Source: Streptomyces sp. WAC 04229
Lineage (GTDB): Bacteria; Actinomycetota; Actinomycetes; Streptomycetales; Streptomycetaceae
DNA length: 64,000 nucleotides
Direction: 5' to 3'
Assembly: GCF_003947455.1 (NCBI RefSeq)
Contig: NZ_QHJH01000015.1
Location: 1-64,000, forward strand
The notes under the pieces were generated by a model. That model saw only the letters and a list, made by a program, of their open reading frames with translations. It was not told the DNA's origin and ran no database searches. Both the position numbers and the translations under genes were made by a program. This document shows, piece after piece, positions 1 to 64,000 of the stretch (positions are counted from its first letter, which is position 1; each line of letters starts with the position of its first letter).

Positions 1-1247
1 CCGCACTCGCGGTCCCGCAGACCGGCGACCCCACCCTCACCCTGCTCAAACGGATCGGCACCACCGACCCCACCTCCCTGGACGCCTACCGCGCCGCCGG
101 CGGCTACACCGCCCTGCGCCGCGCCTTCGCCCTCGGCCCCGCCGGCGTCATCCGCGAGGTCACCGACGCCGGCCTGGTCGGCCGCGGCGGAGCGGCCTTC
201 CCCACCGGACGCAAGTGGCAGGCGACCGCCGCCCAGCCCGACCACCCGCACTACCTGGTCTGCAACGCCGACGAATCCGAACCCGGCACCTTCAAGGACC
301 GCGTCCTGATGGAGGGCGACCCGTACGCCCTGGTGGAGGCGATGACGATCGCGGCCTACGCGACCGGCGCGCACCGCGGCTACCTCTACCTCCGCGGCGA
401 GTACCCGCGCGCCCTCGCCCGCCTCACCCACGCCCTCGCGCAGGCCCGCGCCCGCGGCCTGCTCGGCGACGACGTCCTCGGCCAGGGCTACGCCTTCGAC
501 ATCGAGATCCGGCGGGGCGCGGGCGCGTACATCTGCGGTGAGGAGACCGCCCTGTTCAACTCCATCGAGGGCTACCGGGGCGAGCCGCGCTCCAAGCCCC
601 CGTTCCCGGTGGAGAAGGGCCTGTTCGGCAAACCGACGGTGGAGAACAACGTCGAGACGCTGGTCAACGTCCTGCCGATCCTGACCATGGGCGCCCGGGC
701 GTACGCGGCGATCGGCACGCCGACGTCCACCGGGCCGAAGCTGTTCTGCGTGTCGGGCAGCGTGCGCAGGCCCGGTGTGTACGAACTCCCCTTCGGCGCG
801 ACGCTGGGCGAACTGCTCACCCTCGCCGGTGTCCGGGACAACCTGCGGGCGGTGCTGCTGGGCGGGGCGGCCGGCGGGTTCGTCCGGCCCGACGAGCTCG
901 ACGTCCCGCTCACCTTCGAGGGCACCCGCGAGGCCGGCACGACGCTCGGCTCCGGGGTCGTGATGGCCTTCGACGACACCGTTCCGCTCCCGCGGCTGCT
1001 GCTGCGCATCGCCGAGTTCTTCCGCGACGAGTCGTGCGGCCAGTGCGTGCCGTGCCGGGTCGGGACGGTGCGTCAGGAGGAGGCGCTGCACCGGATCGCG
1101 GACCGCACGGGCGCCGCCGCGGCCGGGGACGTCGCGCTGCTGCGGGAGGTCGGGCGGGCGATGCGGGACTCCTCGATCTGCGGACTGGGGCAGACCGCGT
1201 GGAACGCCGTGGAATCCGCCATCGACCGTCTGGGGGCGTACGAATGA
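1..1247 (+). CDS. NuoF/FdsB-like NADH-binding flavoprotein subunit (5' end outside window)
   Basis: The reading frame is open from base 3 and no start lies inside the window, so this is a C-terminal part of about 414 residues. It matches the 51-kDa subunit family of complex I, NAD-linked formate dehydrogenases and bidirectional hydrogenases. Visible hallmarks are the FMN/NADH segment GLVGRGGAAFPTGRKW near the left edge, then NADESEPGTFKDR and GAYICGEETAL, an SLBB-like domain, and the [4Fe-4S] site ESCGQCVPCR with its last ligand in SSICGLGQ. Family role: hydride transfer between NAD(H), FMN and an Fe-S chain. It overlaps the next gene by 4 bp (ATGA), so the two are probably one complex. Whether its partner is a formate dehydrogenase or another donor cannot be settled from the window. 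Confidence 0.93.
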   Translation, partial: ALAVPQTGDPTLTLLKRIGTTDPTSLDAYRAAGGYTALRRAFALGPAGVIREVTDAGLVGRGGAAFPTGRKWQATAAQPDHPHYLVCNADESEPGTFKDRVLMEGDPYALVEAMTIAAYATGAHRGYLYLRGEYPRALARLTHALAQARARGLLGDDVLGQGYAFDIEIRRGAGAYICGEETALFNSIEGYRGEPRSKPPFPVEKGLFGKPTVENNVETLVNVLPILTMGARAYAAIGTPTSTGPKLFCVSGSVRRPGVYELPFGATLGELLTLAGVRDNLRAVLLGGAAGGFVRPDELDVPLTFEGTREAGTTLGSGVVMAFDDTVPLPRLLLRIAEFFRDESCGQCVPCRVGTVRQEEALHRIADRTGAAAAGDVALLREVGRAMRDSSICGLGQTAWNAVESAIDRLGAYE

Positions 1248-2104
1248 CCGCGATACCGCTCGGAGTGCCGCGCCGGCTGGTGGAGTTCACCCTCGACGGG
1301 CAGGAGGCCCGGGTCCCCGAGGGCTCGACGATCCTGGACGCCTGCCGGGCCGCCGGGAAGGACGTCCCGACCCTGTGCCAGGGCGACACCCTCACCCCTA
1401 AGAACGCCTGCCGGGTCTGCGTGGTGGAGGTCGAGGGCGCCCGGACGCTCGCCCCGGCCTGCTCGCGCCGCGCGGAGCAGGGCATGGTGGTGCGCACCGA
1501 CACCGAGCGCGCCCGGCACAGCCGCAAGGTCGTGCTCGAACTGCTCGCGTCCTCGGTCGACCTGTCGACGACCCCGTCGGTCGCGCAGTGGATCAAGGAG
1601 TACGAGGCGAAGCCGGACCGCTTCGGACCCGACGCGGCCCGCGTCGACGAGGAACCGCGCGTCGACAACGACCTGTACGTGCGGGACTACGGCAAGTGCA
1701 TCCTCTGCTACAAGTGCGTGGACGCCTGCGGCGACCAGTGGCAGAACAGCTTCGCCATCTCCGTCTCCGGCCGGGGTTTCGACGCCCGGATCGCGGTGGA
1801 GCACGACGGTCCGCTGACCGACTCGGCGTGCGTCTACTGCGGCAACTGCATCGAGGTCTGCCCCACCGGGGCCCTCTCCTTCAAGTCGGAGTTCGACATG
1901 CGGGCCGCCGGGACGTGGGACGAGGAGCGGCAGACCGCCACGACGACCGTGTGCGCGTACTGCGGAGTGGGCTGCAACCTCACGCTCCACGTGCAGGACA
2001 ATGAGATCGTGAAGGTCACCTCGCCGCACGACAACCCGGTGACCCACGGCAACCTCTGCATCAAGGGCCGCTTCGGCTACCAGCACGTACAGAACCGGGA
2101 CTGA
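1244..2104 (+). CDS. Multi-cluster Fe-S protein (HoxU/FdsA N-terminal type) without the molybdopterin catalytic domain
   Basis: The protein has 286 aa and starts at an ATG inside the stop of the upstream gene. Domains in order: a plant-type [2Fe-2S] ferredoxin (C45, C56, C59, C73); a NuoG-like linker that has lost the usual His-Cys3 cluster cysteines; two [4Fe-4S] motifs (C152/C155/C158/C162 and C196/C199/C202/C206); and a molybdopterin-oxidoreductase Fe4S4 domain (C237/C240/C244/C272). The protein stops 14 residues after C272, where FdsA/FdhA would enter the roughly 600-residue Mo-bis-MGD domain. No remnant of that domain follows; fdhD begins 18 bp later. Seen: the complete Fe-S chain. Inferred: an electron-transfer subunit for the NuoF-like protein, working with a catalytic subunit encoded elsewhere, or a truncated formate dehydrogenase. 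Confidence 0.88.
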   Translation: MTAIPLGVPRRLVEFTLDGQEARVPEGSTILDACRAAGKDVPTLCQGDTLTPKNACRVCVVEVEGARTLAPACSRRAEQGMVVRTDTERARHSRKVVLELLASSVDLSTTPSVAQWIKEYEAKPDRFGPDAARVDEEPRVDNDLYVRDYGKCILCYKCVDACGDQWQNSFAISVSGRGFDARIAVEHDGPLTDSACVYCGNCIEVCPTGALSFKSEFDMRAAGTWDEERQTATTTVCAYCGVGCNLTLHVQDNEIVKVTSPHDNPVTHGNLCIKGRFGYQHVQNRD

Positions 2105-2122
2105 CCGGCAAGGGGCACGGAC

Positions 2123-2971
2123 ATGGGACGAGTCACGGAACGACGCAAGGTGATCCGCGTACGGGACGGCGCGGTCTCCACCCGCCCGGACACGCTCGTC
2201 GCCGAGGAACCGCTGGAGATCCGGCTGAACGGCAAGCCGCTGGCGATCACGATGCGCACCCCCGGCGACGACTTCGCGCTGGCGGCCGGCTTCCTGGTCA
2301 GCGAGGGTGTGCTCGCCGAGCGGGGCGATCTCCAGAACATCGTGTACTGCGCCGGCGCCACGGTCGACGGGTCGAACACGTACAACGTGGTCGACGTGCG
2401 GACCTCCCCCGGCGTGTCGGTCCCCGACATCACCCTGGAGCGGAACGTCTACACGACGTCGTCCTGCGGGCTGTGCGGCAAGGCGAGCCTGGACGCGGTG
2501 CGGACGACGGCCCGCTGGCCCATCGCCGACACTCCCCCGGTCCGGGTCACCCCGGAGCTGCTGGCGGACCTGCCGGACCGGCTGCGTGCCTCCCAGCGGG
2601 TCTTCGACCGGACCGGCGGACTGCACGCGGCGGCCCTGTTCACCGAGGACGGGGAGCTGGTCGACGTGCGGGAGGACGTGGGGCGGCACAACGCGGTCGA
2701 CAAGCTGGTCGGCCGCGCCCTGCAGAACGGGGACCTGCCGCTGTCCCGCTCCGTGCTGCTGGTGTCGGGCCGGGCCTCCTTCGAGCTGGCGCAGAAGGCC
2801 GTGATGGCGGGCATCCCGGTGCTGGCCGCGGTGTCGGCCCCGTCCTCGCTCGCGGTGGACCTGGCCGCCGAGACGGGGCTGACGCTGGTCGGGTTCCTGC
2901 GCGGCAGCTCCATGAACGTGTACGCGGGCGAGGACCGCGTCGCCCTGCGGGCCACGGCCGCTCAGGGCTGA
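2123..2971 (+). CDS. fdhD: FdhD, formate dehydrogenase accessory sulfurtransferase
   Basis: The product has 282 aa, normal for the family. FdhD passes sulfur from a cysteine desulfurase to the Mo-bis-MGD cofactor of formate dehydrogenase. The family signature is clear: [10 protein letters not shown] near the N-terminus, the sulfur-carrying loop [13 protein letters not shown] (CxxC) near residue 117, the conserved [13 protein letters not shown] segment, and a C-terminal [13 protein letters not shown]. The gene begins 18 bp after the Fe-S protein and is probably cotranscribed with it. Its presence argues that a Mo- or W-dependent formate dehydrogenase exists in the cell, although the catalytic subunit is not beside it. 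Confidence 0.95.
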
Positions 2972-2994
2972 CCCCGCTCCCCGCGGCACGGCGG

Positions 2995-3040
2995 CGGGGC
3001 CCCGGCCGGCGGGGAGCGCCCCCTGCGCCGCGGGGCCCCG
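2995..3040. terminator. GC-rich hairpin region after fdhD
   Basis: The 10-bp palindrome CGGGGCCCCG occurs at 2995-3004 and again at 3031-3040. The two copies can fold alone or pair with each other, and they lie 24 bp after the fdhD stop. This is a plausible U-less terminator of the kind common in Streptomyces. The remaining spacer up to 3135 shows no other feature. Confidence 0.45.
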
Positions 3041-3135
3041 CCGTGGATGGCGTCGGTCACATCGCCTTTCCCCACGGCCTCACGCTCTGGTAGGAGTGGC
3101 TGGACCCGTACGTTCCCCCGCGAAAGCCGCGTTCC

Positions 3136-3363
3136 ATGACTGACTTCGTGCTCGACCTCTCCCTCGAGGAGGCCCGCAGGCGTGCCGAGGTGGTGGCGGC
3201 GCTCGGCCCCGACTGGGACCCGGTCGCCGCCCTGCGTTCGGAACAGGAGGCGCACGCCCTGCTCTACTCCGGGCTGGACGCGGAGCAGGAGCGGACGTAC
3301 GCGATGCTCGTGGCGGCCGGTGTGCTGCCGGAAGCGGACCGGGGCGATGCGTCTCCCCATTGA
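3136..3363 (+). CDS. Small conserved actinobacterial protein (possibly DUF6400)
   Basis: The ORF encodes 75 aa, acidic, and begins MTDFVLDLSLEEARRR. It looks all-helical, with two helix-forming stretches and no cysteine or membrane segment. From memory it resembles short Streptomyces proteins labelled DUF6400; the name is uncertain. It overlaps the next ORF by 17 bp and sits between fdhD and the convergent end of the hydrogenase cluster. No function can be assigned. Confidence 0.6.
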   Translation: MTDFVLDLSLEEARRRAEVVAALGPDWDPVAALRSEQEAHALLYSGLDAEQERTYAMLVAAGVLPEADRGDASPH

Positions 3364-3577
3364 TCCGCAGGCCGACCGGGCCCGCCGCGCCTGGGTCCCC
3401 TGTCCGGGCTGCGACGACGCCCGCGACTGCGGGACGTGCGCCGCACGGCGGAACTGCCCGGCGCACTGGCGCTACCTCATAGCCAACGACGGCCCGCGCG
3501 TCCACCTCCAGTGCCCGGGCTGCACCCACACCTGGACCCTGGACACCCGCCCCGGACGGCGCGGCCGGTCCGGCTGA
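3347..3577 (+). CDS. Small zinc-ribbon-like protein
   Basis: The ORF encodes 76 aa from the ATG at 3347 (MRLPIDPQADR), which lies within the 3' end of the upstream ORF in another frame. It carries cysteine pairs CPGC, CGTC and a second CPGC plus a single NCPAHW cysteine, which suggests one or two structural zinc sites. The C-terminus is Arg-rich (RPGRRGRSG). It converges on hypE with 34 bp between stops. The role is unknown. Confidence 0.5.
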   Translation: MRLPIDPQADRARRAWVPCPGCDDARDCGTCAARRNCPAHWRYLIANDGPRVHLQCPGCTHTWTLDTRPGRRGRSG

Positions 3578-3611
3578 CCCGGCACCCCGGCCCGCCCCGT
3601 CGCCGGACCGG

Positions 3612-4679
3612 TCAGCAGATCCGCGGCAGTTGCTCCCCGAGCGGCATGTCCACCACCCGGGTGCCACCGAGCCCGGTCCGGGCGACGACCATGCCGGGGT
3701 GGTCCGCGACCACCTCGCCGACCACCGCCGCCTCGGCGCCCAGCGGATGGGCCCGCATCGCGGCGAGGACCGCGTCGGCGCGGTCGCGCGGGACGAAGGC
3801 GACGAGCTTGCCCTCGTTGGCCACGTACATCGGGTCGAGGCCCAGCATCGCGCACGCCCCGGCGACGGGCGCCGGCACCGGCACCGCGCGCTCCTGGACG
3901 GCGATCCCGCACCCGGAGGCCGCGGCGATCTCGTTGAGCGAGGCGGCCAGGCCGCCGCGGGTCGGGTCGCGCAGCGCGTGCAGGTCGGGGCAGACCGCCA
4001 GCATCGCCTCGACCAGCCCGCCCAGCGCCGCGCAGTCGCTCTCCACGTCCGTCTCGAACCGCAGGTTCTCCCGCTCGCTCAGGATGGCCACGCCGTGCAC
4101 GCCGATGGCGCCGCTGACCAGGACGACGTCGCCCGGCACGACCCGGCGCGGGTGCGGGTCGACGCCGTCGGGGACCAGGCCGATGCCGGAGGTGTTCACG
4201 TAGACGCCGTCGCCGTGCCCGGCCTCCACGACCTTGGTGTCGCCCGTGACGACCCGGACCCCGGCCGCGCGGGCGGCGGCCCCGAGCGCCTCGGACACCT
4301 TGGCGACCGTGTCGATCGGGACGCCCTCCTCCAGGATCAGCCCGCAGGAGAGGTAGGCGGCACGGGCACCGCTCATGGCGAGGTCGTTGACCGTGCCGTT
4401 GACGGCGAGGTCGCCGATGCTGCCGCCGGGGAAGAACAGCGGCCGGACCACGAACGTGTCGGTGGAGAAGGCGAGCCGCGCCCCGCCCAGCTCGACCACG
4501 GCCGAGTCGGTCAGCGGCACCGGCGCGGGACCGGCCAGCGCCGGGACGACGACCTGCTCGATCAGCTCGGCGGACAGGGCGCCGCCCCCGCCGTGGCCCA
4601 TCACCACGCGCGGCCCGTCCCGCAGGGGCGCCGGGCAGGTCCAGGAGAGCATGTCCGGTGCTGCGGTGGTGTCAGACAA
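3612..4679 (-). CDS. hypE: HypE, hydrogenase maturation carbamoyl dehydratase
   Basis: HypE takes a carbamoyl group from HypF onto its C-terminal cysteine and dehydrates it with ATP to the thiocyanate that supplies the CN ligands of the NiFe site. The protein has 355 aa with the PurM/ThiL-like signature MGHGGGG near residue 27, the segment [13 protein letters not shown] and the diagnostic C-terminal tail ending PRIC. The start is read as TTG at 4679, overlapping the end of hypD by 8 bp and preceded by GGAGG 9 bp upstream. An internal ATG at 4652 lacks a ribosome site and would remove little. It is the last gene of the hydrogenase cluster. Confidence 0.96.
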
Positions 4680-5808
4680 CGGCGCTGTCCTCCAGGCTCG
4701 TGGCGGCCGGACGGGCCGGCAGTTCCAGCCGCCGGTACAGGTAGTACGCCGCGCAGGCGCCCTCGCTGGAGACCATGGTGGCTCCGAGCGGCGTGCGCGG
4801 GGTGCAGGTGGTGCCGAAGGCCTCGCACTCGTGGGGTTTGATCAGCCCCTGCAGGACCTCTCCGCTGCGGCACTCGGCGGGCTCGCGGGTGGCGATGTCG
4901 CCGACCTGGAAACGGTGTTCGGCGTCGTGGTCCCGGTAGCGGGCGGAGAGCCGCCAGCCGCTGTCCGGGATGGTCCCGATGCCTCGCCAGGCGCGGTCGG
5001 TGACCTCGAAGACGTCGTCCAGCATCGCCAGGGCGGCCGGGTTGCCCTCGGGCCGCACCGCGCGCGGGTAGGCGTTCTCGACGGTGTGCTCGCCCCGTTC
5101 CAGCTGACGCACCGTGCGGCGCACGCCCTCCAGGATGTCCAGCGGTTCGAAGCCGGTCACCACGATGGGCACCTTGTACCGTTCGGCGAGCGCCGGGTAC
5201 TCCTCGGTGCCCATCACGCTGCACACGTGCCCGGCGGCCAGGAAGCCCTGCACCCGGCAGTCGGGGGACCGCATGACCGCCTCGATCGCGGGCGGGACGC
5301 GCACGTGGGAGACGAGCAGGCTGAAGTTGCGGATGCCGCGCCTGCGCGCCTGATGGACCGTCATGGCGTTGGGCGGTGCGGTCGTCTCGAAGCCGATGCC
5401 GAAGAACACGACCTCGCGGTCGGGGTTCTCCTCGGCGATCCGCAGCGCGTCGAGCGGGGAGTAGACGACCCGGACGTCGCCGCCGGCGCCCCGGACCTGG
5501 AACAGGTCGCGGCCGGTGCCCGGCACGCGGAGCATGTCGCCGAAGGAGCAGAAGATCACCCCGGGCCGGGAGGCGATCTCCAGGGCCTTGTCGATGACCT
5601 CCAGCGGGGTCACGCACACCGGACAGCCCGGCCCGTGGATCAACTCGATCCCCTCGGGCAGCAGTTGGTCGATGCCGTGCCGGATGATGGTGTGCGTCTG
5701 ACCGCCGCACACCTCCATCAGCGCCCACGGCCTGGTCACCGTGGCCCTGATGTCGTCGAGGAGGCGGGCCGCCAGCTCCGGGTCCTGGAACTCGTCGATG
5801 TACTTCAC
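4672..5808 (-). CDS. hypD: HypD, Fe-S scaffold for Fe(CN)2CO assembly
   Basis: HypD with HypC forms the scaffold on which the Fe(CN)2CO unit of [NiFe]-hydrogenase is built. The GTG start at 5808 forms a GTGA overlap with the hypC stop and yields 378 aa, a normal family length. Signature motifs are present: [30 protein letters not shown], and the C-terminal cysteine-rich region around CTPRTPLG and [10 protein letters not shown] that holds the [4Fe-4S] cluster. An upstream in-frame extension only reads antisense through hypC and is not used. The order hypC-hypD-hypE is the usual one. Confidence 0.97.
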
Positions 5809-6134
5809 CGCCGCACCTCCTCGGCGAGGCCCTCGCCGTCCGCCGGGCCGGGCCGCCCGGCCCGCGCGGCCAGTTCGGCCTGTTCCCACGGGTCGCCGAA
5901 CTCCTCCTGGAGCATCCCGAGGTTCTCGAACAGCTCCAGCGTCCTGCGGGCCGACTCCTCGTCGAGCCGTTGGAGGGCGAAGCCGACATGGACGATGGTG
6001 TACTCGCCGACCTTCAGGTCGGGCAGGTACTCCAGGCACACCTCCTTGACCACGCCGCCGAAGTCGACGGTGGCCATCCGGGTGCCGTCCCTGTCCTCGA
6101 CGCCCAGCACTCTGCCGGGTACCGCCAGGCACAT
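5805..6134 (-). CDS. hypC: HypC/HupF-type hydrogenase chaperone
   Basis: The product has 109 aa and begins with the canonical MCLAVPGRV, in which Cys2 binds the Fe precursor and the pre-large subunit. It is somewhat longer than typical HypC (about 80-90 aa) because of a charged, Ala/Glu-rich tail. HypC shuttles the Fe(CN)2CO group from HypD to HhyL. It lies 10 bp after hypF and overlaps hypD. Confidence 0.95.
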
Positions 6135-6144
6135 GTCTGTCTCC

Positions 6145-8568
6145 TCACTGGTTGAGAGCTGCCGCGCGGGCGGCCACGACGAGCTGGCCGAGGGCCAGTC
6201 CGCCGTCGCCCGGCGGGATCGCCCGATGGCGCAGCACGGTGAAGCCGTCGGCGCGCAGGCCGCGGGCGCAGGCGGAGGAGAGCACCGTGTTGGCGAACAC
6301 TCCGCCGGTCAGGGCCACCGTCCGCAGGCCGGTCTCCTCGCGGGCCGCCGCGCACACCGTCCGCACCAGGCGGGCGACGGCGTGGTGGAACCGGGCCGCG
6401 ACGACGGCCGCGGGGGTGCCCCGCCGTACGTCCTCCACCACGGCGGCCAGCAGGGGCGCGGGGTCGGCGCTCAGCGGGGTGCCGTCGTCCCGCTCGCGGC
6501 CGGCCGACAGGTGGAAGGCGTGGCGCGGATCCTCGCCGGCCTCGTCGCCGGCGAGGACGGCCGCCGCCTCCAGCTCGATCGCGGCCTGTGCCTCGTAGCC
6601 GGCGTGGTGGCAGACACCGGCAAGTGACGAGACGGCGTCGAAGAGCCGGCCCATGCTGGAGGTTGGTACGCAGTTCAGTCCGGTCTTCAACTGCTGTTGC
6701 AGCAGCGTGAGTTCGGCGGGTGGGCAGGCCGCGGTGCACGGCAGGTCGGGGGCGGCGGCGAGGCCCGCCGCGTGCAGGTGCGCCAGCGCCATGCGGTAGG
6801 GGCGTCGTACCGCCGCGTCGCCCCCGGGCAGCGGCACGTGGGCGAGGTGCGCGAAGCGGCGGAAGCCGTCGTACCCCGCGAGCAGGAACTCGCCGCCCCA
6901 CACGGCGCCGTCGTCCCCGTGCCCGGTGCCGTCGAAGGCGACGCCGATCACCCGCTCCCCCTCGGGCACACCGTGCTCGGCGAGGACCGAGGCGATGTGC
7001 GCGTGGTGGTGCTGGACCCGGAGCACCGGGCGGCCCCCGGCGTGCCGTCGCGCCCAGGACGCCGACCGGTACGCCGGATGCGTGTCGGTGACCAGCACCT
7101 CCGGGTGGACTCCGGTGACCGACTCCAGTTGCCGTGCCGCGCGCCCGAGCGCCCGCTGGGTCGACAGGTCGTCCATGTCGCCGATGTGGGCGGAGAGCCA
7201 GGCCCGGTCGCCCTGGCCGAGGCAGAAGACGTTCTTGAGGTCGCCGCCCACGGCGAGTGCCGGGGCCACCGGGACGGGCAGCGTCACCGGCAGCGGGGCG
7301 TAGCCGCGGGAGCGGCGCAGGACCAGCGGCTCGCCGTCGCAGACGCGGACGACGGAGTCGTCGCACGGCACGTGGATCGCGCGGTCGTGGGTGAGCCAGG
7401 CGTCGGCCAGCCCGGCCAGCCGCTCCAGGGCCTCGTCGTCGTCGGTGACGATGGGTTCTCCGGAGAGGTTCCCGCTCGTCATCACCAGCAGCCGGGGCCC
7501 GTCGCCCGGGCCGTCCGGGCCGGTCGTCCCGAGCAGCAGATGGTGCACGGGCGTGTACGGCAGCATGACGCCGAGGTCGGGGCTGCCCGGCGCGACGCCG
7601 TCGGCGGGCATCGGGGCGCCCGGCGCGGCGCCGGCGTCCGTGCGCCGCCGCATCAGGACCACCGGGCGGACCGCGCCGGTGAGCAACTCCCTTTCCACCG
7701 GGCCGAGGTGCACGAGGTGTTCGATGTCCGCGACGTCCCGGGCCATCACCGCGAACGGTTTGGCGCCCCGGGCCTTGCGGCGGCGCAGCTCGGCGACCGC
7801 GTCCGGGCGGGTGGCGTCGCAGGCGAGGTGGTAGCCGCCGATGCCCTTCACCGCGAGGACGGCACCCGTGGCGAGCAGCGCACGCGCCGCGGCGACGGGG
7901 TCGGCCCCGGACGCCGAGCCGTCCGGGGCGACGGCGTCCCGGCCGTCCGCCGTGACGAGCCGCAGCCGTGGCCCGCACGCGGGACAGGCCACGGGCTGCG
8001 CGTGGAAGCGGCGGTCGGCGGGATCCCGGTACTCGCGGTCGCAGTCGGCGCACAGGGGGAAGCCCGCCATCGTCGTCTGCGCGCGGTCGTAGGGCAGGCC
8101 GGTGACGATGGTGAAGCGCGGCCCGCAGTGCGTGCAGGTGATGAAGGGGTGGTGGTGGCGCCGGTCGGCGGGGTCGGCGAGTTCGGCCAGGCAGTCGCGG
8201 CAGGTCGCGGTGTCGGGTGCCACGAGGGTGCGGACCCGGTCGCCGGTGGCGGAGGGGACGATGCTGAATCCGCGTTCCTCGGTGGCGGGGACCTCGGTCG
8301 TCTCCACCGAGTCGACCACCGCGAGGGGCGGTGCGCCGGGTGCGAGCCGGGCGCAGAAGAGGTCGACGTCCCCCGTCGGCCCCTCGACCTCCACGAGGAC
8401 GCCGTCACCGGTGTTGGTCACGTGCCCGGCCAGCCGCAGGTCCGTGGCGAGCCCGTACACGAACGGGCGGAAACCCACCCCCTGTACGACGCCGCGTACG
8501 ACGACACGGGTCCGCCGTGCCGGCGGGTCCCCCTTCGGTGGTGCGCCGGTGCCGGGGCTGGTGTTCAC
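6145..8568 (-). CDS. hypF: HypF, carbamoyltransferase for hydrogenase CN ligand synthesis
   Basis: HypF uses carbamoyl phosphate and ATP to carbamoylate HypE. The GTG start at 8568 overlaps the hypB stop (GTGA) and gives 807 aa, slightly long for the family. The order is an acylphosphatase domain (GVVQGVGFRPFV, near residue 27), two zinc motifs (CRDC...CTHC and CADC...CPAC), a YrdC-like domain with KGIGGYHLACDA, and a Kae1-like domain with HHHAHIASVLAEHG. A longer frame reaching toward 8982 is antisense to hypB coding sequence and is rejected as the start. Confidence 0.97.
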   Translation of the reverse strand: MNTSPGTGAPPKGDPPARRTRVVVRGVVQGVGFRPFVYGLATDLRLAGHVTNTGDGVLVEVEGPTGDVDLFCARLAPGAPPLAVVDSVETTEVPATEERGFSIVPSATGDRVRTLVAPDTATCRDCLAELADPADRRHHHPFITCTHCGPRFTIVTGLPYDRAQTTMAGFPLCADCDREYRDPADRRFHAQPVACPACGPRLRLVTADGRDAVAPDGSASGADPVAAARALLATGAVLAVKGIGGYHLACDATRPDAVAELRRRKARGAKPFAVMARDVADIEHLVHLGPVERELLTGAVRPVVLMRRRTDAGAAPGAPMPADGVAPGSPDLGVMLPYTPVHHLLLGTTGPDGPGDGPRLLVMTSGNLSGEPIVTDDDEALERLAGLADAWLTHDRAIHVPCDDSVVRVCDGEPLVLRRSRGYAPLPVTLPVPVAPALAVGGDLKNVFCLGQGDRAWLSAHIGDMDDLSTQRALGRAARQLESVTGVHPEVLVTDTHPAYRSASWARRHAGGRPVLRVQHHHAHIASVLAEHGVPEGERVIGVAFDGTGHGDDGAVWGGEFLLAGYDGFRRFAHLAHVPLPGGDAAVRRPYRMALAHLHAAGLAAAPDLPCTAACPPAELTLLQQQLKTGLNCVPTSSMGRLFDAVSSLAGVCHHAGYEAQAAIELEAAAVLAGDEAGEDPRHAFHLSAGRERDDGTPLSADPAPLLAAVVEDVRRGTPAAVVAARFHHAVARLVRTVCAAAREETGLRTVALTGGVFANTVLSSACARGLRADGFTVLRHRAIPPGDGGLALGQLVVAARAAALNQ

Positions 8569-9260
8569 ACCTGTGCCCGGTCCATCACCGGGGCGTGGAC
8601 GGCCTCCCCACCGGCGGCGGCCAGTGCCCGGTCGACGAGCACACCGGCGCCCTCGCCATTGCGTACGGAGCTGAGTACGACGTCGACACCCGGGTTGACC
8701 CGCTGCACGTGGGCGCGGAAGGCGGCCTCGTCGAACTCGGCCGGTCCGGCCAGGTCGGACTTGGTGACGATCACGAGCTGGGCGAGGCCGAACGCGGTGG
8801 GGTACTTGAGCGGCTTGTCCTCGCCCTCGGTGACGGAGGCGAGGACGACCCGCAGGGACTCGCCCAGGTCGTAGGAGGCGGGGCAGACGAGGTTGCCCAC
8901 GTTCTCCACGAAGAGCAGGCGGGTGTCCTCGGGCAGCCAGTCGTGCAGGTGCCCGGCGAGCATGTCCGCCTCCAGGTGGCACAGCCCGTCGGTGAGCACC
9001 TGCTTGACCGGCACGCCGGCCCGGGCCAGCCGGTTGGCGTCGTTCTCGGTGGCGAGGTCCGCGGTGAGGGCCGCGACGGCGATGCCTCGCTCCCGGGCCA
9101 GCCGCAGCTCACGCTCCAGCAGGGCCGTCTTCCCGCTGCCCGGGCTGGACAGGAGGTTGACCACCGTCGTGCCCCGGGCGGTGAGTTCGGTGCGCAGGAT
9201 GCCCGCCGCCATCGTGTTCTTGGCGAGCACGGCCTGCCGGAGGTCGACTGTGCGGCACAT
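8565..9260 (-). CDS. hypB: HypB, nickel-insertion GTPase
   Basis: The product has 231 aa. HypB hydrolyses GTP while delivering Ni with HypA to the hydrogenase large subunit. The P-loop SSPGSGKTALLE is near residue 38, and the metal-site segment DGLCHLEADM is near residue 91. The GTPase guanine motif is TKSDL. The N-terminus has no His-rich nickel-storage stretch, so it is a catalytic rather than a storage type. The ATG at 9260 follows the hypA stop by 2 bp. Confidence 0.96.
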   Translation of the reverse strand: MCRTVDLRQAVLAKNTMAAGILRTELTARGTTVVNLLSSPGSGKTALLERELRLARERGIAVAALTADLATENDANRLARAGVPVKQVLTDGLCHLEADMLAGHLHDWLPEDTRLLFVENVGNLVCPASYDLGESLRVVLASVTEGEDKPLKYPTAFGLAQLVIVTKSDLAGPAEFDEAAFRAHVQRVNPGVDVVLSSVRNGEGAGVLVDRALAAAGGEAVHAPVMDRAQV

Positions 9261-9262
9261 CG

Positions 9263-9655
9263 TCAGTTCTCCTCGGGGTGCGTTGCGGGGGTGGTGGTGA
9301 CGGGCGTCCCGTCCGCCCAGCCCACTTCGGTGATGGTCAGTTCGCGGCCCGACAGCAGCTCGGTGGCGGCCCCGTGGCAGTGGGCGCACACCAGGTCCGG
9401 GGGCATCCCCGTCTCCCAGGTCCGTGCGCAGGGGGTGCAGCCGGCCCGGCCGGGGACCGTCCGGGTGCGGAGTTCGCAGCCCTCCAGGACCGTGCCGGCA
9501 CAGGCGATTGCGAAGCAGAAGCCGAGCGCGTCGGGGACCACTCCGGCCAGTTCGCCGATGTCGACGCTCACCTGTCGCACCCCGGGGGCGCCGCGGGCGT
9601 GCGCGGCCTGTTCGACCTGGTCCACGACGGACATCGCGACGGACATCTCGTGCAT
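9263..9655 (-). CDS. hypA: HypA, nickel metallochaperone
   Basis: The product has 130 aa. The start is the ATG at 9655 because it gives the invariant N-terminus MHEMS, whose His2 is the Ni ligand, and it has an ACGGAG ribosome site 5 bp upstream. The zinc finger is CTPC...CAHC. HypA inserts Ni with HypB. The frame stays open upstream (MSGATNERRL), but using it would bury the Ni-binding terminus. The 145 bp before it hold direct repeats and small hairpins, so hypA may have its own promoter. Confidence 0.95.
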   Translation of the reverse strand: MHEMSVAMSVVDQVEQAAHARGAPGVRQVSVDIGELAGVVPDALGFCFAIACAGTVLEGCELRTRTVPGRAGCTPCARTWETGMPPDLVCAHCHGAATELLSGRELTITEVGWADGTPVTTTPATHPEEN

Positions 9656-9685
9656 CGCCACTCCGTCCTGGGCGGGGGATGACAG

Positions 9686-9753
9686 GCGCCGCTCATTGGT
9701 TGCGCCGCTCATTAGAGGAGGCTCGCCGGTGCCGGACCGACCGGCGCGCCGGT
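9686..9753. repeat. Short direct repeat and palindrome upstream of hypA
   Basis: GCGCCGCTCATT occurs at 9686-9697 and 9702-9713, giving a 16-bp period. A 14-bp perfect palindrome (ACCGGCGCGCCGGT) follows at 9740-9753. They occupy the only sizeable spacer inside the hydrogenase cluster, between the 38-aa membrane peptide gene and hypA. They may mark an internal promoter or a transcript-processing point; this is inference from position. Confidence 0.4.
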
Positions 9754-9800
9754 GCGGAACGGACGCGTAGCCCGTTCGGTGCAGGTGCTGCCGGGCGGCG

Positions 9801-9917
9801 TCACATCCTGCGGATGCGCAGGTACCGCCGGACGTCGGGCCAGAAGCTCGCGACGGCCACCGCCAGGGCGGTCGCGGTGAGGGAGGCGGCGGCACCGCCG
9901 ACGAAACGCTTGTTCAT
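9801..9917 (-). CDS. 38-aa single-span membrane peptide (DUF6893-like)
   Basis: A short ORF begins ATG at 9917 with GGAGAA just upstream and reads MNKRFVGGAAASLTATALAVAV..., ending in the basic tail RRYLRIRRM. It has one hydrophobic segment of about 18 residues followed by FWPDVRR and five further arginines, so it is predicted as a single transmembrane helix with a cytosolic basic tail. From memory it matches tiny Streptomyces proteins labelled DUF6893. It lies within the hydrogenase cluster between the protease gene and hypA and could anchor or link the soluble hydrogenase to the membrane; that role is inference. Confidence 0.72.
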   Translation of the reverse strand: MNKRFVGGAAASLTATALAVAVASFWPDVRRYLRIRRM

Positions 9918-9962
9918 GGGGTTCTCCGTTCTCGGTTCTCGGTGGCTTCGTGCGGCGGCGGG

Positions 9963-10490
9963 TCAGACGACCGCGGCGTCGCGGATCAGTTCGCCGGTCA
10001 TCCGCGCCGCCTCCGGCACGGCCGCGGCGACCCGCGGGCTGAGGCCGATGCCCTCCTCGACGGTCTGCGGTTCGCAGCCGACGACCAGGGTCCGGCGTGG
10101 CGGCCGCGCGCCGGTGCCCGCGCACAGGGTGTCCAGCAAGGCCAGGACGGCGTCGGGCGACATCCGGTGGCCGTCCAGGGCGGGAGCGTCGGGTGCCCGG
10201 CGGGCGCCGGGGGCGGAGGCGTCGATCACGTACAGCGTGCCCGGCTCGCCGCCCCGCGCGGTCGCGTCGAGCAGGACGAGCGTGTCGTACCCGTCGAGGA
10301 GCCGGTAGGCGAGGTGGACGCCGCGGATGCCGACGTCGGCGACCTCGACGCCGTCGGGGAGGTCCTGGGCGGCCAGGACGCGGGCCGCCTCGACGCCGAA
10401 GCCGTCGTCACCGAGGAAGATGTTGCCCACCCCGGCGACCAGGGTGCGGAGGCGGGCGGGTCCGGTGCCAGTGCCGGTGCCGGTGGTCAT
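9963..10490 (-). CDS. Hydrogenase maturation protease (HyaD/HybD family)
   Basis: The product has 175 aa. The endopeptidase removes the C-terminal extension of the large subunit after Ni insertion. The start is the ATG at 10490 in an ATGA overlap with the upstream gene. Motifs are VAGVGNIFLGDDGFGV near residue 17 with an acidic Ni ligand, LLDATARGG and DGHRMSP with the conserved His. The likely substrate is HhyL, whose motif DPCLPCGVH is followed by 23 extra residues. Confidence 0.93.
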   Translation of the reverse strand: MTTGTGTGTGPARLRTLVAGVGNIFLGDDGFGVEAARVLAAQDLPDGVEVADVGIRGVHLAYRLLDGYDTLVLLDATARGGEPGTLYVIDASAPGARRAPDAPALDGHRMSPDAVLALLDTLCAGTGARPPRRTLVVGCEPQTVEEGIGLSPRVAAAVPEAARMTGELIRDAAVV

Positions 10491-11959
10491 ACGGTCTCCT
10501 CGGTGTCCGCGACGTCCACCTCGTCGGGCTGGAAGTAGAGGTAGCGGCCCTGTTCCCGGCGGATGTCGGCGCCGGGGTCGTCCTCGACGGTGACCGCGAG
10601 GTGCACGCCCCCGTCGACGTCGTGGAGGACGGCCTCCACCAGGGCGCGCCGCCCGCTGAGGAAGAGGTCCTGGGCGTCGGTGTGCCGCAGCCGGGGCCGC
10701 AGTACGACGCGGCTGCCGGCCCGCACGTGGTGGCCGTCGACCAGGACGTGGTCGGTGGCCGGGTCCACGGAGTCGTCGGCGCCGGGGTCCCACCAGGGGG
10801 TGTCGGGCCGCACGCCGCCCGGCCCCGCGGAGCCGGGATCGGGCGGGGGCCCGCCGAACACCGGTACGCCGTCGGGTGGCTGGGGTGCGCCGGGGGTGGT
10901 GATCTCGCGCAGCCCGCGGACCGCTCCGTGCAGCCGTTCCAGCACCTCGGCGGGCAGGGAGTCGGCGAGGTCGATCACCGCGGCGGCCCGGTCGTCGGTG
11001 CCGCGGGCCTCGCGCTTCTCCTCGTCGGTGAGGGCCGCGGTGCGCAGGGCGAGGATCTCGTCGATCTCCGTGGCGTCGTACAGCGCACCGGGGCTCTCGG
11101 GGGCGATGGCCGGGTGGTCCTCCAGGATGATCGGCGAGGACAGCACCAGGTCGGCGGAGCCGGGTTCACCCGCGAGTACGGGCCAGGTGTGCAGGTTGCG
11201 GCACCGGGCGACGGCGCCCTTGGCCCACTCCGGCGGGTCCGTCAGCGACAGGAACCGTCCGGCGTCCAGGCTCAGCAGCGTGTGGGCGGCGACCAGGGAC
11301 CGGGCCAGGGCGGTGTCGCGGGTGGTGTCCTCGTCCGGCGTCCAGTCGCTGGTGTTCTCCAGGACCACACGGAGGCGCTGGGTGGTGTACGGGCCGTCCA
11401 GCTCCTTTGCCGACAGGCGCAGCCGGGCGCCGATCTCCTCGCGGCGGCGCAGCAGCCGGCCCACGACGCGCCCGGCGGCGTCCGTCACCGGCTCGGTCTC
11501 CTCAGCGGCCGGACGGGTGACGGGGACGACGACTCCGGCGCCCGCGAGGGCGTCCACGGCGACGGTGAGCCGGACCTGTTCCTCGTGCCCCTCGTCCCAG
11601 GGGACCAGGACCCGGTCGTCCAGGCGCAGTTCGGGTACGGTCTCGAAGCCGCCGTCCGGCAGGGCCCGCTGGACTGTGCGCCGCGCGGCGTGCAAAAACC
11701 GCACCTCGACGGCGAGGCCCGCGCCCTTGCGGGGTTCCATCAGCAGCTCGGTGTGCTGGAAGTCGTGCTCCTCGGCGGCCGAGGTCCAGGACGGGGGTAC
11801 GAGGACGCCGAACTGCCAGCGCAGCCGGTTCTTGGCGGCCGAGGCGCGGTAGGGGTAGAGCACGTACCCCTCGAACAGCACGGCGTCGGCGACCTGGCGC
11901 GCGACGGCCAGCCGGGTCTCGGTCGCGGAGGTGAACGTGGTCGTGGTCACGGTGTTCAC
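10487..11959 (-). CDS. Uncharacterised hydrogenase-cluster protein, 490 aa
   Basis: I do not recognise a named family. The GTG start at 11959 sits in a GTGA overlap with the DUF6084 gene, and the end overlaps the protease gene. The protein is soluble, acidic, without cysteine clusters or membrane segments. It appears to have an N-terminal beta-rich domain (EGYVLYPYRASAAKNRLRW), a middle region (SPIILEDHPAIAPES) and, after a Pro/Gly-rich linker near residue 390, a C-terminal segment beginning LVDGHHVRAGSRVVLRP. Tight coupling to hydrogenase structural genes suggests a dedicated assembly or electron-transfer role. Confidence 0.75.
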   Translation of the reverse strand: MNTVTTTTFTSATETRLAVARQVADAVLFEGYVLYPYRASAAKNRLRWQFGVLVPPSWTSAAEEHDFQHTELLMEPRKGAGLAVEVRFLHAARRTVQRALPDGGFETVPELRLDDRVLVPWDEGHEEQVRLTVAVDALAGAGVVVPVTRPAAEETEPVTDAAGRVVGRLLRRREEIGARLRLSAKELDGPYTTQRLRVVLENTSDWTPDEDTTRDTALARSLVAAHTLLSLDAGRFLSLTDPPEWAKGAVARCRNLHTWPVLAGEPGSADLVLSSPIILEDHPAIAPESPGALYDATEIDEILALRTAALTDEEKREARGTDDRAAAVIDLADSLPAEVLERLHGAVRGLREITTPGAPQPPDGVPVFGGPPPDPGSAGPGGVRPDTPWWDPGADDSVDPATDHVLVDGHHVRAGSRVVLRPRLRHTDAQDLFLSGRRALVEAVLHDVDGGVHLAVTVEDDPGADIRREQGRYLYFQPDEVDVADTEETV

Positions 11960-12594
11960 GCAGTCCTCTCCCCCGCCGCCCGCAGCAGCTGGTCGACGGT
12001 GGCCTCCCAGGAGGGCAGCGCCTGCCGGGACCGGTAGTCGAGCAGCGCGTCCATGGCGTCCCGGGGCAGGCGCAGCCAGCCGGAGCCGGGGAAGTGCTGC
12101 TCGACCATCTCCCGCCAGGTCTTCACCGGCATCCGGAACGCGGCCTCCTTGTCCCAGGGGACGGGTTCGACGTGGAAGCCGCGGGCTCCGGTGAAGGCGG
12201 TGCCGGAGAACAGCATCAGCAGGGGCACCTCGCCCTCCTCCAGGGCGTTGAAGTAGCGGGTGGAGGCGATGTCCATGTCGTAGGTGCAGGGCACCACCAG
12301 GTCGGTCTCGGTCTCGCCGGTGAACCCCTGGACCATCACCGGCACTTGGGCGAACTGCACGGGGTTGAGGCTGCTGCCCCAGCGGGACCGTTCGCCGAAG
12401 AGGTCGCTCAGGGCCCGGGCCTCGGCGTCGCCGTAGCCGCGGCGGGCCGGCTCGATGCGGATCTGGCAGCGCAGCGCGAGCGCGTGCACGCGGGTGCCGG
12501 GGGACGCGGTGACACGCAGCCGGAAGACGAGTGCGGGACCCGCGGCGTACGGGTCGGCGCGCACCCCGGTGCAGGCGAAGTCGAACGCGGTCAC
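11956..12594 (-). CDS. DUF6084-type hydrogenase-cluster protein
   Basis: The product has 212 aa from a GTG in a GTGA overlap. It begins VTAFDFACTGVRADPYAAGP, is beta-rich in the first half (LVFRLRVTASPGTRVHALALRCQIRI) and ends with an alpha-helical tail (LLDYRSRQALPSWEATVDQL). No cofactor motif is visible. From memory it corresponds to DUF6084, found next to actinobacterial high-affinity hydrogenase genes. The function is unknown; context implies maturation or assembly. Confidence 0.78.
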   Translation of the reverse strand: MTAFDFACTGVRADPYAAGPALVFRLRVTASPGTRVHALALRCQIRIEPARRGYGDAEARALSDLFGERSRWGSSLNPVQFAQVPVMVQGFTGETETDLVVPCTYDMDIASTRYFNALEEGEVPLLMLFSGTAFTGARGFHVEPVPWDKEAAFRMPVKTWREMVEQHFPGSGWLRLPRDAMDALLDYRSRQALPSWEATVDQLLRAAGERTA

Positions 12595-13277
12595 GCGCGG
12601 CCCCCTCGGTGGTCGCGGGCCCGCTCGCGGACGTGGGTGAAGAAGGCCTCCAGGTCGGCACGCGCCTGCGCGCCCCCGTCGAACCCCTGCCACCGCAGCC
12701 GCATGCGGCCCACCAGCTCGTAGCAGATGTCGACCGGGACCAGGTGGCACTCGACGCGGTCCTGGTGCTTGCGCAGCAGCAGCGCCTCCACGTCGGGTTC
12801 GAGGAGGCCGGCCAGGGAGGTGGCGGCGAGCAGCGGCTGCCAGGACTCCGGCTCCAGTTCGCTCTCGGTCGCGCCGGCCGGGCTGGGGTAGAGGGCGACC
12901 AGCCGGTCCAGCGCGGAGTTGCGGAAGAAGAAGGCGACGGAGACGGGGATGCGCAGGCGTTCCCACGCCTGCGCGTCGACCTGGTGCCCGGGGTCGCTCA
13001 GGTAGCGTCCGGGGACCGTGCGGAAGCGGCCGGTGGTCCCGCCGGAGCGGTCCAGCAGCTGGGCGCACGGGTCGCAGGCACAGGCCAGCGCCCGCTGCTC
13101 GGTGTCGACCAGATGCCGGTGCCGGGTGCCGGCCAGCGGCACCGCGCACAGCTCGCACCGCTCCTCACGGGGCGGGCGGGGGGCCGTGAACCGCCGCAGC
13201 CCGCGGGGCCCGGCGTCGGGGCGGCCTCCCGTCCCCCGGGGTTCCGCGGTGACCGCGCCCGGCCGGGGCGCGGTCAC
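12591..13277 (-). CDS. DUF5947-type cysteine-containing hydrogenase-cluster protein
   Basis: The product has 228 aa. The GTG start at 13277 is fixed by the GTGA overlap with the NifU-like gene; the longer open frame above it is antisense noise. It carries an N-terminal metal-binding pattern, CELC at 41-44 and CACDPC at 66-71, that looks like a zinc or Fe-S site. A mostly alpha-helical domain follows, with FFFRNSALDRLVALYPSPAG and QDRVECHLVPVDICYELVG. From memory it is DUF5947, conserved in group 1h hydrogenase loci and biochemically unstudied as far as I know. Confidence 0.8.
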   Translation of the reverse strand: MTAPRPGAVTAEPRGTGGRPDAGPRGLRRFTAPRPPREERCELCAVPLAGTRHRHLVDTEQRALACACDPCAQLLDRSGGTTGRFRTVPGRYLSDPGHQVDAQAWERLRIPVSVAFFFRNSALDRLVALYPSPAGATESELEPESWQPLLAATSLAGLLEPDVEALLLRKHQDRVECHLVPVDICYELVGRMRLRWQGFDGGAQARADLEAFFTHVRERARDHRGGRA

Positions 13278-13843
13278 CGGGTCGTCCGGGCCGGTGGGCG
13301 GCCGCCGGCCCCGGTCGTCTCCGGGGGTCCCGCGCCGATCTGGAGCAGGACCGGTTCCCCCGCCGTGTCGTCCTCCAGGACGACCTTGGTGACCTCGGGG
13401 GCCAGGCAGGCGAGCGCGTCGCGGGCCGACTCCTCGACGGCGTCCCGGGAGCCGCCGCAGCCGCACCCGCCGGACGCGGCCGGGCGCAGTCGCAGTTCGC
13501 CGGTGGCCGGGTCGAAGCCGGTGTTCTCCACGGGTTGCGGGAGGCCCTCCAGGGCGCGGGCGATGCGGGTGGCGGCGTCGTGCGGGTGCAGTCCGTGCAG
13601 GACCAGCAGGCTCGCGACGAGATCGTCGGCGAGCAGGGCGTCCAGCGCGCCGGCGGCCGGCCCGCCCGGTTCGCGGCCGAGCAGTTCGACGGTGCGGGCG
13701 AGCCCGGCGCCGTAGAACTCCATGAGGACGCGCACCAGTTCGTCGGCGGCCTCGCACGCCGTGCGGTCGCCGGAGGCGGCGAGCCGGTCCAGGATCTCCT
13801 CGACCCGCCGGCCGGCCCGCTCCGCGTCGAGTGCGCCGCTCAT
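13274..13843 (-). CDS. NifU C-terminal-like Fe-S carrier associated with hydrogenase
   Basis: The product has 189 aa. An alpha-helical N-terminal half is followed by a NifU-like C-terminal module in which the Fe-S ligand loop is GGCGCGG near residue 130 and the last helix reads DALACLAPEVTKVVLED. NifU-type modules carry or transfer Fe-S clusters, so this protein could load clusters into HhyS. The ATG at 13843 overlaps the hhyL stop (ATGA) and its own end overlaps DUF5947. The N-terminal half is not recognised. Confidence 0.78.
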   Translation of the reverse strand: MSGALDAERAGRRVEEILDRLAASGDRTACEAADELVRVLMEFYGAGLARTVELLGREPGGPAAGALDALLADDLVASLLVLHGLHPHDAATRIARALEGLPQPVENTGFDPATGELRLRPAASGGCGCGGSRDAVEESARDALACLAPEVTKVVLEDDTAGEPVLLQIGAGPPETTGAGGRPPARTTR

Positions 13844-15621
13844 CCGGCCAGACCGCTCAGTCCGGTGGGCACGTGCATCGACTTCACCGTCCGGCCGTCA
13901 CCGGTGTACATGTGGACTCCGCACGGCAGACAGGGATCGAAGCTGCGTACGGCGCGCATGATGTCGATGCCCTTGAAGTTCTCCGGGGAGTTCTCCTCGA
14001 AGATCGGCGTGTTCTGCACGGCGTCCTCGTACGGGCCGGGGGTGCCGAACGTGTCGCGGGTGGAGGCGTTCCACGGGGTCGGGGGGTACGGGTGGTAGTT
14101 GGCGATCTTGCCGTCCCGGATGACCATGTGGTGCGAGAGCACGCCGCGCACCGCCTCGGTGAAGCCGACGCCGATGGACTCCTCGGGCACCTCGAACTTC
14201 TCCCAGGTCTGGGTGCGTCCGGCGCGGACCTCGGCGAGGCCCATCTCCGCGCAGTGCAGGGCGACGGCCGCGGCGTAGGCCTGGAAGTAGGTGCGGGCGC
14301 GGTTGCGCTCCAGCGCGTTGCTCCACTTCGGGATCTTCCACTCGAAGGTGGTCTCCGGCTTGGTGAGCGTGCGCGGCAGGTTGATGACGACGCTGTGGCC
14401 GGTGGCCTTGACGTAGCCGATGTCGACGAGGCCCGACAGCGCGGTGGACCAGAGGCGGGCGATGGGGCCGCCGCCGGTGTCCAGTGCCAGGTGGTCCTTG
14501 CCGTCGAACCAGCGCGGTGACATCACCCAGCTGTACTTGTCGTCGAAGTTCCGCTTCTGCGGCGCCGGGATGGTGTGCTGGTTCCACGGGTGGCGGGGGT
14601 CGACCGGGTTGCCGAGCGGGTCGTGGGTGACGAACTGCTCCTGGCCCTCCCAGTCCTCGTAGTACGAGGAGCCCAGCAGGATGCGGATGCCGAGGTTGAT
14701 GTCGGTGAGGTCGTTGGTGACGAGCTTGCCGTCCACGACGACGCCCGGGGTGACGAACATGCGCCGTCCCCAGTCCGACATGTTGGCGTAGGTGAAGTCG
14801 CAGTACTCGGGGTCGTTGAGGGCGCCCCAGCAGCCGAGCAGGACGCGCCGGCGGCCGACCTCCTCGTAGCCGGGCAGGGCCTCGTAGAAGAAGTCGAAGA
14901 GGTCGTCGTGGAGGGGCACCACCCGCTTCATGAACTCCACGTAGCGCATGAGCCGGGACATGTAGTCGGTGAAGAGCTGGACCGAGCCGATGGTGCCGAC
15001 GCCGCCCGGGTAGAGGGTGGAGGGGTGCACGTGGCGGCCCTCCATCAGGCAGAACATCTCGCGGGTGTACCGGCTGACCTGGAGCGCCTCGCGGTAGAAC
15101 TCGCCCTCCAGCGGGTTGAGCGAGCGCATGATGTCGGCGATGGTGCGGTAGCCGTGCTCGGCGGCGTGCGGTGCCTCGGTGCGTTCGGCGAGTTCGAGGA
15201 CGCCGGGGTTGGTCTCGCGGACCATCTTCTCGCAGTAGTCGACCCCGACCAGGTTCTCCTGGAAGATGTTGTGGTCGAACATGTACTCCGCGGCCTCGCC
15301 GAGGTTGATGATCCACTCGCCGAGGTGCGGCGGCTTGACCCCGTACGCCATGTTCTGCGCGTACACCGAGCAGGTGGCGTGGTTGTCGCCGCAGATGCCG
15401 CAGATGCGGCTGGTGATGAAGTGCGCGTCGCGCGGGTCCTTGCCACGCATGAAGACGCTGTAGCCGCGGAAGACCGACGAGGTGCTGTAGCACTCGGCGA
15501 CCCGCTTCTGCTTGAAGTCGATCTTCGTGTGGATGCCGAGGCTGCCCACGATCCGGGTGATCGGGTCCCACGCCATCTCCACCAGACCGGTGCCGTCACC
15601 GGCCGTCGTCGAGGTCGCCAT
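13840..15621 (-). CDS. hhyL: Group 1h [NiFe]-hydrogenase large subunit
   Basis: The product has 593 aa and holds the NiFe(CN)2CO active site. The N-terminal L1 motif is RICGICGDNH, with C74 and C77 as Ni ligands. The C-terminal L2 motif is DPCLPCGVH, with C564, C567 and H570. The 23 residues after H570 would be clipped by the protease encoded at 9963-10490. Length and motif flavour fit the actinobacterial high-affinity (group 1h, Hhy) enzymes, which oxidise atmospheric H2, better than bidirectional hydrogenases. The gene lies 54 bp after hhyS. Confidence 0.95.
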   Translation of the reverse strand: MATSTTAGDGTGLVEMAWDPITRIVGSLGIHTKIDFKQKRVAECYSTSSVFRGYSVFMRGKDPRDAHFITSRICGICGDNHATCSVYAQNMAYGVKPPHLGEWIINLGEAAEYMFDHNIFQENLVGVDYCEKMVRETNPGVLELAERTEAPHAAEHGYRTIADIMRSLNPLEGEFYREALQVSRYTREMFCLMEGRHVHPSTLYPGGVGTIGSVQLFTDYMSRLMRYVEFMKRVVPLHDDLFDFFYEALPGYEEVGRRRVLLGCWGALNDPEYCDFTYANMSDWGRRMFVTPGVVVDGKLVTNDLTDINLGIRILLGSSYYEDWEGQEQFVTHDPLGNPVDPRHPWNQHTIPAPQKRNFDDKYSWVMSPRWFDGKDHLALDTGGGPIARLWSTALSGLVDIGYVKATGHSVVINLPRTLTKPETTFEWKIPKWSNALERNRARTYFQAYAAAVALHCAEMGLAEVRAGRTQTWEKFEVPEESIGVGFTEAVRGVLSHHMVIRDGKIANYHPYPPTPWNASTRDTFGTPGPYEDAVQNTPIFEENSPENFKGIDIMRAVRSFDPCLPCGVHMYTGDGRTVKSMHVPTGLSGLAG

Positions 15622-15675
15622 GGTGTCTGTGCTGCCCTTCGTTCGGTTGGGGTCTGCGGGAGAGGGTGCGGGGTC

Positions 15676-16761
15676 TCACCACGGCGGCCGGTAGCCGGTG
15701 GTGATCTCGCGGCCGGTGTGCCGCCACTTGGGTTCCTTGTCCACCGTCCGGGCCGTGATGGTCCGGAGCCTGCGGATCACGGCGCCGTACGCGCCGCTCG
15801 CGGTGCTGGAGAGCTTGCCGCCGGGCGGCTCGTCCATGAACGGCATGAACTTGTCGGGGAAGCCGGGCATGGTGCAGGCGATGCAGATGCCGCCCACGTT
15901 GGGGCAGCCGCCGATGCCGTTCATCCAGCCGCGCTTGGGCACGTTGCACTTCACGACGGGGCCCCAGCAGCCCAGCTTCACCAGGCACTTGGGCGAGTCG
16001 TAGGACTCGGCGAACTGGCCCTGCTCGTAGTAGCCGGCCCGGTCGCAGCCCTCGTGGACGGTGGCCCCGAACAGCCAGGTCGGGCGGAGCTTGTCGTCCA
16101 GCGGGATCATCGGCGCCGAACCCGCGGCCTGGTAGAGCAGGTAGGTGAGGGTCTCGGCGAAGTTGTCGGGCTGGATGGGGCAGCCGGGCACGCAGACGAT
16201 CGGGATGCCGGCCTGCGACTTCCAGTCCCAGCCCAGGTAGTCGGGCACGCCCATCGCGCCGGTCGGGTTCCCGGCCATCGCGTGGATGCCGCCGTACGTG
16301 GCGCAGGTGCCGATCGCGACCACGGCCAGCGCCTTCGGGGCGAGCCGGTCGATCCACTCGGACGTCGTGATGGGCTGGCCGGTCTCCGGGTTGTCGCCGA
16401 AGCCGCACCAGTAGCCCTCCTGCTTGATCGACTCGTTCGGGATGGAGCCCTCGACCACGAGGACGAAGGGGTCGATCTCGCCGCGCTCGCCCTTGAAGAA
16501 CCACTCGATGAACGTGTCCGAGCCGCCGACCGGTCCGCACTCGAAGTCGATGAGCGGCCAGTGCACGGCGATCTTCGGCAGGCCGGGCAGGGCCCCGAGG
16601 GCGATCTCCTCGATGCTCGGCTGCATGGCGGCGGTCAGGGCGACCGAGTCACCGTCGCAGCTCAGGCCGGCGTTGATCCAGAGGATGTGGATCGGTTTCT
16701 CGTCCGTGCCGACCGCGGCGGAGTCCGGTTCCGCGCCCGTGGCCGGGGGTGCTGCGTTCAT
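15676..16761 (-). CDS. hhyS: Group 1h [NiFe]-hydrogenase small subunit
   Basis: The product has 361 aa from the ATG at 16761, with GGGAGG 6 bp upstream. There is no Tat signal, so the enzyme is cytosolic or inner-face. It carries three Fe-S clusters. The proximal-cluster motif is GLSCDGDS: C35 is kept, but the second cysteine of the usual CTGC is Asp38. Known group 1h enzymes coordinate this cluster by three Cys and one Asp and tolerate oxygen. Other ligands are visible in GTCATYGG, PGCPIQPDNF, HEGCDRAGYYE, GCWGPVVKCN and GGICIACTMPGFPDKF. Confidence 0.96.
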   Translation of the reverse strand: MNAAPPATGAEPDSAAVGTDEKPIHILWINAGLSCDGDSVALTAAMQPSIEEIALGALPGLPKIAVHWPLIDFECGPVGGSDTFIEWFFKGERGEIDPFVLVVEGSIPNESIKQEGYWCGFGDNPETGQPITTSEWIDRLAPKALAVVAIGTCATYGGIHAMAGNPTGAMGVPDYLGWDWKSQAGIPIVCVPGCPIQPDNFAETLTYLLYQAAGSAPMIPLDDKLRPTWLFGATVHEGCDRAGYYEQGQFAESYDSPKCLVKLGCWGPVVKCNVPKRGWMNGIGGCPNVGGICIACTMPGFPDKFMPFMDEPPGGKLSSTASGAYGAVIRRLRTITARTVDKEPKWRHTGREITTGYRPPW

Positions 16762-16816
16762 CACTGCCTCCCGGGGAGGAAAACGGCGAAGCCGACGGAA
16801 TCGGCCCTTGTCCTGG

Positions 16817-18547
16817 CTAAGAGTCGGCCAGCTCCGCCGACCGCGCACCCGTGGACCGCGGCCCGTCCGGCGCCGTCTCCTTGCGGACGAACGCCCGCCG
16901 CAGCGCGTGGTAAGGGGCTTCGGGGTCGAAGAAGATCTCGCGCATGCGGCCGAGTTCACGCTCACGGACCGCCGCCAGTGGTGCGACGGCCTCCCGGCGC
17001 TCGTGCTCGGCCTTCTTCGCGGCGAGGCGGGTCTGCGCACCGGGAGCGGCCGACCAGCGTTCGGCCAGTCGGGTGACCTCGTCGGTGAAGCGGGCGGGAG
17101 CGCACTCGACCACCCGGTCGACCAGGCCGGTCTCCCGGGCCCGGCGGGCGCTGACCGGAAGGGCCTCGCGGGTCAGCCGTTCCGCCATGGCGGCGCCCAC
17201 CCGGCGCGGCAGGCTGTACGTCCAGTACTCGGAGCCGGTCAGGCCCATGAGCCGGTAGTGCGGGTTGAGCACGGAGCCGGAGCGGCACCACACCTCGTCG
17301 GCGGCCAGCGCCAGCATGACCCCGCCGGCCGCGGCGTTGCCGCCGACGGCACTGACGACGAGCCGGTCGGTGGTGGTCAGGACGGCCTCGACGAGGTCGT
17401 TCATCGCGTTGATGTTGGCCCAGGACTCGGCGGCCGGATCGGGTGCCGCCTCGATGACACCGAGGTGGATGCCGTTGGAGAAGAAGTCGCGGGCGCCGCC
17501 CAGCACCAGCACGGAGGTCGGCCGGTCGCACGCCGCGCGGTAGGCGTCGAGCAGGCGCCGGCAGTGGTCGGTGGACTGGGCGCCGCCGGGGAACGAGAAG
17601 GACAGCACGCCCACCGCCCCCTCCTCCCGGTACCGGATGTCCGACCAGCCGTCGTCGCCCGCCGACGGCAGCACGGGCGCCGGGACCTCCCGCAGTCCGG
17701 CGGGCAGCCCGGTCGGCGCTCCCCCCGCCAGGGCGAGCGCGGCGGGCAGCTTGCAGGCACGCGGGGCGCCGGCCCCGGTGCGGGCCCGCAGCTCGGGAAG
17801 CCACACCGCGCCGTCCACCGTGGCCCGGCAGACCGCGCCCGCCCGGGTGGCGAGCAGGTCGCCGGGGCGTCCGCGCAGCCGCGGCTCGGCGTGGCCGCCG
17901 TGCAGGAACCACTCCCGGCCGAGCAACTCGTCCAGGACGCCGGGCTGGGAGTCGGCGGCGCGCAGCTTGCGCAGGACGGTCGCGGTCGGATCGGCGGACC
18001 AGTCGACGCGGCGCGTCCCCTGGCGCATCGGGGGCCGGGTCCGGGCACCGGGCACGCTCGGCAACGTGCCCTGGCCGAGTGGGGTGTACGTGCCGGACGC
18101 GAACCGGTCGACGGCGGTCAGCACGGCGTCCAGGGCGGCGTCGGCCAGCTCGTTGCGGTACAGGTCGCTCTTGCCGACCCGTGGCGCCGGGCAGCCCGCC
18201 GTCGCCCACACGGGGCCCGCGTCCATCTCCTCCTCGGCCTGGAGGACGGTCACGCCCCACGCGTCGGCGCCCTCGTGGACGGCCCAGTCCAGGGAGGACG
18301 GCCCGCGGTCGCCGACGGGCCCGGGGTGCACGATCAGGCAGGTTCGCGCCGTCCAGACCGCACGGGGCACGACGGTCCTGAGCATGGGGGCCACGATCAG
18401 GTCGGGGGCGTGCCGGTCGACGGCCGCGCTCACGTCGTCCCCGCGGGGTGTCACCTCGGCGTGCACGTCGTGTCCGCGGTCCCGCAGCTCGGCGTGCACG
18501 CGCTGGGTGAGGCTGTTGTAGGCGCTGGCGATGAGCAGGATGCGCAT
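16817..18547 (-). CDS. hypX: HypX/HoxX, CO-ligand synthase for [NiFe]-hydrogenase
   Basis: The product has 576 aa from the ATG at 18547 (MRILLIASAYNSLTQRVHAEL); the open frame above it is not supported. The N-terminal half (about 1-245) is a formyl-THF transferase-like fold with LIVHPGPVGDRGPSSLDWA. The C-terminal half (about 290-540) is a crotonase fold with SAVGGNAAAGGVMLALAADE. Known HypX makes the active-site CO from N10-formyl-THF through formyl-CoA under aerobic conditions. It lies 55 bp upstream of hhyS and probably heads the operon, matching an enzyme that must be assembled in air. Confidence 0.95.
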   Translation of the reverse strand: MRILLIASAYNSLTQRVHAELRDRGHDVHAEVTPRGDDVSAAVDRHAPDLIVAPMLRTVVPRAVWTARTCLIVHPGPVGDRGPSSLDWAVHEGADAWGVTVLQAEEEMDAGPVWATAGCPAPRVGKSDLYRNELADAALDAVLTAVDRFASGTYTPLGQGTLPSVPGARTRPPMRQGTRRVDWSADPTATVLRKLRAADSQPGVLDELLGREWFLHGGHAEPRLRGRPGDLLATRAGAVCRATVDGAVWLPELRARTGAGAPRACKLPAALALAGGAPTGLPAGLREVPAPVLPSAGDDGWSDIRYREEGAVGVLSFSFPGGAQSTDHCRRLLDAYRAACDRPTSVLVLGGARDFFSNGIHLGVIEAAPDPAAESWANINAMNDLVEAVLTTTDRLVVSAVGGNAAAGGVMLALAADEVWCRSGSVLNPHYRLMGLTGSEYWTYSLPRRVGAAMAERLTREALPVSARRARETGLVDRVVECAPARFTDEVTRLAERWSAAPGAQTRLAAKKAEHERREAVAPLAAVRERELGRMREIFFDPEAPYHALRRAFVRKETAPDGPRSTGARSAELADS

Positions 18548-18796
18548 GGCGACCCTTCCGAGGGTGCGTCGGGCGTCGGTGCTGTGGGCGTCCGGCTGCC
18601 TGTGATGGTCGGACAGGCGGGCCCTCGAACGTCGACACCAGCGCCGCTCCTCACCCGCACGGGTGACACTTCCCGCCACATGGCAGGGCTCCGGTCGAGG
18701 GACACAAAAGTGCCCTCAATCGGCACAAGTGGGACACTTGAACTGTTCTGGGCACGGACGGACGTGCCCTCCCGCGAGCGCACAGGCAGGTCGGCC
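18548..18796. promoter_or_regulatory. Divergent upstream region of the hydrogenase operon with inverted repeats
   Basis: The 249 bp hold no gene and separate hypX (-) from a + strand gene. A perfect 6-3-6 inverted repeat CAAGTGGGACACTTG lies at 18726-18740. A second, GTGCC-7-GGCAC, lies at 18710-18726, so the two adjoin. A further GACACTT copy occurs near 18665-18671. This clustering suggests an operator for the hydrogenase or the divergent gene. No clear -10/-35 pair could be fixed by eye. Confidence 0.45.
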
Positions 18797-19186
18797 ATGC
18801 CCGAGGAACGCAAGTCGTCGAAACCGTCGAACGGCCACGGAACCAGTCGCCACCAGGGCCGCGAGCAGCACGGCTGGTCGCCGGACGTCGACGAGACGCG
18901 GCAGCAGGAGGACAACCCGAGCGCCCGCCGGTCCTTCCACGCCGAGAAGCACGCGCCGGGGCGCGGGGCGGGCCGGAAGACCTCGAAGGAGGAGCGCACG
19001 CCGGTCCCCGGCGACGTCGCTCCCGACAACGCCCGGCGGGGCGAGAAGCGCGGCGCCGAACCGGAGAAGGGCATGCGGGACACCGGCGGCCGGGGCCGCT
19101 CCGGACGGCCGAGCGGCACGAAGGACGACGCCGCCTTCACCGGCGTCGACCCGGACGAGCCCGAGGGCAGGCGCCGGCCCGGCTGA
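18797..19186 (+). CDS. Disordered, highly charged conserved protein
   Basis: The product has 129 aa from the ATG at 18797. It is extremely hydrophilic, rich in Arg, Gly, Lys, Asp and Glu, with almost no hydrophobic residue, so it should be unfolded in isolation. Segments such as SNGHGTSRHQGREQHGW and FTGVDPDEPEGRRRPG are typical of Streptomyces low-complexity proteins sometimes vaguely labelled plasmid-stabilisation or stress proteins. I cannot assign a function. It diverges from hypX. Confidence 0.6.
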   Translation: MPEERKSSKPSNGHGTSRHQGREQHGWSPDVDETRQQEDNPSARRSFHAEKHAPGRGAGRKTSKEERTPVPGDVAPDNARRGEKRGAEPEKGMRDTGGRGRSGRPSGTKDDAAFTGVDPDEPEGRRRPG

Positions 19187-19301
19187 TCCCCGCCGCCGCG
19201 GCCGACACGCGCGTGATCATGTAGGACGCGCTCGGTACGTACTGCTGTATTGATGTCCGGACGACCGGCTCCCCCCAGCCGTCCGAAGGGCAGACCGTTC
19301 C

Positions 19302-21191
19302 ATGCCGTCACCACGTTCCCGCACGCGTGCGCGCACCCCCTGGTTCGCCCTCGCGGCGCTCTCCGCCCTGGCCGTGTCCCCCCTGCCGGCCCACGCCCGG
19401 TCCGAGAACCGGGCGCCGGAGTTCGAGGAGCGGGTCCTCTTCCAGGCGGCCGCCGACCCGGGCGGCTACGCCTGCTTCCGCATCCCGGCGATCGTGCGGA
19501 CTACGGACGGCACGCTGCTCGCCTTCGCCGAGGGCCGCGTCCTGAACTGCGGGGACGCCGCCGACATCGACATCGTCCTCAAGCGCTCCACGGACGGCGG
19601 ACGCACCTGGGGCCCGCTCCAGGTCGTCAACGACGGCGGCGGCGACACGCACGGCAACCCGGCGCCGGTCGTCGACCGCGCCACCGGCCGCGTCCTGCTG
19701 ACCGAGACCTACAACGCCGGCCGCACCGACGCCGCCAACTGCGCGATCCCCTGCGCCCGCACGCCCCACCTCCAGTACAGCGACGACGACGGGCGCACCT
19801 GGTCCGCACCCCGCGACCTGAGCCCCGGGATCCTGCCGGCCGGCTGGAACTCCTGGTACGCCACCGGCCCCGTGCACGGCGTCCAGCTCACCGGCGGCGG
19901 CCACCCCGGGCGGCTCGTCGTCGGTGTCAACGCCGAGACCTGGGACGGCGACCGCGTCACCGCCAACCACGCGGCCCTCGTGGTCAGCGACGACGGCGGT
20001 GAGCACTGGAAGGTCGGCGCCACCGACACCTGGCCCGTCGCGGCCGACGGCACCTTCCGGCAGAAGCCCTCCGAACTGACCCTCGCCGAACGCGCCGACG
20101 GAGCGCTCCTGGTCAGCGGCCGGGAGGAGCGGGGCACCGACCTCGGCCACCGCACCCAGGCCGTCAGCCGGGACGGCGGCGACAGCTTCGAGGCCCCCTT
20201 CCGCACCCTGCCCGACCTGTACACCCCGCAGGTGCAGGGGGCCCTGCTCCGCCTGGGCGACCGGATGCTGCTCTCCGCCCCCGCCGATCCCGACCGCCGC
20301 CGGACGATGTCGGTCCGCTCCTCCTACGACTCCGGCGCGACCTGGGACAGCGCGGACCGCGGCACCGTCGTCACCCGGGACTGGTCCGGCTACTCCGACA
20401 TGGTGGCCGTCGACGACACGACGGTGGGCCTCCTGTACGAGGCCGGGGCGGTCGACGCCCGCGACGAGATCCGCTTCGCCCGCTTCACCGAGGACTGGCT
20501 CCTGCCGCGCCGGTCCGCCGATCCCACCACCTCCGACCTCGCCCCCGGCGCGGCACCCGCCGCGGTGCTCGGCGGAGCCGGGACGACGTCCGGCGCGGTG
20601 GGCGGCGCGCTCGCCCTCGACGGCGCCGACGACGCCGTACGGCTGCCTTTCGACCAGCGGCTGCCGCTGGGGACCGGTGACTTCACGGCGTCGCTGCGGT
20701 TCCGGTACGCGGCGGCCGACGGGGAGCAGCCGCTGCTGTGGATGGGCGGCGTCGGGACCGCGCAGCCGCAGGTGTGGCTGCGGGCCGAGCCCGGCGCCGG
20801 ACGGGTCCAGGGGCTGATCACCGCGCGCGACGGCGCGGCGGCCCCGCGCTCGGCGTGGGTGCGCACCGACGGCGCGCTCAACGACGGGCGCTGGCACCAT
20901 CTGGCCCTGCGCCGTGGCGGAGGCCGGCTCGCACTGTTCGTGGACGGCGCGGCGGTCGGCGAGACCGCGGACGTGCCCGGGTCGGTCGGCCGCGACTCGC
21001 CGTTCGGCGTGCACGTCGGCGAGCGCGTGGACGGGCGGGCCCGCCTTACCGGCGCGGTCGACGACGTGCACGTGTGGAACCGGGCGCTGACCGACGAGGA
21101 GATCGCCGCCGCGGACCCGCCCGCGGCCGTCGGGAACACCGTCGTGCACCTGCCCATGGACACCGTGGACGCGGTGGCGGCGGGCGGCTGA
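19302..21191 (+). CDS. Secreted exo-sialidase (GH33) with C-terminal LamG domain
   Basis: The product has 629 aa. A signal peptide of about 32 residues (basic start, hydrophobic LAALSALAVSPLPAHA) indicates secretion. The catalytic propeller (about 42-400) has the RIP motif in YACFRIPAIVR and Asp-boxes STDGGRTW, SDDDGRTW, SDDGGEHW and SYDSGATW. The segment SGYSDMV probably holds the catalytic Tyr. The C-terminus (about 430-600) is a LamG/concanavalin-like domain (GRWHHLALRRGGGRLALFVDG) likely to bind carbohydrate. It cleaves terminal sialic acids from glycans. It stands alone and converges on the transporter gene with a 15-bp gap holding a small GAGCC/GGCTC hairpin. Confidence 0.93.
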   Translation: MPSPRSRTRARTPWFALAALSALAVSPLPAHARSENRAPEFEERVLFQAAADPGGYACFRIPAIVRTTDGTLLAFAEGRVLNCGDAADIDIVLKRSTDGGRTWGPLQVVNDGGGDTHGNPAPVVDRATGRVLLTETYNAGRTDAANCAIPCARTPHLQYSDDDGRTWSAPRDLSPGILPAGWNSWYATGPVHGVQLTGGGHPGRLVVGVNAETWDGDRVTANHAALVVSDDGGEHWKVGATDTWPVAADGTFRQKPSELTLAERADGALLVSGREERGTDLGHRTQAVSRDGGDSFEAPFRTLPDLYTPQVQGALLRLGDRMLLSAPADPDRRRTMSVRSSYDSGATWDSADRGTVVTRDWSGYSDMVAVDDTTVGLLYEAGAVDARDEIRFARFTEDWLLPRRSADPTTSDLAPGAAPAAVLGGAGTTSGAVGGALALDGADDAVRLPFDQRLPLGTGDFTASLRFRYAAADGEQPLLWMGGVGTAQPQVWLRAEPGAGRVQGLITARDGAAAPRSAWVRTDGALNDGRWHHLALRRGGGRLALFVDGAAVGETADVPGSVGRDSPFGVHVGERVDGRARLTGAVDDVHVWNRALTDEEIAAADPPAAVGNTVVHLPMDTVDAVAAGG

Positions 21192-21206
21192 GAGCCCCCC
21201 GGAGGC

Positions 21207-22241
21207 TCAGCGGTGGCCGGTCCCCACCGGGGCGGGCACCGACGCGGCGCTGTCGTCGCCGGGCGCGGGCGCCTCCGGGTCGTGGGAGCGGCGCTTGGCG
21301 ATGACCGCGCACACCATGAGCTGCATCTGGTGGAAGAGCATCAGCGGCAGCACGGCCAGCGAGGCGTGGGCGCCGAACAGGACGCTCGCCATGGGCAGTC
21401 CGGCGGCGAGCGACTTCTTCGACCCCGCGAACTGGATCGCGATCCGGTCCTCCCGGCCGAAGCCGAGCCCCTTCGCCCCGTACCAGGTCAGCAGCAGCAT
21501 CACGGCGAGCAGTACCGCCTCCACGGCCAGCAGCCCGGCCAGCCGGACGGGGCTCACCTGGTGCCAGATGCCCTGGACCATGCCCTCGCTGAACGCGGTG
21601 TAGACGACGAGGAGGATCGAGCCGCGGTCCACGAGCTGGAGGACCTTCTTGTGGCGGGCGACGAAACCCCCGATCCAGCGGCGCAGCACCTGCCCGGCGG
21701 TGAACGGCACCAGCAGTTGCAGCACGATCTCCAGCAGCGAGTCGGCGGAGAAGCCGCCCCCGCCGCTGCCCAGCAGGGCGGCGGCCAGCAGCGGCGTGAC
21801 GACGATGCCCACCAGCGAGGAGAAGGACCCGGCGCAGATCGCGGCGGGCACGTTGCCGCGGGCGATGGAGGTGAAGGCGATCGAGGACTGGATGGTGGAG
21901 GGGACCAGGGTGAGGAAGAGCAGGCCCTGGTAGAGGGGGTCGGTCAGGAAGACGGGCACGAGTCCGCGCGACGCCAGCCCGAGCAGCGGGAAGACGACGA
22001 AGGTGCAGGCCAGCACGGTGACGTGGAGCCGCCAGTGACGTACCCCGTCCATCGCCTCACGGGTGGAGAGCCGGGCGCCGTAGAGGAAGAAGAGGAACGC
22101 GATCGCCGCGGTGGAGGCACCGGAGGCGACGTCCGCGCCCGTGCCGCGGGCCGGCAGCAGGGCCGCGAGGCCCACCGTCCCGAGCAGCAGCAGGATGTAC
22201 GGGTCGATCGGCATCCATCGGGGCCGTCGCAGGCGTTTCAC
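21207..22241 (-). CDS. SBF-like bile acid:sodium symporter family transporter
   Basis: The product has 344 aa from the GTG at 22241, with GGAG 4 bp upstream. About ten hydrophobic segments are evident, with family signatures LVPSTIQSSIAFTSIARGNVP and FAGSKKSLAAGLPM. This is the SBF_like (PF13593-type) branch, whose substrates are mostly unknown. A start at 22289 is possible but adds only a polar leader that runs toward the divergent LysR gene. The gene pair suggests substrate-dependent control by LysR. Confidence 0.88.
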   Translation of the reverse strand: MKRLRRPRWMPIDPYILLLLGTVGLAALLPARGTGADVASGASTAAIAFLFFLYGARLSTREAMDGVRHWRLHVTVLACTFVVFPLLGLASRGLVPVFLTDPLYQGLLFLTLVPSTIQSSIAFTSIARGNVPAAICAGSFSSLVGIVVTPLLAAALLGSGGGGFSADSLLEIVLQLLVPFTAGQVLRRWIGGFVARHKKVLQLVDRGSILLVVYTAFSEGMVQGIWHQVSPVRLAGLLAVEAVLLAVMLLLTWYGAKGLGFGREDRIAIQFAGSKKSLAAGLPMASVLFGAHASLAVLPLMLFHQMQLMVCAVIAKRRSHDPEAPAPGDDSAASVPAPVGTGHR

Positions 22242-22340
22242 GGTGCTCCACTTGCTTGTCCACGGTCGTTCGCGGGCCCACGTCCGCAAGGCTCGCGGGT
22301 CCCCGCTCCATCCTGCTCGCCCGCGCTGCGATCGGGAATC

Positions 22341-22350
22341 CGGTATACCG
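22341..22350. promoter_or_regulatory. Palindrome CGGTATACCG in the LysR/transporter intergenic region
   Basis: A perfect 10-bp palindrome lies in the 146-bp divergent spacer, 38 bp before the LysR start. LysR-type regulators usually bind interrupted dyads in exactly this location, so it is a candidate half of the operator. The central TATA may also be part of a -10 element. Confidence 0.35.
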
Positions 22351-22387
22351 CTCTGACTGTCATCACGGACCGCGATAGCCTGGTGCC

Positions 22388-23269
22388 GTGTACGACCCCT
22401 CCCACCTGCGTACCTTCCTGTCGGTGGCCCAGACGCTGAGCTTCACGCAGGCCGCCCGGCGGCTCGGGCTGCGCCAGTCCACCGTGAGCCAGCACGTGCG
22501 GCGGCTGGAGGACGCCACGGGGCGTCAGCTGTTCAGCCGCGACACGCACTCGGTGGAGCTGACGGAGGCCGGGGAGGCGATGCTCGGGTTCGCCCGCCGG
22601 ATCCTGGAGGTGCACGAGCAGGCCACCGCCTTCTTCACCGGCACCCGGCTGCGCGGGCGGCTCCGGTTCGGGGCCTCGGAGGACTTCGTGCTGACCCGGC
22701 TGCCGGAGATCCTGGAGGGCTTCCGGCACGACCACCCCGAGGTCGACCTGGAGCTGACGGTGGAGCTGTCGGGCACGCTGCACCGGCAGTTGGCCGACGG
22801 GGAGCTGGACCTGGTGCTGGCCAAGCGGCGGCCCGAGGACCCGCGGGGCGAGCCGGTCTGGAGCGACCGGCTGGTGTGGATCGGCGCGGAGCGGCTGCGT
22901 CTCGACCCCGACCGCCCGGTGCCGCTGATCGTCTATCCGCCGCCGGGCATCACCCGGGCGCTCGCGCTCGAGGCCCTCCAGCGGCAGGGCCGGGAGTGGC
23001 ACGTCGCGTGCACCAGCGGCAGCCTCAACGGCCTGATCGCGGCCGCCCGCGCGGGCCTGGGCGTGATGGCGCACTCGCGCGGGCTCGTCCCGCCCGGCCT
23101 GGTACGCGTCCCGGACCGGACCGGACTGCCCGAGCTGGGCCGCGTCGACTTCGTGCTGGTGCACGGGCGGCGCCGGCCCTCCGCGCAGGGCGCGGCGGAC
23201 GCGCTGGCGGCGGCGGTCCTCGCGGGCGGCGACCGGCTGCACCGGCCTCAGCGGGCGGGGCTCGGATAG
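22388..23269 (+). CDS. LysR-family transcriptional regulator
   Basis: The product has 293 aa from a GTG start. The N-terminal winged HTH is clear (MYDPSHLRTFLSVAQTLSFT, then RLGLRQSTVSQHVRRLE), followed by a LysR substrate-binding domain from about residue 90. It is divergent from the SBF-type transporter and most likely controls it. Its 3' end overlaps the convergent AsnC gene by 22 bp. Confidence 0.94.
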   Translation: MYDPSHLRTFLSVAQTLSFTQAARRLGLRQSTVSQHVRRLEDATGRQLFSRDTHSVELTEAGEAMLGFARRILEVHEQATAFFTGTRLRGRLRFGASEDFVLTRLPEILEGFRHDHPEVDLELTVELSGTLHRQLADGELDLVLAKRRPEDPRGEPVWSDRLVWIGAERLRLDPDRPVPLIVYPPPGITRALALEALQRQGREWHVACTSGSLNGLIAAARAGLGVMAHSRGLVPPGLVRVPDRTGLPELGRVDFVLVHGRRRPSAQGAADALAAAVLAGGDRLHRPQRAGLG

Positions 23270-24231
23270 GTGAGCTGCTTGACCCGGCGCAGGAAGGGCG
23301 ACGCCTCCACGTGCTGGACGCCCTCCAGCCGGCCGAGCGGGCCGCTGAGGTAGGCGTAGAGGTCGGCGGTGCTGCGGACGACCGCCGTGGCGATGATGTT
23401 GGAGGGGCCGGCCGTGGCGGCGGCGTGGGCGATCTCGTCGTGCGCGGCGAGGGCCTGGCCGACCCGGTGGAGGGCGGCCGGGCTGGTGGTGATCCACAGG
23501 ACGGCGGCGGTGGGGTAGCCGAGGATCTCGGAGTGGTACTCCACGTCGACGTAGACGGCCCCGGAGGCGAACAGCGCGGCCAGGCGGCGCTTGACGGCGG
23601 ACTCGGAACGCCCGGTGGCCCGCTGAAGCTCCGGGTGGGTGGCGCGCCCGTCGCGTTCCAGGACGGCCAGCAGCGGCTCGTCCTCGGGCTCGATGCGGGC
23701 CGGTTCCGGCGCCGCCGGGCCGTGCCGGGGGCGCAGGGCGGCGACCTCGTCGTCACTGAGCACGGCGAACTTGCGCAGCCAGCCGCTGGGACCGCCGTAG
23801 AAGCGGTGCAGCATCTGGTGGGCGTGGATCTCCAGGACGCGCGGGGTGCGCGGCAGCTTGCCGAGCAGCAGGTCGTCCCGGTCCCCCGCGCTGCGCGGAC
23901 GGGTACCGAAGATGATCTCCGTACCGCCCGCCGCCAGCCCGATCCAGCTGGTGTCGGGCCGCTTGGCGAGCGCGTCCGCGATGGCCGGGGCGCTGTCGGG
24001 GACGCAGCGCAGCCGCAGCGTCCAGTGGTCCTGGCCGAGCCGCTGGGCGTCCCGCACGGCGACCACCCGCAGCCCGCCCTCGGCGCACAGCCTGCGGTAG
24101 CGGCGGGCGACGGTCTGGTCGGAGACGCCGAGGACCGCCCCGATGCGGCTGAAGGAGGCACGGCCGTTGATCTCCAGCGCGTCGAGGAGGCGCAGGTCCA
24201 GCTCGTCGAAGGTGTCGGATTCCATCCGCAT
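23248..24231 (-). CDS. Lrp/AsnC-family regulator with two tandem Lrp modules
   Basis: The product has 327 aa from the ATG at 24231, preceded by GGGAG at 8 bp. It is about twice the length of a simple Lrp. The first HTH is DELDLRLLDALEINGRASFS and the second begins EDEPLLAVLERDGRATHPEL. Each HTH is followed by an AsnC-type ligand/dimer domain. It is divergent from a DHA2-type exporter, which is the obvious target. The ligand is unknown. Confidence 0.93.
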   Translation of the reverse strand: MRMESDTFDELDLRLLDALEINGRASFSRIGAVLGVSDQTVARRYRRLCAEGGLRVVAVRDAQRLGQDHWTLRLRCVPDSAPAIADALAKRPDTSWIGLAAGGTEIIFGTRPRSAGDRDDLLLGKLPRTPRVLEIHAHQMLHRFYGGPSGWLRKFAVLSDDEVAALRPRHGPAAPEPARIEPEDEPLLAVLERDGRATHPELQRATGRSESAVKRRLAALFASGAVYVDVEYHSEILGYPTAAVLWITTSPAALHRVGQALAAHDEIAHAAATAGPSNIIATAVVRSTADLYAYLSGPLGRLEGVQHVEASPFLRRVKQLTYPSPAR

Positions 24232-24346
24232 GACCGCTGCTCCCGTCGGATTTCGTCGGCCGGAGGCCACGGACCGGCGCGATCGGCCGGGCGCGCCTCA
24301 TCGTACGGAGGCACGGGAAGTCGTCGCACACAGGGAGAAGACGGAA

Positions 24347-25852
24347 ATGCGTACATGGGGGCCGCTGACGGCGGTGTGCCTCGGGACGTTCATGCTGCTG
24401 CTGGACGTGACGATCGCGGTCGTCGCGCTGCCGGACATGGCCCGGGGGCTGCACGCGTCGCTGAGCGATCTGCAGTGGGTGATGGACGGCTACGCGCTGG
24501 CACTGGCGGCGCTGCTGCTCGGCATGGGGGCCGCCGCCGACGTGCTGGGGCGGCGCCGGGTGCACGTGGCGGGCGTGGTGCTGTTCGCGGCGGCGTCGCT
24601 GCTGTGCGGGCTGGCCACCGGGCCGGGGATGCTGGTCGCCGCGCGCGGGCTGCAGGGCGTGGGCGCGGCGGCGATGTTCGCCACCACGCTGCCGCTGCTC
24701 GGCTCGGTGTACCAGGGGCGCCGGCGGTCGATGGCGCTCGGCGTGTGGGGCGCGGTCAGCGGTGCCGCGGCGGCCGTGGGGCCGGTGCTCGGCGGGCTGC
24801 TCACGGACGGTCCGGGCTGGCGGTGGATCTTCTGGGTGAACCTGCCGGTGAGCGTGGCGGCGGTCTGGCTCACGCTGCGCGTGGTGCCGGAGTCGCGCGG
24901 TGCGCGCGGGCGCCGCGTGGACTGGGCGGGTACGGCCACGTTCGCGGCGTTCGCGGGTGCGGTGACCTACGGGGCGGTGCGGGCCGGGTCGCACGGCTGG
25001 ACGGAGGCGGGCACCCTCGCCTCCTTCGCCCTCGCGGCGGCGGCGCTGGGCGGCTTCGTCGCCGTCGAGCGCCGGGCCGCCGATCCGCTGCTCGATCCGC
25101 GGCTGTTCGTGCGGCCCGCGTTCTCGGGCGTGATGCTGGGTGCGCTGGCCTTCAACGCGGCGGCGTTCGGCGTGATGGCGTACACCTCCATCTGGCTGCA
25201 GACGCTGCTCGGGATGAGCCCGGTGCGCGGCGGGCTGGTGTTCGTGTGGCTGTCGCTGGCGTCGTTCGTGGTGGCCGCGGCGGGCGGGCGGCTGCTGCAC
25301 GGGGTGCCCGCGCGCTACACCATCGGGGGCGGGCTGCTGCTGATCGCGGCGGGGCAGTTCGCCATGGCGTTCCTGGACGCCTCGTCCGGCGCGTCCGCCC
25401 TGGTGCCGGGGCTGCTGCTGGTGGGCGTCGGTACGGGCCTGGTGTCGCCGGGGATCGCGGGCGCCGCGCTGGCGGCGGTGCCGGCGGAGCGGGCCGGGAT
25501 GGCGGGCGGCGCGGTCAACACCTTCCGGCAGCTCGGGTACGCGCTCGGCATCGCCGTGTTCGGCACGGTGCTGACCTCGCGGATGACGGACACGCTGCCG
25601 CACGACGCGGCGCACGGTCTGGCGGGCGGTGCGGCGGGCGCCCTGGAGGGCGTGTTCGGCGAGCACGCGCTGCGGGCCGCGTTCGCCTCCGGACTGAACG
25701 CCGCGGCGCTGACCGCGGGCACGGTCGCGGCCGTCGCCGGGGTGCTGGTGCTCGTGCTGGTGCGGGCCGGCCGCGAGAGCCGCGACACGCGCGTGACGGC
25801 CGCCGCGGAACCGGCCGCGGAGAGGGAGCCGGCGACACCGTACCGGCGGTAA
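24347..25852 (+). CDS. DHA2-family (14-TMS) MFS exporter
   Basis: The product has 501 aa from the ATG at 24347 with GGGAG upstream. It has the MFS signatures TFMLLLDVTIAVVALPDM (motif D1), the loop DVLGRRRVH (motif A) and the motif C-like GAVSGAAAAVGPVLGG. Fourteen hydrophobic segments fit the EmrB/QacA drug:H+ antiporters. The C-terminal tail is hydrophilic. It is likely controlled by the divergent AsnC protein and exports a small molecule or drug. Confidence 0.93.
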   Translation: MRTWGPLTAVCLGTFMLLLDVTIAVVALPDMARGLHASLSDLQWVMDGYALALAALLLGMGAAADVLGRRRVHVAGVVLFAAASLLCGLATGPGMLVAARGLQGVGAAAMFATTLPLLGSVYQGRRRSMALGVWGAVSGAAAAVGPVLGGLLTDGPGWRWIFWVNLPVSVAAVWLTLRVVPESRGARGRRVDWAGTATFAAFAGAVTYGAVRAGSHGWTEAGTLASFALAAAALGGFVAVERRAADPLLDPRLFVRPAFSGVMLGALAFNAAAFGVMAYTSIWLQTLLGMSPVRGGLVFVWLSLASFVVAAAGGRLLHGVPARYTIGGGLLLIAAGQFAMAFLDASSGASALVPGLLLVGVGTGLVSPGIAGAALAAVPAERAGMAGGAVNTFRQLGYALGIAVFGTVLTSRMTDTLPHDAAHGLAGGAAGALEGVFGEHALRAAFASGLNAAALTAGTVAAVAGVLVLVLVRAGRESRDTRVTAAAEPAAEREPATPYRR

Positions 25853-25866
25853 GTGGGTCGTACAGA

Positions 25867-25890
25867 TTCGGTGGAGATTACGCCACCGAA
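25867..25890. terminator. Hairpin after the MFS gene
   Basis: The 8-bp arms TTCGGTGG (25867-25874) and CCACCGAA (25883-25890) are separated by an 8-base loop, 14 bp after the MFS stop. It may be a terminator or an operator. The rest of the 212-bp gap to the acyl-CoA synthetase gene is relatively A/T-rich for this genome and should contain that gene's promoter. Confidence 0.45.
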
Positions 25891-26064
25891 ACTTACTCAA
25901 CCGTCAGGAAACTGTCCGACCCTTCCCCATGTGAGCGTATTTTCTCTCGCTGACCAGCGCGAACATGAGCCCTGCTCGAATTCGGCACCCCTCCCGTCCC
26001 CGCTTCGGGTGGGGTAGCTTTCACCGCGCTGTTCGGGGCTTCATTCCAGAGCGGGGAGCGGGGT

Positions 26065-27891
26065 TTGCGTGAGTTCACCAGTCCTCCCTTGACGTCGGCA
26101 CCGCCGGTGGGCGGTCTGGCCGACGTCGTCTTCGAGCATGCCCAGGAGGATCCGGAGCACATCGCTCTGGGGCGCAAGGACGCGGCCGGGCAGTGGCGGG
26201 ACGTCAGCGCGGGCGCGTTCCGCGACGAGGTGCTCGCGCTCGCCAAGGGGCTGCTCGCCCAGGGCATCCGCTTCGGCGACCGGGTCGCCATCATGTCCCG
26301 CACCCGCTACGAGTGGACCCTGTTCGACTTCGCCCTGTGGACGATCGGCGCGCAGGTGGTGCCCATCTACCCGACGTCCTCGGCGGACCAGTGCATGTGG
26401 ATGCTGTACGACGCCGAGGTGACGGCCGCGGTCGTGGAGCACGAGGACCACGCGATGACGATCGCCACCGTCATCGACCGGCTGCCGCACCTGCGCGGCC
26501 TGTGGCAGCTCGACTCGGGCGCCGTCCAGGAGCTGTACGACGCGGGGGCGCACCTCGACGACGAGGTCGTCCACCGGCACCGCAAGGCGGTCACGCCCGA
26601 GTCGGTCGCCACCATCATCTACACCTCCGGCACCACCGGACGGCCCAAGGGCTGTGTCATCTCGCACGGCAACTTCATGTGGGAGGCGGACACCGTCATC
26701 GAGCGGTGGGAGCCGGTGTTCCACTCCAAGAAGGGCGACGAGGCGGCGACCCTGCTGTTCCTGCCGCTCGCCCACGTCTTCGGCCGGATGGTGGAGGTCG
26801 CGGCGGTCCGCGGCAAGGTCCGCTTCGGCCACCAGCCGCAGCTGAACGCCGCGGCCCTGCTGCCCGACCTGGCGGCCTTCAGACCCACGTTCATCCTGGC
26901 CGTGCCCTACATCTTCGAGAAGGTGTTCAACGCGGCCCGGCGCAAGGCCGAGAAGGAAGGCAAGGGCGGCCCCTTCGAGAAGGCCGTCGACGTGGCCGTC
27001 AGGTACGCCGACGCGGTGGAGGCGAAGGCCTGGGGCACCGGGCCGGGGCCGTCCGCGGGACTGCGGATGCAGCACCAGCTGTTCGACAAACTCGTCTACG
27101 CCAAGGTGCGGGCGGCGATGGGCGGACGCATCCGCAACGCCATGTCGGGCGGCTCGGCGATGGACCGGCGGCTGGGTCTGTTCTTCGCGGGCGCGGGCGT
27201 GCAGATCTACGAGGGCTACGGCCTGACCGAGTCCACAGCGGCGGCCACCGCCAACCCGCCCGAGCGCACCCGCTACGGCACCGTCGGCCGCCCCGTCCCC
27301 GGCGTCACCGTGCACATCGCGGACGACGGCGAGATCTGGCTGAACGGCGAGAACGTCTTCCAGGGCTACCTCAACAACCCGAAGGCCACCGACGAGACCC
27401 TGCACGACGGATGGCTGGGCACCGGCGACCTGGGCGCCCTGGACGAGGACGGCTACCTCACCATCACCGGCCGCAAGAAGGAGATCCTGGTGACCTCCGG
27501 CGGCAAGAGCGTCTCCCCGGGGCTGCTCGAGGAGCGCGTGCGGGACCACCCGCTGATCAACCAGTGCATCGTCGTCGGCAACGACCGCCCCTACGTCGCC
27601 GCCCTCATCACCCTGGACCAGGAGGCGGTCGAGCACTGGCTGACGATGCGGAACAAGCCGCAGATGCCCCCGGCCGACCTGGTGCACGACTCCGACCTGG
27701 AGACGGAGGTGCGGCGCGCGGTCGTCGCGGCCAACACGCTCGTGTCGCAGGCCGAGTCGATCCGCACCTTCCGCATCCTCGCCCAGCCGTTCACCGAGGA
27801 GCACGGCCTGCTCACGCCTTCGCTGAAACTGAAGCGCAAGGCCATCGAGAAGGCCTACGGTGCCGAGGTCGCGGCCCTTTACACGGCGTGA
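26065..27891 (+). CDS. Long-chain acyl-CoA synthetase (FadD15-like, AMP-binding)
   Basis: The product has 608 aa from a TTG start at 26065, with GGGGAG 6 bp upstream; no better in-frame start exists nearby. Adenylation motifs are the P-loop IIYTSGTTGRPKGC, the segment YEGYGLTEST and the GWLGTGDLGALDEDGYL/GRKKEI core. The length and the insertion around ARRKAEKEGKGG fit the long-chain FadD/ACSL-like branch. It activates fatty acids to CoA thioesters for degradation or lipid synthesis. It lies 83 bp upstream of the reductase gene. Confidence 0.94.
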   Translation: MREFTSPPLTSAPPVGGLADVVFEHAQEDPEHIALGRKDAAGQWRDVSAGAFRDEVLALAKGLLAQGIRFGDRVAIMSRTRYEWTLFDFALWTIGAQVVPIYPTSSADQCMWMLYDAEVTAAVVEHEDHAMTIATVIDRLPHLRGLWQLDSGAVQELYDAGAHLDDEVVHRHRKAVTPESVATIIYTSGTTGRPKGCVISHGNFMWEADTVIERWEPVFHSKKGDEAATLLFLPLAHVFGRMVEVAAVRGKVRFGHQPQLNAAALLPDLAAFRPTFILAVPYIFEKVFNAARRKAEKEGKGGPFEKAVDVAVRYADAVEAKAWGTGPGPSAGLRMQHQLFDKLVYAKVRAAMGGRIRNAMSGGSAMDRRLGLFFAGAGVQIYEGYGLTESTAAATANPPERTRYGTVGRPVPGVTVHIADDGEIWLNGENVFQGYLNNPKATDETLHDGWLGTGDLGALDEDGYLTITGRKKEILVTSGGKSVSPGLLEERVRDHPLINQCIVVGNDRPYVAALITLDQEAVEHWLTMRNKPQMPPADLVHDSDLETEVRRAVVAANTLVSQAESIRTFRILAQPFTEEHGLLTPSLKLKRKAIEKAYGAEVAALYTA

Positions 27892-27974
27892 GTTCCACGG
27901 TCAGGAATGCGCGAGGGCTCGTGATCGTTGACGATATGAGTACCACCTGACGACAACCGAAGGATCAAGAGCTC

Positions 27975-28808
27975 GTGAGCAGCAAGGTCCCCCCGATCAT
28001 CCTGAACAACGGCGTCGAGATGCCCCAGCTGGGCTTCGGCGTCTGGCAGGTGCCGGACGACGAGGCGGAGACCGCCGTGGTCCAGGCGCTGGAGGCCGGG
28101 TACCGCAGCATCGACACCGCGGCGATCTACGGCAATGAAGAGGGCACCGGCAGGGCACTCGCCGCCTCCGGCGTGGCCCGCGAGGATCTCTTCGTCACCA
28201 CCAAGCTCTGGAACAGCGAGCAGGGGTACGACTCGACCCTCCGCGCCTTCGACGCCTCACTGGCGAAGCTGGGCCTGGAGTACCTGGACCTCTACCTGAT
28301 CCACTGGCCCGTACCGGCCAAGGACCGGTACGTCGACACGTACAAGGCGTTCGAGAAGCTGCTCGCCGACGGGCGGGTGCGGGCCATCGGCGTCTCCAAC
28401 TTCCTGCCGGAGCACCTGGAGAGGCTCACCGGCGAGACGTCGGTCGTCCCGGCCGTCAACCAGATCGAGCTGCACCCGCACCTTCAGCAGCACGCCTCCC
28501 GCGAGGTCCACGCGGAGCAGGGCATCGCCACCGAGGCGTGGTCCCCGCTCGGCTCCGGCAAGGGGATTCTGGAGATCCCGGCGATCGTGGCCATCGCCCA
28601 GAAGCACAACCGCACGCCGGCCCAGGTCGTGCTGCGCTGGCACCTCCAGCTCGGCAACGTGGTGATCCCGAAGTCCGTGACGCCGTCGCGGATCAAGGAG
28701 AACATCGACGTGTTCGGCTTCACCCTGGACACCGAGGACCTGGCGGCGATCAGTGCGCTGAACGAGGACCGGCGTCTGGGTCCGGACCCGGCGGAGGTCG
28801 ACTCCTGA
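27975..28808 (+). CDS. Aldo/keto reductase (AKR5-type, 2,5-diketogluconate reductase-like)
   Basis: The product has 277 aa from a GTG start. The catalytic tetrad is visible: Asp and Tyr in SIDTAAIYGNEEG, Lys in FVTTKLWN and His in LYLIHWPVP. The NADPH-binding region IPKSVTPSRIKEN is present. It should reduce aldehydes or keto-sugars with NADPH in the cytosol. The gene ends in a strong palindromic terminator. Confidence 0.95.
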   Translation: MSSKVPPIILNNGVEMPQLGFGVWQVPDDEAETAVVQALEAGYRSIDTAAIYGNEEGTGRALAASGVAREDLFVTTKLWNSEQGYDSTLRAFDASLAKLGLEYLDLYLIHWPVPAKDRYVDTYKAFEKLLADGRVRAIGVSNFLPEHLERLTGETSVVPAVNQIELHPHLQQHASREVHAEQGIATEAWSPLGSGKGILEIPAIVAIAQKHNRTPAQVVLRWHLQLGNVVIPKSVTPSRIKENIDVFGFTLDTEDLAAISALNEDRRLGPDPAEVDS

Positions 28809-28825
28809 GCGGCGCCTGAGCGTCG

Positions 28826-28867
28826 GACAGGAGGGGAGGGGCCCGGCCGGGCCCCTCCCCTCCTGTC
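28826..28867. terminator. Perfect 42-bp palindromic bidirectional terminator
   Basis: Two 21-bp arms without spacer, centred on CCGGCCGG, lie between the aldo/keto reductase stop (28808) and the convergent SDR pseudogene stop (28866). In RNA either strand would fold to a very GC-rich hairpin followed by a few U residues. It overlaps the last bases of the pseudogene. Confidence 0.8.
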
Positions 28868-29067
28868 AGTTGGGCTGCCCCAGCGGACGTACGACCACCG
28901 TGTTGACGTCGACGCCGGCCGGCTGGGTGGTGGCCCAGACGATCGAGTCGGCGATCTGGTCGGCGGTGAGCAGGTCGCCGGGCGGCAGACCGCCGGTCGC
29001 CTCCCAGAACGGAGATGTTGCCCGGCGTGTGCACGAACCCGGCGACGCTGCCGACCAGCACGATCCG

Positions 29068-29117
29068 CCCGCGCTGCTGATCAGGGCGTCGATCGACGCC
29101 CTGATCAGCAGCGCGGG
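29068..29117. repeat. 50-bp perfect palindrome inside the SDR pseudogene
   Basis: Bases 29068-29091 are the exact reverse complement of 29094-29117, with AT at the centre. It spans the codons for GPALLIRAS and the abnormal IDALISSAG that follows. Intact SDRs usually have a different sequence after LLIRA. This looks like an inverted duplication by template switching rather than a regulatory site. Confidence 0.85.
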
Positions 29118-29417
29118 TCCGAGCACGTTGGTCAGCACCATCTCCGTCCAGCCCTCGGGGTCGCCCTCGGCCACCGAGTCGTGGGTGGCGAACCCCGCGT
29201 TGGCGACCACCGTGTCGAGGCGGCCGAACTCCTTGAGCGTCGCTTCGACGGCGGAGGCCACCTGGGTGTGGTCGGCGGCGTTGCCGACCAGGGTCAGCAG
29301 GCCCTCGGGGTCGCCGAGTTCGCCGGCGAACGCGCGCAGCCTCGCCTCCCCGCGCCCGGTGACGGCCACCCGGTGCCCCGCGTCCAGCAGCCGCCGGGCG
29401 ACGGCGGCTCCGATACC

Positions 29418-29460
29418 TCCCCCACCTCTCGGCTTCGCTCGAGCCGGGGGGACCCCCATC
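29418..29460. repeat. Small dispersed hairpin repeat (REP/MITE-like) inserted in the SDR gene
   Basis: On the minus strand the 43-base segment has a C-run/G-run stem around GGCTCGAGCGAAGCCGAG, a sequence I remember as widely dispersed in Streptomyces intergenic regions. It sits between the codons for ITGG and GIGAA, where a normal SDR would have two codons (net +37 bases). Confidence 0.7.
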
Positions 29461-29620
29461 GCCGCCGGTGATGAGCGCGACCGGTGCGTCGGTCGTGGTT
29501 CCCCCTTGTGTCTGTGCCCGGGTGTCTGTGCCCGTCTGTCCGCGCAGGCACCTCTTCCGGACGGAGGGGAGTCCATCACTTGGAGCGCTCTCGAAGTCAA
29601 GGGCCCGGCACCGCGGCCTT

Positions 29621-30541
29621 TCAGACCGGCCGTACCGCCGTGTACACGGTGTGCGCCACCAGCACGAACACGTCCTGCCGCCGGTGCACACTCCCCTCGT
29701 CCCCGGGGTCGAGCAGTCGGTCCAGGGTGTCCCGGTCCACGGCGTCCAGACCGTCGCCGACCCGCTCGCGGAGCCGGGAGAGGGAGGACGCCGCGTAGTC
29801 GCGGGCCGCGTCGGAGAGGGGCGCGGGCAGGTCGAGGAGGAAGCTGCGGGTGCCGGTGGGCTTCAGGCCGGCGGCGGCCAGCAGCGCGGGCCAGTCCTCC
29901 GTCTCGGGCACGGAGCCGGGCAGGTTCGCGCGCATCTCGGCGAAGAAGTCCTCCTCCACGGCGTGGATCCTGGCCTGGAGCCCGGGACGCCCGAACCCGA
30001 TGTCGCGGGGGAGGAACCGGGCGGGCAGTCCGCCCTCCAGGATCGCCAGCGTGCCGCCGGGCGTGAGATACCCGCCGAGGGCGGCGAGGGCGGCGCGCTG
30101 GTCGCCGAGGTGGTGCAGGCTCTGGCTCGCCCACATCAGGTCGGCCGGGTACTCCAGCTCGCCCAGGGCACCGGGCAGGTCGCCGGTGAGGGTACCGAAG
30201 CGGTCGGCGACACCGAGCCGGGCGGCCCGGTCCCGGGCCCGTTCCAGCAGCGGACCGGCGCCGTCGGCGGCGACGACGCGGGCGCCGGGGAAGACGTCGG
30301 CGAACAGGCAGGAGACGACGCCCGGTCCGCTTCCGACGTCGACGACCAGGCCGGGGTCCGTCACGTCCCGCGCCAGCCAGCTCAAGGCCTGCCGGTACAG
30401 CGGCGTGTACAGCTCGGCCTGCGCCTCCAGCATCGGGGCCATCTCGGCCCAGTCCAGGTCGGTGTGGTCGTGTCCGGTTCCGTGGCCGTGGCCGTGCCCG
30501 TGCGCGGAACCGTGCTCGTCGTGGTGGTGGTCGTGCGCCAT
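29621..30541 (-). CDS. Class I SAM-dependent methyltransferase with His-rich N-terminus
   Basis: The product has 306 aa from the ATG at 30541. Residues 1-26 contain about 12 histidines (start MAHDHHHDEHGSAHGHGHGH), a likely metal-binding extension. The Rossmann fold follows, with the SAM motif VVDVGSGPGVVSCLFA near residue 65, the acidic VVAADGAG and the post-motif LMWASQSLHHLGDQ. The substrate is unknown. It is alone on this strand between the SDR remnant and the GH6 gene. Confidence 0.9.
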   Translation of the reverse strand: MAHDHHHDEHGSAHGHGHGHGTGHDHTDLDWAEMAPMLEAQAELYTPLYRQALSWLARDVTDPGLVVDVGSGPGVVSCLFADVFPGARVVAADGAGPLLERARDRAARLGVADRFGTLTGDLPGALGELEYPADLMWASQSLHHLGDQRAALAALGGYLTPGGTLAILEGGLPARFLPRDIGFGRPGLQARIHAVEEDFFAEMRANLPGSVPETEDWPALLAAAGLKPTGTRSFLLDLPAPLSDAARDYAASSLSRLRERVGDGLDAVDRDTLDRLLDPGDEGSVHRRQDVFVLVAHTVYTAVRPV

Positions 30542-30692
30542 GCTGGTCAGCCTCCCGTTCGCGATGACCTCAGGGTGCGACGACTCACCCCGTTCGGGCA
30601 AACAATGTTGCCGGTCCCGCAAAAATGTGGAGGCCGCCGGGGCCCGGCCCGCAAGGACCGGACCCCGGTGACTCACCCGTGGGGGAAGCCGC

Positions 30693-32411
30693 TCACGACA
30701 GCGGCGGGTAGGCGTTCTTCATCAGCTCCTGGAACTGCGCGGAGAACCAGTGCCCGGAGACCGGGGCGTTACCCAGCGCGCCCGAGGGGCTGTTGCCGTT
30801 GCGCGCGTTGCCCTCGTAGGTCGGGTCGCACATCCGGTCGAAGCCCTTGCCCTCGTCGTTCGGGATCTCCTCGCTCGCTCCGTCCGACTCGCCCGGGGGC
30901 TTCATCCAGACGTACGCGTCGATCCCCGCGGCGGGACTGGCCTTCGGTCGTTCGCCGAGGCCGGCTCCGGACTGGTTGCACCAGTTCCCGAGGTGGATGC
31001 GGCGGTCGTAGCGTCCGCCGTTCACGTAGGTGTCCACGTTGGTCGTGGCACCCGGACCGGTGGGCCGGGCAGTGCCGCCCCAGCCGTTGCGCGAGGTGTC
31101 GATCAGCATGCCGAGGTTCTGGTCGAAGCCGATCGAGACCAGCTTGTCGCGCATGGCCTGGGCGTAGGACAGCTCGTCGGTGTAGCGGTTCCAGTCGACC
31201 CACTTGGACTGGCGCACGGACGTCCCGTTCACCGAGTCCGTGATCTTGAAGTTGTCCTCCTTCAGAGCGCTGTAGTTGGCGGTGTTGACGATGAAGCCGT
31301 GCACGTCGCCGACGGTCGCGCCCTCGGTGGTGGCCGCGGTCTTGAACATGTCGGCGGAGGCACCGAAGTTGTCGTCCCAGCCGAGCCAGCCGTGGTGGCC
31401 GGCGTCGACGTAGTTGTAGACGTTGCCGATGTCGCCGAGCTTGTTCAGGGCGTAGCCGACGCCCTTCTGGTAGTTGCCGTTGGCCTTCATCACGTCGCAG
31501 TTCGGCGTGGCGGTCGGCCGGCCGCTGACGTTGGTGACCAGGTTGGGCAGGGAGTCGATCTCGACCGTGGTGACGATCCTCAGACCCGCGTACTTCGGGT
31601 CGGCGAGGATCTCGGCGATCGGGTCGATGTACTGCGTCTTGTACTTGTCGATCTCCGTCGGGCCCAGTTCGCCGTTGGAGGCGAGGGCGGCGCAGTCACG
31701 GCCGGGCAGGTTGTAGATGACGAGCTGGACGGCGAGTTCGCCGGAGCCCTTCTGCGTCAGCGCCTCGTCGAGGTGATCGCGCAGACCCATGCCGCCGTTC
31801 ACGCCGTTGATGGCGGCGATCCGGTCGAGCCACACACCGGTGGGCTGGTTCGCGATCCGGGAGCCGCCCGGTTCGGCGGCCGCCTTCGCGGACCACTCGG
31901 GGTTCACGTAGACCTTGGCGCCGTCGTAGGGGTTGTTCACCCGGTCGGACGGTCCGGTCGGGTCGGTCGGGTCCGGCGGATCGGTCGGGCCGCCGTCGAC
32001 GTTGCAGGTCACGCCGTTGAGGGTGAAGGTGGCCGGGACCGCGTTGGTACCGCTGTAGGTGGCCTGGAAGCCGAAGCTGGCCGAACCGCCCGTGGCGAGG
32101 GTGCCGTTGTACGACTCGCTGGCCGCGGTGACGGCGGCACCGCTCTGGCTGACCTTCGCGTTCCAGCCGCCTGTGACCTTCTGGCTGCCGGCGTAGGTCC
32201 ATCCCAGCGACCAGTTCGAGGTGGCGGCACCGTTGTTGGTGACGGTCACGGCGGCGGTGAAGCCGCTTCCCCAGTCGTTCTGCACCTTGTAGTCGACGGT
32301 ACAGGCGGCGGCCGCGGCTCCGGCGCTCGCGGAGTGGGCGGCCAGCGCCGTGCCGGAGGCGCCGGCGACCAGCGTCAGGGCAGCGAGCATCGCGGTTCTG
32401 GTACGGGTCAT
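30693..32411 (-). CDS. Secreted GH6 cellulase/cellobiohydrolase with N-terminal CBM2
   Basis: The product has 572 aa from the ATG at 32411. It has a signal peptide (about 1-36), a CBM2 cellulose-binding domain (about 37-140, CTVDYKVQNDWGSGF to GVTCN), a Pro/Thr/Asp linker, then a GH6 catalytic domain. GH6 marks are TTVEIDSLPNLV with an essential Asp, YVDAGHHGWLGWDDNF and LIDTSRNGWGG. The enzyme attacks cellulose from the non-reducing end and releases cellobiose. It diverges from GH48 across a 514-bp region with a CebR operator. GH6 plus GH48 is the classic exo-exo pair. Confidence 0.95.
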   Translation of the reverse strand: MTRTRTAMLAALTLVAGASGTALAAHSASAGAAAAACTVDYKVQNDWGSGFTAAVTVTNNGAATSNWSLGWTYAGSQKVTGGWNAKVSQSGAAVTAASESYNGTLATGGSASFGFQATYSGTNAVPATFTLNGVTCNVDGGPTDPPDPTDPTGPSDRVNNPYDGAKVYVNPEWSAKAAAEPGGSRIANQPTGVWLDRIAAINGVNGGMGLRDHLDEALTQKGSGELAVQLVIYNLPGRDCAALASNGELGPTEIDKYKTQYIDPIAEILADPKYAGLRIVTTVEIDSLPNLVTNVSGRPTATPNCDVMKANGNYQKGVGYALNKLGDIGNVYNYVDAGHHGWLGWDDNFGASADMFKTAATTEGATVGDVHGFIVNTANYSALKEDNFKITDSVNGTSVRQSKWVDWNRYTDELSYAQAMRDKLVSIGFDQNLGMLIDTSRNGWGGTARPTGPGATTNVDTYVNGGRYDRRIHLGNWCNQSGAGLGERPKASPAAGIDAYVWMKPPGESDGASEEIPNDEGKGFDRMCDPTYEGNARNGNSPSGALGNAPVSGHWFSAQFQELMKNAYPPLS

Positions 32412-32520
32412 GAGTGCGGGTTCCTTCTTTCGTGGGGGTGCGGGTGCTGTCGTCCGGGGCCGCGCGTCCATCGGCGCGGTCCGCTGCCGATCGGCATGGG
32501 GGTGCCGTCGTGATCGAAGG

Positions 32521-32658
32521 TCAGGAACAGCCCCCGGGCACGGTGCGGGAGCCCGGGGTGGGTGCGGGCCGGCGGACCGGCCGAAGACGCGTGGGAGGAC
32601 AGGCCGCGGCTGCGGCTAAAAGTCCTGAACGCGGAAGGTGGAGCGGGGGGTGTCGCAT
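32521..32658 (-). CDS. Putative 45-aa leader ORF upstream of GH6, with a TTA codon
   Basis: An ATG at 32658 follows AAGGAG (32670-32665) at an ideal 6-base spacing and reads MRHPPLHLPRSGLLAAAAAC... to a TGA at 32521, 109 bp before the GH6 start. Codon 14 is TTA (32619-32617), a codon Streptomyces restricts to bldA-dependent genes. Third-position GC is weaker than in normal genes here. Two hairpins lie in its 3' half: CCCCGGGC/GCCCGGGG at 32532-32558 and GGCCGG/CCGGCC at 32567-32582. It may be a regulatory leader peptide rather than a functional protein. Confidence 0.35.
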   Translation of the reverse strand: MRHPPLHLPRSGLLAAAAACPPTRLRPVRRPAPTPGSRTVPGGCS

Positions 32659-32706
32659 GAGCGACTCCTTGCAGCTCGGGCACGCCGTGACGGACGCGCC
32701 GACTGA

Positions 32707-32720
32707 TGGAACCGCTCCCA
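32707..32720. promoter_or_regulatory. Imperfect CebR-like operator on the GH6 side
   Basis: TGGAACCGCTCCCA matches the CebR consensus TGGGAGCGCTCCCA at 12 of 14 positions. The 16-base string CGCTCCCACTGGTTCA at 32713-32728 is repeated exactly at 32855-32870 beside the perfect box, so the two sites look like copies of one promoter element. It probably contributes to repression of GH6 in the absence of cellobiose. Confidence 0.65.
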
Positions 32721-32820
32721 CTGGTTCAGCGAAGGTAGCGCCAAGTGACGGCAAAGAACAGAGGAGTTACCGACTTTCTCGCCGCTCGACCTGTCGAATC
32801 TTTTCGACTCTTCACGCATC

Positions 32821-32862
32821 TTGACCGCCGTTGCCCCCCTCTCCACTATGGGAGCGCTCCCA
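32821..32862 (+). promoter_or_regulatory. GH48 promoter with perfect CebR operator
   Basis: A -35 TTGACC at 32821-32826 and a -10 CACTAT at 32844-32849 are 17 bp apart. The perfect 14-bp CebR palindrome TGGGAGCGCTCCCA at 32849-32862 abuts the -10 and covers the expected start site, 64 bp before the GH48 ATG. Known CebR is a LacI-type repressor released by cellobiose, so the geometry fits direct repression. The remaining spacer from 32412 holds the putative leader ORF and the second box. Confidence 0.85.
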
Positions 32863-32925
32863 CTGGTTCAAGGCTTGTTGCTCCTCCCCCACCCCCTCCC
32901 CGAGCCGCAAGGAGGAACCAGCACC

Positions 32926-35847
32926 ATGCACCCCCGACACAGACGCAGACGCCGCACCGCGCGGCGGCTGTGGACCGCCGCGCTGGCGGCCCTCGCACTC
33001 CCCCTCACGATGCTGAGCGCCGGTTCGACTCCCGCCCAGGCGGCCGCACTTCAGTGCAGCGTGGACTACAGGACGAACGACTGGGGCTCGGGCTTCACCG
33101 CGGAGCTGACGCTCACCAACCGCGGCACCGACGCCATCGACGGCTGGACGCTGACGTACGCCTACGCGGGCGACCAGAAGCTGACCAACGGCTGGAACGG
33201 CACCTGGTCCCAGTCGGGCCGGAACGTCACGGTCAGGAGCGCCTCGTACAACGGGCGGGTCGCCGCCGGGGCCGCCGTCACCACCGGGGGGCAGTTCACG
33301 TACAGCGGCACCAACGCGGCCCCCACGAACTTCGCGGTCAACGGCACCTCGTGCGTCGGCGCGCACCAGCCGCCGATCACGGTGCTGACCAGCCCGGAGG
33401 CGGGCGCGGTGTACTCGCAGGGCGAGGCGGTGCCGCTCGCGGCCACGGCTGCCGCGGCCGACGGCGCCGGCGTCAGCAAGGTGGAGTTCTACGACGACAC
33501 CACCCTGCTCGGCACCGACACCAGCGCGCCCTACACGCACTCGGCCTCCGGCTTGACCGTGGGCAGTCATTCCCTGGTGGCGAAGGCGTACGACAGCACG
33601 GGCGCCTCCGGCAGTTCGACGCCGGTGGGCATCACCGTCGCCTCGGGACCGGCCGTGGTCGCCTCCCCCGGCCAACTCGGCGTCCAGCAAGGCGAGTCGG
33701 GTACGTACGAGGTCAAGCTGTCGAAGCAGCCGACCGCCAGTGTCACCGTCACGACGTCCCGCGCGAGCGGAAACACGGGGCTCTCGCTCACCGGTGGGGC
33801 GACTCTCACCTTCACCCCGTCGAACTGGAACACCGCCCAGCGGGTGACCGTCTCCGCGGACGCCTCCGGCACCGGCTCGGCGGTCTTCGAGTCGACGGCC
33901 CCCGGCCACGGCAAGGCCGCGGTCACCGTGACCCAGCTGGCCGCGGCGAAGGACTACGACGCCCGCTTCCTGGAGCTGTACGGGAAGATCACCGACCCCG
34001 CGAACGGCTACTTCTCCCCCGAGGGCATCCCGTACCACTCGGTCGAGACGCTGATCGTCGAGGCGCCCGACCACGGGCACGAGACGACCTCGGAGGCGTA
34101 CAGCTACCTGCTGTGGCTCCAGGCCATGTACGGCAAGGTGACCGGCGACTGGTCCAGGTTCAACAACGCCTGGGAGATCATGGAGACGTACATGATCCCC
34201 ACCCACGCCGACCAGCCGACCAACTCGGCCTACAACGCCTCGAAGCCGGCGACCTACGCACCCGAACTGGACACGCCGGACGAGTATCCGGCGCCCCTGG
34301 ACGGCGCGGTCTCCGTCGGCCCGGACCCGATCGCCGCCGAGCTGAAGTCGGCGTACGGCACCGGGGACGTCTACGGCATGCACTGGCTCCAGGACGTCGA
34401 CAACACCTACGGCTACGGCAACTCGCCGGGCAAGTGCGAGGCGGGTCCGACGGACACCGGCCCCTCCTACATCAACACCTTCCAGCGCGGTGCGCAGGAG
34501 TCGGTGTGGGAGACGGTTCCGCAGCCGACCTGCGACGCCTTCAAGTACGGCGGCCCCAACGGCTACCTGGACCTGTTCACCGGCGACGCGTCCTACGCGA
34601 AGCAGTGGAAGTTCACCAACGCCCCGGACGCCGACGCGCGGGCCGTGCAGGCCGCGTACTGGGCGGACGTCTGGGCCGAGGAGCAGGGCAAGGGCGACGA
34701 GATCGCCGGGACCCTCGACAAGGCCGCGAAGATGGGCGACTACCTGCGCTACGCCATGTTCGACAAGTACTTCAAGAAGGTCGGCGACTGCGTCGGGCCG
34801 TCGAGCTGCCCGGCCGGCACCGGCAAGGACTCCTCGCACTACCTGCTGTCCTGGTACTACGCCTGGGGCGGCGCGGTGGACACCTCGGCCGGCTGGGCCT
34901 GGCGCATCGGATCCAGCCACACCCACGGCGGCTACCAGAACCCGCTGGCCGCGTACGCGCTGAGCACCTACGCCGACCTGAAGCCCAAGTCTGCCACCGG
35001 CGCCTCCGACTGGGCCAAGTCCCTCGACCGGCAGGTCGAGTTCTACCGCTGGCTCCAGTCCGACGAGGGGGCCATCGCGGGCGGCGCGACCAACAGCTGG
35101 GCGGGCCGGTACGCGACACCGCCGGCCGGTACGCCGACCTTCTACGGCATGTACTACGACGAGAAGCCGGTGTACCACGACCCGCCGTCCAACCAGTGGT
35201 TCGGCTTCCAGGCGTGGTCCATGGAGCGGGTCGCCGAGTACTACCAGCAGAGCGGGGACACGGCGGCGAAGGAGGTCCTGGACAAGTGGGTCGACTGGGC
35301 GCTGTCGGAGACGACGGTCAACCCGGACGGCACCTTCCGGATCCCCTCGACGATGCAGTGGTCGGGGCAGCCCGACACCTGGAACGCCTCCTCCCCGGGT
35401 GACAACGCCGACCTGCACGTCACCGTCTCCGACTACACCAACGACGTCGGTGTGGCGGCGGCCTACGCCAAGACCCTGACGTACTACGCCGACCGCTCGG
35501 GCGACACGGAGGCGGCCGCGACCGCCAAGGCGCTGCTCGACGGCATGTGGGAGAACAACCAGGACGCGCTCGGCATCGCCGTCCCGGAGACCCGCGCCGA
35601 CTACAACCGCTTCGACGACCCGGTGTACGTCCCGAACGGCTGGACCGGGACCATGCCGAACGGCGACACGATCGACGCGTCGTCGACGTTCGCCTCGATC
35701 CGCTCCTTCTACCAGGACGACCCGGCCTGGTCGAAGATCGAGGACTATCTCGCGGGCGGTGCCGCGCCCACATTCACGTATCACCGGTTCTGGGCGCAGG
35801 CGGACATCGCCCTCGCCATGGGTTCGTACGCGGAGCTACTGGAATAG
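32926..35847 (+). CDS. Secreted GH48 reducing-end cellobiohydrolase with CBM2
   Basis: The product has 973 aa from the ATG at 32926 with AAGGAGG upstream. The signal peptide is Arg-rich ([11 protein letters not shown]) and is cut near AQA at 37-39. Next are CBM2 (about 44-145), an Ig-like domain (about 148-240, [19 protein letters not shown]), a beta-sandwich module (about 243-340) and the GH48 alpha/alpha barrel to the end. Catalytic-region marks are [20 protein letters not shown] and [17 protein letters not shown]. It processively releases cellobiose from reducing ends. Confidence 0.96.
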
Positions 35848-35849
35848 CC

Positions 35850-35869
35850 CCCGCGGGGCGCTCCGCGGG
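35850..35869. terminator. Hairpin after the GH48 gene
   Basis: CCCGCGG and CCGCGGG (35850-35856 and 35863-35869) form a 7-bp stem with a 6-base loop directly after the GH48 stop. A plausible terminator. Confidence 0.5.
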
Positions 35870-35898
35870 TTGGGCGGGTTCTTTGGCTGCGGGCCGAG

Positions 35899-35934
35899 TG
35901 TGGCTGGTCGCGCAGTTCCCCGCGCCCCTGCGGG
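35899..35934. repeat. Streptomyces dispersed intergenic repeat
   Basis: The stretch containing GGCTGGTCGCGCAGTTCCCC followed by GCGCCCCTG is one I recognise from memory as a very frequent Streptomyces intergenic sequence, usually near gene ends. It sits between GH48 and GH74. Its function, if any, is unknown. Confidence 0.65.
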
Positions 35935-35985
35935 GCGCTCAAGGCTCCGCGTGCTCGGTCTCGTCACCGGACGACGGGACCCCTG

Positions 35986-36020
35986 CCGGGCGGCCCTCGT
36001 TCTTCGCGAGGGCCGCCCGG
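35986..36020 (+). terminator. Strong hairpin in the GH74 5' region
   Basis: Two perfectly complementary 14-base arms (35986-35999 and 36007-36020) flank a 7-base TTCTTCG-containing loop, 44 bp before the GH74 start codon. It could end GH48 readthrough or act as an attenuator or stabiliser in the GH74 leader. No CebR box is seen in this 217-bp spacer. Confidence 0.6.
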
Positions 36021-36064
36021 TGCTCGTACGTGTTCTGCTCCTGACGGAAGGACGGTTCCCCACC

Positions 36065-38716
36065 GTGCGAAGAACCAGGATCGTCACCGTTCTGCTGGCG
36101 CTCGCGGCCGGTCTCCTGGCGGGCAGCCCGCCCACCGCACTGGCCGCCGGCGCACCGGAGGCGGCCGTCGCCGCCGACACCTACACCTGGAAGAACGCCC
36201 GGATCGACGGCGGCGGATTCGTCCCCGGCATCGTCTTCAACCGCACCGAGAAGGGCCTGGCCTACGCCCGCACCGACATCGGCGGCGCCTACCGCTGGCA
36301 GGAGTCGTCCCACACCTGGACACCGCTCCTCGACCACGTCGGCTGGGACGACTGGGGTCACACGGGCGTGGCCAGTATCGCCACCGACTCCGTCGACCCC
36401 GACCGGGTGTACGCGGCGGTCGGCACCTACACCAACGACTGGGACCCGGGCGACGGCGCGGTGCTCCGCTCCGCCGACCGGGGCGCGACCTGGGCGAAGA
36501 CGGACCTGCCGTTCAAGCTGGGCGGCAACATGCCGGGCCGGGGCATGGGCGAACGCCTGGCCGTCGACCCGCACGACAACGACGTGCTCTACCTGGGCGC
36601 GCCCAGCGGCCACGGCCTGTGGCGGTCTACCGACGCGGGCGTGACCTGGTCCGAGGTGACGGCCTTCCCGAACCCCGGGAACTACGCGCAGGACCCCGGC
36701 GACACGTCCGGCTACGCCTCCGACAACCAGGGCATCACCTGGGTCACCTTCGACGAGTCGACGGGCCGCGCGGGCACGGCCACGGGGACGGTCTACGTCG
36801 GCGTCGCCGACAAGGAGAACGCCGTCTACCGCTCCACGGACGCGGGCGCGACCTGGGAGCGGGTCGCCGGCCAACCCACCGGGTACCTGGCCCACAAGGG
36901 CGTCCTGGACGCGGAGAACGGACACCTGTACCTGGCCTACAGCGACACCGGCGGGCCGTACGACGGCGGCAAGGGGCGGCTGTACCGGTACACCACGGCG
37001 ACGGGCACCTGGACGGACATCAGCCCGGTCGCGGAGGCGGACACCTACTTCGGCTTCAGCGGCCTGACCGTCGACCGGCAGAACCCGGGGACGGTCATGG
37101 CGACGGCGTACAGCTCCTGGTGGCCGGACACGCAGATCTTCCGCTCGACGGACAGCGGGGCGAACTGGACGCAGGCGTGGGAGTACACGTCGTACCCGAC
37201 CCGCGAGAACCGCTACACGATGGACGTCTCCTCCTCCCCGTGGCTCACCTGGGGCGCGAACCCGGCGCCGCCCGAGCAGACCCCGAAGCTGGGCTGGATG
37301 ACGGAGGCGCTGGAGATCGACCCGTTCGACCCGGACCGGATGATGTACGGGACGGGGGCGACGATCTACGGCACGGAGAACCTCACGAACTGGGATTCCG
37401 GCGGCAAGTTCGCCATCGAACCGATGGTGCGCGGCCTGGAGGAGACCGCGGTCAACGACCTCGTCTCCCCACCGTCCGGTGCGCCGCTCCTCAGCGCGCT
37501 GGGTGACGTCGGCGGCTTCCGGCACACGAGCCTGACCGAGGTGCCGTCGATGATGTTCACCTCCCCGAACTTCACTTCCTCCACGAGCCTGGACTTCGCG
37601 GAGGCGAAGCCGGACGTCGTCGTGCGGTCGGGCAACCTGGACTCGGGGCCGCACGTCGCGTTCTCCACGGACAACGGCGCCACCTGGTTCGGCGGCGCCG
37701 ACCCGGCGGGAGTGAGCGGCGGCGGCACGGTCGCGGCGGGCGCGGACGGCGGGCGCTTCGTGTGGAGCCCCGACGGCACCGGGGTGCACCACACGACGGG
37801 CTTCGGCACCTCATGGCAGGCGTCGAGCGGCATCCCGGCCGGCGCGGTCGTCGAGTCCGACCGGGTGGACCCGAAGACCTTCTACGGCTTCAAGTCCGGC
37901 AAGTTCTATGTCAGCAAGGACGGCGGCGCGACCTTCACCGCGTCAGCGGCGACCGGCCTGCCCGCCGGTGACAGCGTCCGCTTCAAGGCCGTGCCGGGCC
38001 GCGCGGGCGACGTCTGGCTGGCCGGGGGCGCGCCGGACGGGCCGTACGGTCTGTGGCACTCCACGGACGGCGGCGCGACCTTCACCAAGCTGCCGAACGT
38101 CGAGGCGGCCGACACGATCGGCTTCGGCAAGGCGGCACCCGACGCCTCCTACCAGACGCTCTTCACCAGTGCGGAGATCGGCGGCGTCCGCGGCATCTTC
38201 CGCTCCACCGACGCCGGAGCGAGCTGGACCCGGGTCAACGACGACGCGCACCAGTGGGGCTGGACGGGCGCGGCCATCACCGGGGACCCGCGGGTGTACG
38301 GCCGGGTGTACGTGGCGACCAACGGCCGGGGGATCGTGTACGGCGACACGGCCGGCGACGGCGGCACCGATCCCGGCCCCGACCCGGGACCCGCCGGTGC
38401 CTGCGAGGTGACGTACACGGTCACGAACCAGTGGCCCGGCGGCTTCCAGGCGGACGTGCGGCTCACCAACACCGGCACGGCGGCCTGGAACGGCTGGTCC
38501 CTCGACTGGACGTTCGCGGGCGGCCAGCGGGTGTCGCGGATGTGGAACGCCGAGCACACCCGGTCGGGCACCACGGTGACGGCGGGGAACGTCGGCTGGA
38601 ACGCCCGCGTCGCCCCCGGCGCCTCGGTCGGCTTCGGCTTCACGGGCGAGTGGTCGGGGGCCAACGCGGCACCGACCGCGTTCCGGATGGCCGGGCGGAG
38701 CTGCGCGACCGGCTGA
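36065..38716 (+). CDS. Secreted GH74 xyloglucanase with C-terminal CBM2
   Basis: The product has 883 aa from a GTG at 36065, the first start that gives a clean signal peptide (VRRTRIVTVLLALAAGLLAG); the AAGGA site is about 12 bases upstream, rather far. Mature GH74 begins YTWKNARIDGGGFVPGIVF, with the catalytic Asp region YARTDIGGAYRW and repeated propeller blades with BNR-like turns (STDGGATF, STDAGASW). After a short Gly/Pro/Asp linker a CBM2 runs from CEVTYTVTNQWPGGF to the end. It hydrolyses the xyloglucan that coats cellulose. Confidence 0.94.
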   Translation: MRRTRIVTVLLALAAGLLAGSPPTALAAGAPEAAVAADTYTWKNARIDGGGFVPGIVFNRTEKGLAYARTDIGGAYRWQESSHTWTPLLDHVGWDDWGHTGVASIATDSVDPDRVYAAVGTYTNDWDPGDGAVLRSADRGATWAKTDLPFKLGGNMPGRGMGERLAVDPHDNDVLYLGAPSGHGLWRSTDAGVTWSEVTAFPNPGNYAQDPGDTSGYASDNQGITWVTFDESTGRAGTATGTVYVGVADKENAVYRSTDAGATWERVAGQPTGYLAHKGVLDAENGHLYLAYSDTGGPYDGGKGRLYRYTTATGTWTDISPVAEADTYFGFSGLTVDRQNPGTVMATAYSSWWPDTQIFRSTDSGANWTQAWEYTSYPTRENRYTMDVSSSPWLTWGANPAPPEQTPKLGWMTEALEIDPFDPDRMMYGTGATIYGTENLTNWDSGGKFAIEPMVRGLEETAVNDLVSPPSGAPLLSALGDVGGFRHTSLTEVPSMMFTSPNFTSSTSLDFAEAKPDVVVRSGNLDSGPHVAFSTDNGATWFGGADPAGVSGGGTVAAGADGGRFVWSPDGTGVHHTTGFGTSWQASSGIPAGAVVESDRVDPKTFYGFKSGKFYVSKDGGATFTASAATGLPAGDSVRFKAVPGRAGDVWLAGGAPDGPYGLWHSTDGGATFTKLPNVEAADTIGFGKAAPDASYQTLFTSAEIGGVRGIFRSTDAGASWTRVNDDAHQWGWTGAAITGDPRVYGRVYVATNGRGIVYGDTAGDGGTDPGPDPGPAGACEVTYTVTNQWPGGFQADVRLTNTGTAAWNGWSLDWTFAGGQRVSRMWNAEHTRSGTTVTAGNVGWNARVAPGASVGFGFTGEWSGANAAPTAFRMAGRSCATG

Positions 38717-38721
38717 GCCGG

Positions 38722-38757
38722 GGGTGGGGTGGGTGTCCGAGGACGCCCACCCCACCC
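38722..38757. terminator. Bidirectional terminator between GH74 and PL11
   Basis: Seventeen-base arms (38722-38738 and 38741-38757) pair with one G-T mismatch around a 2-base loop. It lies between convergent stops and serves both genes. Confidence 0.75.
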
Positions 38758-38761
38758 GTGT

Positions 38762-40636
38762 TCACGGTGTGTACACCGTCGGCCTCGGCGCCGTCGGCAT
38801 GCCGTCGCCGAGGAAGAAGCTCGGGTGCGGCGGCTGGTTGTACGCGGTGTTCTGCCAGGCCAGGGCCGTGCGGTACTGGGTGTCGTGGAGGAGGGTCGTG
38901 ATGCGGGTGCCGGTGTCGTACGGCGTGGAGTAGACGCGCAGGGCCGTGTTGTCCGACGTGCGCCAGACGACCTCCTCGCGCCAGTCGCCGAGTATGTCGC
39001 CCGCGAGGACCGGGGTGGCCTTGGTGCCGTTGTTGGACGCGACGCCGGACCCGGTGAGCAGGCGGGTGTCGCCGGAGGGGCCGTACTTGTCGACGCGGGT
39101 GCCGTCGAGGAGTTCGCGGACCGGGTCGCCGTCCCACCAGGACAGGAAGTTGGTGCTGGAGGGCTTGCGGCCGTTCACGACCGTGCCCCTGGGGTCGCGG
39201 ATGCCGCTCTCGGCGGAGGACCAGGACTCGGCGCCCGGGCTGCCGGACCAGATGTCCCCGGCGACGCCCCGGCCGTTGTCGCCGCTCGCGCCGGTGGACC
39301 AGATGATCCGCCCGGTGCGCGCGTCCGCCATCCAGGACGAGGGCTTCGAGGCGTCCTCGTCCACCTTGAACTCCTCCAGTCCCGCCCGGGACGGGTCGAG
39401 GTCGCCGACGTGCATGGCGTCGCCGTGGCCGTTCCTCGTGGTCCACAGGGCGTTTCCGTTGTCGTCGACGGCCATCGCGCCGTAGACGATCTCGTCCCTG
39501 CCGTCGCCGTCGACGTCCGCGACGGAGAGCTGGTGGTTGCCCTGGCCGTCGTAGCCCTTGCCGGTGTTGGTGGAGGAGTTGGTGTCGAAGGTCCAGCGGC
39601 GGGTGAACCGCCCGTCGCGCCAGTCCCAGGCGGCGATCACGGAGCGCGTGTAGTAGCCGCGCGCCATGATCAGGGAGGGCCGGGAGCCGTCCAGGTACGC
39701 GGTGCCCGCCAGGAAGCGGTCGACGCGGTTGCCGTAGGAGTCGCCCCAGGAGGAGACGCTGCCCCGGGCGGGGACGTAGTCGACGGTGCCCATGGCCCTG
39801 CCGGTCCCGCCGTCGAACATCGTCAGGTACTCGGGGCCGGACAGGACGTAGCCGGAGGAGTTGCGGTGGTCGGCCGAGGAGCTGCCGACGACCGCGCCGG
39901 TGCCGTCCCGGGTGCCGTCGGCGGTCTTCATCGCCACCTCGGCCCTGCCGTCGCCGTCGTAGTCGTACACCTGGAACTGGGTGTAGTGGGCGCCCGAGCG
40001 GATGTTGCGCCCGAGGTCGACGCGCCACAGCCGGGTGCCGTCCAGCCGTAGGCCGTCGACGATGGTGTTGCCCGTGTACCCGGACTGGGAGTTGTCCTTG
40101 GCGTTGGTCGGCTGCCACTTGAGGACGAGGTCGAGCGCTCCGTCGCCGTCGAGGTCGCCGACGGAGGCGTCGTTCGCCTCGTAGGTGTAGGAGACGCCGT
40201 CGGGTGTGGTGCCGCCGGCGGGCGGGCTGATCGGCACGTCCTTGTAGCCGGCCCGGAACTGGACGGCGTGGACGGAGTCGCCCTGCTCGGTGCCGTCGAC
40301 GACGGCGCGGACGGTGTAGTCGGCGTGGGACGGGGCGCCGGCGTGGAAGAAGGTGGTGGAGCCGGTGAGGGGGGCGGCGTTGACCTTCGTGCCGGCCCGG
40401 TAGACGTTGAACGCGACATTGTCCGGGTCGGTGCCCAGCCAGCGCCAGCCGACCAGGTTGCCGTCGCCGGTGTGGACGCTGACCACGCCCCGGTCGAGGG
40501 CCTCGACCTGACGTGCCGTGGCGGCGTGGGCGGTGCCGGGGGTGAGCGCGGTCAGGCCCGCGCCGACCAGCCCCGCGGCGGCGAGGGCGGCGGCCAGGAC
40601 GAGCGGGCGTCTGCGGTACGTGTGGGGGTGCCTCAC
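38762..40636 (-). CDS. Secreted PL11 rhamnogalacturonan lyase
   Basis: The product has 624 aa from a GTG at 40636. The signal peptide covers about 1-38 (RRRPLVLAAALAAAGLVGAG, AHA cut). The eight-bladed PL11 propeller is indicated by VSVHTGDGNLVGWRWLGTDP, NVYRAGTKVN and repeated calcium loops DLDGDGALD, DYDGDGRAE and DVDGDGRDE. It cleaves the rhamnogalacturonan-I backbone of pectin by beta-elimination. It extends the wall-degrading island from cellulose and xyloglucan to pectin. No CBM is attached. Confidence 0.93.
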   Translation of the reverse strand: MRHPHTYRRRPLVLAAALAAAGLVGAGLTALTPGTAHAATARQVEALDRGVVSVHTGDGNLVGWRWLGTDPDNVAFNVYRAGTKVNAAPLTGSTTFFHAGAPSHADYTVRAVVDGTEQGDSVHAVQFRAGYKDVPISPPAGGTTPDGVSYTYEANDASVGDLDGDGALDLVLKWQPTNAKDNSQSGYTGNTIVDGLRLDGTRLWRVDLGRNIRSGAHYTQFQVYDYDGDGRAEVAMKTADGTRDGTGAVVGSSSADHRNSSGYVLSGPEYLTMFDGGTGRAMGTVDYVPARGSVSSWGDSYGNRVDRFLAGTAYLDGSRPSLIMARGYYTRSVIAAWDWRDGRFTRRWTFDTNSSTNTGKGYDGQGNHQLSVADVDGDGRDEIVYGAMAVDDNGNALWTTRNGHGDAMHVGDLDPSRAGLEEFKVDEDASKPSSWMADARTGRIIWSTGASGDNGRGVAGDIWSGSPGAESWSSAESGIRDPRGTVVNGRKPSSTNFLSWWDGDPVRELLDGTRVDKYGPSGDTRLLTGSGVASNNGTKATPVLAGDILGDWREEVVWRTSDNTALRVYSTPYDTGTRITTLLHDTQYRTALAWQNTAYNQPPHPSFFLGDGMPTAPRPTVYTP

Positions 40637-40712
40637 GGGGCGGACCTCCTGGAGGACGGATGGGTTCCGCCTCTCAGTCGCCGCCCGGGAGGGCCGGGTT
40701 GCCGCCCCCGGC

Positions 40713-41453
40713 CTACGACTTCACGAACGCGCGGAGGGTGAAGACCGGGTCGGGCCGGGGCCGGTCCTGGTCCGGCAGGGCCGCGAGCCGGGCGGCGAAG
40801 CGCTCCGCGCCCGGCTCGCCGGGCGGCAGCGTGACGAACCAGCCGCGCCGCAGGTCGGCGACGGTGCGGCGGGGGCTGCGGCCCTGGCCGTGGCCGGTGA
40901 AGCGGGCCTCCCCCGCCGGGACCAGGCCGTGCGCGCGGGCGTGCGCCTCGACGAGGGCGGCGGCGTCGTGCGCGGTGCTGGGCGGGCGGGCCGCGAGCAC
41001 GGCGTCGATGTCACTGCCCACGTTGTGCGCGGCGCCCTTGTCGACGGTGGTCACGTACACCCCGCCGGGCCGCAGGACGCGGGCGCACTCGCCGACGATC
41101 GCCCGCACGTCCCCGGCGCCCTCCGCCAGGTGCAGCAGCCACACGCTGGTGACGGCGTCGAACCCGCCGTCGCGAAAGGGCAGCCGGCGGCTGTCGGCGA
41201 GCACGACGGCACCGGGCAGCCGGGCCGCGGCCCGCCGGGCCATGGCGGGGGCGAGGTCCGCGCCGGTCACCCGCGGGGCGCCCGGCGCGGCCGCCAGCCG
41301 CCGGGTGACGATGCCGGTGCCGCAGGCGACGTCGAGCAGACTGCGCGCCCCGCGCGGCACGAGGCTCAGTACCGCCCGCGCGGCGGCCTCGGCCCGGGGC
41401 TCGCCGCCGCGGGCCGCGTCGTACCGCTCCGCTTCCTTGTCGTAGTCGAGCAC
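40713..41453 (-). CDS. Class I SAM-dependent methyltransferase
   Basis: The product has 246 aa from the GTG at 41453, 4 bp after the dehydratase stop. SAM motif I is SLLDVACGTGIVTRRLA, with motif II LADSRRLPFRDGGFDAV and the segment RVLRPGGVYVTTVDKG. It is a methyltransf_11-type enzyme of unknown substrate. It is probably cotranscribed with the pterin dehydratase gene. Confidence 0.9.
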   Translation of the reverse strand: MLDYDKEAERYDAARGGEPRAEAAARAVLSLVPRGARSLLDVACGTGIVTRRLAAAPGAPRVTGADLAPAMARRAAARLPGAVVLADSRRLPFRDGGFDAVTSVWLLHLAEGAGDVRAIVGECARVLRPGGVYVTTVDKGAAHNVGSDIDAVLAARPPSTAHDAAALVEAHARAHGLVPAGEARFTGHGQGRSPRRTVADLRRGWFVTLPPGEPGAERFAARLAALPDQDRPRPDPVFTLRAFVKS

Positions 41454-41457
41454 ACCG

Positions 41458-41763
41458 TCAGTGTGCCCCGTGACCGGCGGCCAGATCCTGAACTCTGCGC
41501 GCCAGCTCGACGTCCTTCGCGGTGACGGCGCCGCCCGCGCTGTGCGTGTGCACCGCGAGGGACACGGTGTTGTAGCCGAGGGTGAGGTCGGAGTGGTGGT
41601 CGAGTTCCTCCTGCACCTGGGCGACGTGCACGACCATGGCGGTCGCCGCGAAGTGCGAGCCCAGCCGGTAGGCACGGGTGAGGCGGCCGTCCTCGAGGGA
41701 CCAGCCCGGCAGCTCGGTCAGCCGCTCTTCGATCTCCTGCCGCGACAGCGGTTCGACGGGCAT
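41458..41763 (-). CDS. phhB: Pterin-4a-carbinolamine dehydratase
   Basis: The product has 101 aa, full length. The family signature ELDHHSDLTLGYNTVSLAVH is clear. It recycles 4a-hydroxytetrahydrobiopterin for aromatic amino acid hydroxylases or acts in pterin metabolism. Transcription diverges from the XRE regulator at 41896 across a 132-bp spacer in which I see nothing specific. Confidence 0.93.
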   Translation of the reverse strand: MPVEPLSRQEIEERLTELPGWSLEDGRLTRAYRLGSHFAATAMVVHVAQVQEELDHHSDLTLGYNTVSLAVHTHSAGGAVTAKDVELARRVQDLAAGHGAH

Positions 41764-41895
41764 GTGCCACGCTCCTGTCCTGGGGGCCCGGGTACCGGGG
41801 GTGCCCCTTCAGCCTGCCACAGCACGGCCGTCGGAGCCCTGGTCAGGAGGGCGGGCCGGTCCCGTCGCGGCCCGCGGTCGGCTACCGTTCGGCCC

Positions 41896-42723
41896 ATGAC
41901 CGCACCCACGTCCGGCACCGCCCCCGCCCCCCAGGGCGTGGGTCCGCTGCTGAGGGCCTGGCGGGAGCGGCGGCGGGTCAGCCAGCTGGAGCTGGCCCTG
42001 CGCGCCGACTCCTCCGCCCGGCACATCAGCTTCGTCGAGACGGGCCGCTCCCGGCCGAGCGAGGAGATGGTGCTGCGCCTCGCCGAGCACCTGGACGTCC
42101 CCGTGCGCGAGCGCAACGCCCTGCTGCTCGCGGCCGGTTACGCCCCGCACTATCCGGAGACCCCGTTGGACGACCCGGCGCTGGGCGCCCTGCGCGAGGG
42201 CATGGAGCGGCTGATCCGGGGCTACGAGCCGTATCCGGCGCTGGTCGTCGACGGGACGTACCAGGTGCAGGCGGCCAACCGGGGCGTGGCGGTGCTGATG
42301 GACGGTGTCGCCGAGCATCTGCTCGCGCCGCCGCTGAACGCGATGCGGCTGACCCTGCACCCGGAGGGACTGGCACCGCGCATCCGCAACCTGCGCCAGT
42401 GGCGCGGGCACCTGCTGGAGCAGATGGAGCGGCAGATCGCCCTGCAGCGCTCGGAGCCGCTGCGCGCGCTGTACGACGAAGTGGCGGCCTATCCGGTGCC
42501 GGACACCGCGCCGGAGCTCGCGCCGGACGGGGAACCGGACGAAGTGGTGCCGTACTTCGCACTGCCGATGCGGATCGAGCACGAGGGCCGCACCCTGTCG
42601 TTCATCTCGTCCATCTCCACCTTCAACACCCCGATGGACGTGACGGTGGCCGAGCTGGCCATCGAGACGCTGCTGCCGGCCGACCCGGCGACGGTCAAGT
42701 ACCTGCACTCACTGCTGTCCTGA
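41896..42723 (+). CDS. XRE-family HTH regulator with MmyB-like ligand domain
   Basis: The product has 275 aa from the ATG at 41896. The N-terminal XRE HTH is RAWRERRRVSQLELALRADS...HISFVETGRSRPS. The C-terminal domain (about 105-270) begins YEPYPALVVDGTYQVQAANR, typical of MmyB-type PAS-like ligand domains. It is divergent from the dehydratase/methyltransferase pair and is a candidate regulator of it. Confidence 0.92.
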   Translation: MTAPTSGTAPAPQGVGPLLRAWRERRRVSQLELALRADSSARHISFVETGRSRPSEEMVLRLAEHLDVPVRERNALLLAAGYAPHYPETPLDDPALGALREGMERLIRGYEPYPALVVDGTYQVQAANRGVAVLMDGVAEHLLAPPLNAMRLTLHPEGLAPRIRNLRQWRGHLLEQMERQIALQRSEPLRALYDEVAAYPVPDTAPELAPDGEPDEVVPYFALPMRIEHEGRTLSFISSISTFNTPMDVTVAELAIETLLPADPATVKYLHSLLS

Positions 42724-42809
42724 CAAGGTTGATCGCGAACACCCCTGTGAGAGCGGCGGGGGTACATGACAGACTGCGGTGTGACTTGGGCGCGTTGGGG
42801 AGGCGTGGC

Positions 42810-43673
42810 GTGAGTGAGCGACGGGCCGCACCCACCGTGGGCCAGGTGGTCCTCGGCAGACGGCTGCAGGAACTGCGGGAGACCGCGGGCCTCAGACGCG
42901 AGGAGGCCGCCAAGGTGCTCCGCGTGGCCCCGGCCACGGTGCGGCGCATGGAGATGGCCGAAGTCTCACTGAAGATACCGTATGTCCAGATCCTCCTGAC
43001 GACGTACGGGGTCGCCTCCGACGAGGTCGCCGCGTTCGTCACCCTCGCCGAGGAGGCCAACCAGCCGGGCTGGTGGCAGCGGTACCACGACGTGCTGCCG
43101 GACTGGTTCAGCATGTACGTGAGCCTGGAGGGCGCCGCGCGGATCGTGCGCTCCTACGAGCCGCACTTCGTCCCGGGTCTGCTCCAGACCGAGGACTACG
43201 CGCGCTCGGTCCTGGAGGCCGGGACGATCGGCAACGCCGGCGGTGACGCCGTCGAGCGGCACGTGTCCCTGCGGATGGAGCGTCAGCGGCTGCTGGACCG
43301 CCCGGACCCGCCGCACCTGTGGGTGGTGATGGACGAGACGGTGCTGCGCCGCCCGGTCAGCGTGCACGGCCGGGTGATGCGCGAACAGCTGGACAAGCTG
43401 CTGGAGTTCGCGTCCCGCGACCGGGTGACGCTCCAGGTCGCCGAGTTCGAGGACGGGCCGCATCCGGGGACGTACGCGCCGTTCACCCTGTTCCGGTTCG
43501 CGGAGCCGGAGCTGCCCGACATGGTCTTCACCGAGTACCTGACCGGCGCCCTGTACCTGGACTCCCGGCCCGAGGTCTCGGCGCACCTGGAGGTCCTGGA
43601 CCACATGACGGCGCGTGCCGCGTCGACCCAGCGCACCGAGAAGGTACTGCGCGAGTACCGCGAGAACTACTGA
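42810..43673 (+). CDS. HTH regulator with DUF5753 domain (WhiJ/BldB-partner type)
   Basis: The product has 287 aa from a GTG at 42810 with GGGAGG 7 bp upstream. An XRE HTH (LQELRETAGLRREEAAKVLR) precedes a DUF5753 domain containing ARIVRSYEPHFVPGLLQTED and EYLTGALYLDSRPEV. Such proteins abound in Streptomyces and often pair with small acidic or DUF574 genes. It lies 49 bp upstream of a DUF574 methyltransferase gene, the usual partner. Confidence 0.92.
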   Translation: MSERRAAPTVGQVVLGRRLQELRETAGLRREEAAKVLRVAPATVRRMEMAEVSLKIPYVQILLTTYGVASDEVAAFVTLAEEANQPGWWQRYHDVLPDWFSMYVSLEGAARIVRSYEPHFVPGLLQTEDYARSVLEAGTIGNAGGDAVERHVSLRMERQRLLDRPDPPHLWVVMDETVLRRPVSVHGRVMREQLDKLLEFASRDRVTLQVAEFEDGPHPGTYAPFTLFRFAEPELPDMVFTEYLTGALYLDSRPEVSAHLEVLDHMTARAASTQRTEKVLREYRENY

Positions 43674-43722
43674 CCCGGCGACCCCGCCACCGAGGCCCGA
43701 GGCTCCCAGGAGACGACACGGC

Positions 43723-44538
43723 ATGACCGGATTCGACGGCAGCGCCGCCCCCATCGACACCAGCCGGCCGCACCCGGCGCGTGTCTACGACTGGTGGCTG
43801 GGCGGCAAGGACAACTACCCGGTGGACGAGGAGCTGGCCCGCAGGATCCTCGCCGCGGACGGCACGGCGGTGCGCGGCGCGCGCGCCAACCGCCGGTTCA
43901 TGCACCGGGCGGTCCGCACCCTCGCCGAGGCCGGGATCCGGCAGTTCCTGGACATCGGCACGGGCATCCCGACCGAGCCGAACCTGCACCAGGTGGCGCA
44001 GGCGGTGGCGCCCGAGTCGCGGGTCGTGTACGCCGACAACGACCCGATCGTCCTGCGGCACGCGCAGGCGCTGCTGCACGGCTCGGCGCAGGGCTCCACG
44101 GAGTACGTGCACGCCGACGTCCGGGATCCGGACCTGATCCTGCGGCTGGCGGGCGAGACCCTGGACTTCGGCCGTCCGGTGGCGCTGTCGCTGGTGGCGC
44201 TGACGCACTACCTCGGCGACGCGGTCGACGGTGACGACGTGCACGGACTCCTCGGGCGGTACGTCGACGCCCTCGCCCCGGGCAGCCATCTGGTGCTGTC
44301 GCAGGTCACGCCCGATCTGAACCCGGAGGCGGTGGGGCGGGCCGCCGCTCTGTTCACCCGCGCCGGCACGCCGTTCCACCCGCGCTCGCTCAGCGCGTTC
44401 GCCCGCTTCTTCGACGGCCTGGAGCTGCTGGGCCCCGGCATCATCCCGGTCACCGGCTGGCGGCCGGACCCGGAGGACGTGGCCGCCCAGGCCGAGGGCA
44501 TCGTGCCGGTCTACGCGGGGGTCGCGCGCAAGCTCTGA
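43723..44538 (+). CDS. DUF574-family SAM methyltransferase
   Basis: The product has 271 aa from the ATG at 43723. Its signature is TSRPHPARVYDWWLGGKDNYPVD, followed by QFLDIGTGIPTEPNLHQVAQ and YADNDPIVLRHAQALL. The fold is a class I methyltransferase, but substrates of this very large Streptomyces family are unknown. It probably forms a unit with the preceding regulator. Confidence 0.92.
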   Translation: MTGFDGSAAPIDTSRPHPARVYDWWLGGKDNYPVDEELARRILAADGTAVRGARANRRFMHRAVRTLAEAGIRQFLDIGTGIPTEPNLHQVAQAVAPESRVVYADNDPIVLRHAQALLHGSAQGSTEYVHADVRDPDLILRLAGETLDFGRPVALSLVALTHYLGDAVDGDDVHGLLGRYVDALAPGSHLVLSQVTPDLNPEAVGRAAALFTRAGTPFHPRSLSAFARFFDGLELLGPGIIPVTGWRPDPEDVAAQAEGIVPVYAGVARKL

Positions 44539-44592
44539 CCCGGACGCCGGACACCGGGCGCCCGCGCTGACCCGTACGGGCCCCGCGAACGG

Positions 44593-44648
44593 GTGCGCTC
44601 CCGTGCCCGCCCCTAGGTTCGAGAACCAGGGCCAGCAAGGGAGCGCAC
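44593..44648 (+). promoter_or_regulatory. Structured narG leader that can sequester the ribosome site
   Basis: The 10-base arm GTGCGCTCCC (44593-44602) is perfectly complementary to GGGAGCGCAC (44639-44648), which contains the narG Shine-Dalgarno and abuts the GTG start at 44649. Inside the 36-base loop is a second hairpin of about 8 bp with a one-base bulge, GGTTC-GA-GAACC extended by CCT/AGG (44612-44630). Folding would hide the ribosome site. Confidence 0.55.
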
Positions 44649-47600
44649 GTGACCGACACGCGGACACCGCCCACCGAGCCGGGCGCGGCGCTGCTGCGCG
44701 CGGGACGGTTCTTCCGGCCGGGTACCGCCGCACCCGACCTGCACAGCATCGGGCTGGTCGGCGGCCGGGAGGCGGACGCCTTCTACCGGGACCGCTGGAG
44801 CCACGACAGGGTCGTCACCTCCACGCACGGCGTGAACTGCACGGGCTCGTGCCGCTGGAACGTGTTCGTCAAGGACGGCATCATCACGTGGGAGACGCAG
44901 GCCACGGACTATCCGTCGGTCGGCCCGGACCGCCCCGAGTACGAGCCGCGCGGCTGCCCGCGGGGCGCGGCGTTCTCCTGGTACACGTACTCGCCGACGC
45001 GGGTGCGCTACCCGTACGTGCGCGGGGTGCTCCTGGAGATGTACCGGGAGGCGAGGGCGCGCCTGAAGGATCCGGTGCTGGCCTGGGCGGACGTCCAGGG
45101 CGACCCCGAGCGGCGGCGGCGCTACCAGCGGGCGCGGGGCAAGGGCGGGCTGGTCCGGGCGGACTGGGACGAGGCGGTCGAGATGATCGCCGCCGCCCAC
45201 GTCCACACCATCCGCACCCGGGGCCCCGACCGCATCGCGGGCTTCTCCCCCATCCCCGCGATGTCGATGGTGTCGCACGCGGCGGGCGCCCGCTTCCACT
45301 CCCTCATCGGCGCGCCGATGCTGTCGTTCTACGACTGGTACGCCGACCTGCCCGTGGCCTCCCCGCAGGTCTTCGGCGACCAGACGGACGTGCCGGAGTC
45401 GGGCGACTGGTGGGACGCGGCATACCTGATCATGTGGGGTTCGAACGTGCCGGTGACCCGGACGCCGGACGCGCACTGGATGGCGGAGGCCCGCTACCGG
45501 GGCCAGAAGGTCGTGGTGGTGTCGCCGGACTACGCCGACAACACCAAGTTCGCCGACCAGTGGCTCCACCCGCACCCCGGCACGGACGCCGCGCTGGCCC
45601 TGGCGATGGGGCACGTGGTGCTCAAGGAGTTCTTCGTCGACCGCGCCACCCCGTTCTTCGACGACTACGTGCGGCGCTTCACCGACCTGCCGTTCCTGGT
45701 GACGCTGACCGAGCGGGACGGGGCGTACGTCCCGGCGAAGTTCCTGCGCGCCGCCGACCTCGGGCAGGGCGGTGAGGACGCCCGCTGGAAGACGGTCGTG
45801 CTGGACGGTGCGACCGGCCGCGCGGTCGTCCCGAACGGCTCCCTCGGCTTCCGCTGGAACGAGGCCGACCAGGGCCGCTGGAACCTCGACCTGGGCGAGG
45901 TGCGGCCACGGCTGACCCTGCACGGGCACGAGATGGCCTCGGGCGTCGAGGTGCTGCTCCCCCGCTTCGACACCGAGGGCGGCGCGCACGGGCAGGGACG
46001 CGGTGACGTGCTGCGCCGGGGTGTCCCGGCGACGCGGCTCGGTGGGGCGACCGGACCACTGGTGACGACGGTGTTCGACCTGCTGCTGGCGCAGTACGGG
46101 GTGGCGCGGCCGGGAGTGCCGGGCGACTGGCCGGCGTCGTACGAGGACGCGGCGGCGCCCGGCACCCCGGCCTGGCAGGAGACGCACACCTCGGTCCCGG
46201 CGGCGGCCTGTGTGCGCATCGCGCGGGAGTTCGCGCGGACCGCGGAGCGGTCCAAGGGCCGCTGCATGATCCTGATGGGCGCGGGCACCAACCACTGGTT
46301 CCACTCCGAGACGATCTACCGGACCTTCCTGGCCCTGCTCCAGCTCACCGGCTGCCAGGGCCGCAACGGCGGCGGCTGGGCGCACTACGTGGGGCAGGAG
46401 AAGTGCCGTCCGGTGACCGGCTGGGCGACGCTGGCCGCGGCGTCGGACTGGTCGCGCCCGCCGCGGCAGATGATCGGCACCGGGTACTGGTACCTCAACA
46501 CCGACCAGTGGCGCTACGACCGGTTCCGCGCCGACGTGCTGGCCTCGCCGCTCGGCGAGGGGCGGCTCTCCGGCATGACGGGCGCGGACTGCCTCGCCCT
46601 GTCGGCGCGCACGGGGTGGATGCCCTCCTACCCGACCTTCGACCGCAACCCGCTGGAGCTGGGCGAGACCTTCGGCGACCCGGTCGCGAACGCGGTGGCC
46701 GAACTGCGGGCGGGCACCCTGAAGTTCGCGTGCGAGGACCCGGACGCGCCGGAGAACTGGCCGCGGATCGTGACCCTGTGGCGGGCCAACCTGCTCGGCT
46801 CCTCGGGCAAGGGCGCCGAGTACTTCACCAAGCACCTGCTGGGCACCCAGTCCTCGCTGCGCGCCGAGGAGGCCGCGCCCGGCGAGCGCCCGCGGGACGT
46901 CGTCTGGCACGAGGAGGCGCCCGAGGGCAAGCTCGACCTGCTGCTGTCGCTGGACTTCCGGCACACCTCGTCCACGCTCCTCTCGGACGTGGTGCTGCCC
47001 GCCGCGACCTGGTACGAGAAGCACGACCTGTCCAGCACGGACATGCACCCCTACGTGCACGCCTTCTCCCCGGCCGTGAGTCCGCCGTGGCAGGCGCGCA
47101 CCGACTTCGACACGTTCAAGGCGATCGCGGAGAAGCTGAGCGAGCTGGCCGCCGGGCACCTCGGGGTGCGCAAGGACCTGGTGGCGGCGCCGCTCCAGCA
47201 CGACACACCGGGCGAGATCGCCCAGCCGGGCGGGGTGGTACGGGACTGGCGGCGCGGGGAGTGCGCTCCGGAGCCCGGCAGGACCATGCCGAACCTGGTC
47301 GTGGTGGAGCGCGACTACACGGCGGTCGGCGCGAAGTTCGCGGCCCTCGGCCCGCTGGTGGAGACGAAGGGCCTGCCCGCCAAGGGCATCACCCTGAAGC
47401 CGGACGAGGAGGTAGAGCGGCTGCGGCAGACGAACGGCGCGGTGCGCGGCGGCCCGGCCGACGGGCGCCCGGCGCTGGACACCGCCGTCAAGGCCGCCGA
47501 CACCGTCCTGGCCCTGTCCGGCACGACCAACGGGCGGCTGGCCACCCAGGGCTTCCACACCCTGGAGGCGAAGACCGGGCAGGAGATGGCGCACCTCGCC

Positions 47601-48344
47601 GCCGAACACCAGGGCAAGCGGATCACGTACGCGGACACGCAGGCGGCGCCGGTGCCGGTGATCACCTCGCCGGAGTGGTCGGGCAGCGAGGCCGGCGGGC
47701 GGCGGTACACGGCGTTCACCCTCAACACCGAGCACCTCAAGCCCTGGCACACCCTCACCGGACGGCAGCACTTCTTCCTCGACCACGACTGGATGCACGA
47801 GCTGGGCGAGGCGCTGCCGGTGTACCGGCCGCCGCTGGACATGAGCCGCCTGTTCGGGGAACCGCAGCTCGGTCCGGACGGCCACCGCGAGGTGACGGTC
47901 CGCTACCTGACCCCGCACAACAAGTGGTCCATCCACTCCGAGTACCAGGACAACCTGTTCATGCTGGCGCTGTCCCGGGGCGGCCAGTGCGTCTGGATGT
48001 CGCCGCAGGACGCGGACGCCATCGGGGTCGCGGACGACGACTGGATCGAGGCGGTCAACCGCAACGGCGTGGTGGTGGCCCGCGCGATCGTCTCGCACCG
48101 CATGCCGCCAGGCACGGTGTACATGCACCACGCGCAGGAGCGCACGGTGAACACGCCGCTCACGGAGACCACCGGCAGGCGCGGCGGCGTCCACAACTCG
48201 CTCACCCGGCTGCTCCTCAAGCCGACCCATCTCATCGGCGGCTACGCCCAGTTGTCCTGGGCGTTCAACTACCTCGGCCCGACGGGCAACCAGCGCGACG
48301 AGGTGACGGTCATCCGCCGCCGCAGCCAGGAGGTCGAGTACTGA
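44649..48344 (+). CDS. narG: Respiratory nitrate reductase alpha subunit
   Basis: The product has 1231 aa from a GTG, normal length. It holds Mo-bis-MGD and the FS0 cluster (H60, C64, C68, C103 in HGVNCTGSC and RGCPRG). The Mo-ligand Asp lies in FYDWYADLPVASPQ near residue 230. It reduces nitrate to nitrite on the cytosolic face, taking electrons from NarH. There is no N-terminal Tat export signal. It is the first gene of narGHJI. Confidence 0.97.
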   Translation: MTDTRTPPTEPGAALLRAGRFFRPGTAAPDLHSIGLVGGREADAFYRDRWSHDRVVTSTHGVNCTGSCRWNVFVKDGIITWETQATDYPSVGPDRPEYEPRGCPRGAAFSWYTYSPTRVRYPYVRGVLLEMYREARARLKDPVLAWADVQGDPERRRRYQRARGKGGLVRADWDEAVEMIAAAHVHTIRTRGPDRIAGFSPIPAMSMVSHAAGARFHSLIGAPMLSFYDWYADLPVASPQVFGDQTDVPESGDWWDAAYLIMWGSNVPVTRTPDAHWMAEARYRGQKVVVVSPDYADNTKFADQWLHPHPGTDAALALAMGHVVLKEFFVDRATPFFDDYVRRFTDLPFLVTLTERDGAYVPAKFLRAADLGQGGEDARWKTVVLDGATGRAVVPNGSLGFRWNEADQGRWNLDLGEVRPRLTLHGHEMASGVEVLLPRFDTEGGAHGQGRGDVLRRGVPATRLGGATGPLVTTVFDLLLAQYGVARPGVPGDWPASYEDAAAPGTPAWQETHTSVPAAACVRIAREFARTAERSKGRCMILMGAGTNHWFHSETIYRTFLALLQLTGCQGRNGGGWAHYVGQEKCRPVTGWATLAAASDWSRPPRQMIGTGYWYLNTDQWRYDRFRADVLASPLGEGRLSGMTGADCLALSARTGWMPSYPTFDRNPLELGETFGDPVANAVAELRAGTLKFACEDPDAPENWPRIVTLWRANLLGSSGKGAEYFTKHLLGTQSSLRAEEAAPGERPRDVVWHEEAPEGKLDLLLSLDFRHTSSTLLSDVVLPAATWYEKHDLSSTDMHPYVHAFSPAVSPPWQARTDFDTFKAIAEKLSELAAGHLGVRKDLVAAPLQHDTPGEIAQPGGVVRDWRRGECAPEPGRTMPNLVVVERDYTAVGAKFAALGPLVETKGLPAKGITLKPDEEVERLRQTNGAVRGGPADGRPALDTAVKAADTVLALSGTTNGRLATQGFHTLEAKTGQEMAHLAAEHQGKRITYADTQAAPVPVITSPEWSGSEAGGRRYTAFTLNTEHLKPWHTLTGRQHFFLDHDWMHELGEALPVYRPPLDMSRLFGEPQLGPDGHREVTVRYLTPHNKWSIHSEYQDNLFMLALSRGGQCVWMSPQDADAIGVADDDWIEAVNRNGVVVARAIVSHRMPPGTVYMHHAQERTVNTPLTETTGRRGGVHNSLTRLLLKPTHLIGGYAQLSWAFNYLGPTGNQRDEVTVIRRRSQEVEY

Positions 48345-49939
48345 TGCGCCCGATGGCCCAGATCGCGATGGTCATGAACCTCGACAAGTGCATCGGCTGC
48401 CACACCTGCTCGGTCACCTGCAAGCAGGCGTGGACCAACCGGCGGGGCATGGAGTACGTCTGGTTCAACAACGTCGAGACCCGCCCCGGCCAGGGCTACC
48501 CGCGCCGCTACGAGGACCAGGAGCGCTGGCGCGGCGGCTGGGAACTGAACCGGCGCGGCGCGCTGAAGCTGAAGGCGGGCGGCCGGATCAAGAAGCTCGC
48601 CGGGATCTTCTCCAACCCGAAGCTGCCGGAGATCAAGGACTACTACGAGCCCTGGACGTACGACTACAAGAACCTCACCGACGCCCCGCTCGGCGACGAC
48701 TACCCGGTCGCGCGGCCGGTCTCGCAGCTCGACGGCAAACCGATGAAGATCGGCTGGTCCTCGAACTGGGACGACGACCTGGGCGGCGCGCCCGCCTACG
48801 GCGACCTGGACCCGATGGTGGAGCGGACCCGTCAGCAGGCGTCGGAGAAGGTGCGGTTCGCGTACGAAGAGACGTTCATGTTCTACCTGCCGCGCATCTG
48901 CGAGCACTGCCTCAACCCGTCGTGCGTGGCGTCCTGCCCGTCCGGGGCGATGTACAAGCGCTCGGAGGACGGCATCGTCCTGGTCGACCAGGACCGCTGC
49001 CGGGGCTGGCGGATGTGCGTGACCGGCTGCCCGTACAAGAAGGTGTACTTCAACCACCGCACCGGCAAGGCGGAGAAGTGCACCTTCTGCTACCCCCGCA
49101 TCGAGATCGGCGAGCCGACGGTCTGCTCGGAGACCTGCGTGGGGCGGCTCCGGTATCTGGGGGTGGTCCTGTACGACGCCGACAAGGTGACCGAGGCCGC
49201 CGAGACACCGGACGAACGCGACCTGTACGAGGCGCAGCTGGGACTCTTCCTCGACCCGGAGGACCCGGCGGTGCGGCGGGCGGCCGAGGAGGCGGGGATC
49301 CCGTTCGACTGGATCGAGGCGGCCCGGCGCTCCCCCGTGCACGCCCTGGTCAGCAGGTACCGGGTGGCGCTCCCGCTGCATCCGGAGTACCGCACGATGC
49401 CGATGGTCTGGTACATCCCGCCGCTGTCGCCGGTGGTGGACGCGCTGACGGAGACCGGGCACGACGGCGAGGACGCGGACAACCTGTTCGGCGCGATCGA
49501 CACCCTGCGCATCCCGCTGGAGTACCTGGCCGAGCTGTTCACCGCGGGGGACGTGGGCCCGGTGCGGGCGTCGCTGGAGAAGCTGGCGGCGATGCGCGCC
49601 CACATGCGGTCGGTCAACCTCGGCGAGGACCCCGACCCGGCGGTCTGCGCGGGCGTCGGCATGCGCCCCGAGGAGGTCCAGGACATGTACCGGCTGCTGG
49701 CGCTCGCCAAGTACGAGGAGCGGTACGTGATCCCGACGGCGGCCGTCGGGGACGCGCACCGGCTGGAGGCGTCGGCGCTGCCGGACACGTGCAGCCTCGA
49801 CACCGACGGCGGGCCCGGCATGGGCGGCGACGGGCCGTTCGGCCAGGACTCGGGACGCAGGATGCTGCCGCTGGTGCCGGTGGAGAACTTCCACATCCTG
49901 CGCCGGCGGCAGACCGCGGACGACGAGAGGGAGGCCTGA
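48344..49939 (+). CDS. narH: Respiratory nitrate reductase beta subunit
   Basis: The product has 531 aa. The ATG shares one base with the narG stop (TGATG). Four Fe-S motifs are visible: CIGCHTCSVTCK near residue 16, CEHCLNPSCVASCP, CRGWRMCVTGC (Trp in place of one Cys, hence [3Fe-4S]) and CTFCYPRIEIGEPTVCSETC. It passes electrons from NarI haem to NarG. Confidence 0.97.
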   Translation: MRPMAQIAMVMNLDKCIGCHTCSVTCKQAWTNRRGMEYVWFNNVETRPGQGYPRRYEDQERWRGGWELNRRGALKLKAGGRIKKLAGIFSNPKLPEIKDYYEPWTYDYKNLTDAPLGDDYPVARPVSQLDGKPMKIGWSSNWDDDLGGAPAYGDLDPMVERTRQQASEKVRFAYEETFMFYLPRICEHCLNPSCVASCPSGAMYKRSEDGIVLVDQDRCRGWRMCVTGCPYKKVYFNHRTGKAEKCTFCYPRIEIGEPTVCSETCVGRLRYLGVVLYDADKVTEAAETPDERDLYEAQLGLFLDPEDPAVRRAAEEAGIPFDWIEAARRSPVHALVSRYRVALPLHPEYRTMPMVWYIPPLSPVVDALTETGHDGEDADNLFGAIDTLRIPLEYLAELFTAGDVGPVRASLEKLAAMRAHMRSVNLGEDPDPAVCAGVGMRPEEVQDMYRLLALAKYEERYVIPTAAVGDAHRLEASALPDTCSLDTDGGPGMGGDGPFGQDSGRRMLPLVPVENFHILRRRQTADDEREA

Positions 49940-49943
49940 TCCC

Positions 49944-50438
49944 ATGCCCGGGTTCGAGGTGCTGTACCAGGCGGCGGCGCTCTGCCTGACCTACCCCGAC
50001 GACGACTTCCGCGACCGGCTTCCGCTGCTGCGCGAGGCCGCCCCGCAGCTGCGGGCCTTCACCGACCACGCGGCCGTGACGCCCCAGGGCGAACTCCAGG
50101 CGCACTACGTGCAGGTCTTCGACTTCAGGAACCGGCACAGCCTGTACCTGAGCTGGTGGACCGACGGCGACACCCGCAACCGCGGGATGTCCCTGGTCCG
50201 CTTCAAGGAGCTGTACCGCGCCCACGGCCTGGAGTTCACCGGCGAGGAACTGCCCGACTTCCTGCCGGCGGTGCTGGAGTTCGTATCCCGCACCGGGGAC
50301 ATCGGCATGCTCACCGAGCACCGCGCCGCCCTGGACGAGCTGCGCTCCCGGCTGACCGCCTTCGGCACGCCCTACGCCTGCGTCCTGGACGCCGTGTGCG
50401 CCACCCTGCCGCCCGCATCCACCGGAGCCCGCCGATGA
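49944..50438 (+). CDS. narJ: Nitrate reductase assembly chaperone
   Basis: The product has 164 aa, a TorD/NarJ-type helical chaperone needed for Mo-cofactor insertion into NarG. Conserved parts are YVQVFDFRNRHSLYLSWW and GDTRNRGMSLVRFKELYR. It begins 4 bp after narH and overlaps narI by 4 bp (ATGA). Confidence 0.95.
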   Translation: MPGFEVLYQAAALCLTYPDDDFRDRLPLLREAAPQLRAFTDHAAVTPQGELQAHYVQVFDFRNRHSLYLSWWTDGDTRNRGMSLVRFKELYRAHGLEFTGEELPDFLPAVLEFVSRTGDIGMLTEHRAALDELRSRLTAFGTPYACVLDAVCATLPPASTGARR

Positions 50439-51157
50439 ACGTCTTCCTCTGGGGCGTCCTGCCCTACGCCGCCTTCGCCCTGCTGATCGCGGGCCTGGTC
50501 TGGCGCCACCGCTACGACCGGTTCGGCTGGACGACCCGCTCCTCGCAGGTCTACGAGTCGAAGCTGCTGAACATCGCCTCGCCGGTCTTCCACTACGGCA
50601 TTCTCTTCGTACTGGTCGGCCACCTGATCGGGCTGTTCGTCCCGGCGTCCTGGACCGGGGCGGTCGGCGTCGGCGAACACGCCTACCACCTGTTCTCCCT
50701 GTACGGCGGCACCCTGGCCGGGGTCCTCACGGTCGCCGGGATCGGGATGCTGGTCTACCGGCGCCGCACCAAGGCCCCGGTCTTCCGCGCCACCACCGCC
50801 AACGACAAGTTCATGTACGTCTTCCTGCTCGGCGCCATCGTCCTCGGCATGATCGCCAAGCTCTCCGACACCTCCGGCGACGGCTACGACTACCGCAGCA
50901 CCATCGCGCCCTGGGCCCGCAGCCTGTTCACCCTCAGCCCGAAGGTGGGGCTGATGGAGGGCGTGCCGGTGCTGTACCACGTGCACGCGGTCGTCGGCAT
51001 GGTCCTGATCGCCCTGGTCCCCTACACCCGGCTCGTGCACATGTTCAGCGCGCCGCTGCAGTACCTGACCCGCCCGTACGTGGTGTACCGGTCGCGCGAC
51101 CCCAGACAGCTGGGGCCGCGCCCGGACCGGCGGGGGTGGGAGCGTACGGGCTCCTAG
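50435..51157 (+). CDS. narI: Respiratory nitrate reductase gamma subunit (cytochrome b)
   Basis: The product has 240 aa from the ATG at 50435. Five hydrophobic helices carry the haem-ligand histidines in SPVFHYGILFVLVGHLIG and in YHVHAVVGM/TRLVHMF. It oxidises menaquinol and feeds NarH. No narK-type nitrate transporter follows; the operon ends 3 bp from a convergent gene. Confidence 0.96.
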   Translation: MNVFLWGVLPYAAFALLIAGLVWRHRYDRFGWTTRSSQVYESKLLNIASPVFHYGILFVLVGHLIGLFVPASWTGAVGVGEHAYHLFSLYGGTLAGVLTVAGIGMLVYRRRTKAPVFRATTANDKFMYVFLLGAIVLGMIAKLSDTSGDGYDYRSTIAPWARSLFTLSPKVGLMEGVPVLYHVHAVVGMVLIALVPYTRLVHMFSAPLQYLTRPYVVYRSRDPRQLGPRPDRRGWERTGS

Positions 51158-51160
51158 CCG

Positions 51161-51586
51161 CTAGGCCAGCTTGGCGGTGAGGGTGATGGTGGTGCCGGTC
51201 AGGGCCTGGCTGACCGGGCAGTTCTTCTTGGCGTCCTCGGCGGCGGCGGTGAACGCGTCGGCGTCGAGGCCCGGGACGGTGCCCTCCACGGTGAGGTGGA
51301 TGCCCTTGATGCCCTCGCCGGGCTGGAAGGTGACGTCGGCGGAGGTGGTGAGCTTGGTGGGCGGGGTGCCGGCGCCGGCCAGGCCGTGCGACAGCGCCAT
51401 GGAGAAGCAGCTGGAGTGGGCGGCGGCGATCAGCTCCTCGGGGCTGGTCTTGCCGTTCGCCTGCTCGGCGCGCGACGGCCACGACACCGGCTGCTCGCCG
51501 ATGCCGGACGAGTCGAAGGTGACGACACCGCTGCCCTCGAGCAGGTTGCCTTCCCAGACGGTGTGTGCGGAGCGCGTGGTTGCCAC
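51161..51586 (-). CDS. OsmC-family peroxiredoxin
   Basis: The product has 141 aa from a GTG at 51586 with AGAGGA upstream. The redox cysteines are in AAAHSSCFSMALSH and KNCPVSQAL, and the active-site Arg/Glu region is TSPEELIAAA. It reduces organic hydroperoxides. The gene is monocistronic and convergent on narI. Confidence 0.94.
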   Translation of the reverse strand: MATTRSAHTVWEGNLLEGSGVVTFDSSGIGEQPVSWPSRAEQANGKTSPEELIAAAHSSCFSMALSHGLAGAGTPPTKLTTSADVTFQPGEGIKGIHLTVEGTVPGLDADAFTAAAEDAKKNCPVSQALTGTTITLTAKLA

Positions 51587-51659
51587 GGCGGGTCCTCTCG
51601 AATTCGCTTGCTGTACTGGGGCAGTGGAAGCCCGTGCCCGGGTTCCCGACCCCATCCGA

Positions 51660-53057
51660 TCACACTCCGGCCCGGCCCACCTTGCGCGCCGCCATCACCG
51701 CGTAGACCAGCACGCCCGCGAAGAGGAACAGCACACCCTGGTACACCGCCGCGTAGCCGGCGCCCGCGACGAGCCACAGCGAGAACGCGGCGGCGACCGT
51801 CGCGATCACGCCGTCCCGGACCAGGCGGGCCCGGTCGACCTTCTCGCCCTGGCCGGAGACGAGGTGGAAGATCTGGGCGGCGGCGGCCAGCAGGTAGGGC
51901 ACGGTCGCGGTGAAGGTGGTGACGAGGACGAGGACCTCGAAGACCTTCGCCGAACCGGACGTGTAGTTGTAGACGGTGAGCAGGGAGGCGAGGACGACGG
52001 TGACGGCGACGCCGGTCGTCGGGACGCCCCGCCGTCTGCGCGCGAACGCGGCCGGGAAGAGGCCGTCCTTCGCGGCGGCGTACGGGGTCTGGGCGCTGAG
52101 CAAAGTCCAGCCGTTGAGGCAGCCGGTCATCGAGACCAGGGCGGCCAGCGCGACGGCCCAGCCGCCCCACGCGCCGCCGAACATGGTGTTCACGGCATCG
52201 GAGAAGGGCGCGGTCGAGGTGACCAGGCGGTCGTGGGGGACCGTGCCGAAGACCGAGAGCGTGCCCAGCAGGTAGACGAGGGCGGCGCCCGCGGTGCCGA
52301 TGACCGTGGCGCGGCCGACGGTGCGGCGCGGGTCCTTCACCTCGCCGGCGCTGACGGCGGCGGACTCCACGCCCAGGTAGGAGAAGAGCAGGATCGCGGC
52401 GGCCGCGGAGACCGCGCCGACGCCGCTGGAGCCGCTCGCGTTGAACGGGCCGAGGTTGTCCGGGTCGAAGAAGAACAGCCCGCCGACCGCGACGAGCAGC
52501 AGCGGCGCGAACTTCAGCACAGTGGCGACGAACTGCACGGCGCCCACGTACCGGGTGCCCGCGAAGTTGGCGAGCGCGGGCAGCCACTGGATGACGAGCG
52601 CGGCCAGACAGGCGGTCCACCGGTGGTCGTTGACGGGGATCAGGACGTCGAGGTAGCCGACGGCGGCGACGGCCAGCGCCGCGTTGGACACCCAGGTGGT
52701 GATCCAGTACGCCCAGGCGGCGAGGAAGCCGGCGAAGTCGCCGAAGGCGCCGCGGGCGTAGACGTAGGGGCCGCCGGTGCGCGGGTCGCGGGCGGCGAGG
52801 CGGCCGAAGACCAGGGCGAGCGCGATGGCGCCGACGGTCAGGATGCCGAAGGCGAGCAGGCTGACGGTGCCGAAGGGCGCGACGGAGGCGGGGAGCAGGA
52901 AGATGCCGCCGCCGATGATGTTGCCCATGACCAGGGCGGTGGCCACGGGAAGCCCGAAGCGGCGGGCGTGCCGGCCGTTGCCGGAGGTGGGGTCGGGGGC
53001 CGCGGGGGTCTCCTGCGGTTCCGGAGCCGGTGGGGGGACGGTCCCGGTGACGTGCAT
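51660..53057 (-). CDS. APC-superfamily amino acid permease
   Basis: The product has 465 aa with about 12 hydrophobic segments. TM1 carries the unwound APC motif VMGNIIGGGIFLLPASVAPF, and TM6 holds LLFSYLGVESAAVSAGEVKD. The closest look is to arginine/ornithine or agmatine antiporters (ArcD/AdiC/PotE group), but the substrate cannot be fixed by eye. The next gene upstream is separated by 84 bp. Confidence 0.92.
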   Translation of the reverse strand: MHVTGTVPPPAPEPQETPAAPDPTSGNGRHARRFGLPVATALVMGNIIGGGIFLLPASVAPFGTVSLLAFGILTVGAIALALVFGRLAARDPRTGGPYVYARGAFGDFAGFLAAWAYWITTWVSNAALAVAAVGYLDVLIPVNDHRWTACLAALVIQWLPALANFAGTRYVGAVQFVATVLKFAPLLLVAVGGLFFFDPDNLGPFNASGSSGVGAVSAAAAILLFSYLGVESAAVSAGEVKDPRRTVGRATVIGTAGAALVYLLGTLSVFGTVPHDRLVTSTAPFSDAVNTMFGGAWGGWAVALAALVSMTGCLNGWTLLSAQTPYAAAKDGLFPAAFARRRRGVPTTGVAVTVVLASLLTVYNYTSGSAKVFEVLVLVTTFTATVPYLLAAAAQIFHLVSGQGEKVDRARLVRDGVIATVAAAFSLWLVAGAGYAAVYQGVLFLFAGVLVYAVMAARKVGRAGV

Positions 53058-53141
53058 GGGGTGGTGCGCCTCTCATGGAACGGTGGCCCGGGATCGCCGG
53101 GACGGCGCCCATGGTCGGGCACGGTCCGTCACACCTCAAAA

Positions 53142-55286
53142 TCAGGCGCTTTTCTCCTGCACGAACCCGTCCGCGACGGGAAAAGGTGCGTTCTCGACGA
53201 CGTTCGGCCGTGGATCCTCCACGGGCACCTGCGGGCCGTTGGACTCCCGCAGCCAGCGGCGCAGCACCCGGTGGACGTGTTCGGCACCGACGATCTCCGT
53301 GCCCTCCTCGGCCGGGTCGGACAGCACGGCCGGTGACAGCAGGAAGGCGCGCGACTGGGCGCCGCCGAGCCCGCCGTGGGAGCCGATCTGCTCCTCGAAC
53401 GCGAGGACCTCGCCGTCGGCCGGGTCGTGGAAGGAGTTGACCATGATGTCGGCGGTGTGCGGGAAGGAGTGCGTGCGGCGTACGGCGTCGGCGGCGCCGG
53501 GGCCGAAGGGGGCGAGCGGGCCGGGATCCTCGTCGAGCCGGTCCAGGGGTATCTCGGCGCCGTGCGCACCCAGTACCACGCCGCCGTGCCGCTCGCTGCG
53601 CACCAGCAGGAAGCCGATGCCGGGGTGGTTGGCGAGGGTCGGCAGCAGCGCGGGGTGGCGGGCGTCGATCTCCTCCCTGGTCATCCGGTGCGGCACGTCC
53701 GGGAACGAGACCAGGCCGAGGTTGCCGGAGGCCAGCACGATCGGCTCGGAGCGGCGGCCGGCCGGGGTGTCGGCGGGTCTCTGCTGCGCGGCGCCCTCCT
53801 CGACGGGGCGGTGCAGGGCGGCGCGGACGGTGTTGCGGGCCTCGGCGCCGCTGCGGGTGCGCTGGGCGCGGCGCGGCACGGGCAGCCCGCAGCCGGCCCG
53901 GACCAGGTCGCCGAGGGTCAGTCCGTAGCGGGCGCGGAAGGTCTCGCCGGGGCTCTGGCCGTGGTCGGACAAGAGCACGATCCGGTAGGAGCGGGGGGCC
54001 TGGTCGGCGACCTTCTCGATCAGTGCCAGGGACCGGTCGAGCCGCCGCAGGACGTTGAGGGCGTCCCGGCCGTGCGGTCCGGAGTGGTGCGCCACCTCGT
54101 CGTAGGCCACGAGGTCGGCGTAGACGGCGGTGCGGCCGGCGAGCATGTCGCCCATCACCGCGGCGACGACCACGTCGCGTTCGACGACGGTGGCGAAGGC
54201 GCGGACGAAGGGGTAGAGGCCGCCGCGGGAGACGCGCGGGCGGACCTTGTGGGCGCGGGCGCGGGTGGACTGGCCGATCTCCCGGCCCACCTCGGCGACG
54301 AAGGACATCGCGGTGCGGACGGCGTTGGCCGGGTCGGAGAAGTAGGCGAAGTAGCCGGACCTGGACCGGGTCTCGCGGCTGCGGCGGCGGGTGGCTATGG
54401 ACAGCACCAGGGCCTGTTCGTCGGCGCCGCCGCCGAACAGGTTGCCGCGGCTCGCGCCGTCCAGGCTGAGCAGCCCGCCGTCGCCGGTGCGCCGGACGGC
54501 ACGGTGCTGGAGTTCGGCGGCGCTGGTCGGCCGGTTGCAGACCATGACCTCGCCGGTGTCCTTCTCGTACCAGCGGAAGGCGGGCACGTCGTGGTTGCTG
54601 CCGTGCAGGATGCCGAGCTGGCTGGCGCCGGTCTGGCTGGACCAGTCGGTGCGCCACGGGGCCAGCCGGTGGCTCGCGGACGCGCCGTGGCGGCCGAGCC
54701 AGCGGGCGACGGTGGGCATGGCGCCGCTGTCGACGGCGTCGAGCAGGACGTCGTGTCCCACGCCGTCCAGTTGCAGGAAGACGATGCCCGGGCCGGCCGG
54801 GCAGGGCGGGCCCGATCTGCGGCGGCGGTCGGCGAGGCGGTAGAGCCGGCGCCGGTAGGCGTCGTCGCCGCGCACGGTCAGGGCACCGCCGGTGGCGGAG
54901 GCGACGGCGGACATGACGGCGGCGACCACGACCGCGGTCTCGGGGGCGACGCCGCCGCGGCCGGCCGGGTTGACGTCGATGGCGAGGAGCAGCAGCCCGC
55001 CGTTGAGGAAGAAGACCAGCAGCCCGAGGACGAGCGCCGGCACCAGGAGGAGCAGGCGGACCATGAGCGGCCACACCACGGCGGAGAGCAGGCCGAAGGC
55101 GCCCGCGCCGACCGCGGCGGTCATCGCGATGTCGGTCGCGCTGTCCCCGTCGGGCGACTGGAGCCGGAAGTCCGGCAGGATGCCCGCGAGCACGAGCATG
55201 GTGAGGGTGGACACGGCCCACACCGCGACAATCCGCCCGATCTGACTGGCGACCCGGCGCCAACGGCCTCCACCCACGCTCCGCAC
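53142..55286 (-). CDS. Membrane phosphodiesterase/alkaline-phosphatase-fold protein with holin-like N-terminus
   Basis: The product has 714 aa. Residues 1-140 hold four hydrophobic helices resembling the phage-holin IV family (IVAVWAVSTLTMLVLAGILP and similar). From about 165 a type I phosphodiesterase/nucleotide pyrophosphatase domain follows, with the metal site IVFLQLDGVGHDVL, DLVAYDEVAHHSGPHG and LLSDHGQSPGETF. The nucleophile is probably in the SSQTGASQLG region. The catalytic domain likely faces outward and acts on a wall, lipid or nucleotide phosphoester. The GTG at 55286 is the longest start; a GTG at 55277 is as likely. Confidence 0.85.
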   Translation of the reverse strand: MRSVGGGRWRRVASQIGRIVAVWAVSTLTMLVLAGILPDFRLQSPDGDSATDIAMTAAVGAGAFGLLSAVVWPLMVRLLLLVPALVLGLLVFFLNGGLLLLAIDVNPAGRGGVAPETAVVVAAVMSAVASATGGALTVRGDDAYRRRLYRLADRRRRSGPPCPAGPGIVFLQLDGVGHDVLLDAVDSGAMPTVARWLGRHGASASHRLAPWRTDWSSQTGASQLGILHGSNHDVPAFRWYEKDTGEVMVCNRPTSAAELQHRAVRRTGDGGLLSLDGASRGNLFGGGADEQALVLSIATRRRSRETRSRSGYFAYFSDPANAVRTAMSFVAEVGREIGQSTRARAHKVRPRVSRGGLYPFVRAFATVVERDVVVAAVMGDMLAGRTAVYADLVAYDEVAHHSGPHGRDALNVLRRLDRSLALIEKVADQAPRSYRIVLLSDHGQSPGETFRARYGLTLGDLVRAGCGLPVPRRAQRTRSGAEARNTVRAALHRPVEEGAAQQRPADTPAGRRSEPIVLASGNLGLVSFPDVPHRMTREEIDARHPALLPTLANHPGIGFLLVRSERHGGVVLGAHGAEIPLDRLDEDPGPLAPFGPGAADAVRRTHSFPHTADIMVNSFHDPADGEVLAFEEQIGSHGGLGGAQSRAFLLSPAVLSDPAEEGTEIVGAEHVHRVLRRWLRESNGPQVPVEDPRPNVVENAPFPVADGFVQEKSA

Positions 55287-55388
55287 ACCTCACGTCCCGG
55301 CCCGTCGTCCGGGCCCTCCCCACCCTGCCACAACGCTTCGGGGCACCCGTTTGTCCCCCTGAGACCGGTTCACACCCCGAAGGGGTGG

Positions 55389-55790
55389 TCAGCGGCCGTC
55401 GTATCCCGCCGTCGGCATCGACAGCCTGCGGTGCACGCACGCCTTCATCCGGGCGTCGTAGGCCGGTTCCGCGTGTCCGACGGTCTCGACGCGGGCGCCG
55501 CGCCGCGCGCACTCCGCGGCGAAGTCGTCGACGGAGGCCAGCGCGCTCTCCAGCACCCGGCGGCTGGGGGCCACGAACAGGTCGCGGCCCGGACGGACCC
55601 CGTCCCACAGGGCGTCGTGGTCCGGTCGCAGCCCACGTACCAGCAGTTCCCTGGCGACGACGTAGCCGTGTTCCGCCGCCCAGCGGGCGCACATGGCGTG
55701 CTGGCTGCGGGAGTCGACCAGGAACGGATCGTCGTCCAGCAGTTCCAGCGGCGTCAGACTCGCGATCGCCGTCACCCGCACCGGCCCCAT
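55389..55790 (-). CDS. Small protein resembling a degenerate serine-recombinase catalytic domain
   Basis: The product has 133 aa from the ATG at 55790, with GGGGGGA upstream. The pattern RSQHAMCARWAAEHGYVVAR followed by VLESALASVDDFAAECARRG and ARVETVG parallels the serine-recombinase N-terminal fold (Q..C..WA...G, then a helix and RG.....). The Arg residues expected in RLDRLGR are not conserved (PSRRVLES), and the DNA-binding domain is missing. It is probably not an active recombinase. Function is unknown. Confidence 0.55.
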   Translation of the reverse strand: MGPVRVTAIASLTPLELLDDDPFLVDSRSQHAMCARWAAEHGYVVARELLVRGLRPDHDALWDGVRPGRDLFVAPSRRVLESALASVDDFAAECARRGARVETVGHAEPAYDARMKACVHRRLSMPTAGYDGR

Positions 55791-55884
55791 GGTGTCCCCC
55801 CTCACCTCCCGTCACCTCCCGTTTTCGCCGCCGACCCTACTCCTGGACGTAGGCTTCGGGGAGTCGCGCGAAGGAGGCAAAGAG

Positions 55885-56658
55885 GTGCCGGTGGAGCTCA
55901 CGTGGTGGGGTCACGCCACCTGCACGGTCGAGGACTCGGACATCCGCGTGCTCACCGATCCTCTGTTCGCCCGCCGCCTCGCCCACTTGCGCCGCAGGCG
56001 GGGGGCGGTGCCGCCGCCGGACGCCTGGCGCGCGGACGTGGCGCTGGTGTCCCATCTGCACGCCGACCACCTGCACGTGCCCTCGCTCGCGCGGCTCGCG
56101 CCGGGCACGCGCCTGCTCGTGCCCCGGGGCGCGCGACGGGCGGTGCCGGCGCTGCGGCGGCTCGGTCACCTGGACGTGGCGGAGGTGGCGCCCGGCGACG
56201 TGGCGCACGTCGGGGACCTGCGGATACGGGCGGTGCCCGCGCTCCACGACGGGCGTCGGCTGCCGGTCGGACGGCACCGCTCCCCCGCGCTCGGCTACGT
56301 CGTCGAGGGCGAGGTGCGGACGTACTTCGCCGGGGACACGGGGCTGTTCGACGGCATGGAGAAGGAGGTCGGGCCGGTCGACGCGGCGCTGTTGCCGGTG
56401 GGCGGCTGGGGCCCGTACCTGGGGGCGGAGCACCTGGACGCGGGGCGGGCGGCGGAGGCGCTGACCCGGCTGGCGCCGCGCACGGCGGTGCCGGTGCACT
56501 ACGGCACGTACTGGCCGATCGGGATGGACGCCGTGCGCCCCCACGAGTTCCACACGCCCGGCGACGAGTTCGTGCGCCTGTCGGCGCTGCGCGCGCCGGG
56601 GGTCGCCGTGCACCGGCTGGGGCACGGCGAGAGCGTGCGGGTGGAGGTCGCGCGGTGA
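55885..56658 (+). CDS. Metallo-beta-lactamase-fold hydrolase (UlaG-like)
   Basis: The product has 257 aa from a GTG at 55885 with a near-perfect AAGGAGG site. Metal motifs are WWGHATC near the N-terminus, SHLHADHLH (HxHxDH), FAGDTGLFDGM and VPVHYGTYWP. This is the UlaG/NAPE-PLD-like branch of MBL hydrolases. It overlaps the DedA gene by 4 bp (GTGA), so the two are coupled, hinting at a membrane-lipid-related substrate. Confidence 0.92.
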   Translation: MPVELTWWGHATCTVEDSDIRVLTDPLFARRLAHLRRRRGAVPPPDAWRADVALVSHLHADHLHVPSLARLAPGTRLLVPRGARRAVPALRRLGHLDVAEVAPGDVAHVGDLRIRAVPALHDGRRLPVGRHRSPALGYVVEGEVRTYFAGDTGLFDGMEKEVGPVDAALLPVGGWGPYLGAEHLDAGRAAEALTRLAPRTAVPVHYGTYWPIGMDAVRPHEFHTPGDEFVRLSALRAPGVAVHRLGHGESVRVEVAR

Positions 56659-57290
56659 ACTGGCTGGACGCCGCCGCGACGAGCGTGACGAGCATCCCGA
56701 CGGAGCCGACGCAGCAGGCGTTCGGGTATCCGTCGCTGTTCCTGCTGGTGCTCATCGGGGCGTTGGTGCCGGTGGTGCCGACGGGCGCGCTGGTGAGTTC
56801 GGCGGCCGTGGTGGCGATGCACCAGACGCTGCCGTTCTCCATGCTGATGGTGTTCGCGACCGCGTCGCTGGCCGCGTTCTGCGGGGACATGGCGCTGTAC
56901 TGGCTGGGCCGGCGCGGGGTCGGCTCGAAGAACGGCTCGCGCTGGCTGGAGGCGATCCGGTCCCGGGCGCCGGAGGACCGGCTGGAGCAGGCGCAGGACA
57001 AGCTCGCCGAGCACGACGTCGCGGTCCTGGTGCTGTCCCGGCTGGTGCCGGCCGGCCGCATACCGGTGATGCTGGCCTGCCTGCTCGCCGAGTGGCCGCT
57101 GCGCCGTTTCGCCCACGGCAACCTGCCGGCCTGCCTGGCCTGGGCGGTGACGTACCAGTTGATCGGGGTCCTGAGCGGCGCGCTGTTCAGCAAGCCCTGG
57201 GAGGGCGTGGCCGCGGCGATCGCCCTCACCGTCCTGGTCAGCGTGGCGCCGGGAGTGTGGCGACGGTTCCGGGGGCCGGCGAAGGCGTAG
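56655..57290 (+). CDS. DedA/VTT-domain membrane protein
   Basis: The product has 211 aa from the GTG in the overlap. Hydrophobic segments flank the VTT core, including the conserved CGDMALYWLGRRGVGS and VLVLSRLVPAGRIPVMLACL, with the R-x3-P/G-R pattern of DedA proteins. Such proteins flip or scramble lipids or keep proton-motive force. It converges on the next MBL gene across 43 bp. Confidence 0.9.
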   Translation: MNWLDAAATSVTSIPTEPTQQAFGYPSLFLLVLIGALVPVVPTGALVSSAAVVAMHQTLPFSMLMVFATASLAAFCGDMALYWLGRRGVGSKNGSRWLEAIRSRAPEDRLEQAQDKLAEHDVAVLVLSRLVPAGRIPVMLACLLAEWPLRRFAHGNLPACLAWAVTYQLIGVLSGALFSKPWEGVAAAIALTVLVSVAPGVWRRFRGPAKA

Positions 57291-57333
57291 CGCTCGGGCG
57301 GGGCGGCTCGGGGGACGTCCGGAGAGCGTGGGG

Positions 57334-58449
57334 CTACTCCAGTACCCGTGAAGCCCCCACCGGCAGGTCCCACAGGTCCTCCCGGGGCAGACCCGCGGCC
57401 TGCCAGGCGGCGCGGGTGCGGGTGAGGGGCTCCAGCACCGGTTCCGCGGAGAGGACGAACGTGCCCCAGTGCATCGGCGCCATGCGGCGGGCGCCCACGT
57501 CCTGGGCGGCCCGGACCGCCTCCTCCGGGTCGCAGTGCACGTCGCTGAGCCACCAGCGGGGCTCGTAGGCGCCGACGGGGAGCAGGGCGAGGTCGATACC
57601 GGGGTAGCGGCGGCCGATCCGGGTGAACCAGTGGCCGTACCCCGTGTCCCCGGCGAAGTACACGCGCCGGCCGTCGGGCGCGGTGAGCACCCAGCCGCCC
57701 CACAGGCTGCGGCAGGTGTCGACGAGGCTGCGCTTGGACCAGTGGTGCGCGGGGACGAAGTCGAAGCGGACGCCCGCCCGTCGCCCACCACCGCCCTTGC
57801 CGAGGGCGCCGTCGGCACCGCCCCTTGGACGCAGTTCGGTCGCCTCCCACCAGTCCAGCTCGGTGACGCGGGTGAAGCGGCGGCGGTGGAACCAGCGGCC
57901 CAGTCCGGCGGGCACCAGGACCGGGGTGTCGCGCGGGAGCCTGCGCAGGGTGGGGGCGTCCAGGTGGTCGTAGTGGTTGTGGCTGATGACGACGGCGTCG
58001 ACGCGGGGCAGGTCGCTCCAGGCGACGCCGACGGGGGTGATCCGGGCGGGGGTGCCGAGGATCCGGCGGGACCAGACCGGGTCGGTGAGCACGGTGAGGC
58101 CGCCGATCCGCACCACCCAGCTGGCGTGTCCCGCCCAGGTGACGGCGACGGTGTCCGCGTCCACGTGCGGCAGCGGGCCGGGGGCGCAGGGCAGCCGGGG
58201 GACGTCGGCGAGGCCCTCGCGGCCGGGTCTCACCGCGCCCTCGCGGGCGAATCTGGCGAGGGCCCTCAGGCCGGGCAGCGGCGTGGTCAGCCGGTCGTGG
58301 AAGCTGCGCGGCCATACGCGGTGTTCGGCGGGCGGCCGGGGATCGGCGAGCGGCGGGTACGAGGGGGCCCGGGCGGACGTGACCGGCGGCGCGGCGGTGT
58401 CCTCGGGGGACGCGGGGGTGCTCGTGGTCGACCGGGGCTGCTGCGTCAT
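57334..58449 (-). CDS. MBL-fold hydrolase of the NAPE-phospholipase D-like family
   Basis: The product has 371 aa. The ATG at 58449 overlaps the upstream stop (ATGA) and has GGGAG 8 bp before it. Motifs are VTWAGHASWVVRIGG, the HxHxDH site ISHNHYDHLD, PAHHWSKRS, YFAGDTGYGHW and MHWGTFVLS. NAPE-PLD relatives hydrolyse N-acyl phosphatidylethanolamines or similar phosphodiesters. Its coupling to a pseudo-aminotransferase gene is unusual. Confidence 0.93.
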   Translation of the reverse strand: MTQQPRSTTSTPASPEDTAAPPVTSARAPSYPPLADPRPPAEHRVWPRSFHDRLTTPLPGLRALARFAREGAVRPGREGLADVPRLPCAPGPLPHVDADTVAVTWAGHASWVVRIGGLTVLTDPVWSRRILGTPARITPVGVAWSDLPRVDAVVISHNHYDHLDAPTLRRLPRDTPVLVPAGLGRWFHRRRFTRVTELDWWEATELRPRGGADGALGKGGGGRRAGVRFDFVPAHHWSKRSLVDTCRSLWGGWVLTAPDGRRVYFAGDTGYGHWFTRIGRRYPGIDLALLPVGAYEPRWWLSDVHCDPEEAVRAAQDVGARRMAPMHWGTFVLSAEPVLEPLTRTRAAWQAAGLPREDLWDLPVGASRVLE

Positions 58450-59708
58450 CGAGGAGGCTCCCATCGCTGAGCGTCGCGCAGATCGCCGAAGACCGACCCG
58501 AGAGCGGTCAACGCGCGTCGCACGTGTGGCAGTTCCAACGGGTCCGGGGAGGTGAGGCATTCCGCGCGCTGTTCGGCGGTGCCGGTGCCGAGCAGCGGGC
58601 CGGTGGCGAGCCGCACGCGAAGGGCCGCGAGGTCGTCTCCGAAGCGGTGTCCGCCGGGGGCGGGCATGCCGAGCCGGGTGGAGAGGAAGTCCTCCAGTTC
58701 CTGAGCGTCGCCGACGCCCTGCGCCCCGAGGGCGTCGCGCAGCGGGCCCAGGTCGGCGTACAGGTGACGCCCGGCCTGCGGGGGCCGCGCCGTGGCGCCA
58801 GCGGCGACGACGGCCGCGTGCACGGCGGCGGCCACGCGCGCGTGCAGGCGTACGGCGGCCGACCGGCGGGCGGTGACCGGTTCGGGTTCGTCGAGTGCGT
58901 ACCCGGCCGCGGCGGCGACGGGCGCGGCCACGCCGGCGCCGAGGGCGGTGAGCACGTCGAGCACGCGCGCGTGCAGGCCGTCGCCGGCGGCGGACGCCGG
59001 GAAGCGGGCCACGGCGGCCGGCCAGCCGGGCGGCAGCAGCCCCCCGGCCAGGTCCGTGACGACGGTGACCTGCTCGGGCAGCATCTCGGCGGGACTGAGC
59101 ACCACGGTGGCCTGCGGGTCGTGCAGGGTGTCCCGCCAGGTCTCGTCGCTGACCAGGTGCAGCCCCTCCCCGGCAGCGGCCTCGACGGTCTCGTGCAGCA
59201 GTTCGGGCCGCGCGACGGTGCCGGTGGGGTCGTCGGCGACGGCCAGCACCAGCAGGCGGGGGTCGCCGCCCTCGGCGCGCACCCGGCGGACGGTCTCCAG
59301 GAGGGCGTACGGGTCGGGGACGCCACCGCTCTCGGCCGGCGTCGGGACGTGGAAGACGGGGCTGCCGAGCAGCCGCGCGTCCGGTGCCCACCAGGCCGCG
59401 CAGGGGCGGGGCACCAGGACGTGGCCGCCGAGCGCGGCGGTCAGCGCAAGGAGCAGGGTGTGCGCACCGGGGGCGGCGGCCACCCGGCCGGGCTCGGTGG
59501 GCAGGCCGCGCCGGTGCCAGTAGCCGCTCGCGGCGGCGGTGAGGGCGGGGGCGCCGCCGATCGGTTCCCCTCGGGCGCGGTCCGCGGCGGCGGCGAGTAC
59601 GGCGGACAGTTCGGGAAGCACCGGCAGCCCGTCGTCGGGCAGGTGGGGGCCGTACCGGACGGGGCCGTGGCCCACGGCGTCGTGGCCTTCGGGGTCCGTG
59701 CGCCGCAT
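58446..59708 (-). CDS. Lysine-free class I/II aminotransferase-fold protein (pseudo-enzyme)
   Basis: The product has 420 aa from the ATG at 59708. The fold-type I outline is preserved: APGAHTLLLALTAALGG, ADDPTGTVARPEL at about 158-170 (NNPTGT with Asn to Asp), LVSDETWRDTL at about 185-195. Where the catalytic PLP lysine is expected (S-x-S-K-x-x-G) it reads VVTDLAGGLLPPGW. The whole protein contains no lysine, so a Schiff base cannot form. The reading frame is intact, arguing for a retained non-catalytic role, perhaps regulatory or binding. Confidence 0.85.
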   Translation of the reverse strand: MRRTDPEGHDAVGHGPVRYGPHLPDDGLPVLPELSAVLAAAADRARGEPIGGAPALTAAASGYWHRRGLPTEPGRVAAAPGAHTLLLALTAALGGHVLVPRPCAAWWAPDARLLGSPVFHVPTPAESGGVPDPYALLETVRRVRAEGGDPRLLVLAVADDPTGTVARPELLHETVEAAAGEGLHLVSDETWRDTLHDPQATVVLSPAEMLPEQVTVVTDLAGGLLPPGWPAAVARFPASAAGDGLHARVLDVLTALGAGVAAPVAAAAGYALDEPEPVTARRSAAVRLHARVAAAVHAAVVAAGATARPPQAGRHLYADLGPLRDALGAQGVGDAQELEDFLSTRLGMPAPGGHRFGDDLAALRVRLATGPLLGTGTAEQRAECLTSPDPLELPHVRRALTALGSVFGDLRDAQRWEPPR

Positions 59709-59789
59709 GCGTACCTCCGCGCGGGTCCGTACTGCCGCTCACCGTCGTTGATCCCAGTACCCATCCGGCACGCGAGCCATGACTCCGGC

Positions 59790-60671
59790 TCAGCGCTCCC
59801 CGTCCTCCCCGCGCAGCCGGAGCCGCAGCCGGTGGGCGGCCGCCGCGCACGCGCCCGCGATCAGGACGCCGCCCGCGGCCAGGGCGGGCACCGAGTCGCT
59901 GAAGGTGCCGCCGGCCCCGGCCCGCACCCCGTGTTCCGCCTTCCCACCGCCGCAGGACCTCCCGGCCTCGGCGGACTCGCCGTGCGGGGCGGCGGTCCCG
60001 GGACACGGCGGCTCGGTGGCGCAGGGCGTGCCGTGGGCGGGCTTGTCGCCGTGCGGGGCGGTGGACGGGGGGCACGCGGGCTTGGCGGTGCCGCTCTCGC
60101 CCGCCGTGGCGCCCGGCACGTTCATGGTGGCGCTCCACGGGTCGCCCTCCCCGCCCGCCTCGTCCGGGCAGGAGCCGTCGACGGTCCAGTCCTCCTCGGC
60201 GCCCTCCGCGTCCGCCTCGCTCCCGAAGTCCTCGGCGGCGGCTATCCGGGCGGTCCCCCGGTAGGCCGGACCGGCGCCCGTGCCTCCCTCTCCCTCCACC
60301 TTGCGCAGCTCGACGGTGCCCTCGTCGAAGGCCAGGGAGGTGGCGTCGAGGGTCGCCGGCGCGGAGCCGCCGGTCGGGGCGCACGAGACCGACACGGTGA
60401 CGGTGCCGCCCGGGGTGACGTCGGCGGGGCTGACCTCGGCGGCGGCCCGGCCCCCGGCCGGTGCGAGGGGTTCCTCGGCGGCCGGCGGCAGTACGGGTTC
60501 CTCGGCGGCCGGCGGCGGTACGGGCTCACCGTCGGCCGGCGGCGGTACGGGCTCACCGGCACCGGCGGGCGGCGGGGGGACTGCGGGATCGGCCGCGCTC
60601 GGCCCCGCGAGGGCGCCGAGGGCGGCACTGGCCAGGACGGCCACGGACAGGGCGCGGGCGGTGCGGCGCAT
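59790..60671 (-). CDS. Secreted/cell-surface protein with Pro-rich repeats and C-terminal anchor
   Basis: The product has 293 aa from the ATG at 60671 with GAAGGAG 8 bp upstream. It has a signal peptide (about 1-28), a Pro/Glu/Ala repeat region (PPADGEPVPPP, PAAEEPVLPP) to about residue 75, a beta-rich domain (VSPADVTPGGTVTVSVSCAP), a Gly/Cys-rich part and a C-terminal hydrophobic helix LAAGGVLIAGACAAAAH followed by RLRLRLRGE. This is the architecture of a membrane-anchored surface protein. Function is unknown. Confidence 0.75.
   Translation of the reverse strand: MRRTARALSVAVLASAALGALAGPSAADPAVPPPPAGAGEPVPPPADGEPVPPPAAEEPVLPPAAEEPLAPAGGRAAAEVSPADVTPGGTVTVSVSCAPTGGSAPATLDATSLAFDEGTVELRKVEGEGGTGAGPAYRGTARIAAAEDFGSEADAEGAEEDWTVDGSCPDEAGGEGDPWSATMNVPGATAGESGTAKPACPPSTAPHGDKPAHGTPCATEPPCPGTAAPHGESAEAGRSCGGGKAEHGVRAGAGGTFSDSVPALAAGGVLIAGACAAAAHRLRLRLRGEDGER
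60470..60565. repeat. Imperfect tandem repeat in the surface-protein gene
   Basis: About four units of roughly 27 bp (GGCCGGCGGCGGTACGGGCT and variants) encode the Pro/Ala/Glu-rich wall-spacer repeats. Such repeats commonly vary in copy number. Confidence 0.7.
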
Positions 60672-60858
60672 GGGGCGGGCTCCTTCGAGCTGCGGCGGCG
60701 GGGGCACGGCACTCGCGCCCCTCGGCCATCACAGCCCGCCCGCCCGGGGCGCGCGCGCCACCCTGCGCCGTTCGCGCGAACGCGGCCCCCGGGTGGGTGA
60801 GCCCGAGGTTTCGGAGTCCGGAATCGCGGTCCCGGACCGGGTCGGCGCCGAGGCTCCC

Positions 60859-61653
60859 TCAGGCCCCGGGATCCCGCAGCACCTGCTCCCGCACCCGGTC
60901 GCAGCAGCGGCTGATCAGGCGGGAGACGTGCATCTGGGAGATGCCGAGCTGCTCGGCGATCCGGCTCTGGGTCATGTCGTCGAAGAAGCGCATGTACAGG
61001 ATGGCGCGCTCCCGGTCGGGGAGGGCGGCCAGGCGGTCCTTGACGGCCTCGCGGTCCACGACGGTGTCGAGGGCCGGGTCGGGTCCGCCGAGGGCGTCAC
61101 CGAGCGAGAAGCCGTCCTCGCTGCCCGGCAGCTCGGCGTCCAGGGACAGCGCGGTGAAGCTCTCCAGCGCCTCCAGTCCGACCCGGACGTCCTCCTCGCC
61201 GAGGTCGGTGTGCTCGGCGATCTCGGCGACCGTGGGGCTGCGGCCCGGGATGGTCTGGGAGAGCTCCTGGCGGGCGAAGCGCACGCGGTTGCGCAGTTCC
61301 TGGACCCGGCGCGGCACGTGCAGCGTCCACATGTGGTCGCGGAAGTGCCGCTTGATCTCGCCGGTGATGGTCGGCACGGCGTAGCTCTCGAAGGCGTTGC
61401 CGCGCTCGGGGTCGTACCGGTCGACGGCCTTGACCAGGCCGAGGGCGGCGACCTGGCGCAGGTCGTCGTAGCTCTCGCCGCGGCTGCGGAAGCGTCCCGC
61501 GAGGCGTTCGGCCATGGGCAGCCAGGCCTCCACGATCCGGTCGCGGACCACGTCGCGCTCCGGGCCGTCGGGGAGGGTGGTCAGCCGGCGGAACGCGTCC
61601 GCGGTGTCGGGGGCGTCGTCGTGCGGGTGCTTCACGCTGGCGTGGATCGGCAT
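60859..61653 (-). CDS. SigB/SigF/SigG-family RNA polymerase sigma factor
   Basis: The product has 264 aa from the ATG at 61653 with GAAGGAG upstream (rather long spacing of 11). Region 2 is YDDLRQVAALGLVKAVDRYD and FESYAVPTITGEIKRHFRD; region 3 follows LHVPRRVQELRNRV; region 4 is RERAILYMRFFDDMTQSRIA with the HTH ISQMHVSRLISR. This is the stress/sporulation class with many Streptomyces paralogues. No anti-sigma or antagonist gene lies next to it, so control must act from elsewhere. Confidence 0.94.
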   Translation of the reverse strand: MPIHASVKHPHDDAPDTADAFRRLTTLPDGPERDVVRDRIVEAWLPMAERLAGRFRSRGESYDDLRQVAALGLVKAVDRYDPERGNAFESYAVPTITGEIKRHFRDHMWTLHVPRRVQELRNRVRFARQELSQTIPGRSPTVAEIAEHTDLGEEDVRVGLEALESFTALSLDAELPGSEDGFSLGDALGGPDPALDTVVDREAVKDRLAALPDRERAILYMRFFDDMTQSRIAEQLGISQMHVSRLISRCCDRVREQVLRDPGA

Positions 61654-61928
61654 GTGCGTCGCAACTCCTTCGGAGCGCGGGGGCCGGTCGTCGGTTCGGG
61701 GGCGGGCCCTCGGGCACGGCCCGTGCGGGGCGGCCGGAGTCCGTGAACCTCCGGCGCGCCGGATGGACGCCACCGGTGCGACGACACGACCCTGGGGGTC
61801 GGGCGGTCACCCGTGGGAGGGCGTCCGGGCCCGGACGGCTACGTCCGGGGCGGCGCAGCCGCTCCCACGGACGTGCCTCCTGTCCGAAGCACTGCCCTTG
61901 CCCCTGCCCCCTGAAGCCCGTCGCAAAC
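61654..61928. promoter_or_regulatory. Upstream region of the sigma factor gene
   Basis: No credible gene is seen in this GC-rich stretch. It should hold the sigma gene promoter (read leftward). Several short GC dyads occur, but no recognisable operator or -10/-35 pair stands out. Confidence 0.4.
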
Positions 61929-61965
61929 CCCCGGGCGGCGCCGCGACGCGCGGCGCCGCCCGGGG
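61929..61965 (-). terminator. Terminator of the AraC-VOC operon
   Basis: Perfect 17-base arms (61929-61945 and 61949-61965) with a 3-base ACG loop begin 4 bp after the VOC stop. On the minus strand the stem is followed by a GGTTTGCG tract with a short T run. Confidence 0.85.
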
Positions 61966-61969
61966 CGGG

Positions 61970-62386
61970 TCAGCCGGTGCGCGGCCGGCTGAAGCGGACC
62001 ATGTTCCCGGCCGGATCGCGGAAGGCGCAGTCCCGGACGCCGTAGGGCTGGTCGACCGGTTCCTGGAGGACCTCGGCGCCGGCGGCCCGGATGTGTTCGA
62101 AGGTGGCGTCGACGTCGTCGGTGGTGAAGTTCAGGCCGCGCAGCAATCCCTTCGCCAGCAGTTCGGCCATGGCCTCCCGGTCGGCGACCGAGGCGCCCGG
62201 GTCGGCGAGCGGTGGTTCGAGGACGATGCCGACGTCGGGCTGGGCCGGGGAACCGACGGTCACCCAGCGCATCCCCTCGAAGGCGACGTCGTCCCTGACC
62301 TCCATCCCGAGCACGTCCCGGTAGAAGGCGACCGCCGTGTCGTGGTCGTCGACGGCGATGAAGCACTGCGCGAGGTTGATGTCCAT
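61970..62386 (-). CDS. VOC-superfamily (glyoxalase/dioxygenase-fold) protein
   Basis: The product has 138 aa from the ATG at 62386 (MDINLAQCFIAVDDHDTAVA). A GTG at 62395, overlapping the AraC stop, is an alternative start adding three residues. Two beta-alpha-beta-beta-beta modules are visible, ending in DCAFRDPAGNMVRFSR with a metal-ligand-like layout. It is probably a small-molecule-binding or resistance-type VOC protein regulated by the AraC gene with which it is cotranscribed. Confidence 0.9.
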   Translation of the reverse strand: MDINLAQCFIAVDDHDTAVAFYRDVLGMEVRDDVAFEGMRWVTVGSPAQPDVGIVLEPPLADPGASVADREAMAELLAKGLLRGLNFTTDDVDATFEHIRAAGAEVLQEPVDQPYGVRDCAFRDPAGNMVRFSRPRTG

Positions 62387-62391
62387 GCGTG

Positions 62392-62820
62392 TCACGCTAC
62401 GGGCGGGCGCGCGGGCCGGGCTTCTCCGTTCCTGACCGGTCGGGTGTGGACCTTGGCGACGCAGGCGGGGATCGCGGCGCCGTCGGCGTGGTCGCGTTCC
62501 CGGTAGGCGCTCGGGCTCTCACCGACCAGTTCGGTGAAGCGCGAGCTGAACGATCCCAGCGAGGTACAGCCGACGGCGAAGCAGACCTCGGTGACGGACA
62601 GGTCGCCGCGCCGCAGCAGGGCCTTGGCGCGCTCGATGCGGCGCGTCATCAGGTAGCTGTAGGGGGTCTCCCCGTAGGCGGCACGGAAGCTGCGGGAGAA
62701 GTGGCCCGCCGACATGAGGGCGACCCGCGCCAGCGCCGGCACGTCGAGCGGCTCGGCGTACTCGCGGTCCATCAGGTCGCGTGCCCGGCGCAGCCGGGCC
62801 AGGTCCTCCAGGCTCGTCAC
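62392..62820 (-). CDS. AraC-family regulator (HTH domain only)
   Basis: The product has 142 aa from a GTG at 62820. It consists almost only of the double-HTH AraC domain: PLDVPALARVALMSAGHFSR and SVTEVCFAVGCTSLGSFSSR, ending FTELVGESPSAYRER. There is no large ligand domain. AraC-VOC pairs are frequent in actinobacteria, and the VOC partner may sense or remove the inducer. Confidence 0.92.
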   Translation of the reverse strand: MTSLEDLARLRRARDLMDREYAEPLDVPALARVALMSAGHFSRSFRAAYGETPYSYLMTRRIERAKALLRRGDLSVTEVCFAVGCTSLGSFSSRFTELVGESPSAYRERDHADGAAIPACVAKVHTRPVRNGEARPARPPVA

Positions 62821-62878
62821 GCCCCTACGATCCCACAGCGCCGGCCGCCACCGGTACCGGCGCCGTGGGCCGCCGCGG

Positions 62879-64000
<1,122 letters not shown>

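Follow-up and report, generated by a model that had tools for sequence, protein, structure and literature searches.

A lysine-free aminotransferase-fold protein of Streptomyces, a probable PLP-free pseudoenzyme encoded beside a NAPE-PLD-like hydrolase

The locus raises the question of what role is left to a protein that has the fold of an aminotransferase and not a single lysine, and the gene of which overlaps that of a hydrolase. The window (the whole analysed stretch of DNA, 64,000 nucleotides in length) was found to contain this gene on the minus strand, and its relatives, neighbours and predicted structure were analysed.

The lysine-free gene and its predicted fold

The gene was located in the window as follows.

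58446..59708, minus strand: pseudo-aminotransferase gene (P0002), 420 amino acids, recognised by its open reading frame and translation, Pfam, AlphaFold2 model and fold match

The translation of the 420 residues was found to contain no lysine, and the residues 216-229 were found to be VVTDLAGGLLPPGW. The ATG of the gene was closely preceded at its 5′ side by GGAGG, and its stop (TGA) was found to overlap the start (ATG) of the hydrolase gene by 4 nt as ATGA (...CGATGACG...). The protein matched the Aminotran_1_2 domain of Pfam (PF00155) with 48.2 bits against a cut-off of 19.7. The AlphaFold2 model, built from a 78-row alignment, showed a mean pLDDT of 93.9 and a pTM of 0.91, and its best Foldseek matches were the aspartate aminotransferase of Thermus and the prephenate aminotransferase of plants. 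Among the 50 PLP-fold entries listed by VIA-align, the Z score was 36-42 (about 40) with 333-368 aligned residues, in a comparison that covers Foldseek's own top chains. The model confidently predicts a class I aminotransferase fold for the window protein. The best fold matches also contained 5wml, which its title describes as the plant enzyme with the mutation K306A, in which K306 would be the PLP lysine, and its presence there indicates that the aminotransferase fold can stand without its lysine. The fold without lysine was proposed in an earlier note on this DNA and was borne out by the translation, the Pfam match and the fold model, and the intact frame and the ATGA coupling to a NAPE-PLD-like hydrolase gene, proposed in the same note, were confirmed by the open reading frame and the overlap.

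Cofactor-site residues in the two classes of relatives

The site lysine was found to be absent in 161 and kept in 29 of 190 distinct relatives, which are unevenly sampled, many of them being the best hits of searches started from the window protein. The 29 K-bearing relatives were found to be 39-44% identical over most of their length. These actinobacterial proteins, the nearest sequence relatives found, differ from the window protein in keeping the PLP residues and in never being encoded beside the hydrolase. In the tree of the 78 rows (51 lysine-less and 27 K-bearing), the two classes were found to be the two sides of a single branch with a support of 100/100. As judged from the named records, all 51 lysine-less rows came from Streptomycetaceae and the K-bearing rows came from Streptomycetaceae and four other families. 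The lysine-less row nearest to the split (L127, from G206) was found to contain Ser at the site, with GWR still there and DDPTG already present, and it looks like an early stage of the site loss.

The residues of the cofactor site were located in the window as follows.

59397..59399, minus strand: codon of A104, which replaces Trp (Trp in 29/29 K-bearing, Ala or Pro in 157/161 lysine-less sequences)
59220..59234, minus strand: D159-D160-P-T-G163, with D160 in place of Asn (Asn in 29/29 K-bearing, Asp in 160/161 lysine-less sequences)
59142..59150, minus strand: S187-D188-E189, with D188 retained (Asp in 161/161 lysine-less, 27/29 K-bearing sequences)
59043..59045, minus strand: codon of G222 at the PLP-lysine position (opposite K234 of 1b5o; Lys in 27/27 K-bearing rows)
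59019..59021, minus strand: codon of P230, which replaces Arg (Arg in 29/29 K-bearing, Pro in 158/161 lysine-less sequences)
58611..58613, minus strand: codon of R366, retained (Arg in 161/161 lysine-less sequences; Arg in 25 and Lys in 4 of the 29 K-bearing sequences)

When the protein was aligned by phmmer to Thermus AspAT (1b5o), G222 was found opposite K234, D160 opposite the Asn of NPTG, W191 opposite the Tyr of SDEIY and P230 opposite the Arg of GWR. K234 is the PLP lysine of the Thermus enzyme. G222 was also found to align with the K of GLSK/GLTK in all 27 K-bearing rows. The Schiff-base lysine was absent in all 161 lysine-less sequences, which contained G (146), A (11) and one each of S, P, E and V at the site, and the proposal that the PLP lysine is replaced was upheld by the position of G222 opposite that of the Thermus enzyme.

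By the residue roles of AspAT, the Asn at position 160 is the contact to O3′ of PLP, the Trp at position 104 the residue that stacks on the PLP ring, the Arg at position 230 the PLP-phosphate Arg, S82-K83 the phosphate cup, and Y47 probably the Tyr that reaches the site of the partner subunit. D188 corresponds to the ring-nitrogen Asp and R366, assigned by motif, to the substrate-carboxylate Arg. The residues Y47, S82, K83, W104, N160, R230 and, mostly, Y191 were each conserved at 96-100% in the 27 K-bearing rows and were lost with the site lysine; the losses in the lysine-less rows of the 78-row alignment include the likely partner Tyr, the S82-K83 cup and also G219. The position 191 was occupied by Trp in 37/51 and by Y in 8/51 lysine-less rows. 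All of the PLP phosphate and ring contacts considered (Ser/Lys cup, stacking Trp, Asn, phosphate Arg, partner Tyr) were found to be replaced in the window protein, and D188 and R366 were found to be retained. With class I (fold-type I) aminotransferases such as Thermus AspAT and the prephenate aminotransferases, the window protein thus shares the whole fold, the ring-nitrogen Asp and the carboxylate Arg, whereas it is 16-21% identical to them and has lost the lysine, the O3′ Asn, the stacking Trp, the phosphate cup and the phosphate Arg.

Judged by these residues, the lysine-less protein would bind no PLP, and a PLP-free state, one of the options raised in the earlier note, is well supported because most of the other PLP contacts were lost besides the lysine. 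The same note had offered the binding of pre-formed aldimines, which does not fit, since the joint loss of the lysine, the stacking Trp, the cup, the Asn and the phosphate Arg makes the binding of either PLP or an aldimine unlikely.

The lysine-less class was found to contain residues conserved in that class solely, among them D132, E138, R142, D160, E169, E176 and E208, of which D132, E138, R142, E169, E176 and E208 are on or adjoining the predicted helices 133-145, 168-180 and 206-209. A new binding face may be located there. The conserved acids and Arg, together with the purifying selection described below, would also suit a protein that is still an enzyme, with PLP-independent or lysine-independent chemistry. 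Such an enzyme is improbable, as the residues found in place of the lysine (G, A, S, P, V and once E) include no recurrent base, whereas ColD-type dehydratases carry His in place of the PLP lysine, and as the phosphate cup, the ring-stacking and the phosphate-Arg residues are gone.

Enzymes of fold-type I are dimers, and the lysine-less protein could be thought of as the inactive half of a mixed dimer, the other half of which is an aminotransferase with the lysine, although Y47, which we take to be the partner-reaching Tyr, was lost. The precedent for such a pair is LCB1/SPTLC1 of serine palmitoyltransferase, a PLP-fold protein without the lysine that pairs with the active LCB2 (PMC3794620). 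In the genome of the window, no close K-bearing paralogue was found, the next best matches having E values of 1e-4 and 2e-4, and pairing with an active twin is therefore quite improbable. Both types were found together in some genomes (e.g., G067, G205, G511 and G561), an observation that touches on the mixed-dimer reading.

The earlier note had further held that complete loss of lysine is rare. In a census that covered 400 kb from a close relative, in which a simple script called the ORFs of at least 350 amino acids, 3/107 ORFs were found to contain no lysine and 6/107 at most one, and two of the three lysine-free ORFs look like wrong-frame calls. The 64,000-nt window gave 0/18 with a caller that missed the lysine-free gene itself. 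The K-bearing relatives contained a mean of 3.6 lysines per ~390 residues, and K222 and K83 were conserved in 27/27 rows, so that ~1.6 lysines are left without these two and zero lysines are expected in ~20% of the sequences by a Poisson estimate. The 161 site-less sequences were found to contain no lysine (99), one (56), two (4) or three (2), and position 404 was found to hold 42 of the leftover lysines. The 99/161 sequences with zero lysines, set against the expected ~20%, point to some extra depletion. The absence of all lysines is uncommon, not extraordinary, and stems largely from the low lysine content of the family, so that the rarity held in part and its emphasis was overstated; what matters is that all 161 sequences have lost the site lysine.

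Distribution, selection and linkage to the hydrolase

Among 199 genomes of the genus, 186 were found to contain a match at E <=1e-20 and 166 at <=1e-100; the latter were assigned to the lysine-less type by score, the genomes with K-bearing relatives only having reached 1e-78 at best. With a broader profile, the 20 weaker genomes were found to contain the lysine-less type (10), site-less fragments beside the hydrolase (3), K-bearing relatives only (5) or nothing at 1e-40 (2), and in the last two (G041 and G163) fragments adjoin the hydrolase where the assembly has a gap or the contig ends. From these matches, we infer the lysine-less gene in at least 179/199 sampled Streptomyces genomes, 166 by score alone and 13 by reading. 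No match at all was found in 13/199 genomes, several of them very fragmented assemblies and some at contig ends. The named records, of which 80 loci of 342 were retained, include Streptomyces sp. DH41, S. coelicoflavus, S. viridochromogenes and S. griseoruber as carriers. In a class-wide sample, 67/296 genomes matched at 1e-25, both types pooled.

The dN/dS ratio (Nei-Gojobori, window against 11 loci, of which L007 and L150 are one species) was found to be 0.20-0.35 for the lysine-free gene and 0.21-0.32 for the hydrolase gene, which indicates purifying selection. No internal stop was found in the 50 locus matches obtained by tblastn. An apparent single TGA inside many matches was set aside, as the alignments appear to overrun the stop codon that ends the gene at about residue 411-413, where the lysine-less ORFs were found to end in the inspected loci. 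A decaying gene on its way out would be in line with the frame-broken copies (L271 in G005, split over frames, and a split copy in G272), with the 5/199 genomes that contain K-bearing relatives only and with the 13/199 without a match. This is set against the presence of the lysine-less type in the 179 genomes, the lack of internal stops in the 50 matches and a dN/dS well below 1, which make decay extremely improbable and the decay reading already largely refuted. The recent decay of a single copy, which the earlier note had tied to orthologues that retain the lysine, was rejected because the loss is common to the orthologues.

The gene downstream of the lysine-free gene was located as follows.

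57334..58449, minus strand: NAPE-PLD-like metallo-beta-lactamase-fold hydrolase, 371 amino acids (PF12706, 154.7 bits; 4qn9, E 2.8e-57)

In the alignment to human NAPE-PLD (4qn9), the hydrolase was found to contain the HNHYDH motif followed by a second His, an Asp and a last His at aligned positions, so that the metal-ligand motifs of the metallo-beta-lactamase fold are intact. It was found directly downstream of 149/156 lysine-less genes (those followed by 1.4 kb of DNA or more) and of 0/29 K-bearing genes. The letters ATGA were present at the stop in 117/152 hydrolase-linked genes, counted regardless of frame, and no fusion of the two proteins was found in the loci examined.

Seven lysine-less loci (L033, L035, L055, L072, L084, L130 and L195) were found without an adjoining hydrolase gene. 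Six of the seven are hosted by genomes that keep the pseudo-aminotransferase and in which no hydrolase orthologue was found genome-wide (G129, G174, G056, G511, G276 and G219), the best hydrolase matches there being relatives of 40-42% identity, or none; at the named locus L195, the hydrolase was gone from its place. The assembly of G219 is fragmented. The hydrolase was found with no pseudo-aminotransferase gene in the ~1.4 kb upstream in four genomes (G037, G156, G120 and G121), and in several other genomes it lies at a contig end, where the upstream gene cannot be judged. Hydrolase orthologues of 62-63% identity were found in two other families (G304, G371, G420 and G378), and none of the tested neighbours was present near them. 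A weaker orthologue of 47% identity was present in a third family (G389). The coupling described in the earlier note was thus found to be strong, but not obligate: a partnership is plausible, and the hydrolase as an obligate partner is weakened, because some genomes keep one of the two genes and lack the other.

The remaining neighbours were located as follows.

60859..61773, minus strand: SigB/SigF/SigG-type sigma factor (TIGR02980, 293.2 bits, cut-off 234.35)
59790..60671, minus strand: putative secreted/membrane protein, start placed at an internal ATG, with a signal-like N-terminus and a hydrophobic C-terminal stretch seen by eye
56664..57290, plus strand, convergent: VTT-domain (DedA-type) membrane protein with an approximate start (PF09335, 55.9 bits, cut-off 33.9)
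55693..56658, plus strand, convergent: second metallo-beta-lactamase-fold hydrolase (PF12706, 117.4 bits), the true start of which is probably further in

The minus strand was found to contain the sigma factor gene, followed by the genes of the putative membrane protein, the pseudo-aminotransferase and the NAPE-PLD-like hydrolase. The sigma factor gene was also present upstream in several orthologous loci, the secreted/membrane protein gene in a number of them and the second metallo-hydrolase gene in many. The protein of 59790..60671 gave no Pfam or NCBIfam match up to an E value of 1. A holin-4-2/phosphodiesterase protein is encoded on the minus strand after the second metallo-hydrolase. The S. 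coelicolor counterpart of the locus may be SCO6517-SCO6519 / SCO6520-SCO6524.

A probable non-catalytic role and its precedents

Most sampled Streptomyces genomes keep a protein stripped of its cofactor site, usually beside the hydrolase, and a new non-enzymatic job is therefore probable. The protein is very probably a pseudoenzyme, and a PLP-free pseudoenzyme with a non-catalytic role is the overall best explanation, held as reasonably likely. A class I aminotransferase-type ancestor would have lost the cofactor site no later than when the gene spread in Streptomycetaceae, followed by the retention of the folded body and its reuse as a binding, scaffold or regulatory protein. The non-catalytic protein would serve the same process as the coupled hydrolase, amid membrane proteins and a SigB-type sigma factor. 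The chances that it acts in that same process are about even, and a direct physical partnership with the hydrolase is possible but doubtful. The invariance of D188 and R366 counts against the explanation as a whole, since some ligand may still bind.

The two invariant residues would find a place in a ligand sensor, in which an amino acid or a small anionic metabolite occupies the relic pocket with D188 and R366 and a signal passes to the hydrolase or to a SigB-type pathway. The sensor would agree with the retention of both residues in 161/161 sequences while most of the other pocket residues changed, and with the SigB-type sigma gene nearby. It is nevertheless unlikely, as no output domain was found (Pfam matched the aminotransferase domain alone and the fold spans nearly the whole model), as the loop at position 222 was divergent or shortened in some copies (L261, L263 and L276), and as R366 and D188 may be retained for folding. 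A specific form of it, a family-wide metabolite sensor derived from a dead aminotransferase, which binds an amino acid or a related acid in the D188/R366 pocket without PLP and thereby switches the NAPE-PLD-like phosphodiesterase, is rather improbable. If true, it would couple the turnover of membrane lipids in Streptomyces to amino-acid status, under a stress pathway of the SigB type.

PLP-fold pseudoenzymes of the kind preferred here are already known. Yeast Alt2 is an aminotransferase paralogue that was retained after its alanine transaminase activity had been lost, and PMC5960717 treats it as still PLP-binding, whereas most of the PLP contacts were lost in the window protein. LCB1 pairs with an active twin and Alt2 still meets PLP, whereas the window protein has lost most PLP contacts and has no close active twin in its genome. 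The sections available of a review of aminotransferase evolution (PMC9309667) do not mention a lysine-less family, and no paper on the lysine-less Streptomyces family was found in the literature searched, the coverage of which excludes most subscription papers. The family, which would be present in about nine of ten sampled genomes of a heavily studied genus, is yet classed by Pfam as an aminotransferase. It provides a clean and testable case of a fold retained for another use after the cofactor site was stripped, and it places bacterial NAPE-PLD-like hydrolases in a setting that is so far unexplored.

The origin of the pseudoenzyme was considered from the loci of the K-bearing relatives. A KamA-like ORF was found by eye near the gene in 8/10 inspected K-bearing loci, and two such ORFs scored 120-123 bits against KamA-family radical SAM models, below the cut-off of 199. 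Close by, Pfam confirmed an AMP-binding gene in L098 and a VinK-like gene in L094, which gives the K-bearing loci the look of biosynthetic gene clusters. A common ancestor of the pseudoenzyme and such aminotransferases of specialised metabolism is probable.

An early-diverging lysine-less member

The early-diverging lysine-less relative at locus L127 was found to contain Ser at the PLP-lysine site, followed by the retained GWR motif. The linkage to the NAPE-PLD-like hydrolase was already in place, and L127 is a candidate intermediate in the loss of the PLP site.

L127:3772-4962, early-diverging lysine-less member

Split and shortened copies

The copies of the pseudoenzyme gene in L271 (genome G005) and in genome G272 were found to be split over frames or pieces, and the copy in L263 (G145) contained a shortened 222 loop; some lineages therefore dispense with the pseudoenzyme or its 222 loop.

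G272:C1:432969-434122, split copy

Neighbours of lysine-bearing relatives

A KamA-like radical SAM ORF, tested for two of the loci and judged by eye for the remainder, was found near the relatives keeping the PLP lysine at L094, L095, L097, L098, L099, L100, L124 and L125. The pair was accompanied by a VinK-like gene in L094 and an AMP-binding gene in L098, and the neighbourhood is possibly a beta-amino-acid module in actinobacterial biosynthetic clusters.

L094:2175-4827, lysine-bearing relative and KamA-like ORF
L098:3347-5968, lysine-bearing relative and KamA-like ORF

Other adjoining genes

In two genomes without the hydrolase (L033, L035), a PAP2/diacylglycerol-kinase-like protein, recognised by eye only, was found divergent to and adjoining the pseudoenzyme gene.

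L033:3701-5227, PAP2/diacylglycerol-kinase-like protein
L035:4005-5530, the same, called as two ORFs

A 714-aa protein of the window was found again close to the pseudoenzyme locus in some relatives.

53142-55286 (-), phage-holin-4-2-type membrane part and type I phosphodiesterase domain
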